From Sinimarinibacterium flocculans (lineage in GTDB: Bacteria > Pseudomonadota > Gammaproteobacteria > Nevskiales > Nevskiaceae), in assembly GCF_003201205.1 (NCBI RefSeq), contig NZ_QICN01000005.1, positions 62,001 to 126,000 on the forward strand: 64,000 nucleotides of DNA, in the 5' to 3' direction. Made by a program: the position numbers and the translations under genes. The notes beneath the pieces were generated by a model, which saw only the letters and a list, made by a program, of their open reading frames with translations, ran no database searches and had not been told where the DNA came from. Positions 1 through 64,000 of the stretch are shown here, in pieces (the stretch's first letter is position 1; every line of letters starts with the position of its first letter).

Positions 1-13
1 TTGCGCGGCCGAC

Positions 14-985
14 TCAGCCGGACAGCACGTGCCGCTTCAGATCCTCGCGCTCGAGGACATGCTCCAGCGCGTTCTCGAGCAGGTGGCGACACTGCGCCGC
101 GGCGCTGTACAGCAGCGCATGCGTCGCGCCGTCGCGGGCATCCGCACTCTCGCACTCCAGGCTGTACTGCTCGAACGCATTCAGACCGGTCAGCAGATCG
201 GCGAGATGCTGCGGACACTCGCACTTGATCGACGACTGCAGCGTCGACACGGTCTCCAGGGCGCCCTCGTCGAAGCGACGCGCCGGCACTTCGCGCACCA
301 GCAGCCGCTCCACGCCCTCGGCCACCTCGGGGGGGACGAGGTTGAGGCTCATCAGGCACACGCGGGCCAGATGCGCCGGATCGACCGGCGCGCGCACGGC
401 GGTGATGCCGTCACGATCCAGCCGCCTGAGCGTCGCCCGGCTGGCGAAGCCATAGACGACGACGGTCAGACGCGGCCGGAAGCGCGCCGCCAGATCGAGC
501 ACGGTCCGGACCTGCGGCGTCCGCAGGGTGGCGCAGTCCAGCACGAGCGCGTCGATGGATTCGCCACTGGGCGGCAGCTCGCCATGCGTGTAGATCGCGT
601 CCAGGTCCAGCATCGGCCGGCCCGACCACTCGCGGATCAGGCGGTTGCCGAGCGCCCGGCCGATCACGACCACGCGGCACCGTTCACCCGCCGGGGCGCG
701 GCGCAGACCGCTGCGCTCCAGCCGGGCACGGATGTCCTCGTCCGGGAGGAAGACGACAGTACCGATCGCGTGACCGGCATCGACCGCCGCCTTGAGCAAG
801 GACAGGCGCTCGACCTCGTGCGCGCTATAGAGGCGCGCACCGACGTCGGAACGGCTCGGCACGATCATCTGGTAGCGCCGTTCCCACATGCGGATGGTCG
901 GCACTGGAATGCCGGTCAATCGCGACACCGCACCGATGCGGTAGCCACGTTCATCGGGATCGCGGGCCTGAACTGACGTTTCCAT
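14..985 (-). CDS. MerR-family transcriptional regulator with C-terminal sensor-like region
   Basis: A 323-aa DNA-binding regulator. Residues about 15-80 form a MerR winged helix: YRIGAVSRLTGI, then the recognition stretch TIRMWERRY. About 100-220 looks like the Rossmann-type region found in B12-binding MerR proteins, but no DxHxxG cobalamin signature is visible, so light or B12 sensing is not supported. The C-terminal helical part carries a CECPQH motif. The start is the ATG at 985 because AGGAGG lies 4 nt upstream; an upstream in-frame start to 1060 has no such site and would sit inside the palindromic operator. Its target genes are not in the window, apart from probable autoregulation at 1060-1096. 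Confidence 0.85.
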   Translation of the reverse strand: METSVQARDPDERGYRIGAVSRLTGIPVPTIRMWERRYQMIVPSRSDVGARLYSAHEVERLSLLKAAVDAGHAIGTVVFLPDEDIRARLERSGLRRAPAGERCRVVVIGRALGNRLIREWSGRPMLDLDAIYTHGELPPSGESIDALVLDCATLRTPQVRTVLDLAARFRPRLTVVVYGFASRATLRRLDRDGITAVRAPVDPAHLARVCLMSLNLVPPEVAEGVERLLVREVPARRFDEGALETVSTLQSSIKCECPQHLADLLTGLNAFEQYSLECESADARDGATHALLYSAAAQCRHLLENALEHVLEREDLKRHVLSG

Positions 986-1059
986 GAAGCCTCCTGGGGA
1001 TACGGCGGCGTGGGTGGACGCCCCTTCGGACGCCGAGACCCGTGGACCGCCGACTCTCA

Positions 1060-1096
1060 CTGTATAGCTTATGTATATCCTTTTGTCGCTATACAG
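1060..1096. promoter_or_regulatory. Palindromic operator over the MerR-gene promoter
   Basis: A perfect 9-bp inverted repeat, CTGTATAGC (1060-1068) and GCTATACAG (1088-1096), is separated by 19 nt. A third TGTATA copy lies at 1072-1077, 11 bp (one helical turn) after the first. On the minus strand GCGACA (1089-1084), a 17-nt spacer and TATACA (1066-1061) read as a -35/-10 pair driving the regulator, so the repeat covers its promoter. Autoregulation by the MerR protein is inferred. Confidence 0.6.
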
Positions 1097-1138
1097 GAGG
1101 GGTGATGTGTCGAGGCCGCCGCCAGCCTCCGGGATCGC

Positions 1139-2002
1139 TCAGTAGCGCCAGAGCAGGCTCAGCAGCCCCTGCTCGCGCCGGTACGGCGTGCCGGTATCGG
1201 CCTCGGCATCGACCAGCCGCCAGCGTGCATCGATGCTCCAGTGAGCCGACAGCGAGAAGTTGAGGCCGGCGCTGTACACGTCTGCCCGCGAGGCCAGCCG
1301 GAACGCCGACTCGCCGTCGAACACATCGTCTTCGGCGATCGCACGCGCCGCGGCCACCGCGGCCGGCGGCGGGTTCGGCGCAACCGACACGAGGTCGCCG
1401 TCCAGGTACTGGTAGCCCGCGTAGAGCACAAGCCTGCGCGCCAGCAGCCAGTCGAGATCGATGCTCGCCGACCGCGCGCCGGTCTCGAACACGCGCGCAT
1501 GCACCCCGTCGACGGCGCGCGCCGACCAGCCCAGACGCCACGTCATCCGCGTCGTGAGCTGCTGTTGCGCGAACACTCCGGCGCGATACGTCCACACGTC
1601 GCGCAGGCGGCTGTCGAACTCGCTGCGCTCGACGCGCAGGCTGGCGCCGAGCAGCGGCGTGTAGAAGCCGCCGTCGCGGCGATACGCCCAGCGCCAGCGC
1701 ACGCCGGCGGTGATGTCGTCGAGGTCGTCGTAGCGATCGTGACCACGCGCCTCGGCGGAAAGCTGGAAACCCATCAGGCTGTTGGGCGCCAGGCGCCAGA
1801 CGTTCTCGTAGGCGGCACCGACCTGTGCGACGACATCGTCACGCAGAACCGCGCCGCGGCGCGCGTTGGCGACGTTGTCGTCGAATCCGGCCGCGAACTC
1901 GCCGGAAAACACGCGCTCGACGGCGTGCGCGGGCAGCGCGATGCCGAGCACCAGCAGGCCTGCCCAGACCCGGTGCGCACGCCCGGACGATCGAGTTCCC
2001 AT
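1139..2002 (-). CDS. Outer-membrane beta-barrel protein, function unknown
   Basis: About 287 aa. An n-region with several Arg/His, a hydrophobic core and an ALPAHA cleavage site form a typical Sec signal peptide. The mature part alternates polar and aromatic residues with regular RW.. and Y strand ends, and finishes in LLWRY, like a barrel of roughly 12 strands. Such proteins are often annotated only as hypothetical outer-membrane proteins. The start is uncertain: ATG at 2002 (used, directly before the n-region), 2020 or 2038. It is divergent from a FecR-like gene 111 bp away, and I infer the two work together at the envelope. Confidence 0.7.
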   Translation of the reverse strand: MGTRSSGRAHRVWAGLLVLGIALPAHAVERVFSGEFAAGFDDNVANARRGAVLRDDVVAQVGAAYENVWRLAPNSLMGFQLSAEARGHDRYDDLDDITAGVRWRWAYRRDGGFYTPLLGASLRVERSEFDSRLRDVWTYRAGVFAQQQLTTRMTWRLGWSARAVDGVHARVFETGARSASIDLDWLLARRLVLYAGYQYLDGDLVSVAPNPPPAAVAAARAIAEDDVFDGESAFRLASRADVYSAGLNFSLSAHWSIDARWRLVDAEADTGTPYRREQGLLSLLWRY

Positions 2003-2113
2003 TCCCTGCCCCTGCTCCATGTGCATCAGCAGGCCCATTGTGAACCCGTTCCAACACGGCGCCCACGCGCCGTGGTCAACTGCGCGCCATTCGCATCTCA
2101 TGGGGGCAGCGCG

Positions 2114-2860
2114 ATGCCGACCCGGCACGAAGAAGACATCGACGATCCACGACGCGCCTTCCTGGTGCGCGCACTCTCGCTCGGCTGGCTGGCGGGCGGC
2201 GCAGGCTGGCAGCTCGATGCCCTGGCCGGCCCTCTCACCGACGTGTTCGGCGCACTGCCGGCGCGCCTGCCGACGGGACGCTCGATCTTCCGCATCGACG
2301 GCCAGGTCTGGGTCGACGGCAAGCCGGCGACGCGCGATACCGTCATCGGCGACGACGCGCACATCCGCACCGCGGACGACGCGTCGCTGGTCGGCGTCGT
2401 CGGACAGGACGCGCTGATCCTGCGTGGACGCTCGGAGCTCCAGCTCGGCGGTGCGCGCACGGCCAAACGCGTGTTCCGGCTGGTGACCGGGGCGATGCTC
2501 GCCGTGTTCGGCCGACGCGAGCAGACCCTGGACATCCAGACGCCGACGGCGACGATCGGCATTCGCGGCACCGGTGTCTACACCGAGGCCGACGAGGAAA
2601 AGACCTACGTCTGCACCTGCTACGGACGCACCAGCATCGGCGCCGCCGACGACCCGGCCATCAGCGAGACCATCACGGCGCAGCACCACGATGCGCCGCG
2701 CTGGGTGCTCGCCAGACCGCAGAACGGCCGCCGCATCATCCCGGCTGCACTCCAGTGGCACACGGACCTCGAACTGATGACGCTCGAAGCGCTGGTCGGT
2801 CGTCAGGTGCCCTTCGGGCTCGAGGACATGGACTACCGCGGACCGCGGCGCGAGTACTGA
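2114..2860 (+). CDS. FecR-domain protein with Tat-like signal
   Basis: 248 aa. The N-terminus has PRRAFLV followed by a hydrophobic stretch, a plausible twin-arginine signal, so the protein is likely exported folded. Residues about 60-180 match the FecR fold: IDGQVWVDGKPA, then GDDAHIRTADDAS, then a strand-rich segment ending TPTATIGIRGTGVY. This version occurs in standalone secreted proteins rather than in inner-membrane anti-sigma regulators, and no sigma factor lies nearby. CTCYG (about residue 178) offers a Cys pair. The start is ATG 2114 with GGGGGCAG upstream; extending the frame further upstream would run antisense through the barrel gene. Role unknown. Confidence 0.75.
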   Translation: MPTRHEEDIDDPRRAFLVRALSLGWLAGGAGWQLDALAGPLTDVFGALPARLPTGRSIFRIDGQVWVDGKPATRDTVIGDDAHIRTADDASLVGVVGQDALILRGRSELQLGGARTAKRVFRLVTGAMLAVFGRREQTLDIQTPTATIGIRGTGVYTEADEEKTYVCTCYGRTSIGAADDPAISETITAQHHDAPRWVLARPQNGRRIIPAALQWHTDLELMTLEALVGRQVPFGLEDMDYRGPRREY

Positions 2861-2866
2861 GTGCTG

Positions 2867-3337
2867 CTAGGCGAGCCGCTTCTCGACCGCGTAGTTGTGG
2901 ATCGGCGTCCCGGCGACCTCGAAGTCACGGCGCGCCACGACGACGAAGCCGCGACGCAGGAAGAAGCGCCGCGCCATCTCGCTGGCCTCCGCATGGAGCA
3001 GGCTCGCGCCCCGGGAGCGGGCCCGCGCTTCCAGCGCGGCGTAGACGGCTGCAGCGGCGCCGGAGCCCACGGCCGCCGGCGCGCTGTACAGGTAGTCGAT
3101 GTGTCCGTCGGCCTCGAGATCGCCGAACGCCAGCAGCGCACCGTCGTCATCGGCGGCCACCAGCGTGATGCGACCGTCCGCCATCTTCCCGCGCAGACGA
3201 TCGGCGCTCGGCGTCAGCGACGCCCATGCGGCCACCTGCCGCGCATCGTAGTCGCGGGGGCCCAGCGTGGTCACGGATGCGCGGTACAGTGCGCTCAACG
3301 CCGACGCATCGTCCGGCACGGCTTCTCGGATGTGCAT
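2867..3337 (-). CDS. GNAT-family N-acetyltransferase
   Basis: 156 aa, full length for a GNAT enzyme. It begins with the typical IREAVPDDASALSALYR strand and helix. The acetyl-CoA region is degenerate but visible as AAVGSGAAAAVYAALEARA, followed by the late GNAT pattern ASEMARRFFLRRGFV and a conserved Tyr near the end (IHNYAVEKRL). The substrate cannot be predicted. It converges with the FecR gene (6 bp apart) and is divergent from the EAL gene. ATG 3337 is chosen because the domain begins there; the upstream extension is low-complexity. Confidence 0.85.
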   Translation of the reverse strand: MHIREAVPDDASALSALYRASVTTLGPRDYDARQVAAWASLTPSADRLRGKMADGRITLVAADDDGALLAFGDLEADGHIDYLYSAPAAVGSGAAAAVYAALEARARSRGASLLHAEASEMARRFFLRRGFVVVARRDFEVAGTPIHNYAVEKRLA

Positions 3338-3435
3338 GCGCACATTGTAGTCGCGGCGATCCGCGACGCTTGCCCTGCGCGAGGCACTCGCCCTCATAAT
3401 CACGGGCCCATACACGCAGCGATCGGAGGGAAGTC

Positions 3436-4656
3436 TTGACCGGGTCGGCGTCACAGCGGCTGCTGAATGCAGGCGACACCCTGTTCAACGAGGGCGACGT
3501 CGGTCACGAGGCCTATCTGATCGAGACCGGCGCGGTCGAGATCTACGTCGAGCGCCCCGAAGGACGGCGCGTACTGGCCGTGCTGGGTCCGGACGACCTG
3601 TTCGGCGAGCTCGCACTGATCGGCGACCAGACGCGCACCGCCTGCGCCTGCGCCACCGCATCGACACAGCTCAGCGTCATCACCCACGACACGCTCGCCG
3701 ACCAGCTCGAACGTGCGTCTCCGCTGCTGCGGCACCTGCTGCGCGTGATTCTCTCCCGCTGTCGCAACAACCTGCGCATGATCGGAGCCGGCGAGACCTT
3801 CCAGCCGGACCAGATCGTGCGCGCGCCGGAGACCGACGGCGACGGCAATCTCGCCATCAAGCGCCTGCGGCTCGAGCAGGCGCTCGCAGAAGCCATGCGC
3901 AAAGGCGAGCTGGTGCTGTTCTATCAGCCGATCGTCCGCCTCGGCAGCGGGCACATCGTCGGTTTCGAGGCCCTCGTGCGCTGGCGGCGCAGCGACGGCA
4001 GCCTCGTGCCGCCGGGCGAATTCATCGGGGTGCTCGAGGACTCCAACCTGATCATGGAATTCGGTCGCTGGGCAATCCGCCGGGCTGCGACCGACCTGCA
4101 CCTGCTGGGCGCCGACTACCACCCGCATCGCGTCGACGACGAGCCGCTGTTCTGCTCGGTGAACCTCTCGGTCCGCCAGTTCGGCGATCCCGACCTGCTC
4201 CCCGCGGTGCGCTCGGCAGTCGATGACTGCGGCCTGCAGCCGGGCCAGCTACGGCTGGAGATCACCGAATCGGGGCTACTCAACAATCTGCAGGCGGCGC
4301 TCGAACTGATCGAACAGTGCCACCAGCTCGGCTGCCGCGTCGTCGTCGACGACTTCGGCACCGGCTACAGCTCGCTGTGGTATCTGCACAGCCTGCCGGT
4401 GAACGGCCTCAAGCTGGATCGCTCGTTCCTGCAGGACTCCACGCGCAGCCAGCGCGGCTTGCGCATCGTGCGCGCGGTCGGCCGTCTGGCGGTGGATCTG
4501 GACATGTACGCCGTCGCGGAGGGCATCGAGACGCCGGAGCAGGCAGCGATCTGTCACGACCTGGGCCTGGACTTCGGCCAGGGTTTCTTCTTCAGCAAGG
4601 CGGTGCCGGTCGCCGAGGCACAGGCGCTGCTGCGACAGCAGGCCGAAGCGCTCTAG
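3436..4656 (+). CDS. Cyclic-nucleotide-binding domain / EAL c-di-GMP phosphodiesterase
   Basis: 406 aa. Residues 1-120 form a cNMP-binding (Crp-type) cap with GDTLFNEGDVG and DLFGELALIGDQTRTA. Residues about 150-400 form an EAL domain that keeps every residue expected for hydrolysis of c-di-GMP to pGpG: EALVRW, NLSVRQF, ITESG, VDDFGTGYSS, LKLDR, AEGIETPEQ and GQGFFFSKA. There is no GGDEF domain and no membrane segment, so it is a soluble phosphodiesterase gated by a cap domain. Start is TTG 3436 with GGAGGGAAG 5 nt before it. C-di-GMP control of the type IV pili encoded further on is possible but only inferred. Confidence 0.92.
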   Translation: MTGSASQRLLNAGDTLFNEGDVGHEAYLIETGAVEIYVERPEGRRVLAVLGPDDLFGELALIGDQTRTACACATASTQLSVITHDTLADQLERASPLLRHLLRVILSRCRNNLRMIGAGETFQPDQIVRAPETDGDGNLAIKRLRLEQALAEAMRKGELVLFYQPIVRLGSGHIVGFEALVRWRRSDGSLVPPGEFIGVLEDSNLIMEFGRWAIRRAATDLHLLGADYHPHRVDDEPLFCSVNLSVRQFGDPDLLPAVRSAVDDCGLQPGQLRLEITESGLLNNLQAALELIEQCHQLGCRVVVDDFGTGYSSLWYLHSLPVNGLKLDRSFLQDSTRSQRGLRIVRAVGRLAVDLDMYAVAEGIETPEQAAICHDLGLDFGQGFFFSKAVPVAEAQALLRQQAEAL

Positions 4657-4672
4657 ACGCGGCTTCGGCGCC

Positions 4673-4951
4673 CTATGCGCGGCTGCGCCGCAGGCCCGCG
4701 GCCTGTTCGGACAGCAGCCGCCAACCGAGTGCGAACATGCCGACGCAGCCGGCCATCGTCGTGACCAGCGTGCTCCGGGCACGCGAACCCAGCGGAAGCT
4801 GCATCAGCACCCACATCACCACCCCGACCGCACCGAGCAGCGCGTACAGCAGTCGCGCGGTGCAGTACTGCAGGCCGTCGAACAGGCTTTCGGGAAAAGC
4901 ATGACCCGCAGCGGCTGTCCGAATCCGACGAGTCTTGGTCGCGATGGTCAT
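4673..4951 (-). CDS. Small two-helix membrane protein
   Basis: 92 aa. A basic N-terminus (TKTRRIRT) is followed by two hydrophobic helices, LLYALLGAVGVVMWVLMQL (about 36-54) and STLVTTMAGCVGMFALGWRLL (about 60-80), then a basic tail. I recognise no family. The start is well supported by AGGAGG a few nt before ATG 4951. It converges with the EAL gene (16 bp between stops). Likely an inner-membrane protein of unknown role. Confidence 0.7.
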   Translation of the reverse strand: MTIATKTRRIRTAAAGHAFPESLFDGLQYCTARLLYALLGAVGVVMWVLMQLPLGSRARSTLVTTMAGCVGMFALGWRLLSEQAAGLRRSRA

Positions 4952-5253
4952 CCCTGTGTCCTCCTGGCACCTGCCAGAACCGTGGCGTACGACCATTTGA
5001 CGGCAAGCCACGCCGGCAGATGAGGCCGTTCGCGGGACGTTCGCGGCCGCTGATCGGTCCGCAAAACCGGGCGGCGACGCAGGACCGACAAGCGGTGAGG
5101 ATGTCGGGTCGCGCCCGACGGCCGAGCCTCGGGCCGGTCCGGGTGATTGGCGGGAATTCACAATCCGCGATCGTCACGAGCCTGTAATCTTCCGGCCGCA
5201 GCGCGCCTCGTCGCGCGCACCACAACAACGCTTCGAGACCATCGGAGGAGAGC
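4952..5253. other. Intergenic region, 302 bp
   Basis: Divergent spacer between the small membrane protein and the 938-aa lipoprotein gene. The last bases hold GGAGGAG, the ribosome binding site of the right-hand gene. TGTAAT at 5183-5188 could be a -10 element, but no convincing -35 accompanies it. I see no ORF, hairpin or repeat here. Confidence 0.5.
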
Positions 5254-8070
5254 ATGGCGGCCCCGCATCACGGCCTGCGCCTGCGGCGCGGATGGGTATT
5301 GGCATCGGCACTGTTGCTGGCGGCCTGCGGATCGAGCAGCACGCCCATCGGCGAACCGCCGCCGCGCAACGACTCCCTGGACGATCTGCTCGGCGACGCC
5401 GTGGCGCAGACGCGCGCACGCGGCTGCGACTTCCTCGAATCCGCCTACTGCCTGTTTCCCTGGCCCAACGACTTCTTCACCGTCGCCGACGCAAGCACCG
5501 ACACCGGACGACGTGTCGACCTGCCGCTCGCCGCGATGCCGCGCAATCTCGCCGGTTTGCCGCTGCGGCCGGACGAATGGAACCGCAACGACGGCTTCTC
5601 TCCCGGTCAGCTGATGGTCACCTACGTGCCCGGACTCGACCCGGCCGTCAGCGGCATCGGCAACGTCACCGACATCAAGGCCTCGCTGGCCGACGACGCG
5701 CCGATCCTGGTCATCGATGCCGATACCGGCGAGCGCCACCCGATCTGGGTGGAGATCGACGCCAGCGAAACCGCGCAGACCCTGTGCGATCTGCCGTCGA
5801 GCGTCTTCGGCACGGCCGGACTGGTCGCCGGCGAACTCGGTGTCGACGACGCGCTCGCGAATCTCGATGCGGTGATCGCCGGGCTCGGCGACGGCTGCAC
5901 GCTGACGCTGCAGCCGATCCTCGCTGCGCTGGGCGAGACCCTGCACGACACGCTGGCGCCGAACAACGCCCTGAAGATCGATCCCCCGGCCCTGCTGATG
6001 CGGCCGGCGCAAAACTTCCGCGATGGCCATCGCTACATCGTCGCCTTGCGCGGGCTGAAGACCGCCGATGGCGAGCGCATCGAGGCGCCGGCCGCGTTCC
6101 GCGTCTTCCGCGACAACCACGTCAGCGCGATCGACGAGGTCAACGCGCGCCGCGCGCACATGGAAGACCTGTTCGCGCGCCTGCAGCAGCACGGCGTCGC
6201 CCGCGACGAGCTGTACATGGCCTGGGACTTCACCGTCGCCAGCACCCGCAACCTCGCCGGCCGCGTGCTGCACATGCGCGACACCGCGCTGGCGCAACTC
6301 GGCGACGCCGCGCCGGCATTCGAGATCACCGAGGTCGTCGACTTCGCCGAGGGCGAGTCGATCCGCCGCGTCTACGGCCGCTACACCGTCCCCAACTTCC
6401 TGACGATACCCGACGGCATCTGCGACAACCTGCTGCCCCCGGTCAGTGAACTGGTGGACTACTGCGCACAGCTCGAATCCCTGGGCGAGCTGCTCGGCGG
6501 CAATGACCTGCCGCTGCTCGGCGATCTGCTGGGCACCGCCGCCGACGCCACCGGGCTGCTGATCGAGCTCGGTCAGCTGCCGCTGTCGCGCCTCTACTAC
6601 GCAGACGGCGGCAGCGGCGCCAACGAGCTGCCGACGGTCAATCCGCTGCAGCCGACGCAGTCCTTCGATTTCCAGTGCGAGATTCCGCGCACGGCGGTCG
6701 GCAGCTTCGACGACGCGGACACCTGGCTGCGCCCCGCGACGCCGACGCTCTACGGTCACGGCCTGCTCGGCAGCAAGGGCGAGGTCGGCGGCGGCAGCAC
6801 GCGGCGCCTGCGTGACCAGAACTTCATGCACTGCGCGATCGACTGGGTGGGCATGGCCTCGCGCGATGTGCCGAGCGTGCTCACCTTCCTGCTCGACATG
6901 AGCTTCTTCCCGACGCTGCCGGACCGCGCCCAGCAGGGCATGGTCAACTGGCACGTGCTCACGCGCCTGATCAAGCACCCGGACGGACTGGCATCCGACC
7001 CTGCGTTCCAGACGGCCGACGGACGACCGGTGTTCGATGCGACCGAGGTCGTCTACGACGGCAACAGCCAGGGCGGCATCATGGGCGGCGTGGTCGTGGC
7101 GACCAGCACCGAGATCACCCGCGGCTCGCTCGGCGTGCCCGGCGCGAACTACTCGACGCTGCTGCGCCGCAGTGTCGACTTCGATGCCTACGGAGCCCTG
7201 CTCTACGCCTCCTACCCCAACTCCTTCGACCAGAGCTTCATCCTGTCCTTCATCCAGATGCTCTGGGATCGCGGCGAGACCAACGGCTACGTGAATCACC
7301 TGCGACGTCCCGACGCGTTCATCGCACTGGGGCACCCGACGCCGAACCACGAGGCGATCCTGAACGTCGCCTTCGGCGATCACCAGGTGGCCGACGTCAC
7401 CCCCGAGGTCATGAGCCGCAGCTTCGATGGCGCCGTGCACCTGCCGGGCACCGAACCGGGCCGCCACACCAGCGTCAATCCCTTCGCGCTGATCCGCCCG
7501 GCAGTCGACGGCGAAAGCGGAACGGTGATGGTCATCTGGGACATCGGCCCGCTGAACCCGGACAACGAGGACAACCCGGGGACCGGTCAGCCTCCCGCCA
7601 CCAACGTGCCGCCGCGAGAGGGGCGCGACCCGCACTCCGATCCGCGCGCCGAAGTCGCCGGCGGCATCCAGCGCGAAGCCTTCCTGCGCAAGAACCGCTA
7701 TCTCAACGTCTGCGGCGATCGTCCGTGCTTCGCGCGCGGCTACGTGCCGGCGGACGTCGCCAGCGGCGCGCGCGGCAATCTCGCGCCATTCGTCAACGCC
7801 CTGCAGGACGCGCAGGCCCCTCCGGGCGGCCGCGTCGCGCTCACAGCCATTGCCGCGGACCCCGACCGCGACGAACTCGCCTTCCTCTGGGAGGCGATCG
7901 ACGGCGGCGACTGCATCGCCGGCATCGACGACGCGCAGGCAGCCCGTACCGAGCTGACGCTGACCGACACCTGCGCGAACCGGGATGTCGTACTGCGCGT
8001 CACCGTCAGCGACGGACGCGGCGGCAGCGCCCGCGAGACCACACGGGTCACGGTGCGCAGCAGCGACTGA
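5254..8070 (+). CDS. Large lipoprotein with alpha/beta-hydrolase-like elbow and C-terminal Ig-like domain
   Basis: 938 aa. The signal ends in a lipobox, LLLAACG, so the mature Cys is lipidated, and the next residues (GSSS) favour the outer membrane. The middle holds an oxyanion-hole-like YGHGLLGSKG (about 500) and a nucleophile elbow DGNSQGG (about 607), an arrangement seen in esterase/lipase-type folds such as the bacterial 'virulence factor lipase' group; the family assignment is tentative. Many Cys pairs suggest periplasmic or surface disulfides. Residues about 845-938 resemble a PKD/cadherin-type domain (AADPDRDELAFLWEA, then VTVSDGRGG). ATG 5254 follows GGAGGAG. A strong hairpin after the stop separates it from the next gene. 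Confidence 0.75.
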   Translation: MAAPHHGLRLRRGWVLASALLLAACGSSSTPIGEPPPRNDSLDDLLGDAVAQTRARGCDFLESAYCLFPWPNDFFTVADASTDTGRRVDLPLAAMPRNLAGLPLRPDEWNRNDGFSPGQLMVTYVPGLDPAVSGIGNVTDIKASLADDAPILVIDADTGERHPIWVEIDASETAQTLCDLPSSVFGTAGLVAGELGVDDALANLDAVIAGLGDGCTLTLQPILAALGETLHDTLAPNNALKIDPPALLMRPAQNFRDGHRYIVALRGLKTADGERIEAPAAFRVFRDNHVSAIDEVNARRAHMEDLFARLQQHGVARDELYMAWDFTVASTRNLAGRVLHMRDTALAQLGDAAPAFEITEVVDFAEGESIRRVYGRYTVPNFLTIPDGICDNLLPPVSELVDYCAQLESLGELLGGNDLPLLGDLLGTAADATGLLIELGQLPLSRLYYADGGSGANELPTVNPLQPTQSFDFQCEIPRTAVGSFDDADTWLRPATPTLYGHGLLGSKGEVGGGSTRRLRDQNFMHCAIDWVGMASRDVPSVLTFLLDMSFFPTLPDRAQQGMVNWHVLTRLIKHPDGLASDPAFQTADGRPVFDATEVVYDGNSQGGIMGGVVVATSTEITRGSLGVPGANYSTLLRRSVDFDAYGALLYASYPNSFDQSFILSFIQMLWDRGETNGYVNHLRRPDAFIALGHPTPNHEAILNVAFGDHQVADVTPEVMSRSFDGAVHLPGTEPGRHTSVNPFALIRPAVDGESGTVMVIWDIGPLNPDNEDNPGTGQPPATNVPPREGRDPHSDPRAEVAGGIQREAFLRKNRYLNVCGDRPCFARGYVPADVASGARGNLAPFVNALQDAQAPPGGRVALTAIAADPDRDELAFLWEAIDGGDCIAGIDDAQAARTELTLTDTCANRDVVLRVTVSDGRGGSARETTRVTVRSSD

Positions 8071-8110
8071 CCGCCGGCTGTCGTCGTTCGCGCACCACCG
8101 GTGCGACCGT

Positions 8111-8141
8111 CGCGGGGGCGCGCTTGAGTTGCGCCCCCGCG
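8111..8141. terminator. GC-rich hairpin after the 938-aa lipoprotein gene
   Basis: An 11-bp perfect stem, CGCGGGGGCGC (8111-8121) with GCGCCCCCGCG (8131-8141), and a 9-nt loop. No T-run follows, so termination is inferred from position and strength. Confidence 0.6.
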
Positions 8142-8197
8142 CGGTGACATGCTCGCGGCCTCGTCAGGGCCATCAGGGGCGGCACCGCGGTTCGCAC

Positions 8198-10630
8198 ATG
8201 AGCGTGATCACGACGCGCGGTCGAGGACCGCGAGCGCACGGCTGCCGTGCGGGACTGCTCGGTCTGGTGCTGGCGACGATCGCCGGCTGCAGCGGCGACT
8301 ACAGCGGCAACGGCAATCCGCCGGACGGCGTGCCGACGCCGCTGCCCACGACCTCGCCGGTGCCGACCGCCACGCCGACGCCCGGCGGCGACGATCTGGG
8401 GGCGACGCTGCAGCGCGGTGCACAGCGCTACGCGCAGCAGTGCGCAAGTTGTCACGGCGGCAGCGGCCAGGGCGGCGTCGGCCCGGCGCTGACGAACACC
8501 ACGAGCTGCCCGAGCTGCGCCAGCTTCGACAGCCTGTGGCCGCGCATCCGCGACACCATGCCGATGAGCAATCCCGGCGCCTGCGACGAGTCCTGCGCGC
8601 GCGACGTCGCTGCCTACATCCTCAACGGCTTCTCGACGGTTCCGCCCGGCGGCACACCGACGCCGACGCCGTCATCGACACCACCGCCCGGCGCCACGCC
8701 GACGCCTGTACCGACGGCGACCCCCACGGCCACACCGCCGCCGCCCAAGGCCACGTGCAGCGCGGAGTTCAAGTACCCCAGCGTCTGGAACACCGGCTTC
8801 GTCGGCGAAGTGACGATCCACAACTTCAGCGGCGCACGCATCGACGGCTGGGAAGTGCGCTTCACCTTCCCCAACGACCAGGTCGTCACCAACGACTGGA
8901 ACACCGTTCTCGCGCAGTCCGGCGCGGCGGTGACCGCGCTGCCGGAGAGCTACAACGCCGGAATCGACGACGGCGCCAGCGTCACCTTCGGCTTCCAGGG
9001 CACGCACGGCGGCACCGCTGACGTGCCCACCGACCTGCGACTCGAGGCCGCGGGCTGCGTCGTCGAGACGCCGCCCCCGGGCAACGGCGGCGGCGATCCG
9101 GTGGCCTGCGCCGAGCAGCCGGCGGCGCCGCGGCTGCTGCGTCTGCTCACGCGCCGCGAGTACGCGCAGAGCGTGCGCGACCTGACCGGCCTCGACGGCG
9201 ACTTCACGGCCAACCTGCCGGTGGAGGCGCTGGTCCAGGGCTACGACAACAACGCGCGCGTCGCCGTCGTCACCGAACGTCATGCCGAGGAGTATCTCGA
9301 AGCGGCGAGGACGATCGCCGAGCGTGCCGTCGCCGAACGTCGCGACGCCCTGCTGCCCTGCGCCCCGTCGGAAGCCGACTGTGCGCGCCGTTTCGTCGAG
9401 CAGTTCGGCCTGCGCGCCTTCCGGCGCCCGCTGGTCGCCGCCGAGCGCGACGCGCTGGTGGACCTGTTCGACGGTGAGCTGTCGCCCGGCTTCGACGAGG
9501 GCATGGTGCTGGCGATCACAGCGATGCTCGGGTCGCCGGCCTTCCTCTACCGCAGCGAGACCGGCACCGACATCGGCGGCGGAAGCTACCGGCTCGACGG
9601 TTACGAGACCGCGAGCAGCCTGTCCTACCTGATCTGGGGCAGCGTGCCGGACCAGGCCCTGCTCGACGCGGCCGCGGCCGGGCGGCTGGGCGATGCGGAC
9701 GAACGCCGGCAGCAGGCGCAGCGGATGCTGGCCGACCCGCGCGCACGCACGCAGTTCGCCGACTTCGCGACGCAGTGGCTCGGCACCGGCTACCTGCTCG
9801 GCAGCTTCAAGGACCCCGAGATCTTCCCGCGTCTGACCGACGACGTGCGCCGCGCGATGGCCGAGGAGCTGTCGCGCTTCGTCAACCATGTGGCCTTCGA
9901 CTCGACCGACGGCACGCTGACCGAGCTGTACACCGCGGACTACGTGTTCGTGAACGGGCCGCTGCGCGACTACTACGGCCTGCCCGGCGCAGCAACCGAT
10001 GCCGCTTTCGTGCAGCAGCCCGCCGGCACGCAGCGCGGCGGCCTGATCGGCCTGGGCGCGGTGCTGGCGGCACACGCGCACTCGAACGAGTCCTCGCCGA
10101 TCAAGCGCGGCGTGTTCGTGCGCGAACGCCTGCTGTGCCAGGACCTGCCCGATCCGCCGCCGGACGTGGACACGACGCCGCCCGGCCTCGATCCGAACCT
10201 GACCACGCGCGAACGCTTCGCCCGCCATACCGCCGACCCGGGCTGTTCCGCCTGTCATCGTTACATCGACGGCACCGGCTTCGGGCTCGAACGCTATGAC
10301 GGCGCCGGCGGCTACCGCAGCACCGAGAACGGCCAGCCGGTGGACGACAGCGGCGAGCTGTACGCCCGCGAGGGCCTCAGCACCGAGACGCGCGACCCCT
10401 TCCGCGGCCCGCGCGAACTCGCGCAGATCCTCGCCGGCACCACCGCGGCGCAGCAGTGCGCGGTCACGCAGTACTACCGCTACAGCCACGGCTACGTCGA
10501 AACCGACGCCGACCGCTGCCAGCTTGAGGAACTGCAGGCGCGGTTTGCCGACAGCGGCTACAAGCTGGAGGCGCTGATCACCGACTGGGTCGGCAGCGAC
10601 GAATTCATCCTGCGCCGGGGCACGCCATGA
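8198..10630 (+). CDS. Lipoprotein fusing cytochrome c, CBM2 cellulose-binding module and DUF1592-type domains
   Basis: About 810 aa from ATG 8198. Order: lipobox ATIAGC (Cys31); a Pro/Thr linker; a cytochrome c domain with CASCH near residue 82; a second PT linker; a CBM2 module (about 186-287) with NTGFVGEVTIHN, GWEVRFTFPN, NDWN and the late GASVTFGFQG; then the DUF1587/1592/1588/1585-type body starting LLRLLTRREYAQSVRDLTG, with a second heme-type motif CSACH near 682. PT linkers and CBM2 are typical of secreted plant-polysaccharide systems; cytochromes carrying CBMs have been linked to electron delivery to lytic polysaccharide monooxygenases. It overlaps the DUF1552 gene by 4 bp. Redox activity on cellulose is inferred. 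Confidence 0.85.
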   Translation: MSVITTRGRGPRAHGCRAGLLGLVLATIAGCSGDYSGNGNPPDGVPTPLPTTSPVPTATPTPGGDDLGATLQRGAQRYAQQCASCHGGSGQGGVGPALTNTTSCPSCASFDSLWPRIRDTMPMSNPGACDESCARDVAAYILNGFSTVPPGGTPTPTPSSTPPPGATPTPVPTATPTATPPPPKATCSAEFKYPSVWNTGFVGEVTIHNFSGARIDGWEVRFTFPNDQVVTNDWNTVLAQSGAAVTALPESYNAGIDDGASVTFGFQGTHGGTADVPTDLRLEAAGCVVETPPPGNGGGDPVACAEQPAAPRLLRLLTRREYAQSVRDLTGLDGDFTANLPVEALVQGYDNNARVAVVTERHAEEYLEAARTIAERAVAERRDALLPCAPSEADCARRFVEQFGLRAFRRPLVAAERDALVDLFDGELSPGFDEGMVLAITAMLGSPAFLYRSETGTDIGGGSYRLDGYETASSLSYLIWGSVPDQALLDAAAAGRLGDADERRQQAQRMLADPRARTQFADFATQWLGTGYLLGSFKDPEIFPRLTDDVRRAMAEELSRFVNHVAFDSTDGTLTELYTADYVFVNGPLRDYYGLPGAATDAAFVQQPAGTQRGGLIGLGAVLAAHAHSNESSPIKRGVFVRERLLCQDLPDPPPDVDTTPPGLDPNLTTRERFARHTADPGCSACHRYIDGTGFGLERYDGAGGYRSTENGQPVDDSGELYAREGLSTETRDPFRGPRELAQILAGTTAAQQCAVTQYYRYSHGYVETDADRCQLEELQARFADSGYKLEALITDWVGSDEFILRRGTP

Positions 10631-11943
10631 TCCGCCACGACCGCCGCCGCCTGCTGCGCGGCCTCGTCCACGGCAGCCTGGCCGGCCTGCCGCTGGCGCA
10701 GTTGCTCGTACGCAGCGCGCACGCGCAGACCGCCGCGGCCAGCCCGGCGCGGATGCTGTTCGTCTACATTCCGGACGGCTGTTCGCCCGAGCACTGGCAT
10801 CCCAGCGGCTCGACCACCGGCTTTACCCTGCCGGAGATGACCCAGCCGCTCGCCGCGCACCGCAACGACCTGGTGTTCCTGCGCGGCCTCAACATGTATG
10901 CCGGCGGCTCGACGCACGAGGGCGGCATCCGCAAGGTGCTCACGGCGACCAACGACGTCTCGCTCGACGTCTTCGTCGGACAGTACTACCGCGAGCAGAG
11001 CGCGCACGCCTCGATCCACCTCGGTATCGCCTCCACGCACGAGAACGGTGCCGGCTACGTCTCCTATCTCGGCAGCGAGCAGCCGATCGTCCCGGAGGAC
11101 AACCCGCTGCGCGCCTTCGAGCGGCTGTTCGGCGCCCCCGGCAGCCCCAGCGACCCCGAGGCGCGCCGGCAGCTTTCGGTGCTCGATGCCGCGCAGGCCG
11201 ATCTCGGCCGGCTGCAATCGCGGCTCGGGCAGACCGAGCGCGACAAGCTCGACCGCCACACCGAATCCCTGCGCGCGCTGGAGAACCGGATTCTCGCCGC
11301 CGATCCCGGCTCGGGCGGTGTCTGCGGCAACCCGGACTGGAACAGCCAGGGCTGGTCGGTGCCGGCGGGCTACAACAGCTACCCGGCGTACTGGAACCGC
11401 GACGACCAGTTCGACAGCATGGCGCGTCTGCAGATGGATCTCGCCGTGCTCGCCCTGCAATGCGGGCTGTCGCGCAGCATCACCCTGCAGTTCTCGCATG
11501 CGGTGAGTCCCACCAGCCTGCCGCAGATCGGCACCTCGCAGCGCCACCACGACAGCTCGCACTTCGACGCCAACAGCGCCGCGTCGGTCCAGACCTTCGT
11601 CACCTGGAAGCGCTGGTACTGCGAGCAGTTCGCCTACCTGCTGCAGTCGATGAAGAACGCGCCCGGCAGCCAGGGCAGCCTGCTCGACGAGACGCTGGTG
11701 CTGCTGTGCTCGGAACTGGGCCACTCCGCCCGGCACGATCACCGCGACATGCCCTTCGTGCTCGCCGGCCGCGGCGGCGGCCTGCAGCCCGGGCGCTTCC
11801 TCGACTACCGCACCGCCAACGGCGGCGACGGCGACACCCACGCCAAGCTGCTGGTATCGCTGGGCAATGCCGCCGGCATTCCGATCGACCGCTTTGGCTA
11901 TACCGGCCACGGCACCGGGCCGCTGTCCGGCCTGTTCATGTAG
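10627..11943 (+). CDS. DUF1552 protein, Tat-exported
   Basis: 438 aa. The N-terminus RRRLLRGLVHGSLAGLPLAQL is a twin-arginine signal. The body follows the DUF1552 pattern: MLFVYIPDGCSPEHWHP, FLRGLNMYAGG, then HDSSHFD and ELGHSARHDHRDMPFVLAG, His/Asp-rich stretches like those of the alkaline-phosphatase/sulfatase superfamily to which these proteins are distantly related. DUF1552 genes typically sit beside DUF1592 genes, and the ATGA overlap here shows translational coupling. Export of a folded, probably metal-binding protein fits its lipoprotein partner being periplasmic or on the surface. The biochemical activity of the family is not established to my knowledge. Confidence 0.9.
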   Translation: MIRHDRRRLLRGLVHGSLAGLPLAQLLVRSAHAQTAAASPARMLFVYIPDGCSPEHWHPSGSTTGFTLPEMTQPLAAHRNDLVFLRGLNMYAGGSTHEGGIRKVLTATNDVSLDVFVGQYYREQSAHASIHLGIASTHENGAGYVSYLGSEQPIVPEDNPLRAFERLFGAPGSPSDPEARRQLSVLDAAQADLGRLQSRLGQTERDKLDRHTESLRALENRILAADPGSGGVCGNPDWNSQGWSVPAGYNSYPAYWNRDDQFDSMARLQMDLAVLALQCGLSRSITLQFSHAVSPTSLPQIGTSQRHHDSSHFDANSAASVQTFVTWKRWYCEQFAYLLQSMKNAPGSQGSLLDETLVLLCSELGHSARHDHRDMPFVLAGRGGGLQPGRFLDYRTANGGDGDTHAKLLVSLGNAAGIPIDRFGYTGHGTGPLSGLFM

Positions 11944-12068
11944 GCCAAGCTAGATCAGGGTTTCCCAGCCGCGCGACAGGCCGCGGCCACTTCACGTCGC
12001 TCCGGGCCAGTCTATGAAGGCGATTGTGATAGCCTGTGTACATTGCCTCACATCCATGGTCCGCACGC

Positions 12069-12311
12069 ATGTCCACAACGATGACCATCCGCCTCGAAGA
12101 CGACACCAAGGACCGTCTGGACAAGCTCGCCGAGGCGACACAACGCAGCCGATCCTTTCTCGCTGCCGAAGCGATTCGCGAGTACGTCGAGCTGAACGAA
12201 TGGCAGGTCAGCGAAATCCGGACGGCGATCGGGGAAGCGGACCGCGGGGCATTTGCTGCCGACGACGAGGTGAAGCGCTTCTTCGCAGACTGGCGTCGTC
12301 GTGCAGGTTAG
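12069..12311 (+). CDS. Ribbon-helix-helix antitoxin (CopG/ParD-like)
   Basis: 80 aa. TMTIRLEDDTKDRLDKLAEA followed by RSRSFLAAEAIREYVEL is a ribbon-helix-helix DNA-binding domain of the kind found in RelE/ParE antitoxins; the acidic, aromatic tail is the toxin-binding part. Start is ATG 12069, with an alternative 33 nt upstream. The toxin ORF starts 11 nt before this stop, the usual coupled layout. Confidence 0.88.
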   Translation: MSTTMTIRLEDDTKDRLDKLAEATQRSRSFLAAEAIREYVELNEWQVSEIRTAIGEADRGAFAADDEVKRFFADWRRRAG

Positions 12312-12585
12312 ATGGCTCAGCCGGGCGCTGCGCAACCTTGGGGAGGAAGCGGACTACATCGCACAGGATGATCCGGCCGCCGCCGCCCGAATGGTCGCTC
12401 TTATTGAGGATGCCGTGGCCCTGCTGGCGGACCACCCCGGACTGGGGCGCCCCGGCAGGGTGCCCGGAACGCGGGAACTCGTCGTACCGGGCACGCCCTA
12501 CCTCGTGCCGTACCGGGTTCGAGGCCAACACGTCGACATTCTGCGGGTCTTTCACGGCCGGCGACGTTGGCCGTCACAGCTCTGA
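12301..12585 (+). CDS. RelE/ParE-family toxin
   Basis: 94 aa from GTG 12301. RWLSRALRNLGEEADYIAQD, LLADHPGLGRPGRVPGTREL and YLVPYRVRGQHVDILRVFHG match the ParE/RelE fold and its conserved C-terminal strand. ParE members inhibit gyrase and RelE members cut mRNA; the sequence alone does not settle which applies. It overlaps its antitoxin by 11 bp. First of four toxin-antitoxin modules in the window. Confidence 0.88.
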   Translation: MQVRWLSRALRNLGEEADYIAQDDPAAAARMVALIEDAVALLADHPGLGRPGRVPGTRELVVPGTPYLVPYRVRGQHVDILRVFHGRRRWPSQL

Positions 12586-12648
12586 TCACGGCCGTTCGCC
12601 ACCTGTAAACGGCCAACGCCAGCGTCCAGACGGCCAGACTCCTCCGGC

Positions 12649-12888
12649 TCAGTAGAACAGCGCAGCGTAGATCACGAACAGCCACGACAGCAGGCCGTGC
12701 ACGATCGCCCAGCCGATCGACTCGTTGTGCACGTAGCTCACCGCAATCGCCAGCGAGGAGCCGAAGCCGATCGCGCGGATCGCGGGCACACGGATGAACT
12801 GCACGCGCGTCTGCCAGCCGGCGCCGGCACTGCGGCCGCCGGGGATGTATTCGCCGCTACGCGGCCCGTCGTCGGGATACATGCTCAC
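12649..12888 (-). CDS. Small membrane protein downstream of the crotonase
   Basis: 79 aa from GTG 12888 (or 77 from ATG 12882). A polar, Gly-rich start is followed by two hydrophobic segments, IRAIGFGSSLAIAVSYV and WAIVHGLLSWLFVIYAALFY, ending at the C-terminus. GAGGTGA lies upstream, and the start is 4 nt after the crotonase stop, so the two are co-transcribed. Function unknown. Confidence 0.72.
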   Translation of the reverse strand: MSMYPDDGPRSGEYIPGGRSAGAGWQTRVQFIRVPAIRAIGFGSSLAIAVSYVHNESIGWAIVHGLLSWLFVIYAALFY

Positions 12889-12892
12889 TGAT

Positions 12893-13693
12893 TCACCTCA
12901 CCGAGCGCGCCGCGAACCGGGGTGCGCGCTTCTCCATGTTGGCCCTGACCGCTTCCTTGTGATTGGCGCCGAGCAGCAGCTTGAGCTGCAGCGCGCTTTC
13001 GACACGGAAGGCGCGCCGCTCCGGCACCGTCCAGCTGCTGTGGAACAGGCGCTTGGACAGCGCTACCGCGTCGGGCGAGCGCGTGGCGATCTCGGCCGCC
13101 AGCGCGCGCGCCGCCGCCAGCGGATCGTCGCTCACCTCGGTGACCAGGCCGAGCGCCTTCGCCCGCGTCCCGCTGAAGCGCTCGCCGGTCATCGTCAGCC
13201 GCATCGCCTGATCCATGGGCAGCAACTCGCGCAGGGTCACGCTGCCGCTCATGTCCGGGATCAGGCCCCACTTGGCCTCCATGATCGACAGGTCCGCATC
13301 CGGCGCGGCGAAGCGGAAGTCCGCACCGAGCGCGATCTGCATGCCGCCGCCGTAGCACACGCCGTGCACCACCGCGATCACCGGCACCGGCAGCCGCCGC
13401 CAGCAATAGCCGGCCTCCTGGTAGAGATTGGTCTTCTTAACGCCCCATTTCATGAAACTGCGCAGCATGCGCCCGCGCTGCCGCCCCCAGGACTTGAAAT
13501 CCAGCCCGGCACAGAAGCCGCGCCCCTCGCCGCGCAGGATCACCGCCCGCACCGAGCGGTCCCGCCCCAGCGCACGTGCCGCGCCGACAAGCCCGGTGAA
13601 CATCTCGTAGTCGAGGCCGTTGATCGCATCCGGGCGGTTCATCACCACCTCGGCAATGCCGTCGTGCCGGTCGATGCGCACGCGCTCGTTCAT
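12893..13693 (-). CDS. Crotonase / enoyl-CoA hydratase-isomerase family protein
   Basis: 266 aa. The crotonase fold is clear: VMNRPDAINGLDYEMF, VRAVILRGEGRGFCAGLDFKS and the oxyanion-hole segment VVHGVCYGGGMQIALGADFR, then MEAKWGLIPDMSGS. Of the two catalytic glutamates of enoyl-CoA hydratase, the first (after GGG) is Gln here (GGGMQ) and the second (MEAKWG) is kept. Such single-Glu members often act as isomerases or have other CoA substrates, so the exact reaction is open. Start is ATG 13693 with a weak AAGGGA. It is followed by a small membrane protein gene. Confidence 0.88.
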   Translation of the reverse strand: MNERVRIDRHDGIAEVVMNRPDAINGLDYEMFTGLVGAARALGRDRSVRAVILRGEGRGFCAGLDFKSWGRQRGRMLRSFMKWGVKKTNLYQEAGYCWRRLPVPVIAVVHGVCYGGGMQIALGADFRFAAPDADLSIMEAKWGLIPDMSGSVTLRELLPMDQAMRLTMTGERFSGTRAKALGLVTEVSDDPLAAARALAAEIATRSPDAVALSKRLFHSSWTVPERRAFRVESALQLKLLLGANHKEAVRANMEKRAPRFAARSVR

Positions 13694-13780
13694 GGAGAGG
13701 TCCCTTTGAAGTTGATGCCGTGCATTCTCGCCGAGTGCGCGGGCAGCGTCATGCCGCCTCGGATCAAGGGCATGCCACAC

Positions 13781-13811
13781 GCATCAATCTGATGCATCAC
13801 TTGGCGCATCA
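13781..13811. promoter_or_regulatory. Repeats upstream of the vapB-like gene, probable operator
   Basis: GCATCA occurs at 13781, 13794 and 13806, spaced 12-13 bp, and the middle copy lies in the perfect palindrome TGATGCATCA (13790-13799). TAGTAT at 13820-13825 could be the -10. Position before a toxin-antitoxin operon suggests autoregulation by the VapB/VapC complex. Confidence 0.4.
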
Positions 13812-13852
13812 CTCGGTGCTAGTATCCGTGCCGATACCATGAGACTACCCCC

Positions 13853-14050
13853 ATGCGCACAACCTTGGCCCTTGACGACGACTTGCTTGCGAAAGCGCAG
13901 TCCTTCACTGGCTTGCAGGAAAAGTCGGCACTGGTTCGGGAAGCGCTCAAGGCGCTGATCGAACGCGAAAGTGCCCGCCGTCTCGCACGCCTGGGCGGCA
14001 CCGAGCCTGGCCTGACCCCGACTCCGAGGCGGCGTCAGCCTGCGCCGTGA
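13853..14050 (+). CDS. VapB-type antitoxin
   Basis: 65 aa. RTTLALDDDLLAKAQSFTGL followed by EKSALVREALKALIERESA is the short ribbon-helix-helix form typical of antitoxins of PIN toxins; the rest is a Pro/Arg-rich tail ([10 protein letters not shown]). It overlaps the PIN-domain gene by 4 bp (GTGA), so the pair is translationally coupled. Confidence 0.88.
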   Translation: MRTTLALDDDLLAKAQSFTGLQEKSALVREALKALIERESARRLARLGGTEPGLTPTPRRRQPAP

Positions 14051-14412
14051 TCCTTGTCGATACCTCGATCTGGATCGACCATTTACGCAGGGGAGATGCC
14101 CTGCTGGAAATGCGCCTGATCGCTGCCTTGGTGCTATGCCATCCCTTTGTCGTCGGGGAGTTGGCCTTGGGCAATCTACGACAACGCAAGCAGGTATTGT
14201 CCGCACTCAGCAACCTGCCCCAGGCGAACATCGCCACCGAAGACGAGGTCCTGGGCCTGATCGACCGACAAGGCCTCCATGGCCGCGGCCTGGGGCTGGT
14301 TGATGTGCATCTCCTTGCAGCGGCGCGGCTGACCCCGGGCTGCACGCTTTGGACACGCGACCGACGCCTCGCCGGGGCTGCCGAGGCGATGGGACTATCA
14401 ACCGATCGCTGA
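14047..14412 (+). CDS. vapC: VapC-type PIN-domain ribonuclease toxin
   Basis: 121 aa from GTG 14047. The PIN-domain acidic residues are present: Asp in [13 protein letters not shown], Glu in VVGELALGN, Asp in LGLVDVHLL and Asp in LWTRDRRL. These coordinate Mg2+ for RNA cleavage, usually of tRNA or rRNA in VapC proteins. The pilus/glycan locus begins 8 nt after its stop. Confidence 0.9.
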
Positions 14413-14420
14413 GAGTATCC

Positions 14421-15743
14421 ATGTCCATCGCACCCACCTCCGCCCAACAACTGGCCTGCAAGTTCGATGATCGCAGCGCCACCATCGGCGTCATCGGCTT
14501 GGGCTATGTCGGCCTGCCGCTGGCGCTGCAGTTCGAGTCCAGTGGCCTGAATGTCATGGGCTTTGACATTGACCCCGCCAAGATCGACAAGCTGCGGGCC
14601 GGTCAGAGCTACATCAACTACCTGCCGCACGACGACATTGCCACTGCCGTCGCCCGCCGCCTGCAAGTCACGGCCGACTTCGGGCGGCTGAGCGAGCCCG
14701 ACGCGCTGATCATCTGCGTGCCCACACCGCTCGATCATCATCGCGAACCCGACCTGAGTTACGTGCTCAACACTACGCGCGAAATCGCGCGCGGCCTGCG
14801 CCCCGGGCAACTCGTGTCACTGGAAAGCACCACCTATCCGGGCACCACTGACGAGGAACTCAGACCCCTGCTCGAACAAGGGGGGCTCAAGGTCGGACAG
14901 GACGTCTTCCTCGTCTTCTCCCCCGAGAGACAGGATCCCGGCAACACGCGCTTCGGTCCGCATAACATCCCCAAGATTGTCGGTGGATGCACCCCGGCAT
15001 GCCTTGAACTCGGGCGGAAGCTCTACGGCATTGCGGTCAGTCAAGTCGTGCCGGTCAGCTCAACCAAGGTCGCGGAGCTGGCCAAGCTCCTCGAGAACAT
15101 CCACCGCGCCGTCAACATTGGCCTGGTCAACGAACTCAAGATGGTTGCCGACCGCATGGGCATCGACATCTTCGAAGTCATCGATGCCGCCGCCACCAAG
15201 CCCTTCGGCTTCGTGCCCTACTACCCCGGCCCCGGCCTGGGCGGCCACTGCATTCCCATCGATCCGTTCTACCTGACCTGGAAGGCGCGCGAGTACGGCG
15301 TACACACCCGCTTCATCGAACTGGCCGGCGAGATCAACAGCGGCATGCCGCATTGGGTGCTGCACAAGATCGCCGAAGCGCTCAACAACGCCGGCAAGGC
15401 CATCCGCGGCGCGCGCGTGCTGATCATCGGCATCGCCTACAAGAAGGACGTGGATGATCTGCGCGAGTCACCGGCGCTGGAGCTGCTCGACCTGCTCGAA
15501 GACCGCGGTGCCGTCGTGGACTATCACGATCCACATATCCCGTTCATTCCCCCCATCCGACGCGGTCGTTACGACCACCACAGCGTGCCACTGACCGCCA
15601 ACGGGATCGCGAGCTATGACCTAGTGCTCGTTGCGACCAACCACAGGGCGGTTGACTACGCTCTCCTGAAGGCACACGCCAAGGTGATCGTCGATACGCG
15701 TGGCCAGTACCGCGACAAGCGACCCAACGTCGTGAGTGCGTGA
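14421..15743 (+). CDS. Nucleotide-sugar dehydrogenase (WbpA/UDP-HexNAc 6-dehydrogenase-like)
   Basis: 440 aa. The NAD-binding motif [11 protein letters not shown] lies at about 23-33. The catalytic Cys277 lies in [11 protein letters not shown], the hallmark of UDP-glucose/GDP-mannose/UDP-GlcNAc dehydrogenases. The middle domain ([20 protein letters not shown]) and the C-terminal UDP-binding domain ([16 protein letters not shown]) are complete. Overall it looks most like WbpA, which oxidises UDP-N-acetylglucosamine to the uronic acid for surface polysaccharides. It would supply an activated acidic sugar to the glycan genes downstream. ATG 14421 was chosen because the N-terminal fold begins about 20 residues later and the upstream frame runs through vapC. 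Confidence 0.9.
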
Positions 15744-15935
15744 TCGCCGGTGAATCGCACAGGCGGAGTCCATGCAGATCCAGGGTCCATCACGGCAACG
15801 CGGTCACGTACTGAGCCGACGACACTGACAAAACATGTCAGTTACCGACCACACCTGCCCACACGGGACAGTAAAAAATACCCAAACCTCTGTGCAAACC
15901 CAGCTATCGCCGGCATGTGCGGTGCAGCAAATCCT

Positions 15936-15951
15936 TGGCACGAGCCATGCT
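15936..15951 (+). promoter_or_regulatory. Sigma-54 promoter of pilA
   Basis: TGGCACG (15936-15942), four bases, then ATGCT (15947-15951). GG at 15937-15938 and GC at 15949-15950 are exactly 10 nt apart, the invariant -24/-12 spacing of RpoN promoters. The predicted start near 15962 leaves a leader of about 55 nt. Type IV pilin genes are classically RpoN/PilR dependent. Confidence 0.8.
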
Positions 15952-16016
15952 CCACAAAAAACCGCACAGGGAGACGTTCCTGGTGCATCCACCATTCAAA
16001 CTCTTTGGAGTTCTTC

Positions 16017-16445
16017 ATGAAGAAGCAACAGGGCTTTACGCTGATCGAACTGATGATCGTCGTCGCGATCATCGGCATTCTGGCCGCCATCGCGATTCCG
16101 GCCTACCAGGACTACGTGACCCGCTCGAAGGTCACCGAGCTGGTCACCGCCGCCTCTGCGTGCAAAGCCTCGGTCTCCGAGTACGCCCAGACGATGAACG
16201 CCCTTCCGGGTGATATCTCCGAGGCCGGCTGCGCGAACAACTCGTCGCAGTACATCACCAGCCTTGGCGTGGGCGCCAACGGCGTGATCACTGTCGCCGG
16301 TCGTACGGGCGCAGGCGCGCTGCCGACTGCCGCCGCCGGCAACCTGGTCCTGACCCCGACCTACGACAGCACGACCGGCACGGTGTCGTGGGCATGCGAC
16401 AATTCGACGATCGCGGAGAAGTATCTCCCGGCGAACTGCCGCTAA
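16017..16445 (+). CDS. pilA: Major type IV pilin PilA
   Basis: 142 aa. A six-residue leader MKKQQG is cut before Phe7 by PilD (encoded at 32082), giving the N-methylated [17 protein letters not shown] helix with the conserved Glu at mature position 5. The globular part has Cys127 and Cys141 enclosing 13 residues, the usual C-terminal disulfide loop, plus an additional pair, Cys49 and Cys72. GGAG lies about 6 nt before ATG 16017; the longer frame upstream has no pilin features. A strong terminator follows directly, so pilA is probably a single transcript. Two membrane glycosyltransferase-like genes come next, suggesting that this pilin is glycosylated. Confidence 0.97.
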
Positions 16446-16471
16446 CGCTTTCGCGTAGCTGAAGTAGTCAG

Positions 16472-16499
16472 GCCGCCCCGCATTGCGGGGCGGCTTTTT
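16472..16499 (+). terminator. Intrinsic terminator of pilA
   Basis: A 10-bp perfect GC stem, GCCGCCCCGC (16472-16481) with GCGGGGCGGC (16485-16494), a 3-nt loop and then TTTTT. A textbook rho-independent terminator 26 nt after the pilA stop. Confidence 0.95.
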
Positions 16500-16520
16500 G
16501 TTGTGTAGCAACCAAGCCAC

Positions 16521-18488
16521 ATGACCGCAACGAAGGCCGGGCCGATGGCGAACCATCTTGCCGACAACAAGCGCCAAACCCTCGCCACCTCGCTTCAGTT
16601 GACCGGTGTCGGGGCACTGGCCGCCGGCTGGCTACTGCTGATTTACTGGCCCGGGCTGGGCGGACCGTTCCTGTTTGACGACGCCTGGAACCTCGAGGGC
16701 CTCGCCGCCAGCGGTAGTGGTATAGAACACGTCAGAGACTGGCTCACGTTCGTTCTCAACGGCACCGCCGGCCCCCTCGGACGGCCGATCAGCCTGGCGA
16801 GCTTTACGCTCAACAGCTTGGAGTGGCCCGCCGATCCCTGGCCGTTCAAGCTCACCAACTTGTTGATTCACCTCGCGACAAGCGTTCTGATCTACGCACT
16901 GTGCGCGAAAATGGTTGCGATATCCGGCCTGAGTCGACCTCGCATCCTCGCTTTCGCCTGTGCACTGCTCTGGGCCACCCACCCGCAGAACGTCTCCACC
17001 GTGCTGTATGTTGTACAACGCATGACACAGCTGGGGGCCCTGTTCACCCTGGCCGGACTTCTCTGCTTCGTGCACGGTCGCCAGATTGCAGCTCGCGATC
17101 CCCGTTCCGGCTACGCCTGGATATGCGGGGGCATCCTGGGGTTCGGCACGCTCGCCGCGCTGAGCAAGGAAAACGGCGCCTTGCTGCCGCTCTTCGCGCT
17201 GGTGCTGGACACGACCGTGCTCAAGGCAGGCGGACTGCCCACGCCACGATGGTGGCGTCACGGCTCACTGCTGCTGCTGCGTCTGCCGCTGTACTTGCTG
17301 GTCGGCTACCTCGCCTTCACGTCATCGAGCTGGCTCGAGGGGTACCTGGCGCGCGACTTCTCATTGTCGGAGCGCCTCGCATCTCAGGGCCCAGTCCTGT
17401 TCGAGTATGTCAAGCAAACCTATCTGCCCAGCCTGACGAGCGCCGGGATATTCACCGAAGTTCAGCCGCAGCAGTATCCGGTGTGGCGAGTCTTCTGGAG
17501 TTGGCTGGCAGTCGCCCTCCTGATCATCGCCGCGCTCCGCGTTCGACGACGGGCGCCTCTTCTCGCCTGCGGAGTTCTATGGTTCGTTGCCGGACACGCT
17601 CTGGAGTCGAGCGTGCTCCCGCTCGAGCTCTATTTTGACCACCGCAATTATCTGCCCAGCGTCGGCCTCATCTGGATCGTCCCGGTCACCTTGGCCGCTG
17701 CTCTGTCATGGAAGCCCCTGCTTTCAGTCCTGGCCGCGATCGCGCTGCTTCTGAGTGGACTGACCGCCGCACAGAGCCGCGTGTGGGGTGACGAAACCGT
17801 GGCAGCGACCGTGTGGCCGATGGAGAAGCCCGACTCTCTTCGGGCACTCCAGTTCGCCATTGGCGTCTGGCAGGGTCAGGGTCAGTTCATGCAGTCCAAA
17901 GCCATCACGGGACGATACCTCGAAGCGCACCCGAATGATCCAACGGCGCTGCTGCATCTTCTGGAGCTGCAGTGTCAGCTGGATCAACCTACGGGCGACA
18001 CTACGCAGCGGCTGCGTCGTCAATTGGCATCCGGACCGTTCAGAAACGGCATGCAGGCCTCACTGCGCACCGTCGTGGTCCTTCGTCGCGCGGGCCGTTG
18101 CACCGATCTCGGCTGGAGCACGGTACGGACCCTGGTGGATGCACTTGGACGTAACCCGAAGCTACGAGCTCGCCCTGTCGCAGCGGCAGAGCTGGCCATG
18201 GTCACCGCCGAGATCAGCCTCGCAGAGAACAATGTAGCCGGCGCCATCCAAGCTGCCGAGACCGCGCAGACCCTCTCCCCGAGAATCAACGGTGCATACT
18301 GGCAAGCTCTATGGTCGCTGGATGCAGGCGATCTCGCTGCAGCAAAGCGCTACGCATCGGATGCGAAGCTGCGGGCGTACGGGCGTTTTTCCCTTATCAA
18401 CAACCCTCCTGAAGCCTATCTGGACGCGCTGGACATCGCGATTGCGGACGCGACGAAATGGCGGCCCGAGCAAGAAGCGGAGCACTGA
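16521..18488 (+). CDS. GT-C-type membrane protein with helical-repeat tail, candidate pilin glycosyltransferase (first copy)
   Basis: 655 aa. About ten membrane helices are followed by a soluble, helical-repeat (TPR-like) C-terminus from about residue 460. GT-C hallmarks: an acidic pair in the first periplasmic loop (FLFDDAWNLEG), GRPISLASF, ATHPQNVSTVLYVVQRM, LSKENGALLP and ELYFDHRNYLPS. The same motifs recur in the next gene, so they are functional family residues. Related proteins next to pilA attach sugars to pilin (TfpW-like role), and TMTC-type O-mannosyltransferases share the membrane-plus-TPR layout. The position after pilA and before glycan genes supports this. The start may instead be ATG 16545, which has GAAGG 8 nt upstream. 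Confidence 0.75.
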   Translation: MTATKAGPMANHLADNKRQTLATSLQLTGVGALAAGWLLLIYWPGLGGPFLFDDAWNLEGLAASGSGIEHVRDWLTFVLNGTAGPLGRPISLASFTLNSLEWPADPWPFKLTNLLIHLATSVLIYALCAKMVAISGLSRPRILAFACALLWATHPQNVSTVLYVVQRMTQLGALFTLAGLLCFVHGRQIAARDPRSGYAWICGGILGFGTLAALSKENGALLPLFALVLDTTVLKAGGLPTPRWWRHGSLLLLRLPLYLLVGYLAFTSSSWLEGYLARDFSLSERLASQGPVLFEYVKQTYLPSLTSAGIFTEVQPQQYPVWRVFWSWLAVALLIIAALRVRRRAPLLACGVLWFVAGHALESSVLPLELYFDHRNYLPSVGLIWIVPVTLAAALSWKPLLSVLAAIALLLSGLTAAQSRVWGDETVAATVWPMEKPDSLRALQFAIGVWQGQGQFMQSKAITGRYLEAHPNDPTALLHLLELQCQLDQPTGDTTQRLRRQLASGPFRNGMQASLRTVVVLRRAGRCTDLGWSTVRTLVDALGRNPKLRARPVAAAELAMVTAEISLAENNVAGAIQAAETAQTLSPRINGAYWQALWSLDAGDLAAAKRYASDAKLRAYGRFSLINNPPEAYLDALDIAIADATKWRPEQEAEH

Positions 18489-18494
18489 TTGACG

Positions 18495-20405
18495 ATGACT
18501 GCCCTGCACAGCGTTTCATCAAGACTCCTGTTGTTCCTCGCCATTGCCGGAACGATCGCCGTCTATCGCGCGGGACTGTTCGGCGGCTTTCTCTTTGACG
18601 ACCATCAGAACATCGTCGAGAACGCGGCGCTGCAGTCGGTCGACGGGAGCGTCTTCCAGTGGATCGTTGCGGCGCTTTCATCCAACTCGGGCATGTTGAT
18701 GCGCCCCATCAGCATGCTTTCCTTCGCGGTCAACTACTACATATCGGGCCTGGACCCGCTATCCTTCAAGGCGACCAACCTCGCAATACATGTCGCGACC
18801 GGCCTCGCCATTTATGCACTAGGTATCCAGCTCATCCCCCGACTCCTACGGCAGGTCGCGGCGCCGGCCACAACGCGCGCGATCGCTCTCGTGGCCGCCT
18901 CAATCTGGATGCTTCATCCGCTGCATGTCAGCAACGTGCTCTACGTTGTCCAGCGCATGAATCAGCTTTCCACCTTGTTCGCGCTTCTTGGGTTGCTGTG
19001 CTATTCCGTTGGCCGCTGGCAGACGCTTCGAACGGGATCGGGCCTGGCGACCTCACTCTGTGGCCTCACTGCCTTCGGCATCCTTTCGCTGTTCAGCAAG
19101 GAGAACGGCGCCCTGACATTCGCGTACGCCTTGGTCATCGAGTGTCTTTGCTTTGGATTCTCCGCATCGACACAGGGACAGCAACGCATCCTCAAACTGT
19201 TTTTCATATTCACGCTCGCGGTGCCCGGCGCCGCGGCTGCCATATCGCTTGCGGTCGCCCCGGACTGGCTGCTCGGTGGCTACTCGGTACGCGAGTTCAC
19301 CCTGTACGAGCGCCTGCTGACGCAGCCGAGAATTCTGGCGCACTACCTGCTTTGGATAGCGGTTCCGCTCCCATCCTGGATGGGGATCTACCACGACGAC
19401 ATTGCAACCTCGACCGGCCTGTTCTCGCCACCGGCAACTGCCCTCGCATTGGCGGGACTGGCAGGCGTGGCCACTCTTGTCTGGCGCCTGCGGCACCGCT
19501 CCCCGGGGCTGGCCTTCGGTGCCGCATGGTTCCTTGTCGGGCACGCAATGGAATCCACCATTTTGCCGCTGGAGCTAGTCTTCGAGCATCGCAACTACCT
19601 GCCCTCGGCGGGGCTCCTGATTGGAGCCACTGCAGCCATCTGGGGCTTCACCGAGCGTATTCCCAACGCCCGCCTGGCGGGCTGCTGTGTGGCGATTGTG
19701 GCGCTCGCCGCCGGGACCGCCACACGCGCGCATTCATGGGGTGAACCATATCGTCTTGCGATGACAATGGCCGCACACCACCCAGAGTCAGCGCGCAGCC
19801 TGTACGACGCCGGCCGGGCGATCTATTCCAGGCGCACGACATACGATGATCCCGAACGTGCCACAGAGCAGGCGACGCAACTGTTCCAGCATGCGATGCG
19901 AATAAACCAGCACTACGTCCATCCGGCTGTCAGCAATGTGCTCATCAATTACAAGACCGATGAAGCCCCGGCGGATGTCGTCACTGACCTCGCACGCCGG
20001 CTGCGCGAGTCGCCGATGCTGCACGCCACCTCGGTGCTCCTGCTTATCAATGGAATTACGGACGGCAGAACGCTCGTCTCTCCCGAAGGTGTCCGGGCGA
20101 TATTTGAAGCGGCGATGGACAACGACACCACAACGACCGCGATGCGTGCAATGCTGCTGAGTGCGTACGGCCGCTATCACTATCTGGTCCTGCGGGATAT
20201 CCAGAACGCAGTCGCCTTGACCATGGCAGCGGCCGAGCAAGATCCACGGAGCCCCATAGCGCAGCTCAACCTCGCGAAGCTCGCCATAGAGCTGAATGAG
20301 ATCGGTATCGCCACGGCAGCCGTAAAAAGAGCTTCCGAGCTGGACACAGCCTCGGTTCACCGCGACGAAATCCGCCGTATTCTGGAGCGTGTGGGTGCAG
20401 AATAG
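18495..20405 (+). CDS. GT-C-type membrane protein with helical-repeat tail (second copy)
   Basis: About 636 aa from ATG 18495 (TTG at 18489 is possible). Same plan as its upstream neighbour: FLFDDHQNIVEN, MRPISMLSF, LHPLHVSNVLYVVQRM, FSKENGALTF and ELVFEHRNYLPSAG, then a helical C-terminus with repeat-like segments. The two proteins are clearly paralogous but diverged, which argues for an old tandem duplication with separate acceptor or donor use. It begins 6 nt after the first copy's stop, so they are co-transcribed. Lipid-linked sugar as donor and periplasmic pilin as acceptor are inferred. Confidence 0.75.
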   Translation: MTALHSVSSRLLLFLAIAGTIAVYRAGLFGGFLFDDHQNIVENAALQSVDGSVFQWIVAALSSNSGMLMRPISMLSFAVNYYISGLDPLSFKATNLAIHVATGLAIYALGIQLIPRLLRQVAAPATTRAIALVAASIWMLHPLHVSNVLYVVQRMNQLSTLFALLGLLCYSVGRWQTLRTGSGLATSLCGLTAFGILSLFSKENGALTFAYALVIECLCFGFSASTQGQQRILKLFFIFTLAVPGAAAAISLAVAPDWLLGGYSVREFTLYERLLTQPRILAHYLLWIAVPLPSWMGIYHDDIATSTGLFSPPATALALAGLAGVATLVWRLRHRSPGLAFGAAWFLVGHAMESTILPLELVFEHRNYLPSAGLLIGATAAIWGFTERIPNARLAGCCVAIVALAAGTATRAHSWGEPYRLAMTMAAHHPESARSLYDAGRAIYSRRTTYDDPERATEQATQLFQHAMRINQHYVHPAVSNVLINYKTDEAPADVVTDLARRLRESPMLHATSVLLLINGITDGRTLVSPEGVRAIFEAAMDNDTTTTAMRAMLLSAYGRYHYLVLRDIQNAVALTMAAAEQDPRSPIAQLNLAKLAIELNEIGIATAAVKRASELDTASVHRDEIRRILERVGAE

Positions 20406-20553
20406 TCCGGTTGAGTGTGGGCCTTGCCACCGTGCCAATACCAGTTGGCCCCAGGGACCGTCAAAGAAGCTCACCCCCAGCACGCGCACCACACAAAACC
20501 GCAACCGCCTACTGAGACCGGCCAAGCTCTAGCCACCGCCATTCGGCAGCATC

Positions 20554-21711
20554 GTGACTGACAAACCATTTCTTGTTTTCGGGGCGCCAGACATCGGGGA
20601 GGAAGAAGTCTCCGAAGTCGTCCAATGTCTTCAGTCTGGCTGGCTCGGTACCGGCCCCCGGGTCGCGCAGTTCGAGCAAGACTTCGCCAGTTACAAGGGA
20701 GTCGGTACGACTCACGTCGCGGCAGTCAACTCGTGTACGGCTGCACTTCACGTCAGCATGGTTGCTGCGGGCATTGAACCCGGCGCGGAAGTGATTACCA
20801 CACCACTGACGTTCTGCGCGACGATCAACGCGATCATCCATGCGGGGCTCACGCCTGTGCTGGCGGATGTCGACCCCGCCACGCAATGCATCAGCCCGGA
20901 GGCCATCGAGGCAGCGATCACACCCAGAACGCAGGCAATCCTTCCGGTCCACTTTGCTGGCAGGCCATGCGAGATGGACCGGATCATGTCCATTGCCGCC
21001 AAGCACAAATTCGTCGTCATCGAAGACTGCGCGCACGCCATTGAAACGACATACAAGGGCCGCCAAGCCGGGACCTTTGGTGACTTCGGCTGCTTCAGCT
21101 TCTACGTCACGAAGAACGTCGTGACTGGCGAGGGGGGAATGATCCTCGCTCGCAGCGAAGCACATATTGCACGCGCCAAGGTCCTGGCTCTTCACGGGAT
21201 GAGCAAGGACGCATGGCATCGATTCGGCGACAAGGGATACAAGCACTATCAGGTTGTCGAGTGCGGATTCAAATACAACATGATGGATCTGCAGGCTGCC
21301 ATTGGCATCCATCAGCTTTCCCGTGTCGAGAGCAACTGGCTACGGAGACACGACATCTGGAATCAATATCAGGCAGCCTTCGCGGACCTGCCCGTCGGCA
21401 GACCGGCGGAGCCCAGCTCAGATGGGCGACATGCCCATCATCTATACACCCTCATGGTCAACCGCGAGCGGAGCGGCGTCGGGCGGGATGATTTCCTTGA
21501 GCGGATGAACGCCCAGCGAATCGGCACCGGAGTGCATTATCTGTCGGTACCTGAGCACCCCTACTACCAGGAGCGCTTCGGCTGGACACCCGATGAGTGG
21601 CCGACCGCCAAGAAAATCGGCCGTGAGACAGTCAGTTTGCCGTTGTCGGCGAAGTTGAAACCCGCGGATGCAGAACGGATCATCGCCGCTGTCAACGGCG
21701 CACTTGCCTAA
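20554..21711 (+). CDS. DegT/DnrJ/EryC1/StrS aminotransferase (sugar aminotransferase)
   Basis: 385 aa from GTG 20554. PLP-fold landmarks: VNSCTAALHVSMVAAG, EVITTPLTFCATINAI, VIEDCAHAIE and the Schiff-base Lys187 in FYVTKNVVTGEGGM. GVHYLSVPEHPYY and the final helix are typical of nucleotide-sugar aminotransferases. The enzyme would convert a keto-sugar nucleotide to an amino sugar with glutamate as donor. A formyltransferase-like gene lies about 1 kb further on, so an N-formylated amino sugar is a plausible product. I do not assign 3- versus 4-keto specificity. Confidence 0.92.
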   Translation: MTDKPFLVFGAPDIGEEEVSEVVQCLQSGWLGTGPRVAQFEQDFASYKGVGTTHVAAVNSCTAALHVSMVAAGIEPGAEVITTPLTFCATINAIIHAGLTPVLADVDPATQCISPEAIEAAITPRTQAILPVHFAGRPCEMDRIMSIAAKHKFVVIEDCAHAIETTYKGRQAGTFGDFGCFSFYVTKNVVTGEGGMILARSEAHIARAKVLALHGMSKDAWHRFGDKGYKHYQVVECGFKYNMMDLQAAIGIHQLSRVESNWLRRHDIWNQYQAAFADLPVGRPAEPSSDGRHAHHLYTLMVNRERSGVGRDDFLERMNAQRIGTGVHYLSVPEHPYYQERFGWTPDEWPTAKKIGRETVSLPLSAKLKPADAERIIAAVNGALA

Positions 21712-21714
21712 GGT

Positions 21715-22683
21715 ATGCGGCACACCTTGCAGCTGGCATACACGTTCGCCACGGACGCACTGAGATGGCTCCTGCAAAGCAGGGGGGTCCGATCTGTCCT
21801 CGGCGTCACGGCAGGCGCGCTGATACTCTGGCTGGCGTGGCGCTATCGCTCTGGGCTTCACGCGCTGATCCTTAATGCCAGCCCTCTGCTTCTGCTTCTG
21901 TCGATTGCGCTCGGGATACTGGCCAACTATCTGACAGGGCTACCATTCAGGCTTTTTCTCGCCCAGCATGGAATCAGTATCCGCTTTCGAAGAGCAGGCT
22001 GGTTGCAGCTGGCGGCACAAGTCACGAAGTACATTCCTGGAAAAGTCTGGAGCGCCGTCCTGCAGGCTCAGCTTATCGGCACGCATCGTATCGGCGGCAC
22101 GCTCCTGGCCGGAATGGATGCTTCGATTTTCTTGATGCTCACTCTCTCAGGGCTCGGAGTCGCGCTTTTGCTGGTGCACTTGACCTTTTTCGGAGCCATC
22201 CTCTGGCTCGTGACCTGGTTCGCCGGAGTCGCCCTCATCTCGTCCAAGGCACTCTTGGCCAGACTTGCAAATACGTTGTCTGCCACCCGGGCTGGCGAAG
22301 CATCCACCCTTGAACCTGCGGCAGGCCCTCGCTCCTCGGCAATGTCGTTCGCGGCGGGCGGTCTTCTACACGCTGTGGTTCACACCGCGTCCATAGTGAC
22401 GCTCCTCATGGCCACCACCGATTTCGATGCCCAGTCATTGTCAATTGCCGCCGCAAGCGTTCTTCTTGCGTGGGTGATCGGCAACCTCGCAGTTGTCGTT
22501 CCGACAGGCCTCGGCGTCAGGGAAGTAACCTTTATCGGACTGAGTCAGGCTCTGGCCCTGCCCGCAGAAATTGAGACGCTGGCGGCGGTATCCATCCTCA
22601 TTCGACTGGCGCAACTTGTCCAGGACGTCATTACGGCGGGCGTAGTGGTCCCGGCTATCGTTCGCCCGAGAGCTCTAGAGTAG
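21715..22683 (+). CDS. Flippase-like membrane protein (LPG synthase TM / UPF0104 family)
   Basis: 322 aa with about eight hydrophobic segments. Family features are visible: FRLFLAQHGISIRFRRAGWLQ, the TKYIPGKVW motif and the late VVPTGLGVREVTF, all typical of the YbhN/AglD-type transmembrane domain. Such proteins often sit in glycan operons and are suspected of moving lipid-linked sugars. It starts 3 nt after the aminotransferase stop, so it is co-transcribed. It converges with, and overlaps by 9 bp, the formyltransferase gene on the other strand. Confidence 0.88.
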   Translation: MRHTLQLAYTFATDALRWLLQSRGVRSVLGVTAGALILWLAWRYRSGLHALILNASPLLLLLSIALGILANYLTGLPFRLFLAQHGISIRFRRAGWLQLAAQVTKYIPGKVWSAVLQAQLIGTHRIGGTLLAGMDASIFLMLTLSGLGVALLLVHLTFFGAILWLVTWFAGVALISSKALLARLANTLSATRAGEASTLEPAAGPRSSAMSFAAGGLLHAVVHTASIVTLLMATTDFDAQSLSIAAASVLLAWVIGNLAVVVPTGLGVREVTFIGLSQALALPAEIETLAAVSILIRLAQLVQDVITAGVVVPAIVRPRALE

Positions 22684-23403
22684 CTCGCACTGGTTCCTCT
22701 TGGTCGGAAGAGGCCAGTAGGTTCCTGTTCCCTGCGAACGTGGAACGACATCCCCACGAATGATCGCGGACATCCAATCGCCGAGATGGCTCCTGGCGAC
22801 TCTGGACAGGCACAACTCGACCAGACCGCGCGAGAACCTGAATCGCGGCTGCGCAAGCGCAGAAAAGAAAACGTCGCCCTCGTCGAACTTCTCAGCAACA
22901 GCATGCAAGGTCACGCCAAATACCGTTACTCGCCTGCGCAACATCCAGTAGATCGGGTCGGCACCGCGCCAATCCGGAAGGGGCGCAGGGTGCAAGTTCA
23001 GCAGGAGTTTGTGCCGGCCTATCACGTGAGGTGGAAACCGATAAGCGAATGAAGCTGACACGAGGGCAGCGGCTCTCTTTCGATCCGCGAGACGAGCTAG
23101 GCCATCCCAGTCGCCAGCCGGGACCTCATGGACCTCAAGCTGCCGCCACTCGCGCCTCGCCAGTATCAGCCAGGACACCCGGAGCGCCGCGTCTGCGATT
23201 CGCTCGATGGTGTAGGCAAGGCCATAGTTGGCGATAGTGTCGCGGACAGAACCACGCCTGCCGGCCGCGGCTCTCATCAAGGCGACTTCAGGACGAAAGC
23301 CTGCTTGCCTGAGGGCCAGGGCTGCCGATACGGAGAGCATGCCTAGGCGATTGGTGATCACCAGAACGCATTGCCCCTCTGCCGATTCGCGTCCCACAGC
23401 CAT
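22675..23403 (-). CDS. Formyltransferase-family protein (probable sugar N-formyltransferase)
   Basis: 242 aa. The 10-formyl-THF catalytic set is present: Asn136 and His138 in LLNLHPAPLPDWRGADP, then GVTLHAVAEKFDEGD with Asp174. It lacks the C-terminal tRNA-binding region of methionyl-tRNA formyltransferase, and the setting is a glycan cluster, so a nucleotide amino-sugar substrate is more likely. With the aminotransferase at 20554 this suggests an N-formylamino sugar such as those known in O-antigens. It is the last gene of the six-gene minus-strand operon starting at 27839. Confidence 0.82.
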   Translation of the reverse strand: MAVGRESAEGQCVLVITNRLGMLSVSAALALRQAGFRPEVALMRAAAGRRGSVRDTIANYGLAYTIERIADAALRVSWLILARREWRQLEVHEVPAGDWDGLARLADRKRAAALVSASFAYRFPPHVIGRHKLLLNLHPAPLPDWRGADPIYWMLRRRVTVFGVTLHAVAEKFDEGDVFFSALAQPRFRFSRGLVELCLSRVARSHLGDWMSAIIRGDVVPRSQGTGTYWPLPTKRNQCELL

Positions 23404-23448
23404 GCTCTGCTCACGTCAAGAAAATACAGATATCAGTTTGCGGCAGCC

Positions 23449-24309
23449 TTACCGCGCGTTGGCAAGTAATGCTGCCATCCGTTTTGCGGCCCTGAAGAAA
23501 CCTGCCCGCAACGGTCGCACATCGATATCGCTGACGACGAACGGCCCAGCAACGGCGCCCCATGCGGATTTGTAGTGCGCCAGGCTCGGCTGATCTGGCG
23601 GCGAGGGCAGGAAATCGAAAACCTTCGCCCCATGAGCCTTTGCCATCGAGATCATCTCGTAGAACAGCAAGTCTGATGCGTAATAGCGTCGCGTACTCGC
23701 ATCGTGCGCACCATGCAGATAACAAGCGCGCAAGCCTTGGTACGCAAAGCTTACAAAACCGCAGACGCGCCCATCTAGGCGGGCAATCAGCGAACTGTTG
23801 GCGCCGGCGAGCGCGCGAAAGTAAGGCAAGGTATACCTCTTGCTTCCTCCACGTCTCGATAGCGTCTGAAGATAGAGCGCATACATCTCTGGCGCATCGT
23901 GAGCGACAGCCCGCTCGATGGCCAGCGGACTGCGATTCGCACGATTTCTGCTCCGCCGAGCCTTCTCGATCCCTGACACGTCCCAGGCCTGCACATCGGG
24001 GATCACATGAGTTCCCAGATCGAGCGCAGTGACATGGCTTTCCGCCTGCACTGAACCGCAGGAATGAAAGCGCAGCATGTCCACGCGGTGATCACGTGCC
24101 GCTCGAACGATCGCATTGGTCAAACTACGGGGGTATTGCGTCGCACCGACTGGAAACTCCGGGTACGCAATCCGGAACGGGCCTGCACGGAAGATCGTCA
24201 CGCGCGACGTCTCGGCGCCCTCAGCGACATCAATCAAGCTGGCGCCGAATCCGGACCTGAGTATCCCGGCCCACTCCTCGGAGTCCAGATTGAGCCACTT
24301 GCGCATCAT
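23449..24309 (-). CDS. GNAT/FemAB-like acyltransferase of the glycan operon
   Basis: 286 aa. The C-terminal half fits the BioF2-like/FemAB acyltransferase fold: EMYALYLQTLSRRGGSKRY, SLIARLDGRVCGFVSFAYQG, ASDLLFYEMISMAKAHGAKV and the late Ser/Tyr-rich LAHYKSAWG. The related proteins transfer acyl or aminoacyl groups in exopolysaccharide and peptidoglycan pathways. Its ATG overlaps the preceding methyltransferase stop (ATGATGA). The substrate is not predictable. Confidence 0.75.
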   Translation of the reverse strand: MMRKWLNLDSEEWAGILRSGFGASLIDVAEGAETSRVTIFRAGPFRIAYPEFPVGATQYPRSLTNAIVRAARDHRVDMLRFHSCGSVQAESHVTALDLGTHVIPDVQAWDVSGIEKARRSRNRANRSPLAIERAVAHDAPEMYALYLQTLSRRGGSKRYTLPYFRALAGANSSLIARLDGRVCGFVSFAYQGLRACYLHGAHDASTRRYYASDLLFYEMISMAKAHGAKVFDFLPSPPDQPSLAHYKSAWGAVAGPFVVSDIDVRPLRAGFFRAAKRMAALLANAR

Positions 24310-25106
24310 TTGCCACCGAGCGCTCTGGGCTGGTGCTGGCCAGGCTTAGCGTCGCCCCCGCGATCCTCGGCTTTGGCAAGCAGGAAGACGAAGCCAGGCG
24401 CAAGCGGACTCAGAAGCTTGTAGACGGAATCGGGCACGGCCTTCGCCAAGAGCGCAAGCCAGCTGTGTCCCCCTGCCCTTAGCCCTGCTGCGGCACGTGC
24501 ACGAAGTAGATTCGAGGCAGATAGTCCCGCGCAATCGAACCAGTGCATGAGCACCCAGTGGCTGGCGGAATATGCGTCCAAGGCGTCCGCACGCTCCGAG
24601 CCCAGCGCGCGCATGAAGCCGTGAGCGGTACGCCTGGGCAACCAGTGCACGAAGGGCCAGTGAACGTGGGGCTCCACGGGCCAAAGCAGGTTGGGGCCTG
24701 CGAAGTAGCAGATTCCCGAGGGCTTCAAGACGCGATGAATGTTGCGAATCAACTCTGCGGGATGCGCCACGTGCTCGTAGACCTGATTGCAGATGACCAC
24801 ATCGGCTGTTTCCTCCGGCAGTGGCAGCCGACTCCCGTCGAAGCTGGCCGTGAGAAACGAAAGGTTGGGCCGCTCTTCTGCCAAAGAGTCCCAGGAGTGC
24901 CACTGCTCAGGATCGATACCGATGATCTGCTTCACATGCGGAGAGATCGCGCCGGCAATGCCGCCGCTGCCGCACCCGACATCAACCCATACGCCGTCGG
25001 CAAGCTGCTTTCCACGCTGGGAGAACAGCGTCTGCAGGATCGCCATCGCCTTGCGATCTCGTCCTTCACTCCCCCAGCGCGGAGTGGCGGCCGCCAAATC
25101 ATCCAT
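24306..25106 (-). CDS. Class I SAM-dependent methyltransferase
   Basis: 266 aa. SAM-binding motif I is VWVDVGCGSGGIAG (about residue 40), motif II IIGIDPEQW, and motif IV ADVVICNQVYEHVAHPAEL, then HRVLKPSGICYFAGPN. It resembles small-molecule/sugar methyltransferases rather than nucleic-acid ones. It overlaps the upstream glycosyltransferase by 8 bp and the downstream acyltransferase by 4 bp. Confidence 0.88.
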   Translation of the reverse strand: MDDLAAATPRWGSEGRDRKAMAILQTLFSQRGKQLADGVWVDVGCGSGGIAGAISPHVKQIIGIDPEQWHSWDSLAEERPNLSFLTASFDGSRLPLPEETADVVICNQVYEHVAHPAELIRNIHRVLKPSGICYFAGPNLLWPVEPHVHWPFVHWLPRRTAHGFMRALGSERADALDAYSASHWVLMHWFDCAGLSASNLLRARAAAGLRAGGHSWLALLAKAVPDSVYKLLSPLAPGFVFLLAKAEDRGGDAKPGQHQPRALGGK

Positions 25107-26256
25107 GGCACCCGGCTCCGTGCCGCGAAGCGATGTCTTGCGCCAGTCCGGTCAGATCGAAGGTTCGCGCCATCACCTCCAGTCCGTTGGCGAAACTGGC
25201 CGGCGGCTGGCGCAACGCGCTCGAGATGGCAGTCGCATAGGCGTGTGCATCCACCGATTCCGCTACCAGTCCGCACCGTGGCGTCGCGTTGACGAGGCGG
25301 GGCAGGTCCCCGACCGGACTAGCGATCACCGGACATCCAAGCTTGATCGCGTCCGAGAACACCACAGGAATGCTCTCAATGCGAGAAGGAATCAGCAGGT
25401 AGTCGGCGCACAGAAGAGCGTTTTCGGCGACAGGCTTCTGAACATATCCACGCAGCTCGATACGCCGCCCGGCAGCCAGCAGGCCGGCGACGCCCCGCCT
25501 TACGGTCGACTCCATTGGCCCGCCACCGCAGATCTCGACTACTTCGATGTACTGCCAGTCCTCATCGCTCAACAGATTCAGCGCAGCGATCAATAGATCT
25601 ATTCCCTTGTTCGGGTGCCAGCGCCCGAGGAACAGGAGCCTGTACGGTGCCGCCTTCTTGAGATCCATCATGCGCGCCCGTTCGATGCGGCGCGTACTCG
25701 GCAGGAACTCCACCGGACGACCACAGATGGCACGCGTCTCGTCCGCCAACTTGAACCCGTCCGAATAGCAACGACGAGCATCTTGCAGAACCCGACGCAG
25801 GTGGGCACGCACAAGGGGGAGCTTTCCCAATGTCCAGATGTCGCTGCCGAGCGTCCACACCGAATACGGGACACCGACCCGCCTCGACACCTGGCGCGCC
25901 CAGTGGCCGGATGGCAAGGCCCAAAGCGCCAGCATGTGCGCAGTGCGGCCAGCCTGCACAGCTCGTTCGGTGGCAACCTGTCCGGCGGCCAACACCCGTC
26001 CGATGGCGCGAATCTCGGCGGGCCGCCAAGGTCTCAAGGTCGAGAGCGCCTTGTCCGGTGCCGCGAACCGGAAGACTTCTACGTCTCCGGGCCATGCCTC
26101 CTCGCAGGTCTCCTCGCCAGGTGCCACAACGCGAACGGGGACATGCTTGGCAAGTTCCTCGGCGAGATCAGAGACAAAAGAACCCGCCGCTTCACTTCCG
26201 TCACCGCGGATGGGAAATGACGTCGTGACCAGGACGATGGCGCCCGTGCGCCTCAT
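25099..26256 (-). CDS. Glycosyltransferase family 4
   Basis: 385 aa from ATG 26256. GT-B fold: the N-terminal domain begins IVLVTTSFPIRGDGSEAAG; the C-terminal domain has LLFLGRWHPNKGIDLLIAAL, the hinge strand EICGGGPM, RIELRGYVQK and the donor-binding ADYLLIPSRIESIPVVFSDA (the EX7E-like region) followed by GCPVIASPVGDLPRLV. Cytoplasmic, building a lipid-linked glycan. It overlaps the upstream methyltransferase stop by 4 bp. A longer in-frame extension to 26328 lies within that gene and is rejected. Confidence 0.92.
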   Translation of the reverse strand: MRRTGAIVLVTTSFPIRGDGSEAAGSFVSDLAEELAKHVPVRVVAPGEETCEEAWPGDVEVFRFAAPDKALSTLRPWRPAEIRAIGRVLAAGQVATERAVQAGRTAHMLALWALPSGHWARQVSRRVGVPYSVWTLGSDIWTLGKLPLVRAHLRRVLQDARRCYSDGFKLADETRAICGRPVEFLPSTRRIERARMMDLKKAAPYRLLFLGRWHPNKGIDLLIAALNLLSDEDWQYIEVVEICGGGPMESTVRRGVAGLLAAGRRIELRGYVQKPVAENALLCADYLLIPSRIESIPVVFSDAIKLGCPVIASPVGDLPRLVNATPRCGLVAESVDAHAYATAISSALRQPPASFANGLEVMARTFDLTGLAQDIASRHGAGCHG

Positions 26257-26975
26257 GACTTTCTCGCGACGGCGACATAGCCGGCAGTGACGGCGGTCCA
26301 TCCGGGGAGCAGTTTCCCTGCCACCCATGCCGTGACGTTGATGATGGATACTGCCAAAGCGGCAAAGGGAAAGAGCAGCACGCCCAAGCTACGGCGGCGT
26401 ACGGATTCCGCGGCCATGCCCCCCAACGCCAGGCACACGATCAACCCTGCCGTCTGCACCGCACCGAGGCTAGGCCTGAGTTCGCAGACTCGCATTCCGG
26501 CCAACTCGATCTCATGCGCCAGGCCGTGCTCGGTGAACCGCTGAAAATCGTATGGCGCGTCGTGGATGGGATACAAGAAGGGAACGGAGAGAAGCAGCTG
26601 CCCACCGGGACGCAGCACTCTTGCAATTTCGTGAAGCGCCTGGCGCGGAGAAGGCAGGTGCTCAATCACTTCGAGGATCACCACTGCATCCACGCTCGCG
26701 TCACGCAGGGGAAGAGCTGCCGCGTCTGCAAAAGCGTCGGGGCTTGCCCCGTACATCAGGCTGCCAGTGACGAAGTAGTCGATGCCCGTGTCCTCGCAGC
26801 CCGCTGGCAACTTGGCCTCTACCCAGCGGTCGGCGCAGCCTATGTCAAGGATATGACCCGAACCGAGCGTCCGAAGCTTGCCAGTCACGATGCGCCGGTC
26901 ACTCAGCAACCACTGTGGATGCAGCGGAGTATGCCGGAGCGAGTCAACGAAGCGGCGCAGACGACTGCTTGCCAC
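26253..26975 (-). CDS. SAM-dependent methyltransferase with C-terminal membrane helices
   Basis: 240 aa. The SAM-binding core is HILDIGCADRWVE, then TGIDYFVTG, VVILEVIEHLPSPRQAL and IARVLRPGGQLLLSVPF. After about residue 170 two hydrophobic stretches follow (AGLIVCLALGGMAA and LGVLLFPFAALAVSIINVTAW), so the enzyme is probably membrane-tethered, fitting a lipid-linked sugar substrate. It lies 3 bp downstream of the GT2 gene. Confidence 0.85.
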   Translation of the reverse strand: MASSRLRRFVDSLRHTPLHPQWLLSDRRIVTGKLRTLGSGHILDIGCADRWVEAKLPAGCEDTGIDYFVTGSLMYGASPDAFADAAALPLRDASVDAVVILEVIEHLPSPRQALHEIARVLRPGGQLLLSVPFLYPIHDAPYDFQRFTEHGLAHEIELAGMRVCELRPSLGAVQTAGLIVCLALGGMAAESVRRRSLGVLLFPFAALAVSIINVTAWVAGKLLPGWTAVTAGYVAVARKS

Positions 26976-26978
26976 CCC

Positions 26979-27839
26979 TCAACCCCGCGACTTGCTGTAA
27001 ACCAGGGACGTAATCTGCTCTGAGACCAGACCAATAAGAAAGATGATGACGGCTGCGCTGAATAGCAGGGCACTCATGTTCGTGAACCGGTGCACTGTGG
27101 AGTATGTATACCCGTAGTAGGCCAACCCCATCACGAAGAACAGAAAGGCGGTTGGCGCGAACAGCTTGAGCGGCGAGTAGAGCGTTGCAATCTTGAATAT
27201 GATCAGCAAAAAGCGAACGCCATCCTTCAGCGGCCGTACGTGGCTGACAGTGCCAACACGCTGATACACCGGGACCGGCTCGTAAGCCACGCCGTACGCA
27301 CTGCGGAAGAACGCCATCGTCACGGTGGTCGGATAGGAAAACCCGTTGGGGAGCAGATATAGGAACTCCTTAAACTTGCCAGCCCGTACAGCGCGGAATC
27401 CAGACGTCAGGTCCAGCACCCTGTGCCCGGTCATCCAGGATGCCAATCGGTTGTAGAGGCTATTGGCGAGGCCCCGATGGATGCTCGCCTGCCCTTCCCT
27501 GCTCCGCGCTCCAACCACCATGTCGTACCCGGCCTCCAGCCGACTCAGTAGTCGCTCAATCAGGTGCGGATCGTGTTGGCCGTCTGCATCCATGAAAACA
27601 AGGATGTCTCCGGTTGCCTCCCGGGCTCCACGCTTGATTGCCGCTCCGTTACCCATGGAATACGGTGACGACAGGCATCGCACACCGAGCCGTCGGCAGA
27701 GTTCGGGTGTCTGGTCAGTAGAGCCATCGTCGACGACGATGATCTCGGACTTCGGTTGAGCCTCGCGGAGCTTGGGGAGGAGCGCGCCAAGCGCAGCCGC
27801 CTCGTTCTTTGCGGGCAGAATGATGCTGACCTTTGACAC
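26979..27839 (-). CDS. Glycosyltransferase family 2 (polyprenyl-phosphate type)
   Basis: About 286 aa from GTG 27839. GT-A landmarks: VSIILPAKNEAAALGAL, IIVVDDGSTDQTPE, the DxD-like FMDADGQHDP, GARSREGQ and the late VPVYQRVGTVSHV. Two C-terminal helices (FLFFVMGLAYYGYTYS and FSAAVIIFLIGLVSEQ) give the DPM1/GtrB-like architecture that makes polyprenyl-phosphate sugars, a donor usable by GT-C enzymes such as those beside pilA. A TTG at 27887 would add 16 residues. First gene of the six-gene minus-strand operon. Confidence 0.88.
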   Translation of the reverse strand: MSKVSIILPAKNEAAALGALLPKLREAQPKSEIIVVDDGSTDQTPELCRRLGVRCLSSPYSMGNGAAIKRGAREATGDILVFMDADGQHDPHLIERLLSRLEAGYDMVVGARSREGQASIHRGLANSLYNRLASWMTGHRVLDLTSGFRAVRAGKFKEFLYLLPNGFSYPTTVTMAFFRSAYGVAYEPVPVYQRVGTVSHVRPLKDGVRFLLIIFKIATLYSPLKLFAPTAFLFFVMGLAYYGYTYSTVHRFTNMSALLFSAAVIIFLIGLVSEQITSLVYSKSRG

Positions 27840-28004
27840 GGTATGGAAAGCCCCCGATACGAAGTAAGTTGCGCTCCCCAGCGGCAAATCCCCGCACTCA
27901 CGCTACCACTGTCAAGCGCGCAGATTCTCGCCCACTTCCCTCTTCAGCGCACACGTTGCGCTTGAGCAGAGCCCTTGGTCGTGCCCAGGCGGCGCTCACG
28001 ATGA

Positions 28005-28032
28005 TTGACTGGGTCCCGCCAGCTTCTATAGT
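28005..28032 (+). promoter_or_regulatory. Sigma-70 promoter of pilBC
   Basis: TTGACT (28005-28010), a 16-nt spacer and TATAGT (28027-28032), both 5/6 matches to consensus. The predicted start near 28039 lies after a GTG candidate at 28036, which supports ATG 28063 as the pilB start. Confidence 0.75.
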
Positions 28033-28062
28033 GGCGTGGTTCGCAACTTGGCGCCACATCGC

Positions 28063-29796
28063 ATGACCATCGCGCAGCAGTCTCAAACGGGTGTGTTCCT
28101 CAGTGGTCTGGCACGACGGCTGGTCGTCGACGGCCTGCTGACGGAAGAGGCGGCCAAGACCCATCAGATCAAGGCGCAAAAGGCCGGGCAGCCCTTGGTC
28201 GCAGCGCTTGTTGAGGCCAAGGCTGTTAATCCGGCAGCGATCGCGGAAGCAGCGAGCGCGGAGTTCGGCGTCCCGCAGCTGGACCTGAGTGCGGTCGAGC
28301 TTGACTTCGCAGCGGCCAAGGAACTCAGCGAGAAGGTACTGCGCAAGGCGCATGCCCTGCCGCTGTTCAAGCGCGGCAAGAAGACCTACGTGGCGGTCTC
28401 GGACCCCACGAATCTTGCGGCGCTAGACGAGATCAAGTTTGCCACCGGCCAGCAAACCGAGGCCGTGATCGTCGAGGAAGACAAGCTCGCCAAGTTGCTG
28501 GACGCTGCCATTCAGGCCCAGAGCGAGACGCACATGGACCTGGGCGAGGCTGGCCTGGAGGATCTGGAGGTCGAGGGGGGGGAGGCAGAGGCCGGTCACG
28601 ATGTCACCAGAGCGGACGCCGAAGATGCGCCTATCATCCGCTATATCAACAAGATACTGGTCGATGCGATCAATGCTGGTGCATCCGACATCCACTTTGA
28701 GCCTTACGAAAAGACCTTCCGCATCCGCTATCGTCGGGACGGCGAACTCAAGACCATTGCTCAACCGCCCATCTCACAGGCTCAGAGGCTCGCCGCGCGC
28801 GTGAAGGTCATGTCGCGCCTGGACCTAGCCGAAAGGCGTGTTCCGCAGGACGGTCGCATCAAGCTGTACCTGTCGAAGACGCGGGCGATCGACTTCCGCG
28901 TCAGCACCTGCCCGACGCTGTTCGGTGAGAAAATTGTCTGCCGTATCCTCGACCCTTCCAGCGCCAAGCTGGGCATCGACGCGCTGGGCTACGAGCCTGA
29001 GCAGAAGGAGGCTTACCTGAAGGCTTTGGAACAGCCCCAGGGAATGATTCTGGTCACGGGCCCAACCGGCTCGGGCAAGACCGTTTCGCTCTACACCGGC
29101 CTGAACATCCTCAACACCGACGATATCAACATCTCCACGGCCGAGGACCCTGCGGAAATCAATTTGCCGGGTATCAATCAGGTGAACGTGAATCCGAAGG
29201 TCGGCCTGACCTTCGCCGCGGCCCTGCGCTCGTTTCTCCGACAGGATCCGGACGTGATCATGGTCGGCGAAATCCGTGACTTGGAAACGGCCGAGATTGC
29301 CATCAAGGCAGCCCAGACCGGCCACCTGGTGCTCTCCACGTTGCATACGAATGATGCTCCGCAGACCATCGTCCGCATGATGAACATGGGCGTACCGGCC
29401 TACAACCTCGCGTCCACCCTCACATTGATCATTGCACAGCGTCTTGCACGCCGCTTGTGTGGCAGCTGCAAGCGGCCTGCAAACATTCCCAAGCCGGAAA
29501 TGCTGCGCCAGGGCTTCTCCGAGGAGGAGATTGGCCGCCCCGACTTCGCCATCCACGAAGCCGTCGGATGCGACCAGTGCGAGAACAGTGGCTACAAGGG
29601 GCGTACCGGCATCTACCAGGTAATGCCGTTCTCGGATGCCATGGGGCGCATCATCATGGAAGGTGGCAATGCCATCGACATTGCCGATCAAGCCAAGAAG
29701 GAGGGCATCAAGGACCTGCGACAGGCAGCGCTGGTGAAGGTCCGCAATGGGGTCATTGATCTGCTGCAGGCGAATGCCTGTACGATGGGCGAATAA
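28063..29796 (+). CDS. pilB: Type IV pilus extension ATPase PilB
   Basis: 577 aa, full length. The N-terminal MshEN-type domain spans about 1-150. The secretion ATPase core has Walker A GPTGSGKT (about 332-339), an Asp box, Walker B DVIMVGEIRDLETAE and a His box (STLHTNDAPQ). A tetra-Cys zinc site, CGSC and CDQC, lies near the C-terminus, as in PilB and GspE. The hexamer powers pilin insertion at the inner-membrane platform PilC. MshEN domains bind c-di-GMP in several homologues; I see Arg/Leu-rich segments but cannot confirm the motif. pilC follows 30 bp later. Confidence 0.97.
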   Translation: MTIAQQSQTGVFLSGLARRLVVDGLLTEEAAKTHQIKAQKAGQPLVAALVEAKAVNPAAIAEAASAEFGVPQLDLSAVELDFAAAKELSEKVLRKAHALPLFKRGKKTYVAVSDPTNLAALDEIKFATGQQTEAVIVEEDKLAKLLDAAIQAQSETHMDLGEAGLEDLEVEGGEAEAGHDVTRADAEDAPIIRYINKILVDAINAGASDIHFEPYEKTFRIRYRRDGELKTIAQPPISQAQRLAARVKVMSRLDLAERRVPQDGRIKLYLSKTRAIDFRVSTCPTLFGEKIVCRILDPSSAKLGIDALGYEPEQKEAYLKALEQPQGMILVTGPTGSGKTVSLYTGLNILNTDDINISTAEDPAEINLPGINQVNVNPKVGLTFAAALRSFLRQDPDVIMVGEIRDLETAEIAIKAAQTGHLVLSTLHTNDAPQTIVRMMNMGVPAYNLASTLTLIIAQRLARRLCGSCKRPANIPKPEMLRQGFSEEEIGRPDFAIHEAVGCDQCENSGYKGRTGIYQVMPFSDAMGRIIMEGGNAIDIADQAKKEGIKDLRQAALVKVRNGVIDLLQANACTMGE

Positions 29797-29826
29797 GCAG
29801 CCTTTCGGGGCACTCAGGGAACGGCG

Positions 29827-31047
29827 ATGGCACAGGCGACGACTGTCAAGGAAGCGATATTTCGTTGGGAAGGCCTTGACCGCAAGGGCAACCGGGTCAA
29901 AGGTCAGTCACAGGGCCCCTCCGACAATTTTGTCAAGCAGCAACTGCGCAAGCAGGGCATTGTCCCTGTCGTGGTGCGCAAGCAGTCTGCCCTGTTCGGG
30001 CCGCGGAAGAAAAAAATTACCGCCGGGGACATCGCCATCTTCTTGCGGCAGATGGCGACGATGATGAGCGCCGGCGTGCCGCTGGTGCAGTCGCTGGAGA
30101 TCGTCGGACGCGGTCACGAGAACCCCAGCGTGGGCGAAATGATCATGGGGATAAAGGCCCACATCGAGGGCGGCAACTCTTTCGCGGCCGGCCTCGGCCA
30201 GTTTCCGCTCTACTTCGACGATCTGGTCGTGAACCTGGTCGATGCCGGCGAAAAGTCAGGCACTTTGGAGACGCTGCTCGACAAGGTGGCCACCTATAAA
30301 GAAAAGACCGAGGCGATCAAGAAGAAGGTCAAGAAGGCACTGACTTACCCGACGGCGGTCATCATCGTCGCCTTCATCGTTACCGGCATCCTGTTGTACT
30401 TCGTCGTCCCGCAGTTCCAGGATCTGTTCCAGGGGTTCGGCGCCGATCTGCCCGCGTTTACGCTGATGGTCATCGGGCTGTCTAAGTTCGTGCAGGCCAA
30501 GTGGTGGCTGATACTCGCGGTTGTCGGCGGCACCGGGTTTACTCTGTTCGAGCTAAACCGGCGTTCCGCGCGCTTCAGAAAGCTCAAGGATCGCGTGCTG
30601 CTGAAGGTGCCGGTCATGGGAGACATTCTTTACAAGTCCGCTGTCGCCCGCTACGCGAGAACGCTGTCCACCATGTTCGCAGCCGGCGTTCCGCTGGTGG
30701 AAGCGATGACCCCTGTTGCCAAGGCGACCGGCAACATCGTTTTCCAGGACGCCGTGATGATCATGCGCGATCAGGTCTCGACCGGTCAGCAGCTGCAGTT
30801 GACGATGCAGCAATCGGGCATTTTCCCCAACATGGCGACGCAGATGGTGGCGATCGGCGAAGAGTCGGGCTCGCTCGATGCCATGTGCGCCAAGGTGGCC
30901 GACTTCTACGAAGCCGAGGTCGACAACCTTGTGGATACGCTATCGAGTCTGCTCGAACCGATGATCATGTCGGTTCTCGGCGTGCTCGTCGGCGGCCTGG
31001 TCGTGGCCATGTACCTGCCGATCTTCAAGCTCGGTCAGGCGATTTGA
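29827..31047 (+). CDS. pilC: Type IV pilus inner-membrane platform protein PilC
   Basis: 406 aa, normal length. Two homologous GspF/PilC domains are visible: the first around FLRQMATMMSAGVPLVQSLEI and LVDAGEKSGTLETLLDKVA, the second around YARTLSTMFAAGVPLVEAM and AIGEESGSLDAMCAKVADFYE. Three membrane helices include AVIIVAFIVTGILLYFVVPQF and the final MSVLGVLVGGLVVAMYLPIF. It couples PilB motion to pilin extraction. pilD would normally follow; here a toxin-antitoxin module and a structured spacer intervene. Confidence 0.97.
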   Translation: MAQATTVKEAIFRWEGLDRKGNRVKGQSQGPSDNFVKQQLRKQGIVPVVVRKQSALFGPRKKKITAGDIAIFLRQMATMMSAGVPLVQSLEIVGRGHENPSVGEMIMGIKAHIEGGNSFAAGLGQFPLYFDDLVVNLVDAGEKSGTLETLLDKVATYKEKTEAIKKKVKKALTYPTAVIIVAFIVTGILLYFVVPQFQDLFQGFGADLPAFTLMVIGLSKFVQAKWWLILAVVGGTGFTLFELNRRSARFRKLKDRVLLKVPVMGDILYKSAVARYARTLSTMFAAGVPLVEAMTPVAKATGNIVFQDAVMIMRDQVSTGQQLQLTMQQSGIFPNMATQMVAIGEESGSLDAMCAKVADFYEAEVDNLVDTLSSLLEPMIMSVLGVLVGGLVVAMYLPIFKLGQAI

Positions 31048-31080
31048 GGGGTTCACACTGCAAGGGGCCGCTCACCCAAC

Positions 31081-31190
31081 CCCGGGGCGTTCGCCGGGTA
31101 GGGAGTGCTACCGGCAGCCCATGAGATCGCCCTGCTCACTCCCGCACGCTGGGAGGAGTTTGAGCGGGGTCCCAGGCCGAGTGTTCGGCC
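31081..31190 (+). other. Chain of four adjacent stem-loops in the pilC-TA spacer
   Basis: No ORF is supported in this roughly 290-bp spacer, but 31081-31190 folds into consecutive hairpins: CCC/GGG plus GGC/GCC at 31081-31098; GGGAGTG (31101-31107) with CACTCCC (31137-31143); CTGGGA (31149-31154) with TCCCAG (31170-31175); and GGCCGA (31175-31180) with TCGGCC (31185-31190). It could be a small RNA, part of the pilBC 3' end, or a decayed palindromic repeat. No tRNA features were found. The strand is a guess. Confidence 0.4.
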
Positions 31191-31283
31191 CGCCGGGGGG
31201 AACTTAAGCCATTGAAGTCACTGTCTCGCACCGGGGCGGCGGTCGCGACCCGGTGTGGCACAGGCGAACGGCGCCAGATTGCG

Positions 31284-31322
31284 TTGACATCGCCCAGATG
31301 TAAGGAAACAATGCCTTACATC
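31284..31322 (+). promoter_or_regulatory. Promoter with overlapping palindromic operator, AbrB/PIN module
   Basis: TTGACA (31284-31289, perfect), a 17-nt spacer and AACAAT (31307-31312). A perfect 9-bp inverted repeat, GATGTAAGG (31297-31305) and CCTTACATC (31314-31322), with an 8-nt spacer straddles the -10. Binding of the AbrB-type antitoxin here would block polymerase. Confidence 0.75.
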
Positions 31323-31341
31323 CATCAACGCTCGCTATCCA

Positions 31342-31593
31342 ATGACAACACTCTCGATCACCAGCAAAGGACAAGTAACTCTCAAGAAGGATTTGTTGAA
31401 ACACCTCGGAACGCAGCCGGGCGATCAACTCGATGTCCATACACTCCCGGGCGGTCGCATCGAGATCGTTGCAGCGCCGAAAAAGGACATCGGCGGATTC
31501 ATCGGGCTGCTTGCCGGCAAAAGCGCCAAGTGCGCCAGCATTGATGAGATTAACGAGGCTGCCGCGAAAGGCTGGGCTGGAAAGGCGCGGTGA
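31342..31593 (+). CDS. AbrB/MazE-type antitoxin (SpoVT-AbrB domain)
   Basis: 83 aa. TLSITSKGQVTLKKDLLKHL followed by QPGDQLDVHTLPGGRIEIV is a swapped-hairpin AbrB DNA-binding domain. The C-terminal part (SIDEINEAAAKGWAGKA) is the usual toxin-wrapping tail. It overlaps the PIN gene by 4 bp (GTGA). Confidence 0.92.
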   Translation: MTTLSITSKGQVTLKKDLLKHLGTQPGDQLDVHTLPGGRIEIVAAPKKDIGGFIGLLAGKSAKCASIDEINEAAAKGWAGKAR

Positions 31594-31985
31594 ATATCAC
31601 TGCCGACACGAACGTACTGATCCGAAGTGTCGTCCAGGACGATCTCCGACAGGCAGCGTCTGCCGATCGCCTGCTGAGAAAGGCCGAGCTGATTGCCGTC
31701 ACGCTGCCCTGCCTCTGCGAGTTCGCGTGGGTGCTGGATCGGCTCTATGGTTTCAAACGACACGACATCGCAACGGCGATTCGCGCGCTGCTCGATGCGA
31801 GAAGCGTGGTGGTTGATCGGCCCGGTGCCGCTGCCGGGCTTGCAGTGCTCGAAGCCGGCGGCGACTTCGCTGATGGCGTTATTGCCTACGAGGGTGCCAA
31901 GCTCGGCGGCGATACATTCGTATCCTTCGACAAACAGGCAGTGAAGTTACTGCAGGCCAGCGGCGCAAGTGCGCGATTGCCTTGA
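31590..31985 (+). CDS. vapC: PIN-domain toxin (VapC-like)
   Basis: 131 aa from GTG 31590. Acidic PIN residues: Asp in ITADTNVLIRSVV, Glu in CEFAWVLDRLY, and Asp in FADGVIAYEGA and VSFDKQAV. This subgroup pairs with AbrB-type antitoxins. Its Mg2+-dependent ribonuclease activity is inferred from the family. The module sits between pilC and pilD. Confidence 0.9.
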   Translation: MNITADTNVLIRSVVQDDLRQAASADRLLRKAELIAVTLPCLCEFAWVLDRLYGFKRHDIATAIRALLDARSVVVDRPGAAAGLAVLEAGGDFADGVIAYEGAKLGGDTFVSFDKQAVKLLQASGASARLP

Positions 31986-32038
31986 GCTTGCAGATGCTGA
32001 TCAAAGTGGCGGCTCACAGGGCTTGCTTGGCCGTGGTG

Positions 32039-32068
32039 GAGCGGTCGCGCCTGAAGGCGCTCCTACAG
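32039..32068. repeat. REP-like palindromic element
   Basis: On the minus strand this reads TGTAGGAGCGCCTTCAGGCG followed by CGACCGCTC, with the palindrome GCGCCTTCAGGCGC at 32047-32060. The GTAGGAGCGC...GGCGCGACC pattern is a very common extragenic repeat in Pseudomonas and Xanthomonas-type genomes. Only one copy is seen in this window, just before pilD. Confidence 0.7.
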
Positions 32069-32081
32069 GATTCCTGATCTG

Positions 32082-32948
32082 ATGACTTTTCTTGATGCGT
32101 TGCGCAGCAGCCCGGGCCTGCTGATCTCCGCCACCGTGCTGCTTGGCCTGATCGTCGGCAGCTTCCTCAATGTCGTGATCCTGCGGCTGCCGCGGATGAT
32201 GGAGCGGGCGTGGCGGCAGGAGGCGCGCGAGATCCTGGAGCTGCCGGCGGTCGACGAGCCGCCGCTTTCGCTGCTGCGGCCGGCATCCACCTGTCCGCAG
32301 TGCGGCACGGCCATCCGCCCCTGGCACAACGTCCCGGTACTGGGCTGGCTGTGGCTGCGCGGTCGCTGCGCGAGCTGCAGCACGCGCATCTCGGTGCAAT
32401 ACCCGCTGGTGGAGCTGGCGTCCGGCCTGCTCGCCGGCCTGTGTGCGCTGAAGTTCGGCTGGAGCGCGCAGCTGGCCGCGGCGCTGGTGTTCACCTGGGG
32501 GCTGCTGACGCTGGCAGTGATCGATCTGCGCACGACTCTGCTGCCGGACAACCTGACCCTGCCCCTGCTGTGGCTGGGACTCGGTCTGAGCCTTGCGCCG
32601 GTGTTCGCGGCGCCCGAAGCCGCCATCGTCGGCGCGCTGGCCGGCTATCTCAGCCTCTGGTTCGTGTTCCAGGGCTTCAAGCTGCTGACCGGCAAGGAGG
32701 GCATGGGCTACGGCGACTTCAAGCTGCTCGCGGCAATCGGCGCCTGGCTCGGCTGGTCGGCGCTGCCAATGGTGATCCTGTTGTCCTCGCTGGTCGGTGC
32801 GGTGGTCGGCATCGGCATGATCCTGCTGCTGCGCCACGACCGCCGGGTGCCGATTCCGTTCGGCCCGTATCTCGCCGCGGCCGGATGGCTGGGGATGATG
32901 TACGGCGAGACGCTGAAAGGCGCGTACTTCAGCGCCGTGGGCCTGTAG
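32082..32948 (+). CDS. pilD: Prepilin peptidase / N-methyltransferase PilD
   Basis: 288 aa, full length. The N-terminal methyltransferase region has the zinc tetra-Cys CPQC and CASC pairs. The aspartate protease motifs are AVIDLRTTLLPD and GMGYGDFKLLA, supplying both catalytic Asp residues. About eight membrane helices. It cleaves and methylates PilA and other prepilins. No coaE or yacG follows, unlike the usual gammaproteobacterial order. Confidence 0.97.
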   Translation: MTFLDALRSSPGLLISATVLLGLIVGSFLNVVILRLPRMMERAWRQEAREILELPAVDEPPLSLLRPASTCPQCGTAIRPWHNVPVLGWLWLRGRCASCSTRISVQYPLVELASGLLAGLCALKFGWSAQLAAALVFTWGLLTLAVIDLRTTLLPDNLTLPLLWLGLGLSLAPVFAAPEAAIVGALAGYLSLWFVFQGFKLLTGKEGMGYGDFKLLAAIGAWLGWSALPMVILLSSLVGAVVGIGMILLLRHDRRVPIPFGPYLAAAGWLGMMYGETLKGAYFSAVGL

Positions 32949-32983
32949 ATCGAGGCGCGGCCTCAGCGATTGCCCAGCCGGCC

Positions 32984-33020
32984 TTGCCTCGATAGACTTG
33001 TCCCATATATAGGACAAGTC
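32984..33020 (+). promoter_or_regulatory. Promoter with overlapping palindromic operator, yefM-yoeB
   Basis: TTGCCT (32984-32989), 16 nt, then TATATA (33006-33011). A perfect 9-bp inverted repeat, GACTTGTCC (32995-33003) and GGACAAGTC (33012-33020), with an 8-nt spacer encloses the -10. The predicted transcript starts about 8 nt before ATG 33026, so the mRNA would be almost leaderless. Confidence 0.75.
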
Positions 33021-33025
33021 ACGCC

Positions 33026-33280
33026 ATGAAAGTCATTAATTTCTCCGAGGCGCGCAGCAAGCTGAAGCAGGTCTTCGACTCGGTTGTGGACGATGCCGAC
33101 TACGCCATTATTTCGCGCAGGGACGCACCCGACGCCGTGCTGATGTCGCTGGACACATTCAACAGCATGATGGAAACCGTCCACCTGCTGAAGACGCCGG
33201 CCAACGCCGCGCATCTGGCGCGATCTATCGAACAGCTCCGCAAGGGGAAAACACGGGTGCGGAAGCTTTCGGATGCCTAG
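33026..33280 (+). CDS. yefM: YefM/Phd-family antitoxin
   Basis: 84 aa. MKVINFSEARSKLKQVFDSV and ISRRDAPDAVLMSLDTFNSM are the YefM DNA-binding domain; the acidic/basic tail (LARSIEQLRKGKTRVRKLSD) binds the toxin. Overlaps yoeB by 8 bp. Autoregulation through the palindrome at 32995-33020 is likely. Confidence 0.93.
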   Translation: MKVINFSEARSKLKQVFDSVVDDADYAIISRRDAPDAVLMSLDTFNSMMETVHLLKTPANAAHLARSIEQLRKGKTRVRKLSDA

Positions 33281-33536
33281 CCGCGTGGTCTGGACCGCTG
33301 CCGCGTGGGAGGATTACCTCTACTGGCAGACCCAGGACCGAAAGACGCTCAAGCGCATCAATTCCCTGATCCGGGATGCACTGCGCAACCCATTCATCGG
33401 CATTGGAAAGCCGGAGCCCTTGAAAGCGAATCTCAGCGGCTTCTGGTCACGCCGGATCGACGACACGCACCGGCTGGTGTACGCCGTGTCGGGCGAGGAT
33501 CTGGCGATCGTCGCCTGTCGATACCACTACGAATGA
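33273..33536 (+). CDS. yoeB: YoeB-family mRNA interferase toxin
   Basis: 87 aa. WTAAAWEDYLYWQTQDRKTL, PLKANLSGFWSRRIDDTHRL and the diagnostic end CRYHYE give the full YoeB catalytic set (Glu, Arg and the C-terminal His-Tyr). It cuts mRNA on the ribosome when yefM product is lost. Confidence 0.95.
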   Translation: MPSRVVWTAAAWEDYLYWQTQDRKTLKRINSLIRDALRNPFIGIGKPEPLKANLSGFWSRRIDDTHRLVYAVSGEDLAIVACRYHYE

Positions 33537-33577
33537 TCCTTGCCCGGGGGCTGCGTCCGCGGCAGTGAAGCCGTTGC

Positions 33578-34216
33578 TCAGTTCCACGTCTGCGTCACCG
33601 GGTCCGCGTGACGCCACAGATACCAGCTCGCGACCGAACGGTACGGCGCCCAGGGACGCGTGATGCTCAGCGTGCGCCGGTCGGATAGCACGCGCCCCTT
33701 GCCGTAGAGCTGATTGATGCCGCGGCGCAGGCCGACGTCGTCCATCGCGAACAAGTCGAGCCGGTGCAGCGCGAAGATCAGGAACATCTCGGCGGTCCAG
33801 CGCCCGATGCCGGGCAGCGCGTCGAGCACCTCGATCGCAGCCTCGTCGTCCATGCGCTTGAGCGTCGCGAAGTCCAGCGCGCCGCTCGCGGTCTGTGCGC
33901 CGAGGAACTGCAGCCACTTGGCCTTGGATTGCGACAGGCCGCAGGCGCGCAGCGCGTCCATTTCCGCGGACGCCAGCCGCGCTGCGGAGATGCGGCCACG
34001 CTCGCCGAAGGCAGCGACGACGCGCGCCTGTATCGTGTCGGCCGCGCGGCTGGAAATCTGCTGGCTGATGATCGAGGCGCACAGCACCTGAAACGGCTCG
34101 CGGCGGCGCGCAGCCAGCCCGCAGGGACCGAAGCGGTCGATCAGCGTGCGCATCACCGGGTCGCAGTCCGCGAGGTGCTGCTCGGCGGTACGCAGTCGTT
34201 CGTGGATCGTGGGCAT
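33578..34216 (-). CDS. DNA-3-methyladenine glycosylase II-like (HhH-GPD)
   Basis: 212 aa. The helix-hairpin-helix is LPGIGRWTAEMF (about 134-145) and the catalytic Asp is Asp160 in FAMDDVGLRRGINQL, aligning with Asp238 of AlkA. SIISQQISSRAADTI is the conserved first helix. Shorter than E. coli AlkA because the N-terminal beta domain is absent, like many single-domain AlkA-type enzymes. It removes alkylated bases. Divergent from the VWA gene, with 87 bp between. Confidence 0.92.
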   Translation of the reverse strand: MPTIHERLRTAEQHLADCDPVMRTLIDRFGPCGLAARRREPFQVLCASIISQQISSRAADTIQARVVAAFGERGRISAARLASAEMDALRACGLSQSKAKWLQFLGAQTASGALDFATLKRMDDEAAIEVLDALPGIGRWTAEMFLIFALHRLDLFAMDDVGLRRGINQLYGKGRVLSDRRTLSITRPWAPYRSVASWYLWRHADPVTQTWN

Positions 34217-34303
34217 GGGGGGAGATTAGCCTGAAGTCCGTCCGGGTGCGGGCCCCGATCGTGCCCGGATGACTACAATGGCCCCAGACTCCGGAGCCGA
34301 CCC

Positions 34304-35482
34304 GTGCTGTTCACCTTCTTCTTCACCCTGCGCGCCGCGGGACTCAAGCCGTCCCTGAGCGAGTTCCTGACGCTGCTCGAGGCGCTGGCCCGGCACGTGG
34401 CGATCTTCTCGCTGGAGGATTTCTATCACCTGTCGCGCGCGGCGCTGGTCAAGGACGAAACCCAGTTCGACCGCTTCGACCGTGCGTTCGCCGCCTACTT
34501 CAAAGGCGTCGAGGCCGTCACCGGCGAGCTGTTCGGCGAGATTCCCGAGGAGTGGCTGCGCAAGATGGCCGAGCGCCATTTCACCGAGGAGGAAAAGGCC
34601 AAGATCCAGGCCCTCGGCGGCCTCGACAAGCTGATCGAAACGCTCAAGCAGCGCCTCGAGGAGCAGAAGGGTCGCCATCAGGGCGGCAACAAGTGGATCG
34701 GCACCGGCGGCACCTCGCCGTTCGGTCACGGCGGCTTCAACCCGGAGGGCATCCGCATCGGCGGTGCCGGCGGCGGCAAGTCCGCGGTCAAGGTCTGGGA
34801 GAAGCGCGAGTACCGCAACCTTGACGACACCATCGAACTGGGCACGCGCAACATCAAGATCGCGCTGCGCCGGCTGCGCCGCTTCGCCCGCGAGGGCGCG
34901 CCCGAAGTGCTGGACATGGACGACACCATCACCAGCACGGCGCGCAATGCCGGCTATCTCGACATCAAGATGGTGCCGGAGCGGCACAACGCGGTGAAGG
35001 TGCTGCTGTTCCTCGACGTGGGCGGTTCGATGGACCCGCACGTGCGTGTCTGCGAGGAGCTGTTCAGCGCGTGCAAGACCGAGTTCAAGCACCTGGAGTA
35101 CTTCTACTTCCACAACTTCCTCTACGAGACGGTGTGGAAGGACAACGCGCGGCGCCACAGCGAGAAGATCCCGGTCTTCGACATCCTTCACAAGTACACG
35201 CCGGACTACAAGGTGATCTTCGTCGGCGATGCGACGATGAGCCCCTATGAGATCGTGCATCCGGGCGGCAGCGTGGAACACTGGAACGAAGAGGCCGGCG
35301 CGGTGTGGTTCAAGCGCGTGATGGACGTGTTTCCCAAGCTGGTCTGGCTCAACCCCGAACCGGAGTCGCACTGGGAGTACACGCCGTCGGTGCAGGTGGC
35401 CAACGAGCTGCTCGGCCCGGAACGCATGTTCCCGATGACCCTCGCCGGCCTCGAGCAGGCCATGCGGCGACTGACGCGCTGA
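34304..35482 (+). CDS. VWA-domain protein, CoxE-like (COG3552/3825 type)
   Basis: 392 aa from GTG 34304. The N-terminal helical part (KPSLSEFLTLLEALARHVAI) and a charged middle with TGGTSPFGHGGFNPEG precede a von Willebrand A domain with the MIDAS variant FLDVGGSMDPHV (about 239), as in the CoxE-type family. Partners are normally MoxR-type AAA+ ATPases encoded alongside; none is present here. Likely a chaperone-like maturation or regulatory factor; target unknown. Confidence 0.85.
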   Translation: MLFTFFFTLRAAGLKPSLSEFLTLLEALARHVAIFSLEDFYHLSRAALVKDETQFDRFDRAFAAYFKGVEAVTGELFGEIPEEWLRKMAERHFTEEEKAKIQALGGLDKLIETLKQRLEEQKGRHQGGNKWIGTGGTSPFGHGGFNPEGIRIGGAGGGKSAVKVWEKREYRNLDDTIELGTRNIKIALRRLRRFAREGAPEVLDMDDTITSTARNAGYLDIKMVPERHNAVKVLLFLDVGGSMDPHVRVCEELFSACKTEFKHLEYFYFHNFLYETVWKDNARRHSEKIPVFDILHKYTPDYKVIFVGDATMSPYEIVHPGGSVEHWNEEAGAVWFKRVMDVFPKLVWLNPEPESHWEYTPSVQVANELLGPERMFPMTLAGLEQAMRRLTR

Positions 35483-35606
35483 ACGGCCCGGCGGCCGCGA
35501 CGCGCACGGCGCCGCGCCGCGACCGTCCGGCTAGAATGACCGGCATGTCCGCGAGGAGAGAATGCATGACCGCCGCCCCTGACCGCAGCCGCGGGGGTCA
35601 TTCGCC

Positions 35607-36284
35607 TTGAAGCCCTCCACACGACGCTTCCTGCGGCGCTGGATCAGCTTCGGCGCGGTCATGCTGGCGCTGGCGGTGCTCGGCGCCAATCGCTGGGTCA
35701 TCAACAGCACCGATGCCTACGTCTTCAAGGACTGGGCCCTGCTGCCGTTCAACGAGGTCGGCGTGGTACTGGGCACCAGCAAGTACATGCAGAGCGGCAA
35801 GCCCAGCCCGGAATTCCGCTGGCGCGTCACCGCTGCCGCGGAGCTGTACCGGAACGGCAAGGTCAAGCACCTGATCGTCAGCGGTGCCAACCCGGACGAG
35901 ACCTACAACGAGCCGCGGCACATGTACCGCGAGCTGGTGGCGCAGGGGGTGCCGGAATCGGCGATCACGATGGATTTCGCCGGCTTCCGCACCTTCGACT
36001 CGGTGATCCGCGCCAAGGCCGTGTTCGGGCTCGACCGCTTCACCATCGTCACGCAGAAGTACCACAGCTACCGCGCCGTCTTCATCGGCCGCAAGATGGA
36101 CCTGAACGTCGTTGCCTATCTCGCCCCGGCAACCAGCGACGGCGGCCCCGGCAACCGCCACCCCGTGCGCGAGGTCTTCGCGCGGATGAAGGCCGTGCTC
36201 GACATCTTCCTGCTGCGCACCGAGCCGCGCTTCCTCGGCGACCCGCACCCGATCCAGCTCGCCCCCGAGGCCGAACCCGCCTGA
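35607..36284 (+). CDS. SanA/YdcF-like DUF218 membrane protein
   Basis: 225 aa from TTG 35607 with GGGGGT upstream. One N-terminal helix (FGAVMLALAVLGANRWV), then the DUF218 core: VGVVLGTSKYMQSGKPS, HLIVSGANPDETYNEP, DFAGFRTFDSVIRAKAVF and IVTQKYHSYRAVFIGR. SanA-type proteins affect envelope permeability; the enzymatic role is not settled. The tail is Pro/Glu-rich. Confidence 0.88.
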   Translation: MKPSTRRFLRRWISFGAVMLALAVLGANRWVINSTDAYVFKDWALLPFNEVGVVLGTSKYMQSGKPSPEFRWRVTAAAELYRNGKVKHLIVSGANPDETYNEPRHMYRELVAQGVPESAITMDFAGFRTFDSVIRAKAVFGLDRFTIVTQKYHSYRAVFIGRKMDLNVVAYLAPATSDGGPGNRHPVREVFARMKAVLDIFLLRTEPRFLGDPHPIQLAPEAEPA

Positions 36285-36321
36285 ACCGGCCCCGGTCGTT
36301 CCGGCCCCGCGCAGCTCTGCG

Positions 36322-36350
36322 TTGCGATCAGTTATGAGAATCGTTATCGT
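36322..36350 (+). promoter_or_regulatory. Fur-controlled promoter of the three-receptor operon
   Basis: TTGCGA (36322-36327), 17 nt, TATCGT (36345-36350). TGAGAATCGTTATCG (36335-36349) matches the Fur 7-1-7 consensus TGATAATnATTATCA at 11 of 14 positions and covers the -10, so iron-Fur would repress. Confidence 0.8.
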
Positions 36351-36415
36351 TTCTCTTTCCAATTGATCGATCGCCGCCTCCGCCGTGGAGGCGCGATGCA
36401 GTCCCGGGGGCATCC

Positions 36416-38611
36416 ATGCGTTTCTTGACCATCGTCGCGCTGGCCGGCGCGTCCGCGTGGCCGACCGCCGGCCGGGCGACGGATGACGCGTCGCCAGCGG
36501 ACGGGGACACCGGCCTGTACGACACCGTCCCCGTCGTCCGGGAACGGCCGGACGACGAGGTGCCGGTGCAGCTCGCACCGCTGGAAATCACCGGTCATGC
36601 CGACGCCCTGCCGCGCTACCTCGCCGACCGCGCCAGCAGCGCGACGAAAGCCGATACGCCACTGGTCGAGACGCCGCAGTCAATCTCGGTGATCAGCGCC
36701 GAACGCCTGCTCGATCTCGGCGCACTGACGCTGCAGGACGCGCTGCGCTACACCGCCGGCGTCCGCAGCGATGCCTACGGTTTCGATTCGCGCGGCGACT
36801 TCGCCAACATCCGCGGCACCGCCTACGTGCCCTACCGCGACGGCCTGCGCGCACAGTTCGGCTACTACAACAACGTGCGGCCCGATGTGTACGCGCTGCA
36901 ATCGGTGGAGGTGCTTCGCGGACCTTCATCGGTGCTCTACGGCCAGGGCACCAGCGGTGGCATGGTCAACGTGACGTCCAAGCGGCCGCAGCCGGCCTTC
37001 GCGCACGAGTTGCGCGCGGAATTCGGCGAGTACGCGCGCCGGCAGCTCGCGCTGGACACGACCGGTCCGCTGACCGGCGACGGCTCGCTGCTGTACCGCC
37101 TCGTCGCGCTGATGCGCGAATCGGATACGCAGGTCGATTTCGTCGGCAGCGACCGCTGGTTCGTCGCGCCGTCGCTGAGCTGGCACCCGACGCCGTGGCT
37201 GAGCTGGACCGTGCTCGGCAACTTCCAGCGCGACGAGTCCGGCTCGTCGACGGCGTTCCTGCCCTGGGAGGGCACGGTGCTGCCGAGCCGCAACGGCCGG
37301 ATTCCGACCGGACGCTTCGTCAGCGAACCCGACTACGACCGCTACGACACGCAGCAGGATGCGGTGACCTCGCTGCTGCGGATCGACCTGGGCGAACGCT
37401 GGTCGCTGCACCAGAACCTGCGCTACGTCGACAGCGGCGCCGTGTACCGCTCGCTGTATCCGAACGTCTACGTCGGCGATCCGTACCAGCTCGACCCGAT
37501 CCAGCGGCGCCGCGTGCTGCGCGTCACTAACGCCAGCGACACCGACGCGCGTGCGCTGACCGCCGACCATCGCCTGCAGGGCCAGTGGCGCTGGGGGCCG
37601 GTCGAACAGACCGTGCTGGTCGGCGTCGACGCCACCGACGTGCGCCTGCGCGAGGTGGCCGGCACGCTGAGCATCCCGCAGATCATCCAGCAAGGCCGCT
37701 TCGACCTGTACGAGCCGGTCTACGGCAACTACATCGTGCCGGACACGGCACGGGTGCCGGATCTGGAACTGCGGCAGACCGGCGTCTACATCCAGGACCA
37801 GATCCGCTTCGGCGATCGTCTCATCCTGTTGCTCGGCGCGCGCTACGACGACGCCAGCTCGGAAAGCGTCGGCAACACGCCGCCGGTCGAGAACAGCGAA
37901 ACCTCGCTGCGTGCCGGCCTGCTGTATCGCTTCGATGCCGGCTGGGCGCCCTACGTCAGTTACTCCGAATCCTTCGAGCCGGTCGCCGACTTCGACGCCG
38001 ATGGCAATCCGTTCAAGCCGGTGCGCGGCGAGCAGATCGAAGCCGGCGTGAAGTTCGAATCCGCCGACGGCGGCGCCCTGTTCACCCTCGCCGCTTTCGA
38101 CATCGAAGAGACCAACCGGCTGGCGCCCGGCGACACGCCGGCGGAACAGAAGCAGCTCGGCATCGCGGAGATCCGCGGTTTCGAGTTCGAAGCCATGACG
38201 CGGTGGTTCGATGCCCTCGATCTGCTGCTGTCGTACACCTATCTGGACGGGCACAGCGACGAAGGCCCGAACGCCGACGAGGCCACGCGCATCCAGAACA
38301 TTGCCGCCCTGCCCCGGCATAGCGCGACGGCGTGGCTACGCTGGCGCTTCGCGCTGTTCGGTCTGCCCGGCTTCTCGATCGGCGGCGGCGCGCGGTATAC
38401 CGCCACCCTGCCATCCGAGGGCGGCACGGTCGAAGTGCCGGCTGTCACGCTGTTCGATGCGATGGCTGCCTGGGAATCCGAGCACTGGCGCATCGCCGTC
38501 AACGGCACCAACCTCGAGGACGAGTCGGTCCTGTCGATCTGCCTCGAGCGCGGCGACTGCTTCTACGGCTCGCGGCGCAACGTCGTCGGCAGTGTCGCCT
38601 ACCGTTTCTGA
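36416..38611 (+). CDS. TonB-dependent siderophore receptor (FhuA/ferrichrome type)
   Basis: 731 aa. Signal peptide, then a TonB-box-like VQLAPLEITGH. The plug shows TPQSISVISAERL, ALRYTAGVRSDAYG, IRGTAYVPYRDGL and VEVLRGPSSVLYGQG; the barrel ends GSVAYRF with a terminal Phe. The last loop has CLERGDCFYGS, typical of ferrichrome/ferrioxamine receptors. The ligand class is inferred from similarity. First gene of the Fur-controlled operon; the next gene overlaps its stop by one base (TGATG). Confidence 0.93.
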   Translation: MRFLTIVALAGASAWPTAGRATDDASPADGDTGLYDTVPVVRERPDDEVPVQLAPLEITGHADALPRYLADRASSATKADTPLVETPQSISVISAERLLDLGALTLQDALRYTAGVRSDAYGFDSRGDFANIRGTAYVPYRDGLRAQFGYYNNVRPDVYALQSVEVLRGPSSVLYGQGTSGGMVNVTSKRPQPAFAHELRAEFGEYARRQLALDTTGPLTGDGSLLYRLVALMRESDTQVDFVGSDRWFVAPSLSWHPTPWLSWTVLGNFQRDESGSSTAFLPWEGTVLPSRNGRIPTGRFVSEPDYDRYDTQQDAVTSLLRIDLGERWSLHQNLRYVDSGAVYRSLYPNVYVGDPYQLDPIQRRRVLRVTNASDTDARALTADHRLQGQWRWGPVEQTVLVGVDATDVRLREVAGTLSIPQIIQQGRFDLYEPVYGNYIVPDTARVPDLELRQTGVYIQDQIRFGDRLILLLGARYDDASSESVGNTPPVENSETSLRAGLLYRFDAGWAPYVSYSESFEPVADFDADGNPFKPVRGEQIEAGVKFESADGGALFTLAAFDIEETNRLAPGDTPAEQKQLGIAEIRGFEFEAMTRWFDALDLLLSYTYLDGHSDEGPNADEATRIQNIAALPRHSATAWLRWRFALFGLPGFSIGGGARYTATLPSEGGTVEVPAVTLFDAMAAWESEHWRIAVNGTNLEDESVLSICLERGDCFYGSRRNVVGSVAYRF

Positions 38612-40881
38612 TGCGCCTCGCCACGTCGATCCGGGCCGTGCTAACGGCGAGCGCCTTCATCGTCACGACGTCGGCGACCGCCGAGGACGCGCCGCCCGGA
38701 ACGATCCCCGTCGAACCCCTGCGCACTGCAGCGCCCCCCGAGGCTGAAGCATCGCGCGCCACCCCCGTGGGCCTGGAGACCATCGTCGTCACCGGCGAGC
38801 TGATCGCGCGCGATGCCGACCAGACCACCAGCAGCGTCGCCGTGCATACCGGCGCGGAGATCGAGCGCAGCACCGCGCTCGATGTCTACGATGTGATCCG
38901 CGCCACGCCCAACGCCGGCCTGGAGGACAGTGACTACGGCTTCGGCGGCATGACGCTGCGCGGCATCGGCAGCTACGGCGCGAGCGGCGCCGGTGCCTAC
39001 GCGTCGTACGGCACGACCAATGTCGTCGTCATCGACGGCGTCGGCCTGCCGCGCTCGGCACTGAGCTACGCTGATCTGTCCGCCCTCGACCTCGACACCG
39101 TCGAGATCTTCCGCGGTCCGCAGTCCACCAGCCAGGGCCGCAATGCGATGGGCGGTGCGGTGGTGATCAACAGCATCGCGCCGGAGCCCCTGCCCGCATT
39201 CACCGGCCAGGCCCGCGGCCGCATCGCGGGCGGAGACGATGGCCATCGGCAGTACGCCGGCGCGGCGGAAGCGACGCTGTGGCCAGACGTGTTCGCACTG
39301 CGCGGTGTCTACGACGATCGCCGCGACGACGGCGACATCACCAACACGACGCGCAACGAGGACGACGCGGCACGCCGCGACAGCCGCAGCCTGCGCCTGC
39401 GCGCGCGACTGCGGCCCGGCGGCACAGACAGCCCCTACGACGTGCTGTTCGGCGTCGCCGACGTCGAGCAGTCCCGCGGCAGCACCTACGTGCAGCTCGA
39501 GCACGAGCACGACCGTGTGGCGCGCAACGACCAGCCGCAGGACTTCGACAACCGCTCGCAGCTGTACTCGATCGACCAGCGACTGCAGCTCGGCGACGCC
39601 TGGACGCTGCGCGCCGTCAGCGCATGGTTCCGCTCCGGGACCCTGAGTCGCTTCGACACCGACTACGACGAACGCAACGGCGGCGCGACGGTGCAGCGCG
39701 AGGACTCGGACGGCTTCTCGCAGGAGCTGCGGCTGAACTACACCGGCGAGCGCGTCCGCGGCACCGTCGGCGCCTACTTCTACGACGAGTCCAACCAGGA
39801 CCGGAGTGACGGCTACCTCGACCTCAATTTCGTGCTGGGCTTCACCGGCCTCTGCGCCGTCCAGGTCGTCTGTACCCTGCCGCTCGGCAACATCGTCTTC
39901 GAGTCCGGACTGCCGTCGGATGTGAAGGACATGGCGGTGTTCGGCGAACTGGACTGGGACGCGACCGACCGACTGACGCTCACCGCCGGTCTGCGGGCCG
40001 ATCGCGAGGAGAACCGCCGGGTGTTCGAGACCGCCTACGCCGGAGACTCGCTGACCGCCAGCCTGCTGGTCGCCACCTTGCGCGGCAGCGTGCTGCCGGC
40101 GGATGCCGAAGTGCCCGTGTCGCGCGAATTCTCCGAGGTACTGCCGAAATTCGCAGCGCGCTATGCGCTGTTCGACCACTGGTATCTCGGTGCCGCCTAC
40201 GCCAAGGGCTACCGTCCGGGCGGCGACGGCTACAACCAGGTCTCCGGGCGCTACTTCAGCTTCGATTCCGAACGCACGCGCAACACCGAACTGTCGCTCA
40301 AGGGCACGCACACCCCGTGGCGGCTGCAGGCGGCGCTCAACCTGTTCCACACGCGCTGGGACGACATGCAGGTCCAGGGTGGCGAAGGCATCGACAACTA
40401 CATGGAGAACGCCGGCCGCGCGACGATCCGCGGCGGCGAACTGGAATTGCGCTGGCGCGCGCTCGACGCCCTGCAGATCGTCGGCGGTTTCGGCCTGACC
40501 CGCGGCCGCTTCGACGCGTACATCAGCACGCAGGGCGAGGACTTCGCCGGCAACCGCCTGCCCAAGGCGCCGACGTACACGGGCGTGCTCGCACTCGAAT
40601 GGATGCCGCTGCCCGGCCTGCTGATCCGCCCGGATGTTCTCTGGATCGGCGCGACGCCCGCCAACGCCGACAACAATCCCGTGCACGAACTGTCAGGCTA
40701 CCGACTGCTCAACCTTGCGGTGCGCTGGCAGTCCGGCAACTGGAGCCTGTTCTTCGCTGGCACCAATCTGGCCGACGAGCACTACCGCAAGGACGCCAAC
40801 AACTTCGGCAGTGCCGGCTACGACGTCGTCAGCCTCGGCGAACGGCGGCGATTGAGCGGCGGCATCGAGTTCGCATTCTGA
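38611..40881 (+). CDS. TonB-dependent receptor (second of operon)
   Basis: 756 aa from ATG 38611. Signal peptide ends SATAE; TonB box near GLETIVVTGEL. The plug has DVYDVIRATPNAGLE, MTLRGIGSYG and VEIFRGPQSTSQGRNAMGG; the barrel ends GGIEFAF. An extracellular loop carries CAVQVVC, a probable disulfide. More like the broad-range iron-complex receptors than the first gene. The upstream in-frame extension to 38332 is antiparallel-free but lies inside the previous gene, so it is rejected. Confidence 0.92.
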   Translation: MRLATSIRAVLTASAFIVTTSATAEDAPPGTIPVEPLRTAAPPEAEASRATPVGLETIVVTGELIARDADQTTSSVAVHTGAEIERSTALDVYDVIRATPNAGLEDSDYGFGGMTLRGIGSYGASGAGAYASYGTTNVVVIDGVGLPRSALSYADLSALDLDTVEIFRGPQSTSQGRNAMGGAVVINSIAPEPLPAFTGQARGRIAGGDDGHRQYAGAAEATLWPDVFALRGVYDDRRDDGDITNTTRNEDDAARRDSRSLRLRARLRPGGTDSPYDVLFGVADVEQSRGSTYVQLEHEHDRVARNDQPQDFDNRSQLYSIDQRLQLGDAWTLRAVSAWFRSGTLSRFDTDYDERNGGATVQREDSDGFSQELRLNYTGERVRGTVGAYFYDESNQDRSDGYLDLNFVLGFTGLCAVQVVCTLPLGNIVFESGLPSDVKDMAVFGELDWDATDRLTLTAGLRADREENRRVFETAYAGDSLTASLLVATLRGSVLPADAEVPVSREFSEVLPKFAARYALFDHWYLGAAYAKGYRPGGDGYNQVSGRYFSFDSERTRNTELSLKGTHTPWRLQAALNLFHTRWDDMQVQGGEGIDNYMENAGRATIRGGELELRWRALDALQIVGGFGLTRGRFDAYISTQGEDFAGNRLPKAPTYTGVLALEWMPLPGLLIRPDVLWIGATPANADNNPVHELSGYRLLNLAVRWQSGNWSLFFAGTNLADEHYRKDANNFGSAGYDVVSLGERRRLSGGIEFAF

Positions 40882-40894
40882 GGAATCGCACGAC

Positions 40895-41905
40895 ATGACT
40901 GACGCAACGATCCGCGATGTCGCCACGCTCGAGGCTATCGTCGGCAAGGTGCCCGGCCCGCTCGACATGAAGGTCATGGACCATCTCGATGACAGTGCCC
41001 TGCGCTGGCTGACGCTGTCGCCGCTGCTGTTCGTCGCGTTCGGATCGGGCACGCGCATCGGCATCACGCCGGGCAGCGGCGCGCCGGGCTTCGTCGAGGC
41101 CGACGGTGCGCGACGCCTGCGGCTGCCCGTCGCCTCGCTCGATGAACCGACGCTGGCACAGCCGGGCGACGGCTTCGGCACCCTCATGCTGCTGCCGGGC
41201 GTGGCGGAAACGCTGCGCGTCAACGGTCGCGTCGCGGCCATCGACCGGAACGCGATCGAACTGGCCATCGACGAGTGCTACCTGCACTGCGCCAAGGCGC
41301 TGATCCGCTCGGACTTCTGGGCGGCGTCGCCACGCAGCGACGTACCGGACGCGAGCGAAGCCTTTCTCGGCGAAACCCGCTTCATGGCGCTGGCGACGGT
41401 CGACGCGAACGGCCGCGCCGACGTCAGCCCCAAGGGCGATCCGGCCGGCACGATGTTGAGACGGCACGATGGCGCCGTCTGGTATGCGGATCGTCCGGGC
41501 AACCGCCGCGTCGACAGCTTCCGCAACCTGCTCACGCAGCCGCGCCTCGCTGCGATTGCGCTGATTCCCGGATCGAGCCGCATCGCCGTGCTCGGCGGCA
41601 GCGCAACGATCACCACGGACGAGACGATGCGAAACGCCTTCAGCGTGCGCGAACGCGTCCCCAGGATCGTCACCCGCGTCGATGCACCGGCGCTGGCGAT
41701 TCGCGACAGCGCCGCACTCGCGCGGCTGGCTCCGTGGCCGCTTACCACTAGGCCCGCCGACGTCGATGCCGCGGCGATGTTCGCCACGCACGTCCAGCAG
41801 AGCACGGCCACGGGCATGCAGGCGAAGCTCGCGCGTGCGGCGCTGAAGATTCCGGGCCTGATGAGGAAGGGCTTGGACCACGACTACAAGAACAACCTGT
41901 ACTGA
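40895..41905 (+). CDS. Tandem PPOX/FMN split-barrel flavoprotein (MSMEG_1061-like) between receptors
   Basis: 336 aa. The C-terminal half has the FMN-binding consensus LATVDANGRADVSPKGDP and YADRPGNRRVDSFRNLL; the N-terminal half lacks that but has LLPGVAETLRVNGR and the closing YLHCAKALIRSDFW. The protein is therefore a tandem of two PPOX-like units with motifs divided between them. Cytoplasmic, no signal. Split-barrel FMN proteins include heme-degrading HugZ/HutZ and various reductases. Being in a Fur-controlled receptor operon, it may release iron from an imported chelate or haem; this is inference. GAGGAA lies about 12 nt upstream. Confidence 0.82.
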   Translation: MTDATIRDVATLEAIVGKVPGPLDMKVMDHLDDSALRWLTLSPLLFVAFGSGTRIGITPGSGAPGFVEADGARRLRLPVASLDEPTLAQPGDGFGTLMLLPGVAETLRVNGRVAAIDRNAIELAIDECYLHCAKALIRSDFWAASPRSDVPDASEAFLGETRFMALATVDANGRADVSPKGDPAGTMLRRHDGAVWYADRPGNRRVDSFRNLLTQPRLAAIALIPGSSRIAVLGGSATITTDETMRNAFSVRERVPRIVTRVDAPALAIRDSAALARLAPWPLTTRPADVDAAAMFATHVQQSTATGMQAKLARAALKIPGLMRKGLDHDYKNNLY

Positions 41906-41911
41906 TCGGCG

Positions 41912-44164
41912 ATGCTCCCTTTGTCCGCCCCCGGCCGCCTCGCCCTGATCCTGCTGTCGATGCTGCCGGCAGCGTCCCTCGCGCAGCAGGCCGACGACAC
42001 GCCGCTGCCCGTCATCGACGTACCGCACTCCGACGACGCGGCACCCCCGGCCGATCCGCCGACGCATGGCGACGATGCCGTGCTGCTGCCGGTGATCGTC
42101 GTCACCGGCGAGAACCTCGAACGTGATCTGCATGAACTGGGCAGCAGCGTACAGGTGCTGCTTGCCGAGGACATCGCGTCGACGGCGATGGACGATGTCT
42201 ACGACGCCTTCCTGCGCACGGCCAACGTCAATGCCAACACCTCGAAGCTCGGCGGCTTCGGCGGCTTCGTGATCCGCGGCATCTCCGACACCGGGGTGTC
42301 CGACGCGTCGGTCGGCTCGGTCGCGCCGCTGGCGAGCATCCTCGTCGACGGCGTGCCGCTGTCGATTGCCGGCGCGCGCGCCGGCCCGCTCGATTTCTGG
42401 GACATCGACACCGTCGAGGTCCTGCGCGGTCCGCAGTCCACCAATCAGGGACAGGGCGCGCTCGCCGGCGCGATCCTGCTGAACACGCGCGATCCGGACG
42501 AGACGTTCAACGTTCGCGGCCGCGTGCGACGCGGCGAGTACGGCAACGAGCAGCTTGCCGGCGCCGTCGGCACGCCGCTGGGCGGCGGCTTCGCGATCCG
42601 CGGTGCCATCCAGCACAGCGAGGCCGACAACGCCGCGTGGAACCTCACGCGCGGGGAACCGGCCAATGCGCAGGAGTCGAACAACGCCCGCGTGAAGCTC
42701 GGCTGGAGCGACGTATCGGAGCACGCGCCGTCGGTGCTGCTGAGCTACACGCGTGCCGATGCCTTCAAGGGTCAGGGCCAGCTCACCGGCGAGCCGCGAG
42801 ACCGGCAGACCGTGGCCAACGATCCGGAGACACTGGAATCCGACTCCGAGCTGCTGGCCCTGCGCAGCCGTTTGCATCTATCTAAGCGCTGGTCGCTGGA
42901 GCTGATCAGCGGCTACGGCCAGACCGACCTGCGCAGCGAGGACGACTACAACACCAGCGCCGAACCCGATGGCGTGATCGTCAATACCAACGACGACCGC
43001 AGCCTGACGCAGGAGCTGCGCCTGCGCTTCGATGCACTGAACCTGTTCGGCCGCGATGCACGCGGCGTTATCGGCCTCTACGGCGCCGATCTCGACACCG
43101 ACAGCACGCTGCGCGTGATCGACGGCAATGTCACCGGCGGCGAGCCGATCGACGCCTGGCTCGACATCGATTCCGACATCGATCAGCAGCGCCGCGGCTG
43201 GGCAGCGTTCGGCGAGATGGACTGGGACGTCGCGCAGGACTGGACGCTGACGCTGGGCCTGCGCGTTGATCAGGAGACCCTGGATTTCGCCTACGTCTCG
43301 GACTCGTCCCTGTCCATCCTGCAGGACGACGACTCGCTCCCGGGCGACCTGATCGGCGGCCTGATCGGTCCCGCGGTCGGCCTTCCGGCCGACGCCGAGG
43401 GTGCGGGCCGCAGCAAGACCACCGCGGTGCTGCCCAAGCTCGGCCTGCGCTGGCGCATCACCGATGAGCTGACCATGGGCGTGCTCGCGCAGCGCGCCTT
43501 CCGCGCCGGCGGGCTGTCGGTGAACTTCGTGCGCGGCACGTTCGAGGAGTTTGATCCGGAGTTCACCACGACCGGCGAGCTGTTCGTGCGTGCCGAGCTA
43601 TGGGATCGCCGGCTGCGGCTGCGCGGCAACGTCTTCTACACCGACTGGCGCGAACAGCAGGTCGCCGTGCAGCTGTCGGATGACCCCAACGATGCGCAGA
43701 CCGAGAATGCCGGACGGTCGCGTCTGTACGGTGCGGAACTCGAACTCGACACCGCATCGCTGCGGGGCTTCCGTGGGTTCGCGTCGCTGGGCTACGCACG
43801 CACCGAGTTCCTCGAGTTCGACAGCTCGGGCGGCGACTTCAGCGGCAACGAGTTCCCGAGTGCACCGCGCTGGCAGGGCGGCGCCGGCGTGCTGTGGGAG
43901 TACGGCGGCTATGGCCCCTATCTGCAGGTCGATGCCAACTTCATCGACGACACGTTCCGTCGCGCGGACAACGATCCGGAACAGACGTCCGACGCCTACA
44001 CCCTGCTCAACGGTCGCGCCGGCTGGCGCTTCCGGCACTTCGAGCTGTACGTGATCGGCCGCAACCTGGCCGACCGCTTCTACGTGACGCAGCGCGCCTT
44101 CGGCAGCTTCATGGCCGGCGAGCCGCGCACGCTGATCGGCGGCGTCGAGTTCGACTGGGACTGA
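41912..44164 (+). CDS. TonB-dependent receptor (third of operon)
   Basis: 750 aa. Signal peptide ends SLAQQA; TonB box near LLPVIVVTGENL. The plug has DVYDAFLRTANVNANTS, FVIRGISDTG and VEVLRGPQSTNQGQGALAG; the barrel ends GGVEFDWD, unusual in lacking the terminal Phe/Trp (WD). It is similar in design to the second receptor, consistent with duplication. It starts 6 nt after the flavoprotein stop. Confidence 0.92.
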   Translation: MLPLSAPGRLALILLSMLPAASLAQQADDTPLPVIDVPHSDDAAPPADPPTHGDDAVLLPVIVVTGENLERDLHELGSSVQVLLAEDIASTAMDDVYDAFLRTANVNANTSKLGGFGGFVIRGISDTGVSDASVGSVAPLASILVDGVPLSIAGARAGPLDFWDIDTVEVLRGPQSTNQGQGALAGAILLNTRDPDETFNVRGRVRRGEYGNEQLAGAVGTPLGGGFAIRGAIQHSEADNAAWNLTRGEPANAQESNNARVKLGWSDVSEHAPSVLLSYTRADAFKGQGQLTGEPRDRQTVANDPETLESDSELLALRSRLHLSKRWSLELISGYGQTDLRSEDDYNTSAEPDGVIVNTNDDRSLTQELRLRFDALNLFGRDARGVIGLYGADLDTDSTLRVIDGNVTGGEPIDAWLDIDSDIDQQRRGWAAFGEMDWDVAQDWTLTLGLRVDQETLDFAYVSDSSLSILQDDDSLPGDLIGGLIGPAVGLPADAEGAGRSKTTAVLPKLGLRWRITDELTMGVLAQRAFRAGGLSVNFVRGTFEEFDPEFTTTGELFVRAELWDRRLRLRGNVFYTDWREQQVAVQLSDDPNDAQTENAGRSRLYGAELELDTASLRGFRGFASLGYARTEFLEFDSSGGDFSGNEFPSAPRWQGGAGVLWEYGGYGPYLQVDANFIDDTFRRADNDPEQTSDAYTLLNGRAGWRFRHFELYVIGRNLADRFYVTQRAFGSFMAGEPRTLIGGVEFDWD

Positions 44165-44236
44165 TGTTCCGGGGCCGGCACCGGGCTGGCGCGGTATTTG
44201 CGCCCCGTGGAGCCGCCATTCGAACCGGAGCCGGCG

Positions 44237-44707
44237 ATGAAGGGGGTCAGGGAGGGCTGGGGCCGACTCTGGGTCTGCTGGACCCTGTGTGCCGCATCGT
44301 TTCCGGGCATTGCGGCTGACAATGGTGCAGCCCTGTTTGCCGAACGCTGCGCGCCCTGTCACCAGCCGCAGGGCCAGGGGCTGGACGGCCGCTATCCGCC
44401 GCTGACGCATCTGGAGGACTGGCTGGCCACCGAGGACGGCCGCCACTACATCGCGCGCGTGGTCATGCACGGCTTCGCCGGACCGATCGAGGTGGGCGAA
44501 CAGACCTACGACGGCCTGATGCTCACCTACCGCTGGCGGCTGAAGGATCCGCAGATCATGGCGGTGCTGAACTACGTCGCCGAGACGCTCAACACGCCGC
44601 CGTCCGGCTACGTGCCGTTCGACCTGTCCCTGCTGGGCAGCATCCGTGCACAGAAGATGCCCGACGCCGAGGTGATGGCCCTGCGCAATCGCCTGCCGGC
44701 CCGCTGA
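44237..44707 (+). CDS. Small periplasmic cytochrome c
   Basis: 156 aa. A hydrophobic signal (LWVCWTLCAASFPGIAA) precedes CAPCH (Cys38, Cys41, His42). GPIEVGEQTYDGLMLTYRW supplies the distal Met. Single-haem class I cytochrome similar to those that serve dehydrogenases and oxidases. CGGAG precedes ATG 44237; the longer TTG start at 44198 adds a Pro-rich stretch and is less likely. The next gene starts 85 bp later. No partner oxidoreductase is adjacent. Confidence 0.88.
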   Translation: MKGVREGWGRLWVCWTLCAASFPGIAADNGAALFAERCAPCHQPQGQGLDGRYPPLTHLEDWLATEDGRHYIARVVMHGFAGPIEVGEQTYDGLMLTYRWRLKDPQIMAVLNYVAETLNTPPSGYVPFDLSLLGSIRAQKMPDAEVMALRNRLPAR

Positions 44708-44792
44708 CCGGCTCGCCACTCGCGTCGCCAGTCCCCGCGCGTTGCGCTAACGTGGCGGTCGACGCGCACCACGAACCTGAAGGGAGCCGCAT

Positions 44793-46673
44793 GTGAGCAG
44801 CGATGTACGCGGGCGCGTACGCTTGGGCTTCGCCGATACGCTGAAGATCCTGCTGCCGTACTTCTACGGCAACTTTCTCGAGCAGTTGCGCGCGATCTGG
44901 TTCATCGTCGTCTACCTGCTGCTGTTCCAGATCCTGGTGCTGGGCCTGCCGATCGTGCATGCCGCCATGATCGGCGCCGGCATCGCCATCGTGGCGGTGG
45001 GCCTGATGTTCTTCATGGAAGGCCTGCGCCTGGGCCTGATGCCGCTGGGCGAGACGATCGGGGCGGTGCTGCCGCGCAACGCCTCGCTGCCACTGATCCT
45101 GCTGTTCGCCTTCCTGCTCGGTGTCGGCGCAACCTTCGCCGAGCCGGCCATCGCGGTACTGCGCAGCGCCGGCGCCGGCGTGCGCCCGGAGCAGGCGCCG
45201 CTGCTGTATAGCCTGCTCAACGACTTTGCCGACCAGCTCGTCGGCGTCGTCGGTGTGGGCGTCGGCGTGGCGGTGCTGCTCGGCATCCTGCGCTTCTTTC
45301 TCGGCTGGTCGCTGAAGCTGCTGATCATGCCGCTGGTGCTGCTGCTGTGCGGTCTCACGCTCTACGCCCACCAGCACGCGGTCCTGCAGCCGGTGCTGGG
45401 TCTCGCCTGGGACTGCGGCGCGGTGACCACCGGGCCGGTGACCGTGCCGCTGGTGCTGGCGCTGGGCATCGGCGTGTGCCGCATCGTCGGCGACGGCGAC
45501 AGCGGCAACGCCGGTTTCGGCATCGTCACGCTCGCCTCGCTGTTCCCGGTACTGGCGGTGCTGCTGCTCGGCCTGTGGCACATCCAGGCGGACGACTACT
45601 ACGGTCGCAGTCACTACGCCGGCACGATGCAGGAGGCCGCGCAGACCCGCGAAGCCGCCGCACAGCGCCCGGTGCGGCAGCCGGCCGGCTTCGACGACGA
45701 GGATTTCGAACGCTTTCTCAAGGACGGCGTGCCGCCGGACGACTATCGCCTGCGCTTCGAGGACGGCGAACCGCGTCTGGTCGACGGCCGCATCGTGCTC
45801 GACGATGCCACGCTGGTGCTCGAGAAGCGCCAGCTGCTGCAGGCCAAGGTCGTCTCGCGCGACACCTGGGACCCGGCGCTGGCCTTCGCCGAGGAGCTGC
45901 GCGGCGGCACCCTGTCGGCGTTGCGCGCGATCGTCCCGTTGTGCGTGTTCCTGCTGATGACGCTGCGACTGGTGCTGCCCGACCGCATCCGCAACCGCGA
46001 CGAGATCCTCATCGGCATCGGCTTCTCGGTGATCGGCATGAGCCTGTTCATGCTCGGCATCACACTCGGGCTGACGCCGCTCGGCACCCAGCTCGGCAGC
46101 AACGTGCCGCTGAGCTTCGCGACGCTCACGCCCTGGGGCGCGGAAGGACTGCGCGAGCCGCTGTTCGAATCGGACGTCGCCGGCAAGATCGTCGCCGCGA
46201 TCTTCGGCTTCTTCCTCGGCTACGGCGCCACGCTGGCGGAGCCGGCGCTCAACGCGCTCGGCAACACCGTCGAGAAGATCACCGTGGGCGCGTTCAAGAA
46301 GTCGCTGCTGATGCAGTCGGTGGCGATCGGCGTGGGCATCGGCATCGCTGCCGGCGTGATCAAGCTGGCCTTCGACATTCCGCTCGAGTACCTGCTGATT
46401 CCACCCTACGTCGTGCTGCTGCTGCTGACGGCCATCTCGTCCGAGGAGTTCGTGAACTTCGGCTGGGACAGCGCCGGCGTCACCACCGGCCCGATCACCG
46501 TGCCGCTGGTGCTGGCGATGGGCCTGGGCATCGGCGCCAACGTGCCCGGTGTCATCGACGGCTTCGGTGTGCTCGCGCTGGCCTCGGTCGGCCCGATCAT
46601 CACCGTGCTGATCGTCGGGCTGCTGGTGTCGCGTGCGCGCCGCGCCGAATCGCTGGCGGGCAGCGCGCCATGA
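44793..46673 (+). CDS. DUF1538 membrane protein (duplicated, probable carrier)
   Basis: 626 aa from GTG 44793 with GAAGGGAG upstream. Two homologous membrane halves are joined by a soluble linker (about residues 270-365). Each half has a re-entrant-looking signature: CGAVTTGPVTVPLVLALGIG and SAGVTTGPITVPLVLAMGLG, plus FAEPAIAVL and LAEPALNALG. This inverted/duplicated architecture is typical of transporters, and DUF1538 is a family of unknown substrate. It overlaps the downstream PII-like gene by 4 bp, which suggests control of the membrane protein by that soluble partner, as in AmtB-GlnK and SbtA-SbtB. Confidence 0.88.
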   Translation: MSSDVRGRVRLGFADTLKILLPYFYGNFLEQLRAIWFIVVYLLLFQILVLGLPIVHAAMIGAGIAIVAVGLMFFMEGLRLGLMPLGETIGAVLPRNASLPLILLFAFLLGVGATFAEPAIAVLRSAGAGVRPEQAPLLYSLLNDFADQLVGVVGVGVGVAVLLGILRFFLGWSLKLLIMPLVLLLCGLTLYAHQHAVLQPVLGLAWDCGAVTTGPVTVPLVLALGIGVCRIVGDGDSGNAGFGIVTLASLFPVLAVLLLGLWHIQADDYYGRSHYAGTMQEAAQTREAAAQRPVRQPAGFDDEDFERFLKDGVPPDDYRLRFEDGEPRLVDGRIVLDDATLVLEKRQLLQAKVVSRDTWDPALAFAEELRGGTLSALRAIVPLCVFLLMTLRLVLPDRIRNRDEILIGIGFSVIGMSLFMLGITLGLTPLGTQLGSNVPLSFATLTPWGAEGLREPLFESDVAGKIVAAIFGFFLGYGATLAEPALNALGNTVEKITVGAFKKSLLMQSVAIGVGIGIAAGVIKLAFDIPLEYLLIPPYVVLLLLTAISSEEFVNFGWDSAGVTTGPITVPLVLAMGLGIGANVPGVIDGFGVLALASVGPIITVLIVGLLVSRARRAESLAGSAP

Positions 46674-47905
46674 GCGAGCATTTCCGCGCGCTGCACAAGG
46701 TCTCGGTGGTCGCTGCGATCCTGCCGCCGGCGGCGGCCAAACCGGTGATCGAGCGCCTGTTCGCCGCCGGCGAGCGCAATGCCTTCGTGACCAATGCCCG
46801 CGGCACGCTGATCCGCGATCAGTGGTTCCAGCGCTTCATGCCGCTAGTGAGCCCGGAGAAGGAGATCCTGCGCTTCATCGTGCCGGACGCGCAGGTCGAC
46901 GGCGTCATCCACGACATCGCCGACGCCGGGCAGCTGCGCTATCCGGGCTCGGGCGCGGTCTACTCGGTCCCCTGCGACACGCTGTACCACACGCCGGATT
47001 TCCCGGTGTGGGCCGATGTCGACGACGAGGCCGGCGCCGATGCCTCGATCGCGCTGCGCGAGAACCTCTCGCTGATCTCCTGCATCGTGCAGCCGGAACA
47101 GACCGAGGCGATCTCGCGCGCTGCGATGCAGGCCGGCGCGCACGGTCCCGTCGTGTTCTATTGCGAAGGGCGCGGCCTGCGCGACCGTCTGGGCTGGCTG
47201 CGGATCACGAAGAAGCGCACCAAGGAGGTCGTGACGCTGATCGTCGACAACGCCGACGCCGACGCCGTGGTCGACGCCATCACCGTCGCCGGCCGGCTGG
47301 AGATGCCCGGGCGCGGCTACCTGTACTGCATGCCGGTGCACAAGGGCATCGTGCACCTGGCGAGCACGGTCGGCGGACGCCATCACGCTGCCGACATGCA
47401 GCAGATCGTCGCGGCGATCGACGAGCTGATGGGGCATTCCGACTGGCGCCGGCGTCAGGTCGTGCGGCTCGGCGGCGGCGGCCGTGCCGCCGGCCTGCGG
47501 CTCGACCCGGCCGAGCAGGCCGATCCGCTGCTGGTACCGCAGATGCGCGTGACCTTCATCTCCGGTCAGGCGCATACGCCCACCCTGCTCGACACGGCGC
47601 TCGCGGCCGGTGCCGACGGTGCGAACGTGATGTCCGCACGGTTCGTCGAACTCGAATCGCGCGTGACCATGGGCCGTCGCCTCAACCGCGAACGCAACTG
47701 GGTCCAGACCGTGATGCCACGGTCCCAGGCCGAACGAATCCTCAAGGCGGTGATGCAGCGCGTCGAGGCCGAAGGCATCAGCGAGACCTGCCTGTTCGCG
47801 CAGCCGGTCAGCCGCACCGTGACCTACCGCGCCCAGACCCACGCCGACACCGCCGCCGAGGCGACGGCGGGCCTGACCTACCGCGGCGCCCGCGCCACGC
47901 GCTGA
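46670..47905 (+). CDS. Triple PII-like signalling protein
   Basis: 411 aa, no membrane segment. Three successive PII-like (GlnB-fold) units: about 8-108, 131-233 and 291-388, each with an N-terminal strand, a helix, a flexible T-loop-like stretch, and a closing strand. The first two share YPGSGAVYSVPCDTLYH and MPGRGYLYCMPVHKGI; the third has ISETCLFAQPVSRTV. Because PII proteins act as trimers with ligand sites between subunits, one chain with three units could form a pseudo-trimer. It is coupled to the DUF1538 gene by ATGA. Ligand (ATP/ADP, 2-oxoglutarate or other) and effect are unknown. Confidence 0.82.
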   Translation: MSEHFRALHKVSVVAAILPPAAAKPVIERLFAAGERNAFVTNARGTLIRDQWFQRFMPLVSPEKEILRFIVPDAQVDGVIHDIADAGQLRYPGSGAVYSVPCDTLYHTPDFPVWADVDDEAGADASIALRENLSLISCIVQPEQTEAISRAAMQAGAHGPVVFYCEGRGLRDRLGWLRITKKRTKEVVTLIVDNADADAVVDAITVAGRLEMPGRGYLYCMPVHKGIVHLASTVGGRHHAADMQQIVAAIDELMGHSDWRRRQVVRLGGGGRAAGLRLDPAEQADPLLVPQMRVTFISGQAHTPTLLDTALAAGADGANVMSARFVELESRVTMGRRLNRERNWVQTVMPRSQAERILKAVMQRVEAEGISETCLFAQPVSRTVTYRAQTHADTAAEATAGLTYRGARATR

Positions 47906-47933
47906 GTCCGCGCCAGCAGCGGGCGCCGCCGCA

Positions 47934-48761
47934 TCAGGGGCTCAGGACCTCGAGGACCGCGGTATAGGACAAGCGCCGGTACGGTGCCTCGGCACTGCCC
48001 TGGCGGTCCTCGGTGCCGACGTTCAGCCAGTAGAAGCCGGGTCGCGGCCATGCGATCTCGATCCGGCCCTGCGCGTCGGTCTCCAGTTCCATCGCCTCGA
48101 CGGCGTCGCGGTAGCGGATGCCGTCGGCAATCACCTCGACGACGAGCCCGGCCGCGGGTTGGCCGTCGATGACGAAGCGCAGTTGCGCCGGCTCGTCGGC
48201 GTACAGGTCGTTGACGGCGCTGACCGGCTGCATCGCCAGACCCTCGGCCGGCTCGTCGAAGACCGTCGCCGTCGGGCTTCCGGCGGTGACGAAGGTCTCC
48301 AGCCGCGACAGCATGCGCACGACCTTGAGGTCGGTTGCCGTTGGCGGCAGCACCTTCGCGAGGCCGTCGGCACTGAACGGCTGGCCGCGCGGCGGCCAGC
48401 GGCCGCGCTTGCCGGCATCATCCCAGCTCGCACTGATGCCGTCGCGGACCATCGCCAGCTTGTAGGTCCCGGGCTGATCGAGCCGCAGATCGAAACTGCT
48501 GCGCAACTCGCCGGTGGCCGGGTTCGCGGGCGCGAGCACGGCACCGTCAGGCGCGGTGATCGTCAGCGACTCGAGTCCCAGCGGGCGGTGATCGCGGACG
48601 AAGGGGTCGGTCGATGCGGCGGCATCGACGGTGATCCACTGTCCGACGCTGAGCACGGTCTTGGACGGCTGCATCCACATCTTGTGTGCGTGCGCGACCG
48701 GTGCGCTGGCGAGCACGGCAGCGGCCAAAGCGGCCGACAGGGAAGGTTTCGTGGCGGACAT
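47934..48761 (-). CDS. DUF4198 periplasmic protein
   Basis: 275 aa. A signal peptide ending APVAHAHKMW is followed by the DUF4198 pattern (HKMWMQPSKTVLSVGQWITV) and Ig-like beta domains: LDQPGTYKLAMVRDG, PAQLRFVIDGQPAAG and AQGRIEIAWPRPGFYWLNV. Related proteins (NikM/CbiK-like) sit in metal-uptake operons. The His after the signal cleavage site would be an N-terminal metal ligand; this is inference. GAGGAG supports ATG 48761. Last gene of the Fur-controlled minus-strand operon. Confidence 0.85.
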   Translation of the reverse strand: MSATKPSLSAALAAAVLASAPVAHAHKMWMQPSKTVLSVGQWITVDAAASTDPFVRDHRPLGLESLTITAPDGAVLAPANPATGELRSSFDLRLDQPGTYKLAMVRDGISASWDDAGKRGRWPPRGQPFSADGLAKVLPPTATDLKVVRMLSRLETFVTAGSPTATVFDEPAEGLAMQPVSAVNDLYADEPAQLRFVIDGQPAAGLVVEVIADGIRYRDAVEAMELETDAQGRIEIAWPRPGFYWLNVGTEDRQGSAEAPYRRLSYTAVLEVLSP

Positions 48762-48771
48762 CGTGGTCTCC

Positions 48772-49317
48772 TCAGGGAGTGAGTTGAAGCTGCACGGCGC
48801 CGAGCTCCGACCGGCCGCGGGCATCGAGCGTCTGCCCGGCCGCTGGCGGCCAGTCGAAGGCGATCGGCAGTTGTTCGCGGCCGCCCTCCTCGCGCGCCGC
48901 TTCGACGACGAGCCGGTAACGGCCGTCCTCGAGCCCGGCGAGGGGTCGCGAGCCGGCGTCGAACCGCAGCACATGCGTGCCGACCGGGCGCGTCGCGCTG
49001 CTGAGCCCGTCGACCGGCATGGCGAGGTCGCGCCCACCGCGTCGCCACCACTGGCGCAGGTCGGGCAGCCACTTGGTGCCGGATTCGCCGCGCGGCGCGG
49101 CACCGGACGGCGCCGGGCGGTCGAGCTGATACCAGACGGAAAGCTGGGCCGCGACGCTGCGGTCCTCGCGCTCGATCCACGCCGCGACGTACGGGCGGTG
49201 GTACTCGGCCACGTCGATGCGCGGCAGCTCGATGGACAGCGCCAGCTCGGCCGCGGACACACCGGGGGCCGTCATCGCAAGACCCAGCGCCATGGACAGG
49301 AATCGGAAGTCTTTCAT
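48772..49317 (-). CDS. DUF2271 periplasmic protein
   Basis: 181 aa. Signal peptide ends PGVSAAE. The pattern VAEYHRPYVAAWIEREDRS, LSVWYQLDRP, WLPDLRQWWR and DARGRSELGAVQLQL is characteristic of DUF2271. In many proteobacteria it lies with PepSY and DUF4198 genes, as here. Function unknown; a role in periplasmic iron or flavin handling is inferred from the operon. The DUF4198 gene starts 10 bp after its stop. Confidence 0.88.
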   Translation of the reverse strand: MKDFRFLSMALGLAMTAPGVSAAELALSIELPRIDVAEYHRPYVAAWIEREDRSVAAQLSVWYQLDRPAPSGAAPRGESGTKWLPDLRQWWRRGGRDLAMPVDGLSSATRPVGTHVLRFDAGSRPLAGLEDGRYRLVVEAAREEGGREQLPIAFDWPPAAGQTLDARGRSELGAVQLQLTP

Positions 49318-49329
49318 TGCTTTCTTCAG

Positions 49330-49947
49330 TCAGTGAACGAACAGCGCCAGCAGCACGACGGGGGCGACCAGACCCAGCGTCACCATCGGCCAGGTCATCG
49401 CGCGATGCGCCGCGTGCAGCTTGAGCAGGATCAGGCCGGTGATGCAGAACACCAGGCAGGCGATTGCGAACAGGTCGATGAACCAGGTCCAGACGACGCC
49501 GGCGTGGCGACCCTTGTGCAAGTCATTGAGGTAGGCGATCCAGCCGCGATCGATGACCTCGACCTCGACGTCGCCGGACAGCAGATCGACGCTGAGCCAG
49601 CCGTCGGCGCCGGGACGCGGCAGGCTCAGGTAGATCTCGTCCTCGGACCACTCGGCGACGCGCCCGCCCGGGTGCAGCGACCATCGCGCGTCGAGCCAGG
49701 TGGCGAGCGCCGCCGGCAGGGCGCCGGCATCAAGCCCGGCGGCCACCGTCTGCAATTCCGCCAGCAGGCCCGGCGGCAGGCTGCCCTGCAGCCGCGTCAC
49801 GACCGGCGTCGCCGGAATCTGCGCGGCATGGTTCAGGGTGATGCCGGTCGCGGCGAACAGGATCATGCCGATCAGGCACAGCGCCGAGCTGATCCAGTGC
49901 CACTGGTGCATCTGGCGCAGCACGCGCGCACGAATCGAGCGGGCCAT
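49330..49947 (-). CDS. PepSY-associated transmembrane protein
   Basis: 205 aa. Helices at about 16-38 (HWISSALCLIGMILFAATGI) and near the C-terminus (FAIACLVFCITGLILLKLHA, MVTLGLVAPVVLLALFV), with LNHAA after the first helix. A PepSY-like periplasmic segment lies between, ending YLNDLHKGRHAG. These proteins often have haem-binding His and pair with receptor operons, probably in ferric-chelate reduction. ATG 49947 begins 8 nt after the piuC stop. Confidence 0.88.
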   Translation of the reverse strand: MARSIRARVLRQMHQWHWISSALCLIGMILFAATGITLNHAAQIPATPVVTRLQGSLPPGLLAELQTVAAGLDAGALPAALATWLDARWSLHPGGRVAEWSEDEIYLSLPRPGADGWLSVDLLSGDVEVEVIDRGWIAYLNDLHKGRHAGVVWTWFIDLFAIACLVFCITGLILLKLHAAHRAMTWPMVTLGLVAPVVLLALFVH

Positions 49948-49954
49948 CGTGTGC

Positions 49955-50641
49955 TCAGACCTCGGCCCAGCGCCGCAGCAGGTTGTGATAGACCCCGGTC
50001 AGCCTCAGCACTGCGGTGGTATCGGCACCGCTGCGGCGCAGCGATTCGATCGAGGTGTCCATCTCGAACAGCAGGCGCCGCGCACCCTCGTCGCGGACCA
50101 TGCTCTGCACCCAGAAGAACGAGGCCAGCCGTTCGCCGCGCGGGACCGGCATGACCTGGTGCAGGCTGCTCGACGGATAGATCACCAGATCGCCCGCCGG
50201 CAGCTTCACGCGATGCTCGCCGTAGGTGTCGCTGATCACCAGCTCGCCGCCGTCGTAGTCGGCGGGATCGCACAGGAACAGCGTGCACGAGATGTCGGAG
50301 CGGACATGCAGGCGCTGGTCCGCACCGCCGAGACGCATCACCGAACCGTCGATGTGATACCCGTAGTTGCCGCCGCCGCGATAGCGGTTGAAGCGCGGCG
50401 GCACCGTCCGCTGCGGCAGCGCCGCGGCGAAGAACAGCGCGCTGCGTTCGAGCGCGGCGAGGACGATCCGCCCGAGTTCGGCCTTCGCCGGCGAGGCATC
50501 CGGCAACTGCTCGTTGCGCTTGACCTGCGCGCCCTGTACGCCGACGGTCTCGCGCCCGTCGGTCCAGTCAGCCGCGGCCAGACCGGAGCGGATGCGGGCC
50601 AGTTCGTCGGCCGTCAGTACTTCGGCGATACGCAGCAGCAT
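49955..50641 (-). CDS. piuC: PiuC/YbiX-type Fe(II)/2-oxoglutarate hydroxylase
   Basis: 228 aa. Fe ligands: His96 and Asp98 in [10 protein letters not shown] and His161 in SSLHQVMPV; the 2-oxoglutarate Arg is Arg171 in [13 protein letters not shown]-type hydroxylases are strongly linked to Fiu/PiuA catecholate receptors, and one lies directly upstream here. They are thought to process siderophores or modify the receptor pathway. A 13-bp hairpin lies between it and the receptor gene. Confidence 0.95.
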
Positions 50642-50672
50642 CAGACGTCCCTCGTGCGCGGCGCGCGCAGGA

Positions 50673-50704
50673 GCGCAGGCCGGGCACCCGGGCCCGGCCT
50701 GCGC
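50673..50704. terminator. Strong hairpin between the receptor and piuC genes
   Basis: A perfect 13-bp stem, GCGCAGGCCGGGC (50673-50685) with GCCCGGCCTGCGC (50692-50704), loop of 6 nt. No T-tract on either side, so it may be an attenuator, RNA-stability or processing site within the operon rather than a full terminator. Confidence 0.6.
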
Positions 50705-50719
50705 GCGGTCGCGCCCGAC

Positions 50720-53035
50720 TCAGAAGCGGAAGTCGGCACTGAACAGGAACGTGCGCGACGCACCCGGCATGTAGCGGTAGCCGCTCTTGTTGATCGACGC
50801 GACATAGTCCTCGTCCGCGAGGTTGTAGCCGTTGACGCGCAGCGCCAGTTGCGGGCTGAAGGCGTAGGCGACGACCGCGTCGACCACCGTGTACGACTCG
50901 GTGTACGTCGGCGTGCCGACCGCACCGTCCGTGCCCCGGCGCAGGCCGTCGGTATGGCGCACGCCGCCGCCGACCAGCAGGCCGAACGGGAAGCGGTACG
51001 CGGTCCAGCCGGTGAGGCTGGCGTCCGGGGTGTAGGTCAGGTTCTCGGAGCCATCGGCGGTCACCGTGCGCCCGGCCTCGACACTGGTGCTCAGGTGCGA
51101 GTAGCCGGCCGACACCGACCAGTTGCGGGTGAGATTGCCGACCGCAAAGATCTCGATGCCCTCGACACGCTTCTCGCCGGTCTGCCGCGGCACGCCGTTC
51201 TCGTCGGTGTCGTCCGCGTTGATCTCGTTGGTCACCTCGGTGCGGAACAGCGCCAGGTTCAACGACAGCATCTCGTCGAGCACGTCCCACTTGGTGCCCA
51301 GCTCGTAGGTCGCCGCCTTCTGCGGATCGAGGTTCGGCCGGTCGAGGCTGTTCGTCGAGGTGCTGAACTGGAAGTTCGAACCGCCCGGCGGCTGTTGCGA
51401 GATCGCGTAGTTGATGTAGACGCTCGCCGTTTCGACCGGCTTGTACAGTGCGCCGAGCTTCCAGTTGAACAGCGTGTCGTCGTCCTCGGCGTTGATCGTC
51501 TCGACCAGCGTTCCCTGCGGCAGATCGCCGCAGTCGACCGCACCGCGGCCGGTGCCGCCGCAGGGCGTGGTGTTGCGGTACTCGGTCTGGTAGCGGTCCG
51601 CGCGCAGCCCGCCGGTGACGATGAACCGCTCGCCGAACCTGACGGTATCGAAGACATAGACCGCAACCGTGTCGGTGCGACCGACGCCGGCGCCACCGTT
51701 GCGTGAGATCGACAGCGTGCCGGGCGCGTTCCAGTCCGGGGCGTACAGGCTGGCCGGCGGCACGGTGCCGGTCGCGGTGTTGCCATAGGCGGTCTGTTCC
51801 TCGCGAATGACCTCGAGCCCGGTGCTCAGCGTGTGGCGGATCGCTCCGCTGCCGAGGTCGGCGCGCAGGTTGAGCTGGTTGGTCAGGATCTCGTTGACCT
51901 GGTCCTTGATCGTCGGGAGGCTGCGGTTGAGCGTGTAGGTCGACAGATCGTCGGGATCGGTCCAGCCGATGTTGCCGGAAGGCTCGCCGTTGTCGTCGAC
52001 GCCGCCGGTGCTCATGAAGGCGGTCAGCAGGTAATCCTGTTCGGTCTGTCCCCAGCGCGTCGTGTTGGTCAGCCGCAGCGTGTCCGAAAGATCGTGCTCG
52101 ATCCGTGCCGTGGCCATCCTGGCGACGCTGTCGTCGTGGTCATGGCGCGTGCCGTAGAAGTTGTGCGGATCGACCGGGTTGCCGGCCAGCGCTTCGAGCC
52201 CCGGCTGCGGCGTCCAGCCCGGCAGACCGATCGTCGGCACGAAGCCGTCGGGCACGTTGTCTTGGCGGACGTAGAGCAGATTCACATAGGCGCGCGTGGC
52301 GCCGTCGAGCCCGAGTCCGAGCGAGGGCGCGATACCGACGCGCGAGTTGTTCACGTGATCGCGGTGCGGCAGGTCGCTGTCCTGCCACAGCGTGTTCAGG
52401 CGCAGCGCCGCGCCCGGCACGCTGCCGAGCGTCTGGTTCAGGTCGGCCTGGGCGCGCCGCTGGCCATCGCTGCCCACGGAGACGAGGCCGGACACCGCGT
52501 TGCCGAGGTGGGCCTGCTTGGTCGCGAGGTTGACCGAACCGGTCGGCGCGGTGCGTCCGTAGTCGGTGCCCGCTGGCCCCTTGATCACTTCGATCTGCTC
52601 GATGTTGAAGACATCGCGCGAGATCGACCCCAGATCGCGGATGCCGTCGACGAAGATGCTGTTCGACGTGTCGAAGCCGCGCATGTAGATCGCATCGCCG
52701 GTGGTCGTGTTGCCGTTCTCGCCGGCATAGAAGGTGCCGACGCCCGGGCTGTTGCGCAGCGCCTCGGTCAGCGTCGTCGCGCCCTGCTGGGTGAACACCT
52801 CACTGGTGATGATCTGGATCGTCTGCGGCGTTTCACGCAGCGGCTGGGTGAACTTCGGCGACTGCACTGCATCGGCCTTGTACGGGCTCACCGTGCTGCC
52901 GTCGACGGTCACATCGGGCAGTGCCGTGACCTGCGTCAGCGGTGAGGCTGCGACCACCTGCTGATGTTCGGCGGTTGCCGGCTGCGCGCACAACGCGACC
53001 GCCGCCGCGGCGATCGGACTCAGATGAAACTTCAT
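50720..53035 (-). CDS. TonB-dependent catecholate siderophore receptor (Fiu/PiuA type)
   Basis: 771 aa. Signal peptide ends PATAEH; TonB box near ALPDVTVDGS. The plug shows LRETPQTIQIITSEVF, ALRNSPGVGTFYAGENG, IYMRGFDTSNSIFVDGIRD and IEVIKGPAGTDYGR; the barrel ends SADFRF. These are typical of Fiu/PiuA-type receptors of monomeric catecholates. A loop with CGGTGRGAVDC gives a disulfide. AGGGAG precedes ATG 53035. Operon leader; piuC and the PepSY/DUF2271/DUF4198 genes follow. Confidence 0.95.
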   Translation of the reverse strand: MKFHLSPIAAAAVALCAQPATAEHQQVVAASPLTQVTALPDVTVDGSTVSPYKADAVQSPKFTQPLRETPQTIQIITSEVFTQQGATTLTEALRNSPGVGTFYAGENGNTTTGDAIYMRGFDTSNSIFVDGIRDLGSISRDVFNIEQIEVIKGPAGTDYGRTAPTGSVNLATKQAHLGNAVSGLVSVGSDGQRRAQADLNQTLGSVPGAALRLNTLWQDSDLPHRDHVNNSRVGIAPSLGLGLDGATRAYVNLLYVRQDNVPDGFVPTIGLPGWTPQPGLEALAGNPVDPHNFYGTRHDHDDSVARMATARIEHDLSDTLRLTNTTRWGQTEQDYLLTAFMSTGGVDDNGEPSGNIGWTDPDDLSTYTLNRSLPTIKDQVNEILTNQLNLRADLGSGAIRHTLSTGLEVIREEQTAYGNTATGTVPPASLYAPDWNAPGTLSISRNGGAGVGRTDTVAVYVFDTVRFGERFIVTGGLRADRYQTEYRNTTPCGGTGRGAVDCGDLPQGTLVETINAEDDDTLFNWKLGALYKPVETASVYINYAISQQPPGGSNFQFSTSTNSLDRPNLDPQKAATYELGTKWDVLDEMLSLNLALFRTEVTNEINADDTDENGVPRQTGEKRVEGIEIFAVGNLTRNWSVSAGYSHLSTSVEAGRTVTADGSENLTYTPDASLTGWTAYRFPFGLLVGGGVRHTDGLRRGTDGAVGTPTYTESYTVVDAVVAYAFSPQLALRVNGYNLADEDYVASINKSGYRYMPGASRTFLFSADFRF

Positions 53036-53184
53036 GAGAACTCCCTGGGCAGTATCCGGGACCCCGTCCCGGGTGAAAGGGCACACGACGCAACCCTTGC
53101 GCACCGTCCGGCCCGGACGGAATGCGGCAGGGTCAATGGGCGCTTTGGGGGAACCGGAGACCGGTACTGCCTGGAAGCGGCACT

Positions 53185-53213
53185 ATCCTAAATGCGAGTG
53201 TTTCTCATTACAA
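53185..53213 (-). promoter_or_regulatory. Fur-controlled promoter of the catecholate-receptor operon
   Basis: On the minus strand TTGTAA (53213-53208), a 17-nt spacer and TAGGAT (53190-53185). The spacer contains AATGAGAAACACTCGCATT (53209-53191), an imperfect Fur-type inverted repeat. The rest of the 308-bp intergenic region 53036-53343 shows no other feature. Confidence 0.72.
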
Positions 53214-53343
53214 GTCGCATTGAGATGCGAGGCCGGCGAGCGGGATGCGCGAAGATCCACCGGCGCCGTATTCCGCCCCCGCACTACACTCCGGGGCAGG
53301 ACCCACGCCGCCACCGCTGCCAAGCGATCTCCGACATCCGCCG

Positions 53344-54336
53344 ATGACCATCGCCGCCTGGATCGCATCCGGACTGGCCTGCGGCTTGTTCGCGGCCTGG
53401 GGCGCCCTCGCCCTGCACTTCCAGGGCCCGCGGAACCGCGTCCGGCGACAGTTGCTGATCGCCGTCTGGCTGCTGTTCGCGTTCGCGGTCGTCGTCGCCT
53501 TGCGCGCGTATCCCCTGGCCGCGGCGGCGCTCTACCTCGTCGCGGCGGTGCTGTTGCTGGCGTGGTGGCGCGGCATCCGTCCGGCGCGCGACCGCGACTG
53601 GGCCGACGAGGTCGCGCGGCTCGCCACCGGCCGCGTCGAGGGCGACCGCGTGATCGTCGATCACGTCCGCAACTTCACCTGGCGCACGACCACCGACTAC
53701 GACGTGCGCTGGGAACAGCGGTCCTACGACCTGAACCATCTGCAGTCGGTCGACCTGATCCTGTCGTACTGGGGGCGACCGGGCATCGCACACACGCTGG
53801 TGTCGTTCGGCTTCGCCGATGGCGGGCAACTCGTGTTCTCGGTCGAGATCCGCAAGCAGCGCGGAGAGGCCTACTCCGAGATCGGCGGGTTCTTCCGCCA
53901 GTTCGAGGCCAGCATCATCGCCGCCGACGAGCGCGACATCGTCTACCTGCGCACCAATGTCCGCGGCGAGGACTGCTACCTGTACCGCATCCATCTCGGC
54001 GAGGACGCGCGCCGCGCACTGCTGCTCGCCTACGTGGAAGAAGCGAACCGGCTGGCCGAACGGCCGCGCTTCTACAACTCGCTGACGAACAACTGCACGA
54101 CCGTCGTCTACCGCATGCTCAGCCGCATCCTGCGCGGATTGCCGCTCGACGTCCGTCTGCTGTTGTCCGGCCTGCTGCCGACCTACATCCACCGTCTCGG
54201 CGGCCTGACGCCGGCGCATGATCCCGAGGAACTGCGCGAACGCGGCCGCATCACCCGGCGGGCCATCGAAGCCGGACACGTCGCGGATTTCCCGCAACGC
54301 ATCCGCCGCGGCGTGCCGGGCATCGACCCGCGCTGA
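53344..54336 (+). CDS. DUF4105 (Lnb N-terminal periplasmic-like) membrane protein
   Basis: 330 aa from ATG 53344. Three N-terminal helices (IAAWIASGLACGLFAAWGAL, LLIAVWLLFAFAVVVAL, AAALYLVAAVLLLAWW) are followed by the DUF4105 core: RNFTWRTTTDYDVRWEQRSY, VDLILSYWGRPGIAHTLVSF, FSVEIRKQRGEAYSEIGGFF and the late Cys-containing FYNSLTNNCTTVVYRML. A conserved His and Cys make a papain-like hydrolase possible. The Lnb part has a role in lipoprotein processing in other bacteria, but here the link is only the domain. Confidence 0.82.
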   Translation: MTIAAWIASGLACGLFAAWGALALHFQGPRNRVRRQLLIAVWLLFAFAVVVALRAYPLAAAALYLVAAVLLLAWWRGIRPARDRDWADEVARLATGRVEGDRVIVDHVRNFTWRTTTDYDVRWEQRSYDLNHLQSVDLILSYWGRPGIAHTLVSFGFADGGQLVFSVEIRKQRGEAYSEIGGFFRQFEASIIAADERDIVYLRTNVRGEDCYLYRIHLGEDARRALLLAYVEEANRLAERPRFYNSLTNNCTTVVYRMLSRILRGLPLDVRLLLSGLLPTYIHRLGGLTPAHDPEELRERGRITRRAIEAGHVADFPQRIRRGVPGIDPR

Positions 54337-54339
54337 GGC

Positions 54340-55149
54340 TCAGGCGCCGCGACGGTCGGGCGCGATCGCGACGGTATCGACACGGCCGAAGCCGCTGCCC
54401 GCCGCGTAGTCCCAGCGTTCGACGTGGCAGGACCGTCCCCGGGGGTCGTAGCGCAGCAGGTTGACCGAGTTCGGCGCCTCGCGCCGCGTCCGCGACGAGA
54501 CCGCCGTGCCCGCCTGCACGCACCACAGCGTGCGTCCCTGCACCCCGCCGTACGCGTTGAGCGTGCGCACGTAGGGCAGATGGATATGTCCGCCCATGAC
54601 GATGTCGGCGCCGCTCTCGGCCCACCGGCGCAGCGCGCGCTCGTGCCCGTGCAGCAGGTTGTGCGCGTCGCCGGCGCTCGGCACGTGCAGCGGCTGGTGG
54701 GTCACGACCACGCGCAGCTGGTCGGGCGCGGCGCGACGCAGGCGTGCGGCAACGGCCTCGACCTGCGCCGCCGACACCTCCCCGTCGACATGGCGCCATC
54801 GGCGCGTGGTGTCGACGCCGAGCACCAGCATCGACGCATCCTCATGGACGGGCGCGTGGTCGTCGCCGAAAGCGCGCCGGTAGCCGGCATAGGGCCACAG
54901 CAGGCGCGCGACCGGATTGAACAGCGGGATGTCGTGGTTGCCGGGGATCGCCAGCAGCGCGGACGGTGCCAGGCGCTCCACGAACCGGCGCGCCGCGGCG
55001 AACTGCGCCCGGCGTGCGCGCTGCGTGATGTCACCGGAGAGCACCACCAGATCCGGCCGCTGCGCATGCGCGAGCGTCAGCAGCGCATCGACCACCGGCG
55101 CCTGCTCGGTGCCGAAGTGCGGATCGGAAATCTGCAGCAGGACGCTCAT
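54340..55149 (-). CDS. Class III metallophosphoesterase (CpdA-like)
   Basis: 269 aa. Dimetal ligands in order: Asp9 and His11 (ISDPHFG), Asp40 (SGDITQ), Asn71-His72 (PGNHDIP), His151 (THQP), His188 and His190 (GGHIH). CpdA-type enzymes hydrolyse cAMP, but the substrate range of the fold is wide. It starts inside the lipid-kinase stop (ATGA), so the two are co-transcribed, suggesting a lipid-phosphate context. Confidence 0.9.
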   Translation of the reverse strand: MSVLLQISDPHFGTEQAPVVDALLTLAHAQRPDLVVLSGDITQRARRAQFAAARRFVERLAPSALLAIPGNHDIPLFNPVARLLWPYAGYRRAFGDDHAPVHEDASMLVLGVDTTRRWRHVDGEVSAAQVEAVAARLRRAAPDQLRVVVTHQPLHVPSAGDAHNLLHGHERALRRWAESGADIVMGGHIHLPYVRTLNAYGGVQGRTLWCVQAGTAVSSRTRREAPNSVNLLRYDPRGRSCHVERWDYAAGSGFGRVDTVAIAPDRRGA

Positions 55150-56084
55150 GCGCGCTCCTGGCGGTCGTCTTCGGCCGGCACCATCAGCCGCAAGGGTTGC
55201 GGCGAGACGCTGAACACCAGCGGGCTGCGCATGCGATGGATCTCGCCGTCGGCGGCGACCTTGACGCGCCGTTGTCCGCGCACGTGCACCGTGAGGCGGC
55301 GGAACGGAAACTCGATGACGCGGCCGGTGCTGCCGAGCTGGCCGATCGCGCCCCGCAGGGCCAGCGCGAACAGCGCCCGGCTGCGCGTCGGCTCGACCGC
55401 GATCGCCGCCAGCTGGCCGGCGTCGAGTGCGTCGGCCGCCGTCGACAGGCCACTCTGCTCGAACTGCAGGCGGTTGTTGCCGATGAACAGGGTCGGCGTG
55501 CGCAGGTGCCGGTTGTGGCCGCCGTTCTCGATCTCCAGGTCCAGCTGCCGGTGATCGCGCATCAGCGTCGCCAGGCCGGAGACGATGGCGACCCAGCGAT
55601 ACCGGCCGAGCTGCCGCTTGTAGGCCTCGCGATCCTCGAGCAGTCGCGGGTACAGGCCGAGACTGGCATTGACCAGGAAGGCCCGGCCGTTGACCAGGCC
55701 GACGCGCACCGGCTGCGGCTTCGCCCGCAGCAGACTGCGTGCGGCGCCCTCGATGTCCTGCGCCACGCCATGCTCGCGGCCGAAGTAGTTGAAGGTGCCC
55801 TGCGGCAGGATGCCGAACGCGCAGTCGCTGCCCAGCGTCGCGTGGGCGACCGCGCTGAGCGTACCGTCGCCGCCGGCCGCGACGACCACGCCGCGGCAGG
55901 CCGCGGCGCGCGTCACCGCCTGCGCGGCGACGGCATCGAGCTTCGCCGGCGTGCGCACCGGCAGGAACTCGACCTCGCGTCCGCCCTCGCGGAACACGGA
56001 CGCGAGCAGGCGGCAACGCTCGTCGCCGGCGGTGCGACCCGAGCGGGTATTGATAACGACGAACAGCGGCGCACGGTCGGTCAT
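55146..56084 (-). CDS. Diacylglycerol/lipid kinase family protein
   Basis: 312 aa. The catalytic domain begins FVVINTRSGRTAGDE and has the nucleotide motif AAGGDGTLSAVAHATLGS (GGDGT) and FGILPQGTFNYFGREHG, followed by the beta-rich C-terminal half (LVNASLGLYPRLLEDR, EIENGGHNRHLRTPTLFIGN). It phosphorylates a membrane lipid such as diacylglycerol or a sphingoid base. Followed by the phosphoesterase with a 4-bp overlap. Confidence 0.92.
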   Translation of the reverse strand: MTDRAPLFVVINTRSGRTAGDERCRLLASVFREGGREVEFLPVRTPAKLDAVAAQAVTRAAACRGVVVAAGGDGTLSAVAHATLGSDCAFGILPQGTFNYFGREHGVAQDIEGAARSLLRAKPQPVRVGLVNGRAFLVNASLGLYPRLLEDREAYKRQLGRYRWVAIVSGLATLMRDHRQLDLEIENGGHNRHLRTPTLFIGNNRLQFEQSGLSTAADALDAGQLAAIAVEPTRSRALFALALRGAIGQLGSTGRVIEFPFRRLTVHVRGQRRVKVAADGEIHRMRSPLVFSVSPQPLRLMVPAEDDRQERA

Positions 56085-56135
56085 GGGAAGACGATAACGG
56101 CTGCCGCCGACTGCCGCGTGAATGCTGCCCCGCGA

Positions 56136-56164
56136 TTGCCGCAGCACTTGGGAATCATTATCAT
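56136..56164 (+). promoter_or_regulatory. Fur-controlled promoter of the PepSY operon
   Basis: TTGCCG (56136-56141), 17 nt, TATCAT (56159-56164, 5/6). TGGGAATCATTATCA (56149-56163) matches the Fur 7-1-7 consensus at 12 of 14 positions, the best of the three sites in the window. Confidence 0.82.
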
Positions 56165-56260
56165 TCCTGACCGACGGCCGTCCGCCTCTCTCGTCGATCC
56201 CGCGATGCTCCTGTCCTGCCCCCTCCCCCGTCCGCCGTCGCGTCGAAGCGCCAGTCGCCC

Positions 56261-56554
56261 ATGAGCAGCGAACGCCGCCGCCTGTGGTCGCGCGTCGCCC
56301 TCGCCGGGCCCGTCGTCTTCGTCTGTGCCGCGCTGGTGATGTGCGGCGGCGCGCTGTGGCTGCCGAAGGGGCCCGCACAGATCGACAACGTGGTCCTGCC
56401 GATCGTGCTGTTCCCGGCGATCTGGGCGGGGCTGTTCTTCTACGCCTGTCTCGATCGTCGGCTCGGCCGCGCCTGGGGTGTCGTCTCCGCGCTCGCGCTT
56501 GCCCACGCCGCGCTGATCGCCGCCCACCTGCTGCAACCGGGAGCCTTCGCATGA
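56261..56554 (+). CDS. Small three-helix membrane protein of the iron operon (DUF3649-like)
   Basis: 97 aa. Basic start (SSERRRLWSR), then three hydrophobic segments: VALAGPVVFVCAALVMCGGALW, VVLPIVLFPAIWAGLFFYACL and WGVVSALALAHAALIAAHLL. Position before a PepSY gene and under a Fur promoter matches the DUF3649-PepSY-DUF3325 arrangement of other proteobacteria; the family label is tentative. Its stop overlaps the PepSY ATG (ATGA). Confidence 0.78.
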   Translation: MSSERRRLWSRVALAGPVVFVCAALVMCGGALWLPKGPAQIDNVVLPIVLFPAIWAGLFFYACLDRRLGRAWGVVSALALAHAALIAAHLLQPGAFA

Positions 56555-58155
56555 TCCGCCTGAGCCAGGAACGCGCCAAGACCCTGCTCGCGATCCACGG
56601 ATGGTCGGCCGTGTTCCTGGGCCTGCTGCTGTACGCGGTGATCCTCACCGGCGTCGCATCGGTGTTCGCCACCGAGATCGGCGACTGGTCGAGCCCGCTG
56701 CCGGCACGGGTCGAAGACCCCTTCCCGCCGGGGACCGACGGCATGATCCGCGGACTCGCCGAAACGGTCGACCCGGCGTTCCACGAAGAGCTGTTCTTCT
56801 TCCCGCGCGCCGGCAATCGTCTGTACGCCTTCTTTCATGCGCACGAGACCGGCGAGGACGGCACGCCGCGCGAACGCGGCGTGGCCGCCGAGTTCGACCC
56901 GTCCAGCGGCGCGATGATCAAGCGCGTCGAGGGCACCGGCGACGACATCGAGGCGCAGGACGATGCCAACGCGCTCGCCCACTTCATGGTCGACCTGCAC
57001 GTGCGCCTGCATCTGCCGCACCCCTGGGGCCTGCTGCTGACCGGCGTGCTCGGACTGGCCATGCTCGTCGCCGCGGTGACCGGCTTCGTCGTGCACCGTC
57101 ACCTGATCCGCGAACTGTTCACGCTGCGTCGCCGCGGCGACCGGCTGCTGACGGCGCGCGATACGCACGTCATCGCCGGCACCTGGAACCTGCCGTTCGC
57201 CTTCGTTCTCGCCTTCACCGGCAGCTACTTCAGCTTCGGCAGCGCCTTCGGCATTCCGGCGATGGCGATGGTCGCCTTCGGCGGCGACCAGGAGCGGATG
57301 ATCGAGACCGTCATCGGCAATCCGCCGGCCACCGACGAGACGCCTGCCGTCATGGGCGACCTCGACGCGATGATCGCCGACGCGCGCGAGCGCTCCGGCG
57401 CCCAGGTCGGTTTCGTCCAGGTACAGCACTGGGGCCGTGCCGACGCGCTGGTGACGATGTTCATGGACTACCGCGAAGGCAAGCTGCTCGGCCCGAACTA
57501 CGTCTACGGTGGCGCCAACGGCGGTTTCCGCTACACCAAGCCGTCGCTGGGGCTGACCGATTCCACCGGCAGCGCCCTGTTCTCGCTGATGTCGCCGCTG
57601 CACTTCGGCAATTTCGCCGGCGTGTTCTCCAAGGCGGTGTGGTTCGCGCTCGGCTTCGCCGGCGCCTACGTCTCCATCACCGGGCTGCTGCTGTGGACCA
57701 CGCGCCGCCAGGCACAGCGGGGTTGGCGACATCTCGCCGCGGCCACCCACGCCGTCGGCTACGGCCTGCCGCTGGGCCTGGTGCTCGCTGCCTGGGCCTA
57801 CTTCGGCGGCCGTGCGCTCGGTTTCGACGTCAACACGGCGATGATGAGCACGTTTCTGATGACGCTGGCGGCGTCCTGCGCCGTCGCGTGGCGCGTCGAA
57901 GCCCTGGCCACTGCCCGGCGCGGTCTGCTCGGTGCCACGGGGCTGGCGCTGATCGCCCTGCCGGTCCTGCGGATGACGAGCGGCGGTCCCGGCTGGGCCG
58001 ATGCCTTCGGCACCGGGCTGCAGACCCTGGTCGCCTTCGACATCGTCGTGGTGCTCGGCGGCCTGTTCTGCCTGTGGACGCTGCGTCGCGTACCACAGCC
58101 GGCGACGGCGCCGCTCGCCGCCGACGACGAACTGGACGAAGCCGCGCGCACATGA
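56551..58155 (+). CDS. PepSY-domain transmembrane protein (ferric-reductase-like)
   Basis: 534 aa from ATG 56551. Multi-helix PepSY_TM protein: LLAIHGWSAVFLGLLLYAVILTG with the first His; VHLHL-type His pair (DLHVRLHLPHPW) before GLLLTGVLGLAMLV; VVHRHLIRELF; IAGTWNLPFAFVLAFTGSY; and SPLHFGNFAGVFSKAVWFALG. The conserved His residues in several helices suggest b-type haem and transmembrane electron transfer, as proposed for PepSY reductases of ferric siderophores. Flanked by two small membrane genes with ATGA overlaps on both sides. Confidence 0.9.
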   Translation: MIRLSQERAKTLLAIHGWSAVFLGLLLYAVILTGVASVFATEIGDWSSPLPARVEDPFPPGTDGMIRGLAETVDPAFHEELFFFPRAGNRLYAFFHAHETGEDGTPRERGVAAEFDPSSGAMIKRVEGTGDDIEAQDDANALAHFMVDLHVRLHLPHPWGLLLTGVLGLAMLVAAVTGFVVHRHLIRELFTLRRRGDRLLTARDTHVIAGTWNLPFAFVLAFTGSYFSFGSAFGIPAMAMVAFGGDQERMIETVIGNPPATDETPAVMGDLDAMIADARERSGAQVGFVQVQHWGRADALVTMFMDYREGKLLGPNYVYGGANGGFRYTKPSLGLTDSTGSALFSLMSPLHFGNFAGVFSKAVWFALGFAGAYVSITGLLLWTTRRQAQRGWRHLAAATHAVGYGLPLGLVLAAWAYFGGRALGFDVNTAMMSTFLMTLAASCAVAWRVEALATARRGLLGATGLALIALPVLRMTSGGPGWADAFGTGLQTLVAFDIVVVLGGLFCLWTLRRVPQPATAPLAADDELDEAART

Positions 58156-58442
58156 GCACCGACCTGTATTCGGCGATCGCGATCGCCGTCAGCCTGCTGC
58201 CCGTGCTGACGCTCGCGCTGCGCGATCCCAAGCGCCTGCGCAGCCGCCGCAGCGCGCAGCGGACTGCTGCCGCCAGCGAACGCCGCGTGCTGGCAGTGCT
58301 CGCGCTGGTGCCGGGCCTCGTACTCGCGACGCTCGGCCAGTGGCCGGCATTCCTGATCTGGCTCGGCAGCGTCAGTGCCGCCGGCTGGCTGCTGGTGCTG
58401 TGGCTCTCGCGCGAGTCGGGCCGCGTCGTCGCGGAACCCTGA
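58152..58442 (+). CDS. Small three-helix membrane protein (DUF3325-like position)
   Basis: 96 aa. Hydrophobic segments: LYSAIAIAVSLLPVLTLAL, VLAVLALVPGLVLATLG and PAFLIWLGSVSAAGWLLVLWL, with a basic loop between the first two. Translationally coupled to the PepSY gene. The position fits the third member of known iron-uptake membrane operons, but I cannot confirm the family. Confidence 0.78.
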   Translation: MSTDLYSAIAIAVSLLPVLTLALRDPKRLRSRRSAQRTAAASERRVLAVLALVPGLVLATLGQWPAFLIWLGSVSAAGWLLVLWLSRESGRVVAEP

Positions 58443-58464
58443 TTCGGTCATCCGGCGACGCACG

Positions 58465-58498
58465 CGACAGGGCCGGAGCTTGCGCGCCGGCCCTGTCG
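58465..58498. terminator. Bidirectional terminator-like hairpin
   Basis: A perfect 12-bp stem, CGACAGGGCCGG (58465-58476) and CCGGCCCTGTCG (58487-58498), 10-nt loop, lying between two converging genes. Confidence 0.75.
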
Positions 58499-58523
58499 GG
58501 TCATTCGGTCGTTGCCGCCAGGC

Positions 58524-59012
58524 TTACGGGTCGAGCCGGCTCAGCTGTCGCGGATCGGGCGACTGCTGCGGCCAGACGAAGACCACACGCTCCGGCTCAC
58601 CGTTGCTCACCTTGACCTCGCGGGTCTTGGTATCGCCGCCCAGCGTCGCCGACACCGTATAGCGGCCGTCCGGCAGCTCGGCCATCAGCAGCGGCCCCTG
58701 CGCCTTCGTTTCCAGCTGGGCATTGCCGCTGCTGTCGGTGATCGTCACGCCGACCCCAGCCGTGTACATGTTGCGACCATCCGGCGCCCGTTCGACGAAG
58801 GTCAGCGTCAGCGGATACTCGCTGCTGAGGCGGCGCATGGTCTCGGCCTCGGCGGCGCCGATGCCGCCGACGCGGTATTCGATGCTGCCGGCGCGCTGCT
58901 CCGGTGGCGCGTCGGTCGCGGCCAGTGCACCGGCCGCTGCGAACGAGAAAACGCCGGCGAGCGCTGCAGACAGCGCAGTGTGCGCGGCGCGTGTGCGGTG
59001 AATCCTGTTCAT
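58524..59012 (-). CDS. Secreted protein with carboxypeptidase-regulatory/Ig-like domain
   Basis: 162 aa. Signal peptide ends GALAATD; the remainder is one beta-sandwich-like domain: GVGVTITDSSGNAQLET, LMAELPDGRYTVSATLGGD and TKTREVKVSNGEPERVVF, resembling CarboxypepD_reg/transthyretin-like repeats. A start at 59084 is possible, but AGGAGG precedes ATG 59012. Not clearly linked to the iron genes. Function unknown. Confidence 0.78.
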   Translation of the reverse strand: MNRIHRTRAAHTALSAALAGVFSFAAAGALAATDAPPEQRAGSIEYRVGGIGAAEAETMRRLSSEYPLTLTFVERAPDGRNMYTAGVGVTITDSSGNAQLETKAQGPLLMAELPDGRYTVSATLGGDTKTREVKVSNGEPERVVFVWPQQSPDPRQLSRLDP

Positions 59013-59115
59013 GGCGTCCTCCTGTTGCGGATGGGTGGCGCCGGGCGCATGGAACACCCGGCGCGCGACGCCCAGTTTCCGCACCGCACCTGAAGTCAGG
59101 CTGAAACGCGCCGCT

Positions 59116-60102
59116 TCAACGGCAGGACGGCGCGTCGCCGCCGCCCGCCGGCGTCAGACGATCGGTGTGCAGACGCCCCTGGATCGCCAGCAGGCATGCC
59201 GGGAAGTTGGTGATGATGCCGTCGACGCCCATGTCGATCAGTTGCCGGATGTCGGCTTCACTGTCGGCGGTCCACGGTACGACCTGCTTGCCGAGCGCAT
59301 GGGCGCTGTCGACCAGCGCGGCGTTCAGGTCCGGCGAGGCGAACTGCGGCGCGACGTACTCGTGCCCACGCAGGGTGGCGTAGCTCAGGCTCAGCAGCGC
59401 ACCGCTCGGTGTCAGGTAAAGCGTCCTGATCGTCGGGTCGAGCAGCTTGACCGCGTCGATCGCCAGCGGATTGAAGGACTGCACGATGATGCGGTCCTGG
59501 ATGCCGCTGGCCTGGATCTGCCCGACCAGCAGCTGCGCGGCGCGGAGCCCGGCCGTGGTCAGGCCCTCGACGCCGTCGAAACTGATCTTGATCTCGATCG
59601 TCACCGTCGGCGCGTAGTCGCCCTCGAACTGTGCGGCGAACGCGAACAGCTCCTCCGCCGTCGGCACGCGCACGCCGGTGCCGCGCAGCGGATGCGCCCG
59701 CGCCTCGTCGGGACTCGTCGTCGGCTGCCCGGGCGAGAACCAGTAGGCTGCATCGCATTCGAGAATCTCGGCGTAGCTGTGGTCGGCGACGCGGCCGCTG
59801 CAGTCCGTGGTGCGGTCGAGCGTGTCGTCGTGCATGAGCACGAGTACCTCGTCGGCCGTCACCAGCATGTCCGCCTCGAAATCGTCGACGCCCAGGCGCG
59901 CGGCGTTCTCGTAGGCGAGCATCGTGTTCTCCGGTGCGTAGGCGGCACCGCCGCGATGCGCGGACACGAAAGGCACGGCGACGAAGGAGGCCGGGGGCGG
60001 CGCGGTGCCGCCCGGCGCTTCCGAGCTTCCACAGCCGCTCAGCAGCAATGCAGGCAGAAGCACGGACAGACGCTGCGCTCGGATCAGATGCAAGACGCTC
60101 AT
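59116..60102 (-). CDS. Glycerophosphodiester phosphodiesterase lipoprotein
   Basis: 328 aa. Lipobox LLLSGCG (Cys near 24) anchors it outside the cytoplasm. GDPD catalytic residues: VSAHRGG, PENTMLAYE, DDFEADMLVTADEV and LMHDDTLDRTT; later VTIEIKISFD and VVPWTADSEADI. It hydrolyses glycerophosphodiesters to glycerol-3-phosphate. With PhoX nearby it suggests phosphate scavenging. ATG 60102 begins the signal; the longer frame overlaps the hairpin. Confidence 0.92.
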   Translation of the reverse strand: MSVLHLIRAQRLSVLLPALLLSGCGSSEAPGGTAPPPASFVAVPFVSAHRGGAAYAPENTMLAYENAARLGVDDFEADMLVTADEVLVLMHDDTLDRTTDCSGRVADHSYAEILECDAAYWFSPGQPTTSPDEARAHPLRGTGVRVPTAEELFAFAAQFEGDYAPTVTIEIKISFDGVEGLTTAGLRAAQLLVGQIQASGIQDRIIVQSFNPLAIDAVKLLDPTIRTLYLTPSGALLSLSYATLRGHEYVAPQFASPDLNAALVDSAHALGKQVVPWTADSEADIRQLIDMGVDGIITNFPACLLAIQGRLHTDRLTPAGGGDAPSCR

Positions 60103-60136
60103 GGACAGGACGGGTGCTGGGAGGCGGGTGAGGATC

Positions 60137-60166
60137 GCACGGGCAGGCCGCGAGGCCCGCCCGTGC
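60137..60166. terminator. Hairpin between the Cys-rich lipoprotein and GDPD genes
   Basis: GCACGGGC (60137-60144) pairs with GCCCGTGC (60159-60166); inside, GGCC (60146-60149) and GGCC (60154-60157) enclose a GCGA tetraloop, with one A/C mismatch between stems. No T-tract on the minus strand. Confidence 0.55.
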
Positions 60167-60187
60167 GGGCGCAGTCGCATGCAGCGT

Positions 60188-60562
60188 CTAGCGCGTGTCG
60201 GCGAAGGTGCAGCGCTGCTCGATGCAGGCCACCCCCGACGGGCGCGGCGCGCAGGTCGGCACCGGACAGGGTCCGGCATTGCATTGGTCGATGCGTCCCT
60301 GCAGGGCGGATGCTAGGCTTTGCAACTGCGCGACCTCCGCGGCATTGACGGCGTAGCCGCAGCCCAGGAAGCACTGAGGCTGGCCGCCATAGCTCACGCA
60401 GTCGTCATTGGTTTCGCACGCCCGCGCGTCCTCGACGGCGGCCGTCCATTGCTGGAACGCCGTGGCCCGCTCCTCTTCCGCGCTGGCGCAATCGCTGCCG
60501 TCTCCGCTGCACGCAGCCAGCAGCAAGGCCGCGGTGGCCATCAACATCGCACGCATCTTCAT
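60188..60562 (-). CDS. Cys-rich small lipoprotein
   Basis: 124 aa from ATG 60562 (GTG 60565 just before). Lipobox LLLAACSG. About eleven further Cys residues, many in pairs: ACETNDDC, CFLGCGY, CNAGPCPVPTC, CIEQRC, indicating multiple disulfides in a surface or periplasmic protein. GGGAGG precedes the start. No family recognised. Confidence 0.8.
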   Translation of the reverse strand: MKMRAMLMATAALLLAACSGDGSDCASAEEERATAFQQWTAAVEDARACETNDDCVSYGGQPQCFLGCGYAVNAAEVAQLQSLASALQGRIDQCNAGPCPVPTCAPRPSGVACIEQRCTFADTR

Positions 60563-60588
60563 CACATGACCCTCCCGGTTGTGGACGC

Positions 60589-62058
60589 TCAGTCTGCCTC
60601 GCCTCGCAACAGCGCAGCCAGCGCCGCGCCGCCGACCAGTGCGAGCGCGCCGAGACCGAGGCCGCCGCCACCGCCGAGGGGATCAGGCCCGCCACCCCCC
60701 TGCTGCCGGAACGGCCCCGTGATCTCGAAGATCTCGCCGCGGATCTCTTGGCCGGTGGACTCGTCGACGGTGTGGCGCTTGCCCTGGCTGGCAAGGTACA
60801 GGCGCGTGCCGTCGGGCGAGAACGCCGGGCCGGCGAGTTCCGAGTGCGGCACGGGATAGCGCAGGAACGGCGCGACCGTGCGCGAGTCGTGCGTGATCAT
60901 CACCAGCTCCATGTTGCCGCCATCCTCGGCGACGAACAGGTCGCGGCTGTACGGGTGCACGACGAGGTTGTCGACGCCGGTCAGCACCGCGGCGTCGCCG
61001 GCATCGGCCGCGTCGTAGAGGATGTTGATGGACTCGGCCTCGGTGTCGTAGACCCAGACGCGGTTGCTGCCCTTGGTGGTGAAGTAGACCTTGCCGCTGT
61101 CGTACCAGCAGCCCTCGCCGCCGTCGAACACCGCGGCATTCTCGACCTGATAGCGCGTGGGCAGCGGCAGCCCGAGCGGGTTGCGCACGACCTCCCAGCG
61201 CACGCGACCGGTCGCGGTCTCCCGCACACCCGGCATCAGCGCCTTCCACGGCACGTCGTGCGGGTCCGCCAGCGGATGCGCGGCGCGCCAGGCATCGAGC
61301 TCCGGCTGGTAGTTGCGGCGCTTGACCGGCGCGCCCTCGTCGAGCACCAGCACTTCGAGCGTGCCGCTGGACAGATCGGGATAGTGGTCCGGCGTGTAGC
61401 GGTAGAACGCGCCGTCGCCGGTGTCCTCGGTCATGTAGACACGCCGGCCGACCGGATCGACGGCGGCGGCCTCGTGGCTGAACTGCCCCATCGCCAGCAG
61501 ACGGCGCGCCGGATTCAGACGCGTCGGATCGCACTCGTAGACGAAGCCGAGGAAATTCTCCTCGCAGGACAGCCAGGTGCCCCAGGGTGTCGGTCCGCCG
61601 GCACAGTTGTTGTTCGTGCCCTGCAGCACGGGATAGGCATCGACGACGTTGCCCGCCGCGTCGAAGCGGATCGCGCCGACGCCGCCCTGGTCCCGGCAAA
61701 AACGCGACAGCGGCGCATCGAGGCATTCGTCGGCGATGATCGGCACCTCGGAGTTCGAGACGTAGATCCAGCCGCCGTCATCCTGCGGAAAGACGGCGCC
61801 GCCGTCCGGCGCCCGATGCCAGACGTACTGCGAGGCGCCGCCGGCGGCGAGCGGCACCGGCGAATACGCCTCGGCGATCCGCCGCGAACGAAAGCCCGGC
61901 GGCAGCCACAGACCGTTGTCATCCGGCCCGATGAGTTCGCCGTAGGGACTCGGCCCGGCCTGCGCCGGCGCGGCGTAGGCGCGCTGCCAGAAGGCGGGTC
62001 CCAGACCGAAGGTGCCGGCGACCGCGAGGCCGGCCTGCAGGAAGTGTCGTCGCTTCAT
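60589..62058 (-). CDS. PhoX-like (DUF839) Tat-exported protein with Gly-rich C-terminal anchor
   Basis: 489 aa. KRRHFLQAGLAVAG is a Tat signal. The beta-propeller core has PhoX-type signatures: VLQGTNNNCAGGPTPWGTWL, then SCEENFLGF, HEAAAVDP and VYMTEDTGDGAFYRYTP. Family members are Ca/Fe-dependent phosphatases, but this member may be a non-phosphatase relative. The end is unusual: GGGGPDPLGGGGGLG, then a hydrophobic stretch and a short charged tail, like a GlyGly-CTERM or similar sorting/anchoring signal. Confidence 0.88.
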   Translation of the reverse strand: MKRRHFLQAGLAVAGTFGLGPAFWQRAYAAPAQAGPSPYGELIGPDDNGLWLPPGFRSRRIAEAYSPVPLAAGGASQYVWHRAPDGGAVFPQDDGGWIYVSNSEVPIIADECLDAPLSRFCRDQGGVGAIRFDAAGNVVDAYPVLQGTNNNCAGGPTPWGTWLSCEENFLGFVYECDPTRLNPARRLLAMGQFSHEAAAVDPVGRRVYMTEDTGDGAFYRYTPDHYPDLSSGTLEVLVLDEGAPVKRRNYQPELDAWRAAHPLADPHDVPWKALMPGVRETATGRVRWEVVRNPLGLPLPTRYQVENAAVFDGGEGCWYDSGKVYFTTKGSNRVWVYDTEAESINILYDAADAGDAAVLTGVDNLVVHPYSRDLFVAEDGGNMELVMITHDSRTVAPFLRYPVPHSELAGPAFSPDGTRLYLASQGKRHTVDESTGQEIRGEIFEITGPFRQQGGGGPDPLGGGGGLGLGALALVGGAALAALLRGEAD

Positions 62059-62139
62059 CGCCGCCCCGAAAGCAAAGCGCGGCAGGCTAGCGTGCGGCGA
62101 TGAAACCCCGATGACGGCCCGGCGGCGCCCCGGTCGCGA

Positions 62140-62592
62140 TCACGCCGGACGCCGCGTCCAGTGCGCGAACAGCGCGCCGGCGACGACACAACCGAGCGCC
62201 ATCGTCAGCAGCCCGGCAAGGCTGCGCGTCGCGTCGATCAGCACCGGCGGCGGCACGGCCGCATCCGTCGCGCGGATCGCGACGATCACCGCGACACCGG
62301 CGGCCAGCGCGAACAGGGCGGTGCGTGCGGCAGGCCAGCGTCGCGCGAGCAGCATGGCCACCAGGAACGCCGGCAACCAGGCGACCAGCAGCATCAGGGC
62401 GTACAGCGATCCGAAGCCGGCCAGATCCTGCAGTGTCGTCATCAGGCGCACGCTCGGCGGCACGTCCACGAACGGCGTCAGTGCCTGCAGGTTGAACTGG
62501 GTCTGCACCACCGATCCCCAGGCGCCAGCCAGCAGCAGCGCGGCAACGAAGGCGATCAGACGTCGGGTCCACGTGGAAGCGGGCGTCGTCAT
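62140..62592 (-). CDS. Four-helix membrane protein, unknown family
   Basis: 150 aa from ATG 62592. Hydrophobic segments: LIAFVAALLLAGAWGSVV, LYALMLLVAWLPAFLVAMLLA, TALFALAAGVAVIVAI and SLAGLLTMALGCVVAGALFA. No catalytic motif. It is divergent from the sugar dehydrogenase gene and 81 bp downstream of the PhoX start region on the same strand side. Unknown role. Confidence 0.75.
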   Translation of the reverse strand: MTTPASTWTRRLIAFVAALLLAGAWGSVVQTQFNLQALTPFVDVPPSVRLMTTLQDLAGFGSLYALMLLVAWLPAFLVAMLLARRWPAARTALFALAAGVAVIVAIRATDAAVPPPVLIDATRSLAGLLTMALGCVVAGALFAHWTRRPA

Positions 62593-62667
62593 CGGGTCGT
62601 GTCCTGCGTCATGATGTCGTGGATATTGCCGCATCCGCGGCATCGACGGGAGCCCACCCTCTTGACC

Positions 62668-63795
62668 ATGCCGAGCTTCACCCGCCCCATCACCGCGCTG
62701 CGTGCGCTGGCGTTCGCACTGCTGCTGACGGCCCAGGCCCAGGCCCAGGCCGCGGACTATCGCGTCGACACGGTCATCGATGGACTCGAGTTTCCCTGGG
62801 CGCTGGGTTTCCTGCCGGGGGACCGCATGCTCGTGACCGAGCGTCCGGGTCGCCTGCGCGTGATCGAGCCCGGCGCCGATGGCCGACCGACCTTGCGTGC
62901 GGAACCAGTCTCCGGGCTGCCGCCGGTGCTCGCGAGCGGTCAGGCCGGGCTGTTCGACGTGATGCTCGACCCGGACTTCGCCGACAACGGCCTGCTCTAT
63001 CTGTCGTTCGCGCATGGCAGCGTCGAGGCCAATCATCTGCGCGTCGTGCGCGCGCGCTTCGACGGGACTGCGCTGCACGAGGTCACGCCGATCCTGACGA
63101 CGCTACCGGCCAAGTCGCACACGCAGCATCTGGGTGGCCGCATGGCCCTGCTCGCCGACGGCACGCTGGTCGTCGGCATGGGCGACGGCAATCTCGAACG
63201 CACCGATGCGCTGCGCCTGCATACCCACCTGGGCAAGCTGCTGCGCGTCCACCGCGACGGCCGCGTTCCCGACGACAACCCCTTCGTCGGCCGCGAGGGC
63301 GCACGCCCGGAGATCTACAGCTACGGCCATCGCAATCCGCAAGGTCTGGTCTACGTGAGCCGCGACCGCACGCTGTACGCGCACGAGCACGGTTCGCGCG
63401 GCGGCGACGAACTCAACCGCATCGAAGCCGGTGCCAACTACGGCTGGCCGATCACGACCCACGGGGTCGACTACACCGGCGCGCGCATCACCCCCTACCG
63501 CGAATGGCCGGGCGTGACGCCGCCGCTGACGCACTGGACGCCGTCGATCGCGCCCTCGGGCATGTGCTGGTACGACGGCACGCTGTTCCCGCAATGGCGC
63601 GGCAGCCTGTTCGTCGCCGCGCTGGCCGAGAAGAGCGTGCGCCGCGTACCGATGCGCAACGGCCGGCCCGGGCAGCAGGACATCCTGTTCCGGGAACTCG
63701 GCGAGCGCATCCGCGACGTGCGCGCAGGCCCCGACGGCGCGCTCTACCTGCTGACCGACAACGCCGAGGGGCGCCTGCTGCGGGTCACGCCATAG
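62668..63795 (+). CDS. PQQ-dependent soluble aldose sugar dehydrogenase-like protein
   Basis: 375 aa. Signal peptide (ALRALAFALLLTAQAQAQAAD), then the six-bladed YliI/Asd propeller: GLEFPWALGFLPGDRMLV, HTQHLGGRMALL with the catalytic-type His, GMGDGNLERTDAL, YGHRNPQGLVY, HEHGSRGGDELNR and GANYGWPIT. It would oxidise sugars in the periplasm with PQQ. A TTG at 62662 (GGGAG 9 nt upstream) is an alternative start two codons before ATG 62668. A terminal cytochrome partner is not adjacent. Confidence 0.9.
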   Translation: MPSFTRPITALRALAFALLLTAQAQAQAADYRVDTVIDGLEFPWALGFLPGDRMLVTERPGRLRVIEPGADGRPTLRAEPVSGLPPVLASGQAGLFDVMLDPDFADNGLLYLSFAHGSVEANHLRVVRARFDGTALHEVTPILTTLPAKSHTQHLGGRMALLADGTLVVGMGDGNLERTDALRLHTHLGKLLRVHRDGRVPDDNPFVGREGARPEIYSYGHRNPQGLVYVSRDRTLYAHEHGSRGGDELNRIEAGANYGWPITTHGVDYTGARITPYREWPGVTPPLTHWTPSIAPSGMCWYDGTLFPQWRGSLFVAALAEKSVRRVPMRNGRPGQQDILFRELGERIRDVRAGPDGALYLLTDNAEGRLLRVTP

Positions 63796-63810
63796 CGGCG
63801 AGGTCCGCGA

Positions 63811-64000
63811 TCAGGAGGTGCCCGCGGCGGTTCGCTCGCGCGTCTCGATCCACTGCGTGACGCGCCGCTCGAGGATGTCCAGCGGCAGGGCGCCGCCGCC
63901 GAGCACCGCGTCGTGGAAGCCGCGGATGTCGAAGTCCTCGCCGAGCCGCGCCTCGGCCAGCGCACGCAGCTCCTGGATCTTGATCATGCCGATCTTGTAC
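63811..64000 (-). CDS. DUF885 family protein, C-terminal fragment (runs off the window)
   Basis: Only the last 63 codons lie in the window. The frame reads YKIGMIKIQELRALAEARLG, then EDFDIRGFHDAVLGGGALPL and DILERRVTQW, the conserved C-terminus of DUF885, a zinc-peptidase-like family (HExxH would be upstream). TGA at 63811-63813. It converges with the sugar dehydrogenase 15 bp away. Confidence 0.85.
   Translation of the reverse strand, partial: YKIGMIKIQELRALAEARLGEDFDIRGFHDAVLGGGALPLDILERRVTQWIETRERTAAGTS

Follow-up and report, generated by a model that had tools for sequence, protein, structure and literature searches.

Introduction

PII proteins are normally assembled from three separate identical copies, and PII genes beside transporter genes are an arrangement of an already known kind. 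In the known pairs, GlnK blocks or locks AmtB and SbtB blocks or locks SbtA, with a PII homotrimer meeting a trimeric transporter in both cases (PMC10710835, in the available portion of that review). On the transporter side, the closest described system is that of Halomonas zhaodongensis, in which two genes for DUF1538 proteins, together called UmpAB, make a Na+(Li+,K+)/H+ antiporter that is active in E. coli in this two-gene form; PII goes unmentioned in the accessible parts of that report (PMC5484666). Halomonas UmpAB being active with no PII mentioned, PII would not be needed for transport as such. In the literature searched, with subscription journals outside its scope, we found no report of PII linked to DUF1538 or UmpAB, and none of a single-chain three-unit PII; reports elsewhere are possible. 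Nor was PII found in the accessible text of the searched DUF1538 papers or of the searched UmpAB papers on cable bacteria.

Here, we describe a two-gene locus in a stretch of 64,000 nucleotides from Sinimarinibacterium flocculans, referred to as the window, and compare it with these systems. Like UmpAB of H. zhaodongensis, the window carrier has two homologous DUF1538 halves; unlike the two-gene system, it is a single polypeptide whose halves are joined by some 110 residues of linker, and its activity is putative. As in GlnK-AmtB and SbtB-SbtA, a gene of PII type is coupled to a membrane transporter gene, whereas the transporter belongs to another family, the PII protein consists of three unlike fused units and the canonical ligand motifs are absent. 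The nearest relatives of the second gene are the single PII genes found downstream of umpA-umpB or fused umpAB, which share its gene order, its shortened T-loop and its lack of canonical motifs; they differ in having one unit per chain at all 68 paired loci, against three in the window.

Layout of the locus

Both genes lie on the forward strand, and their features are as follows.

44793..46673, forward strand: fused UmpA-UmpB-like membrane protein with two DUF1538 domains (626 aa, GTG start; Pfam PF07556)
44904..45575, forward strand: first DUF1538 domain, the UmpA-like half (Pfam match, 190.2 bits)
45426..45461, forward strand: motif TTGPVTVPLVLA in the first DUF1538 half (read from the sequence)
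45582..45911, forward strand: long linker of about 110 residues joining the DUF1538 halves (gap separating the two domain matches)
45942..46622, forward strand: second DUF1538 domain, the UmpB-like half (Pfam match, 193.2 bits)
46482..46517, forward strand: motif TTGPITVPLVLA in the second DUF1538 half (read from the sequence)
46670..46673, forward strand: ATGA overlap of carrier stop and PII start (4 bases)
46670..47905, forward strand: three-unit PII-like protein (411 aa, ATG start; Pfam P-II in three stretches)
46688..46990, forward strand: PII unit 1, aa 7-107 (Pfam P-II, profile comparison, predicted secondary structure)
47066..47335, forward strand: PII unit 2, aa 133-222 (Pfam P-II, profile comparison; counterpart of the single PII genes adjoining fused UmpAB)
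47162..47227, forward strand: T-loop region of PII unit 2, aa 165-186 (22/22 positions identical in 8 proteins)
47540..47809, forward strand: PII unit 3, aa 291-380, the most divergent (Pfam P-II, profile comparison, predicted secondary structure)

The ATGA overlap between the DUF1538 and PII genes, noted in the preliminary description, is correct in coordinates and frames.

A fused carrier with an enlarged linker

The whole carrier matches Pfam DUF1538 (PF07556) in two stretches with 369.8 bits against a cut-off of 22.6, and its halves align with each other at 33% identity over 274 columns (E 2e-27). The two homologous halves with a TTGPxTVPLVLA signature claimed earlier are thus borne out, TTGPVTVPLVLA and TTGPITVPLVLA both being present. 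The earlier assignment to the DUF1538 family also stands, with the correction that one of its members, the UmpAB antiporter, has been characterised. Of the NCBIfam models, UmpA (NF041627) scores 223.4 bits on the carrier and UmpB (NF041628) 167.1 bits, UmpA being the best family for the first half and UmpB for the second. Because these scores are below both equivalog cut-offs (490 and 500, respectively), the protein is classed as a relative of UmpAB in fused form and not as UmpAB itself. For this organism, we infer UmpAB-type exchange of monovalent cations for protons as its most likely, though putative, activity. Among solved structures, the search for a DUF1538 relative gave nothing convincing, the best hit being a chlorophyll-binding protein (E 0.0049).

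The linker is enlarged in exactly the lineage that has the three-unit chain: the inter-domain gap is 103-112 aa in 7/7 measurable three-unit loci, against 24-38 aa in 40/40 other fused DUF1538 proteins. Its mean identity over seven sequences is 61%, compared with 89% for the DUF1538 halves, and a Pfam scan of the linker found no match. The hydropathy profile has approximately seven hydrophobic segments per half, with segments set by eye, and mean K+R counts per loop, a rough measure on these eye-set segments, would put the halves in opposite orientation with the linker in the periplasm. This is a weak indication that the halves may be oppositely oriented with the linker facing the periplasm, in which case the linker would be excluded as a docking site for PII.

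Three PII units in one chain

The 411-aa chain contains three PII-type units. Pfam P-II (PF00543) matches it in three stretches with 51 bits against a cut-off of 25, although a search of each third by itself bears out unit 2 alone (33.5 bits), units 1 and 3 falling under the cut-off (15.8 and 12.8 bits). We compared unit profiles built from eight homologues with 39 single-PII rows, consisting of 37 single PII genes and the genome's own GlnB and GlnK. Over 95-101 columns, the probabilities are 98.2% for unit 1, 98.9% for unit 2 and 96.6% for unit 3, while reversed profiles stay at or below 0.5% and column shuffles, ten for each unit, do not exceed 7%. When the units are compared with one another, units 1 and 2 match at 93%, units 1 and 3 at 0.8% and units 2 and 3 at 2.3%; unit 3 is distant from the other two, since direct comparison recognises only unit 1 with unit 2. 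Unit 3 is recognised as PII by way of the single PIIs and not through its neighbours in the chain. The best PII profile match among solved structures is 9p1x, with a GDG loop present in the alignment.

Structure prediction from a 65-row alignment gives the order beta-alpha-beta-beta-alpha-beta three times (aa 6-107, 133-222 and 291-380). The model has a mean pLDDT of 66.1 and a pTM of 0.41, being fairly confident inside the units and not between them; an 8-row model reaches pLDDT 42.9 and pTM 0.33. In trial alignments, all 57 single-unit rows landed on unit 2, so that units 1 and 3 are modelled from eight rows. A Foldseek search with the whole model returns GlnK/PII chains as top matches, the best at E 1.7e-6, each spanning one unit only. 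Pfam stretches, profile comparison and predicted fold thus agree with the three PII-like units in a single chain proposed in the preliminary description, which had looked to a fold prediction for at least three units of GlnB type; the model contains three PII-like units.

How the units pack is a separate matter. By extension from the PII fold, the three may form a pseudo-trimer, a packing that a pTM of 0.41 leaves without support from the model. The same value suits a chain with no internal trimer, a string of domains in which unit 2 alone does the regulating, as a trimer formed across three chains, with units 1 and 3 attached to it for binding or as scaffold. Such a string would also account for unit 2 being the sole unit to pass the Pfam cut-off and the sole close match to the carriers' single PII partners, and for the B-loop motif PGxG, carried by units 1 and 2 in 8/8 proteins, being missing from unit 3. 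Against it, unit 1 is no less conserved than unit 2 (mean identity across the eight proteins 88% and 83%, respectively), and the number of units equals the number of subunits in a PII trimer in 8/8 proteins. We regard the domain string as rather unlikely.

Ligand motifs and T-loops

The motifs GxGRQ, GDGK and RxRTGE have roles in ATP and 2-oxoglutarate binding. All three are present in the genome's own GlnB and GlnK, encoded on another contig (GlnK serving as the control), and were found in 0/8 three-unit proteins and in 0/131 single PII ORFs from the fetched loci. Since the single PII ORFs are also motif-free, the loss belongs to carrier-linked PII as a whole and is not specific to the fusion. 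The alignment further puts the T-loop of carrier-linked PII at approximately five residues shorter than in GlnB and GlnK. With the canonical motifs missing both in the chain and in the related single-unit proteins, three ATP/2-oxoglutarate sites are without support, the sensing of several metabolites raised in the preliminary description is a conjecture, and the ligand is probably something other than ATP with 2-oxoglutarate bound in the classical manner. It is accordingly very improbable that the chain senses ATP, ADP and 2-oxoglutarate in the classical way through three ordinary sites: its membership of Pfam P-II speaks for such a role, whereas the lost motifs and the shortened T-loop speak against it, as does the presence of two canonical PII genes elsewhere in the genome.

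The T-loop regions are strongly conserved in two of the three units, namely 2 and 3. Across the eight proteins, all 22 positions of the T-loop region of unit 2 are identical, and no window of unit 3 is more conserved than its T-loop; in unit 1 the T-loop does not stand out, 16 of 79 windows being more conserved.

Distribution of the three-unit chain

Within the window's order, the three-unit profile matches 8/85 genomes, and DUF1538 matches the same eight. The seven further full-length homologues are 70-78% identical to the window protein and occur in, among others, Sinimarinibacterium sp. CAU 1509, an Abyssibacter MAG, a Nevskiales MAG and a Salinisphaerales MAG; all seven loci (7/7) have the 4-base overlap with the upstream DUF1538 gene, the carrier of L113 being cut by the contig end. 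Four loci came from a scan of genome contigs with two peptide patterns, a procedure by which distant relatives are missed. Pattern-based search found no relatives of the 411-aa protein in viral contigs, and none were found in plasmids. A match in G457 (E 1.8e-4, with stop codons) was set aside as weak, the profile search not having recovered it. A chance reading frame or assembly artefact was likewise considered and rejected, the ORF being kept in seven more genomes and reversed or shuffled profiles failing to match.

Flanking ORFs are common only to close relatives (L108 with L109, and L112 to L114). An exception among the flanks is a pair of receptor-like ORFs in the window and L111, which match at 24-25%. 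As no other gene is common between genera, the inherited piece is a two-gene cassette. Outside the window's own genome, 62 genomes of the phylum sample have a match to the three-unit profile, over at most about 140 of its 403 positions and nearly always around unit 2.

Pairing of carrier and PII across the phylum

The phylum sample comprises 398 genomes, 126 of which have a DUF1538 match. We examined 70 loci, one per genome, made up of the 30 best-scoring and 40 picked further down the list; the set is drawn from the better-scoring part, and low-scoring DUF1538 proteins are under-represented in it. At 68 of the 70, a PII-like ORF lies at most 400 bases downstream of DUF1538 on the same strand. 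The two loci without one are L182, on a contig of 3,475 bases, and L162, where none is there. None of the PII ORFs at the 68 paired loci has more than one unit, and the carrier is fused at 5/70 loci. Every PII at these loci being single-unit, carrier plus single PII is the common state and the three-unit chain exceptional. DUF1538 and PII genes are therefore neighbours in a tight and conserved pairing, contrary to the rare adjacency that the preliminary description named as a refutation, and the near-constant order of DUF1538 followed by PII in the sampled phylum offers a starting point for learning how a transporter family that has received little study is regulated.

Many PII proteins serve several clients, and the chain could on that ground be co-expressed with the carrier while having its target elsewhere, in an enzyme or a transcription factor. 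The pairing at 68/70 loci argues against this, as do the identical distribution of carrier and chain in the order (the same 8/85 genomes) and the lack of any common third gene at the three-unit loci, and we consider a target other than the carrier improbable.

Proposed mechanism

We give about an even chance to the reading in which the two genes form one regulated transporter, a UmpAB-type antiporter with a dedicated, fused PII regulator that would act as a pseudo-trimer and gate through its T-loops. The first gene would supply the fused UmpA-UmpB protein as a putative monovalent cation/proton antiporter, and the second a dedicated cytoplasmic PII-like regulator, with three subunits merged into one chain. 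This regulator would be locked as a pseudo-trimer in which all three T-loops differ and the clefts may be of up to three kinds; on a change in ligand state, the T-loops would bind the antiporter from its cytoplasmic side and block or release it. By analogy with known PII-transporter pairs, we infer that the PII protein binds the carrier and gates it; the paired genes, the conserved T-loops and the parallel changes seen in carrier and regulator fit the logic of those pairs. The geometry would differ, a homotrimer and a trimeric transporter in GlnK-AmtB and SbtB-SbtA being replaced by three unlike T-loops and two unlike halves. Since the antiporter consists of two unlike halves and not of three identical chains, an asymmetric regulator could suit it better than a symmetric one.

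If this is true, control of PII type extends to monovalent cation/proton antiport, which is absent from the PII-regulated transporters covered in the available portion of the review cited above (PMC10710835). A natural fused PII would moreover allow each cleft and each T-loop to change alone, as a homotrimer cannot; with clefts and T-loops independent, the number of sites and loops that PII signalling needs would become directly testable.

Origin of the units and history of the carrier

The 40 loci with the strongest phylum matches to the three-unit profile were taken to compare the units with single PII genes. A DUF1538 sequence lies directly upstream in 38/40, that of L154 being a short piece at a contig end. 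At the remaining two loci, L140 and L146, the contig ends upstream of PII. Two kinds of gene are distinguished: PII-a, adjacent to fused UmpAB, of which there are 39 after re-sorting, with one row containing unknown residues set aside; and PII-b, a second, divergent gene present at 21/40 of the loci with unit-2-type PII and fused at none. Unit 2 is the best-scoring unit for 37/37 adjacent PII-a genes, with a mean of 74 bits compared with 30 and 17 for the other units, a wide margin in a comparison that leans towards unit 2, the PII-a genes having been found by matching the three-unit protein, mostly at that unit. Judged by sequence, unit 2 corresponds to the PII genes that stand singly next to fused UmpAB in other families. 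For unit 1, too, PII-a gives the best scores, 37.5-42.7 bits against 16.7-24.3 for PII-b. For unit 3, PII-a gives 20.4-27.5 bits, roughly level with the PII of split pairs, and PII-b no more than 10. A derivation of unit 1 or unit 3 from PII-b was considered and dropped as lacking support.

In a tree of the units (115 rows, 121 columns, long branches flagged), the eight copies of each unit group together as a separate clade, without units 1 and 3 being traced to a source. The three separate clades of eight mean that the tripling predates the split of these lineages. A midpoint-rooted FastTree phylogeny of the carriers places 35 PII-a carriers and seven three-unit carriers on one side of a branch with support 0.98, the three-unit carriers forming one group (support 1.0); on the other side are the split pairs, together with five further fused proteins. 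The simplest history would be that a PII-a gene next to a fused carrier underwent internal duplication. A fuller reading, which we put forward tentatively and at somewhat less than even probability, is that the chain is a single-chain, asymmetric PII pseudo-trimer that has lost canonical sensing, has the two-half antiporter as its sole client and has specialised each of its T-loops for a different contact, and that it stands at the end of a series from one PII to two PII to three fused units, which would parallel the changes in the carrier.

A separate observation concerns the split pair L153, which lies on the other side of the carrier tree on a long branch, yet has a PII that is unit-2-like.

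Orientation of the carrier halves

In the fused membrane protein (window 44793-46673), mean loop charges, obtained as a rough count of K and R over segments set by eye from the hydropathy profile, suggest that the two DUF1538 halves lie in opposite orientations in the membrane, as do the halves of inverted-repeat carriers.

PII genes at other DUF1538 loci

Among the 40 DUF1538-adjoining loci with the strongest phylum-sample matches to the three-unit profile (L115-L154), 21 carry a second, divergent PII-like ORF immediately 3′ of the PII gene resembling unit 2, the middle unit of the chain, and the two products could form a heterotrimer. Two genomes have a fused umpAB-PII set adjoining a split umpA-umpB-PII set.

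L151:4955-5666, example with second PII-like ORF
L117:741-5353, adjoining split and fused sets
L122:130-7640, adjoining split and fused sets

At the split DUF1538 pair of L162 (G121:C189), no PII gene was detected within 9.4 kb of locus sequence; two PII matches are located elsewhere in that genome.

Flanking genes

41912-44707, TonB-dependent receptor and small cytochrome c, immediately 5′ of the DUF1538 gene
47934-53104, − strand, DUF4198, DUF2271, PepSY-TM and PKHD-type hydroxylase genes after a 794-aa ORF

In the flanking-ORF comparison, the upstream pair was not common to the other three-unit loci, the exception being a 24% receptor match at L111. The − strand genes probably constitute an ordinary metal-uptake cluster. 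The 794-aa ORF preceding them appears TonB-dependent receptor-like, as judged by eye.
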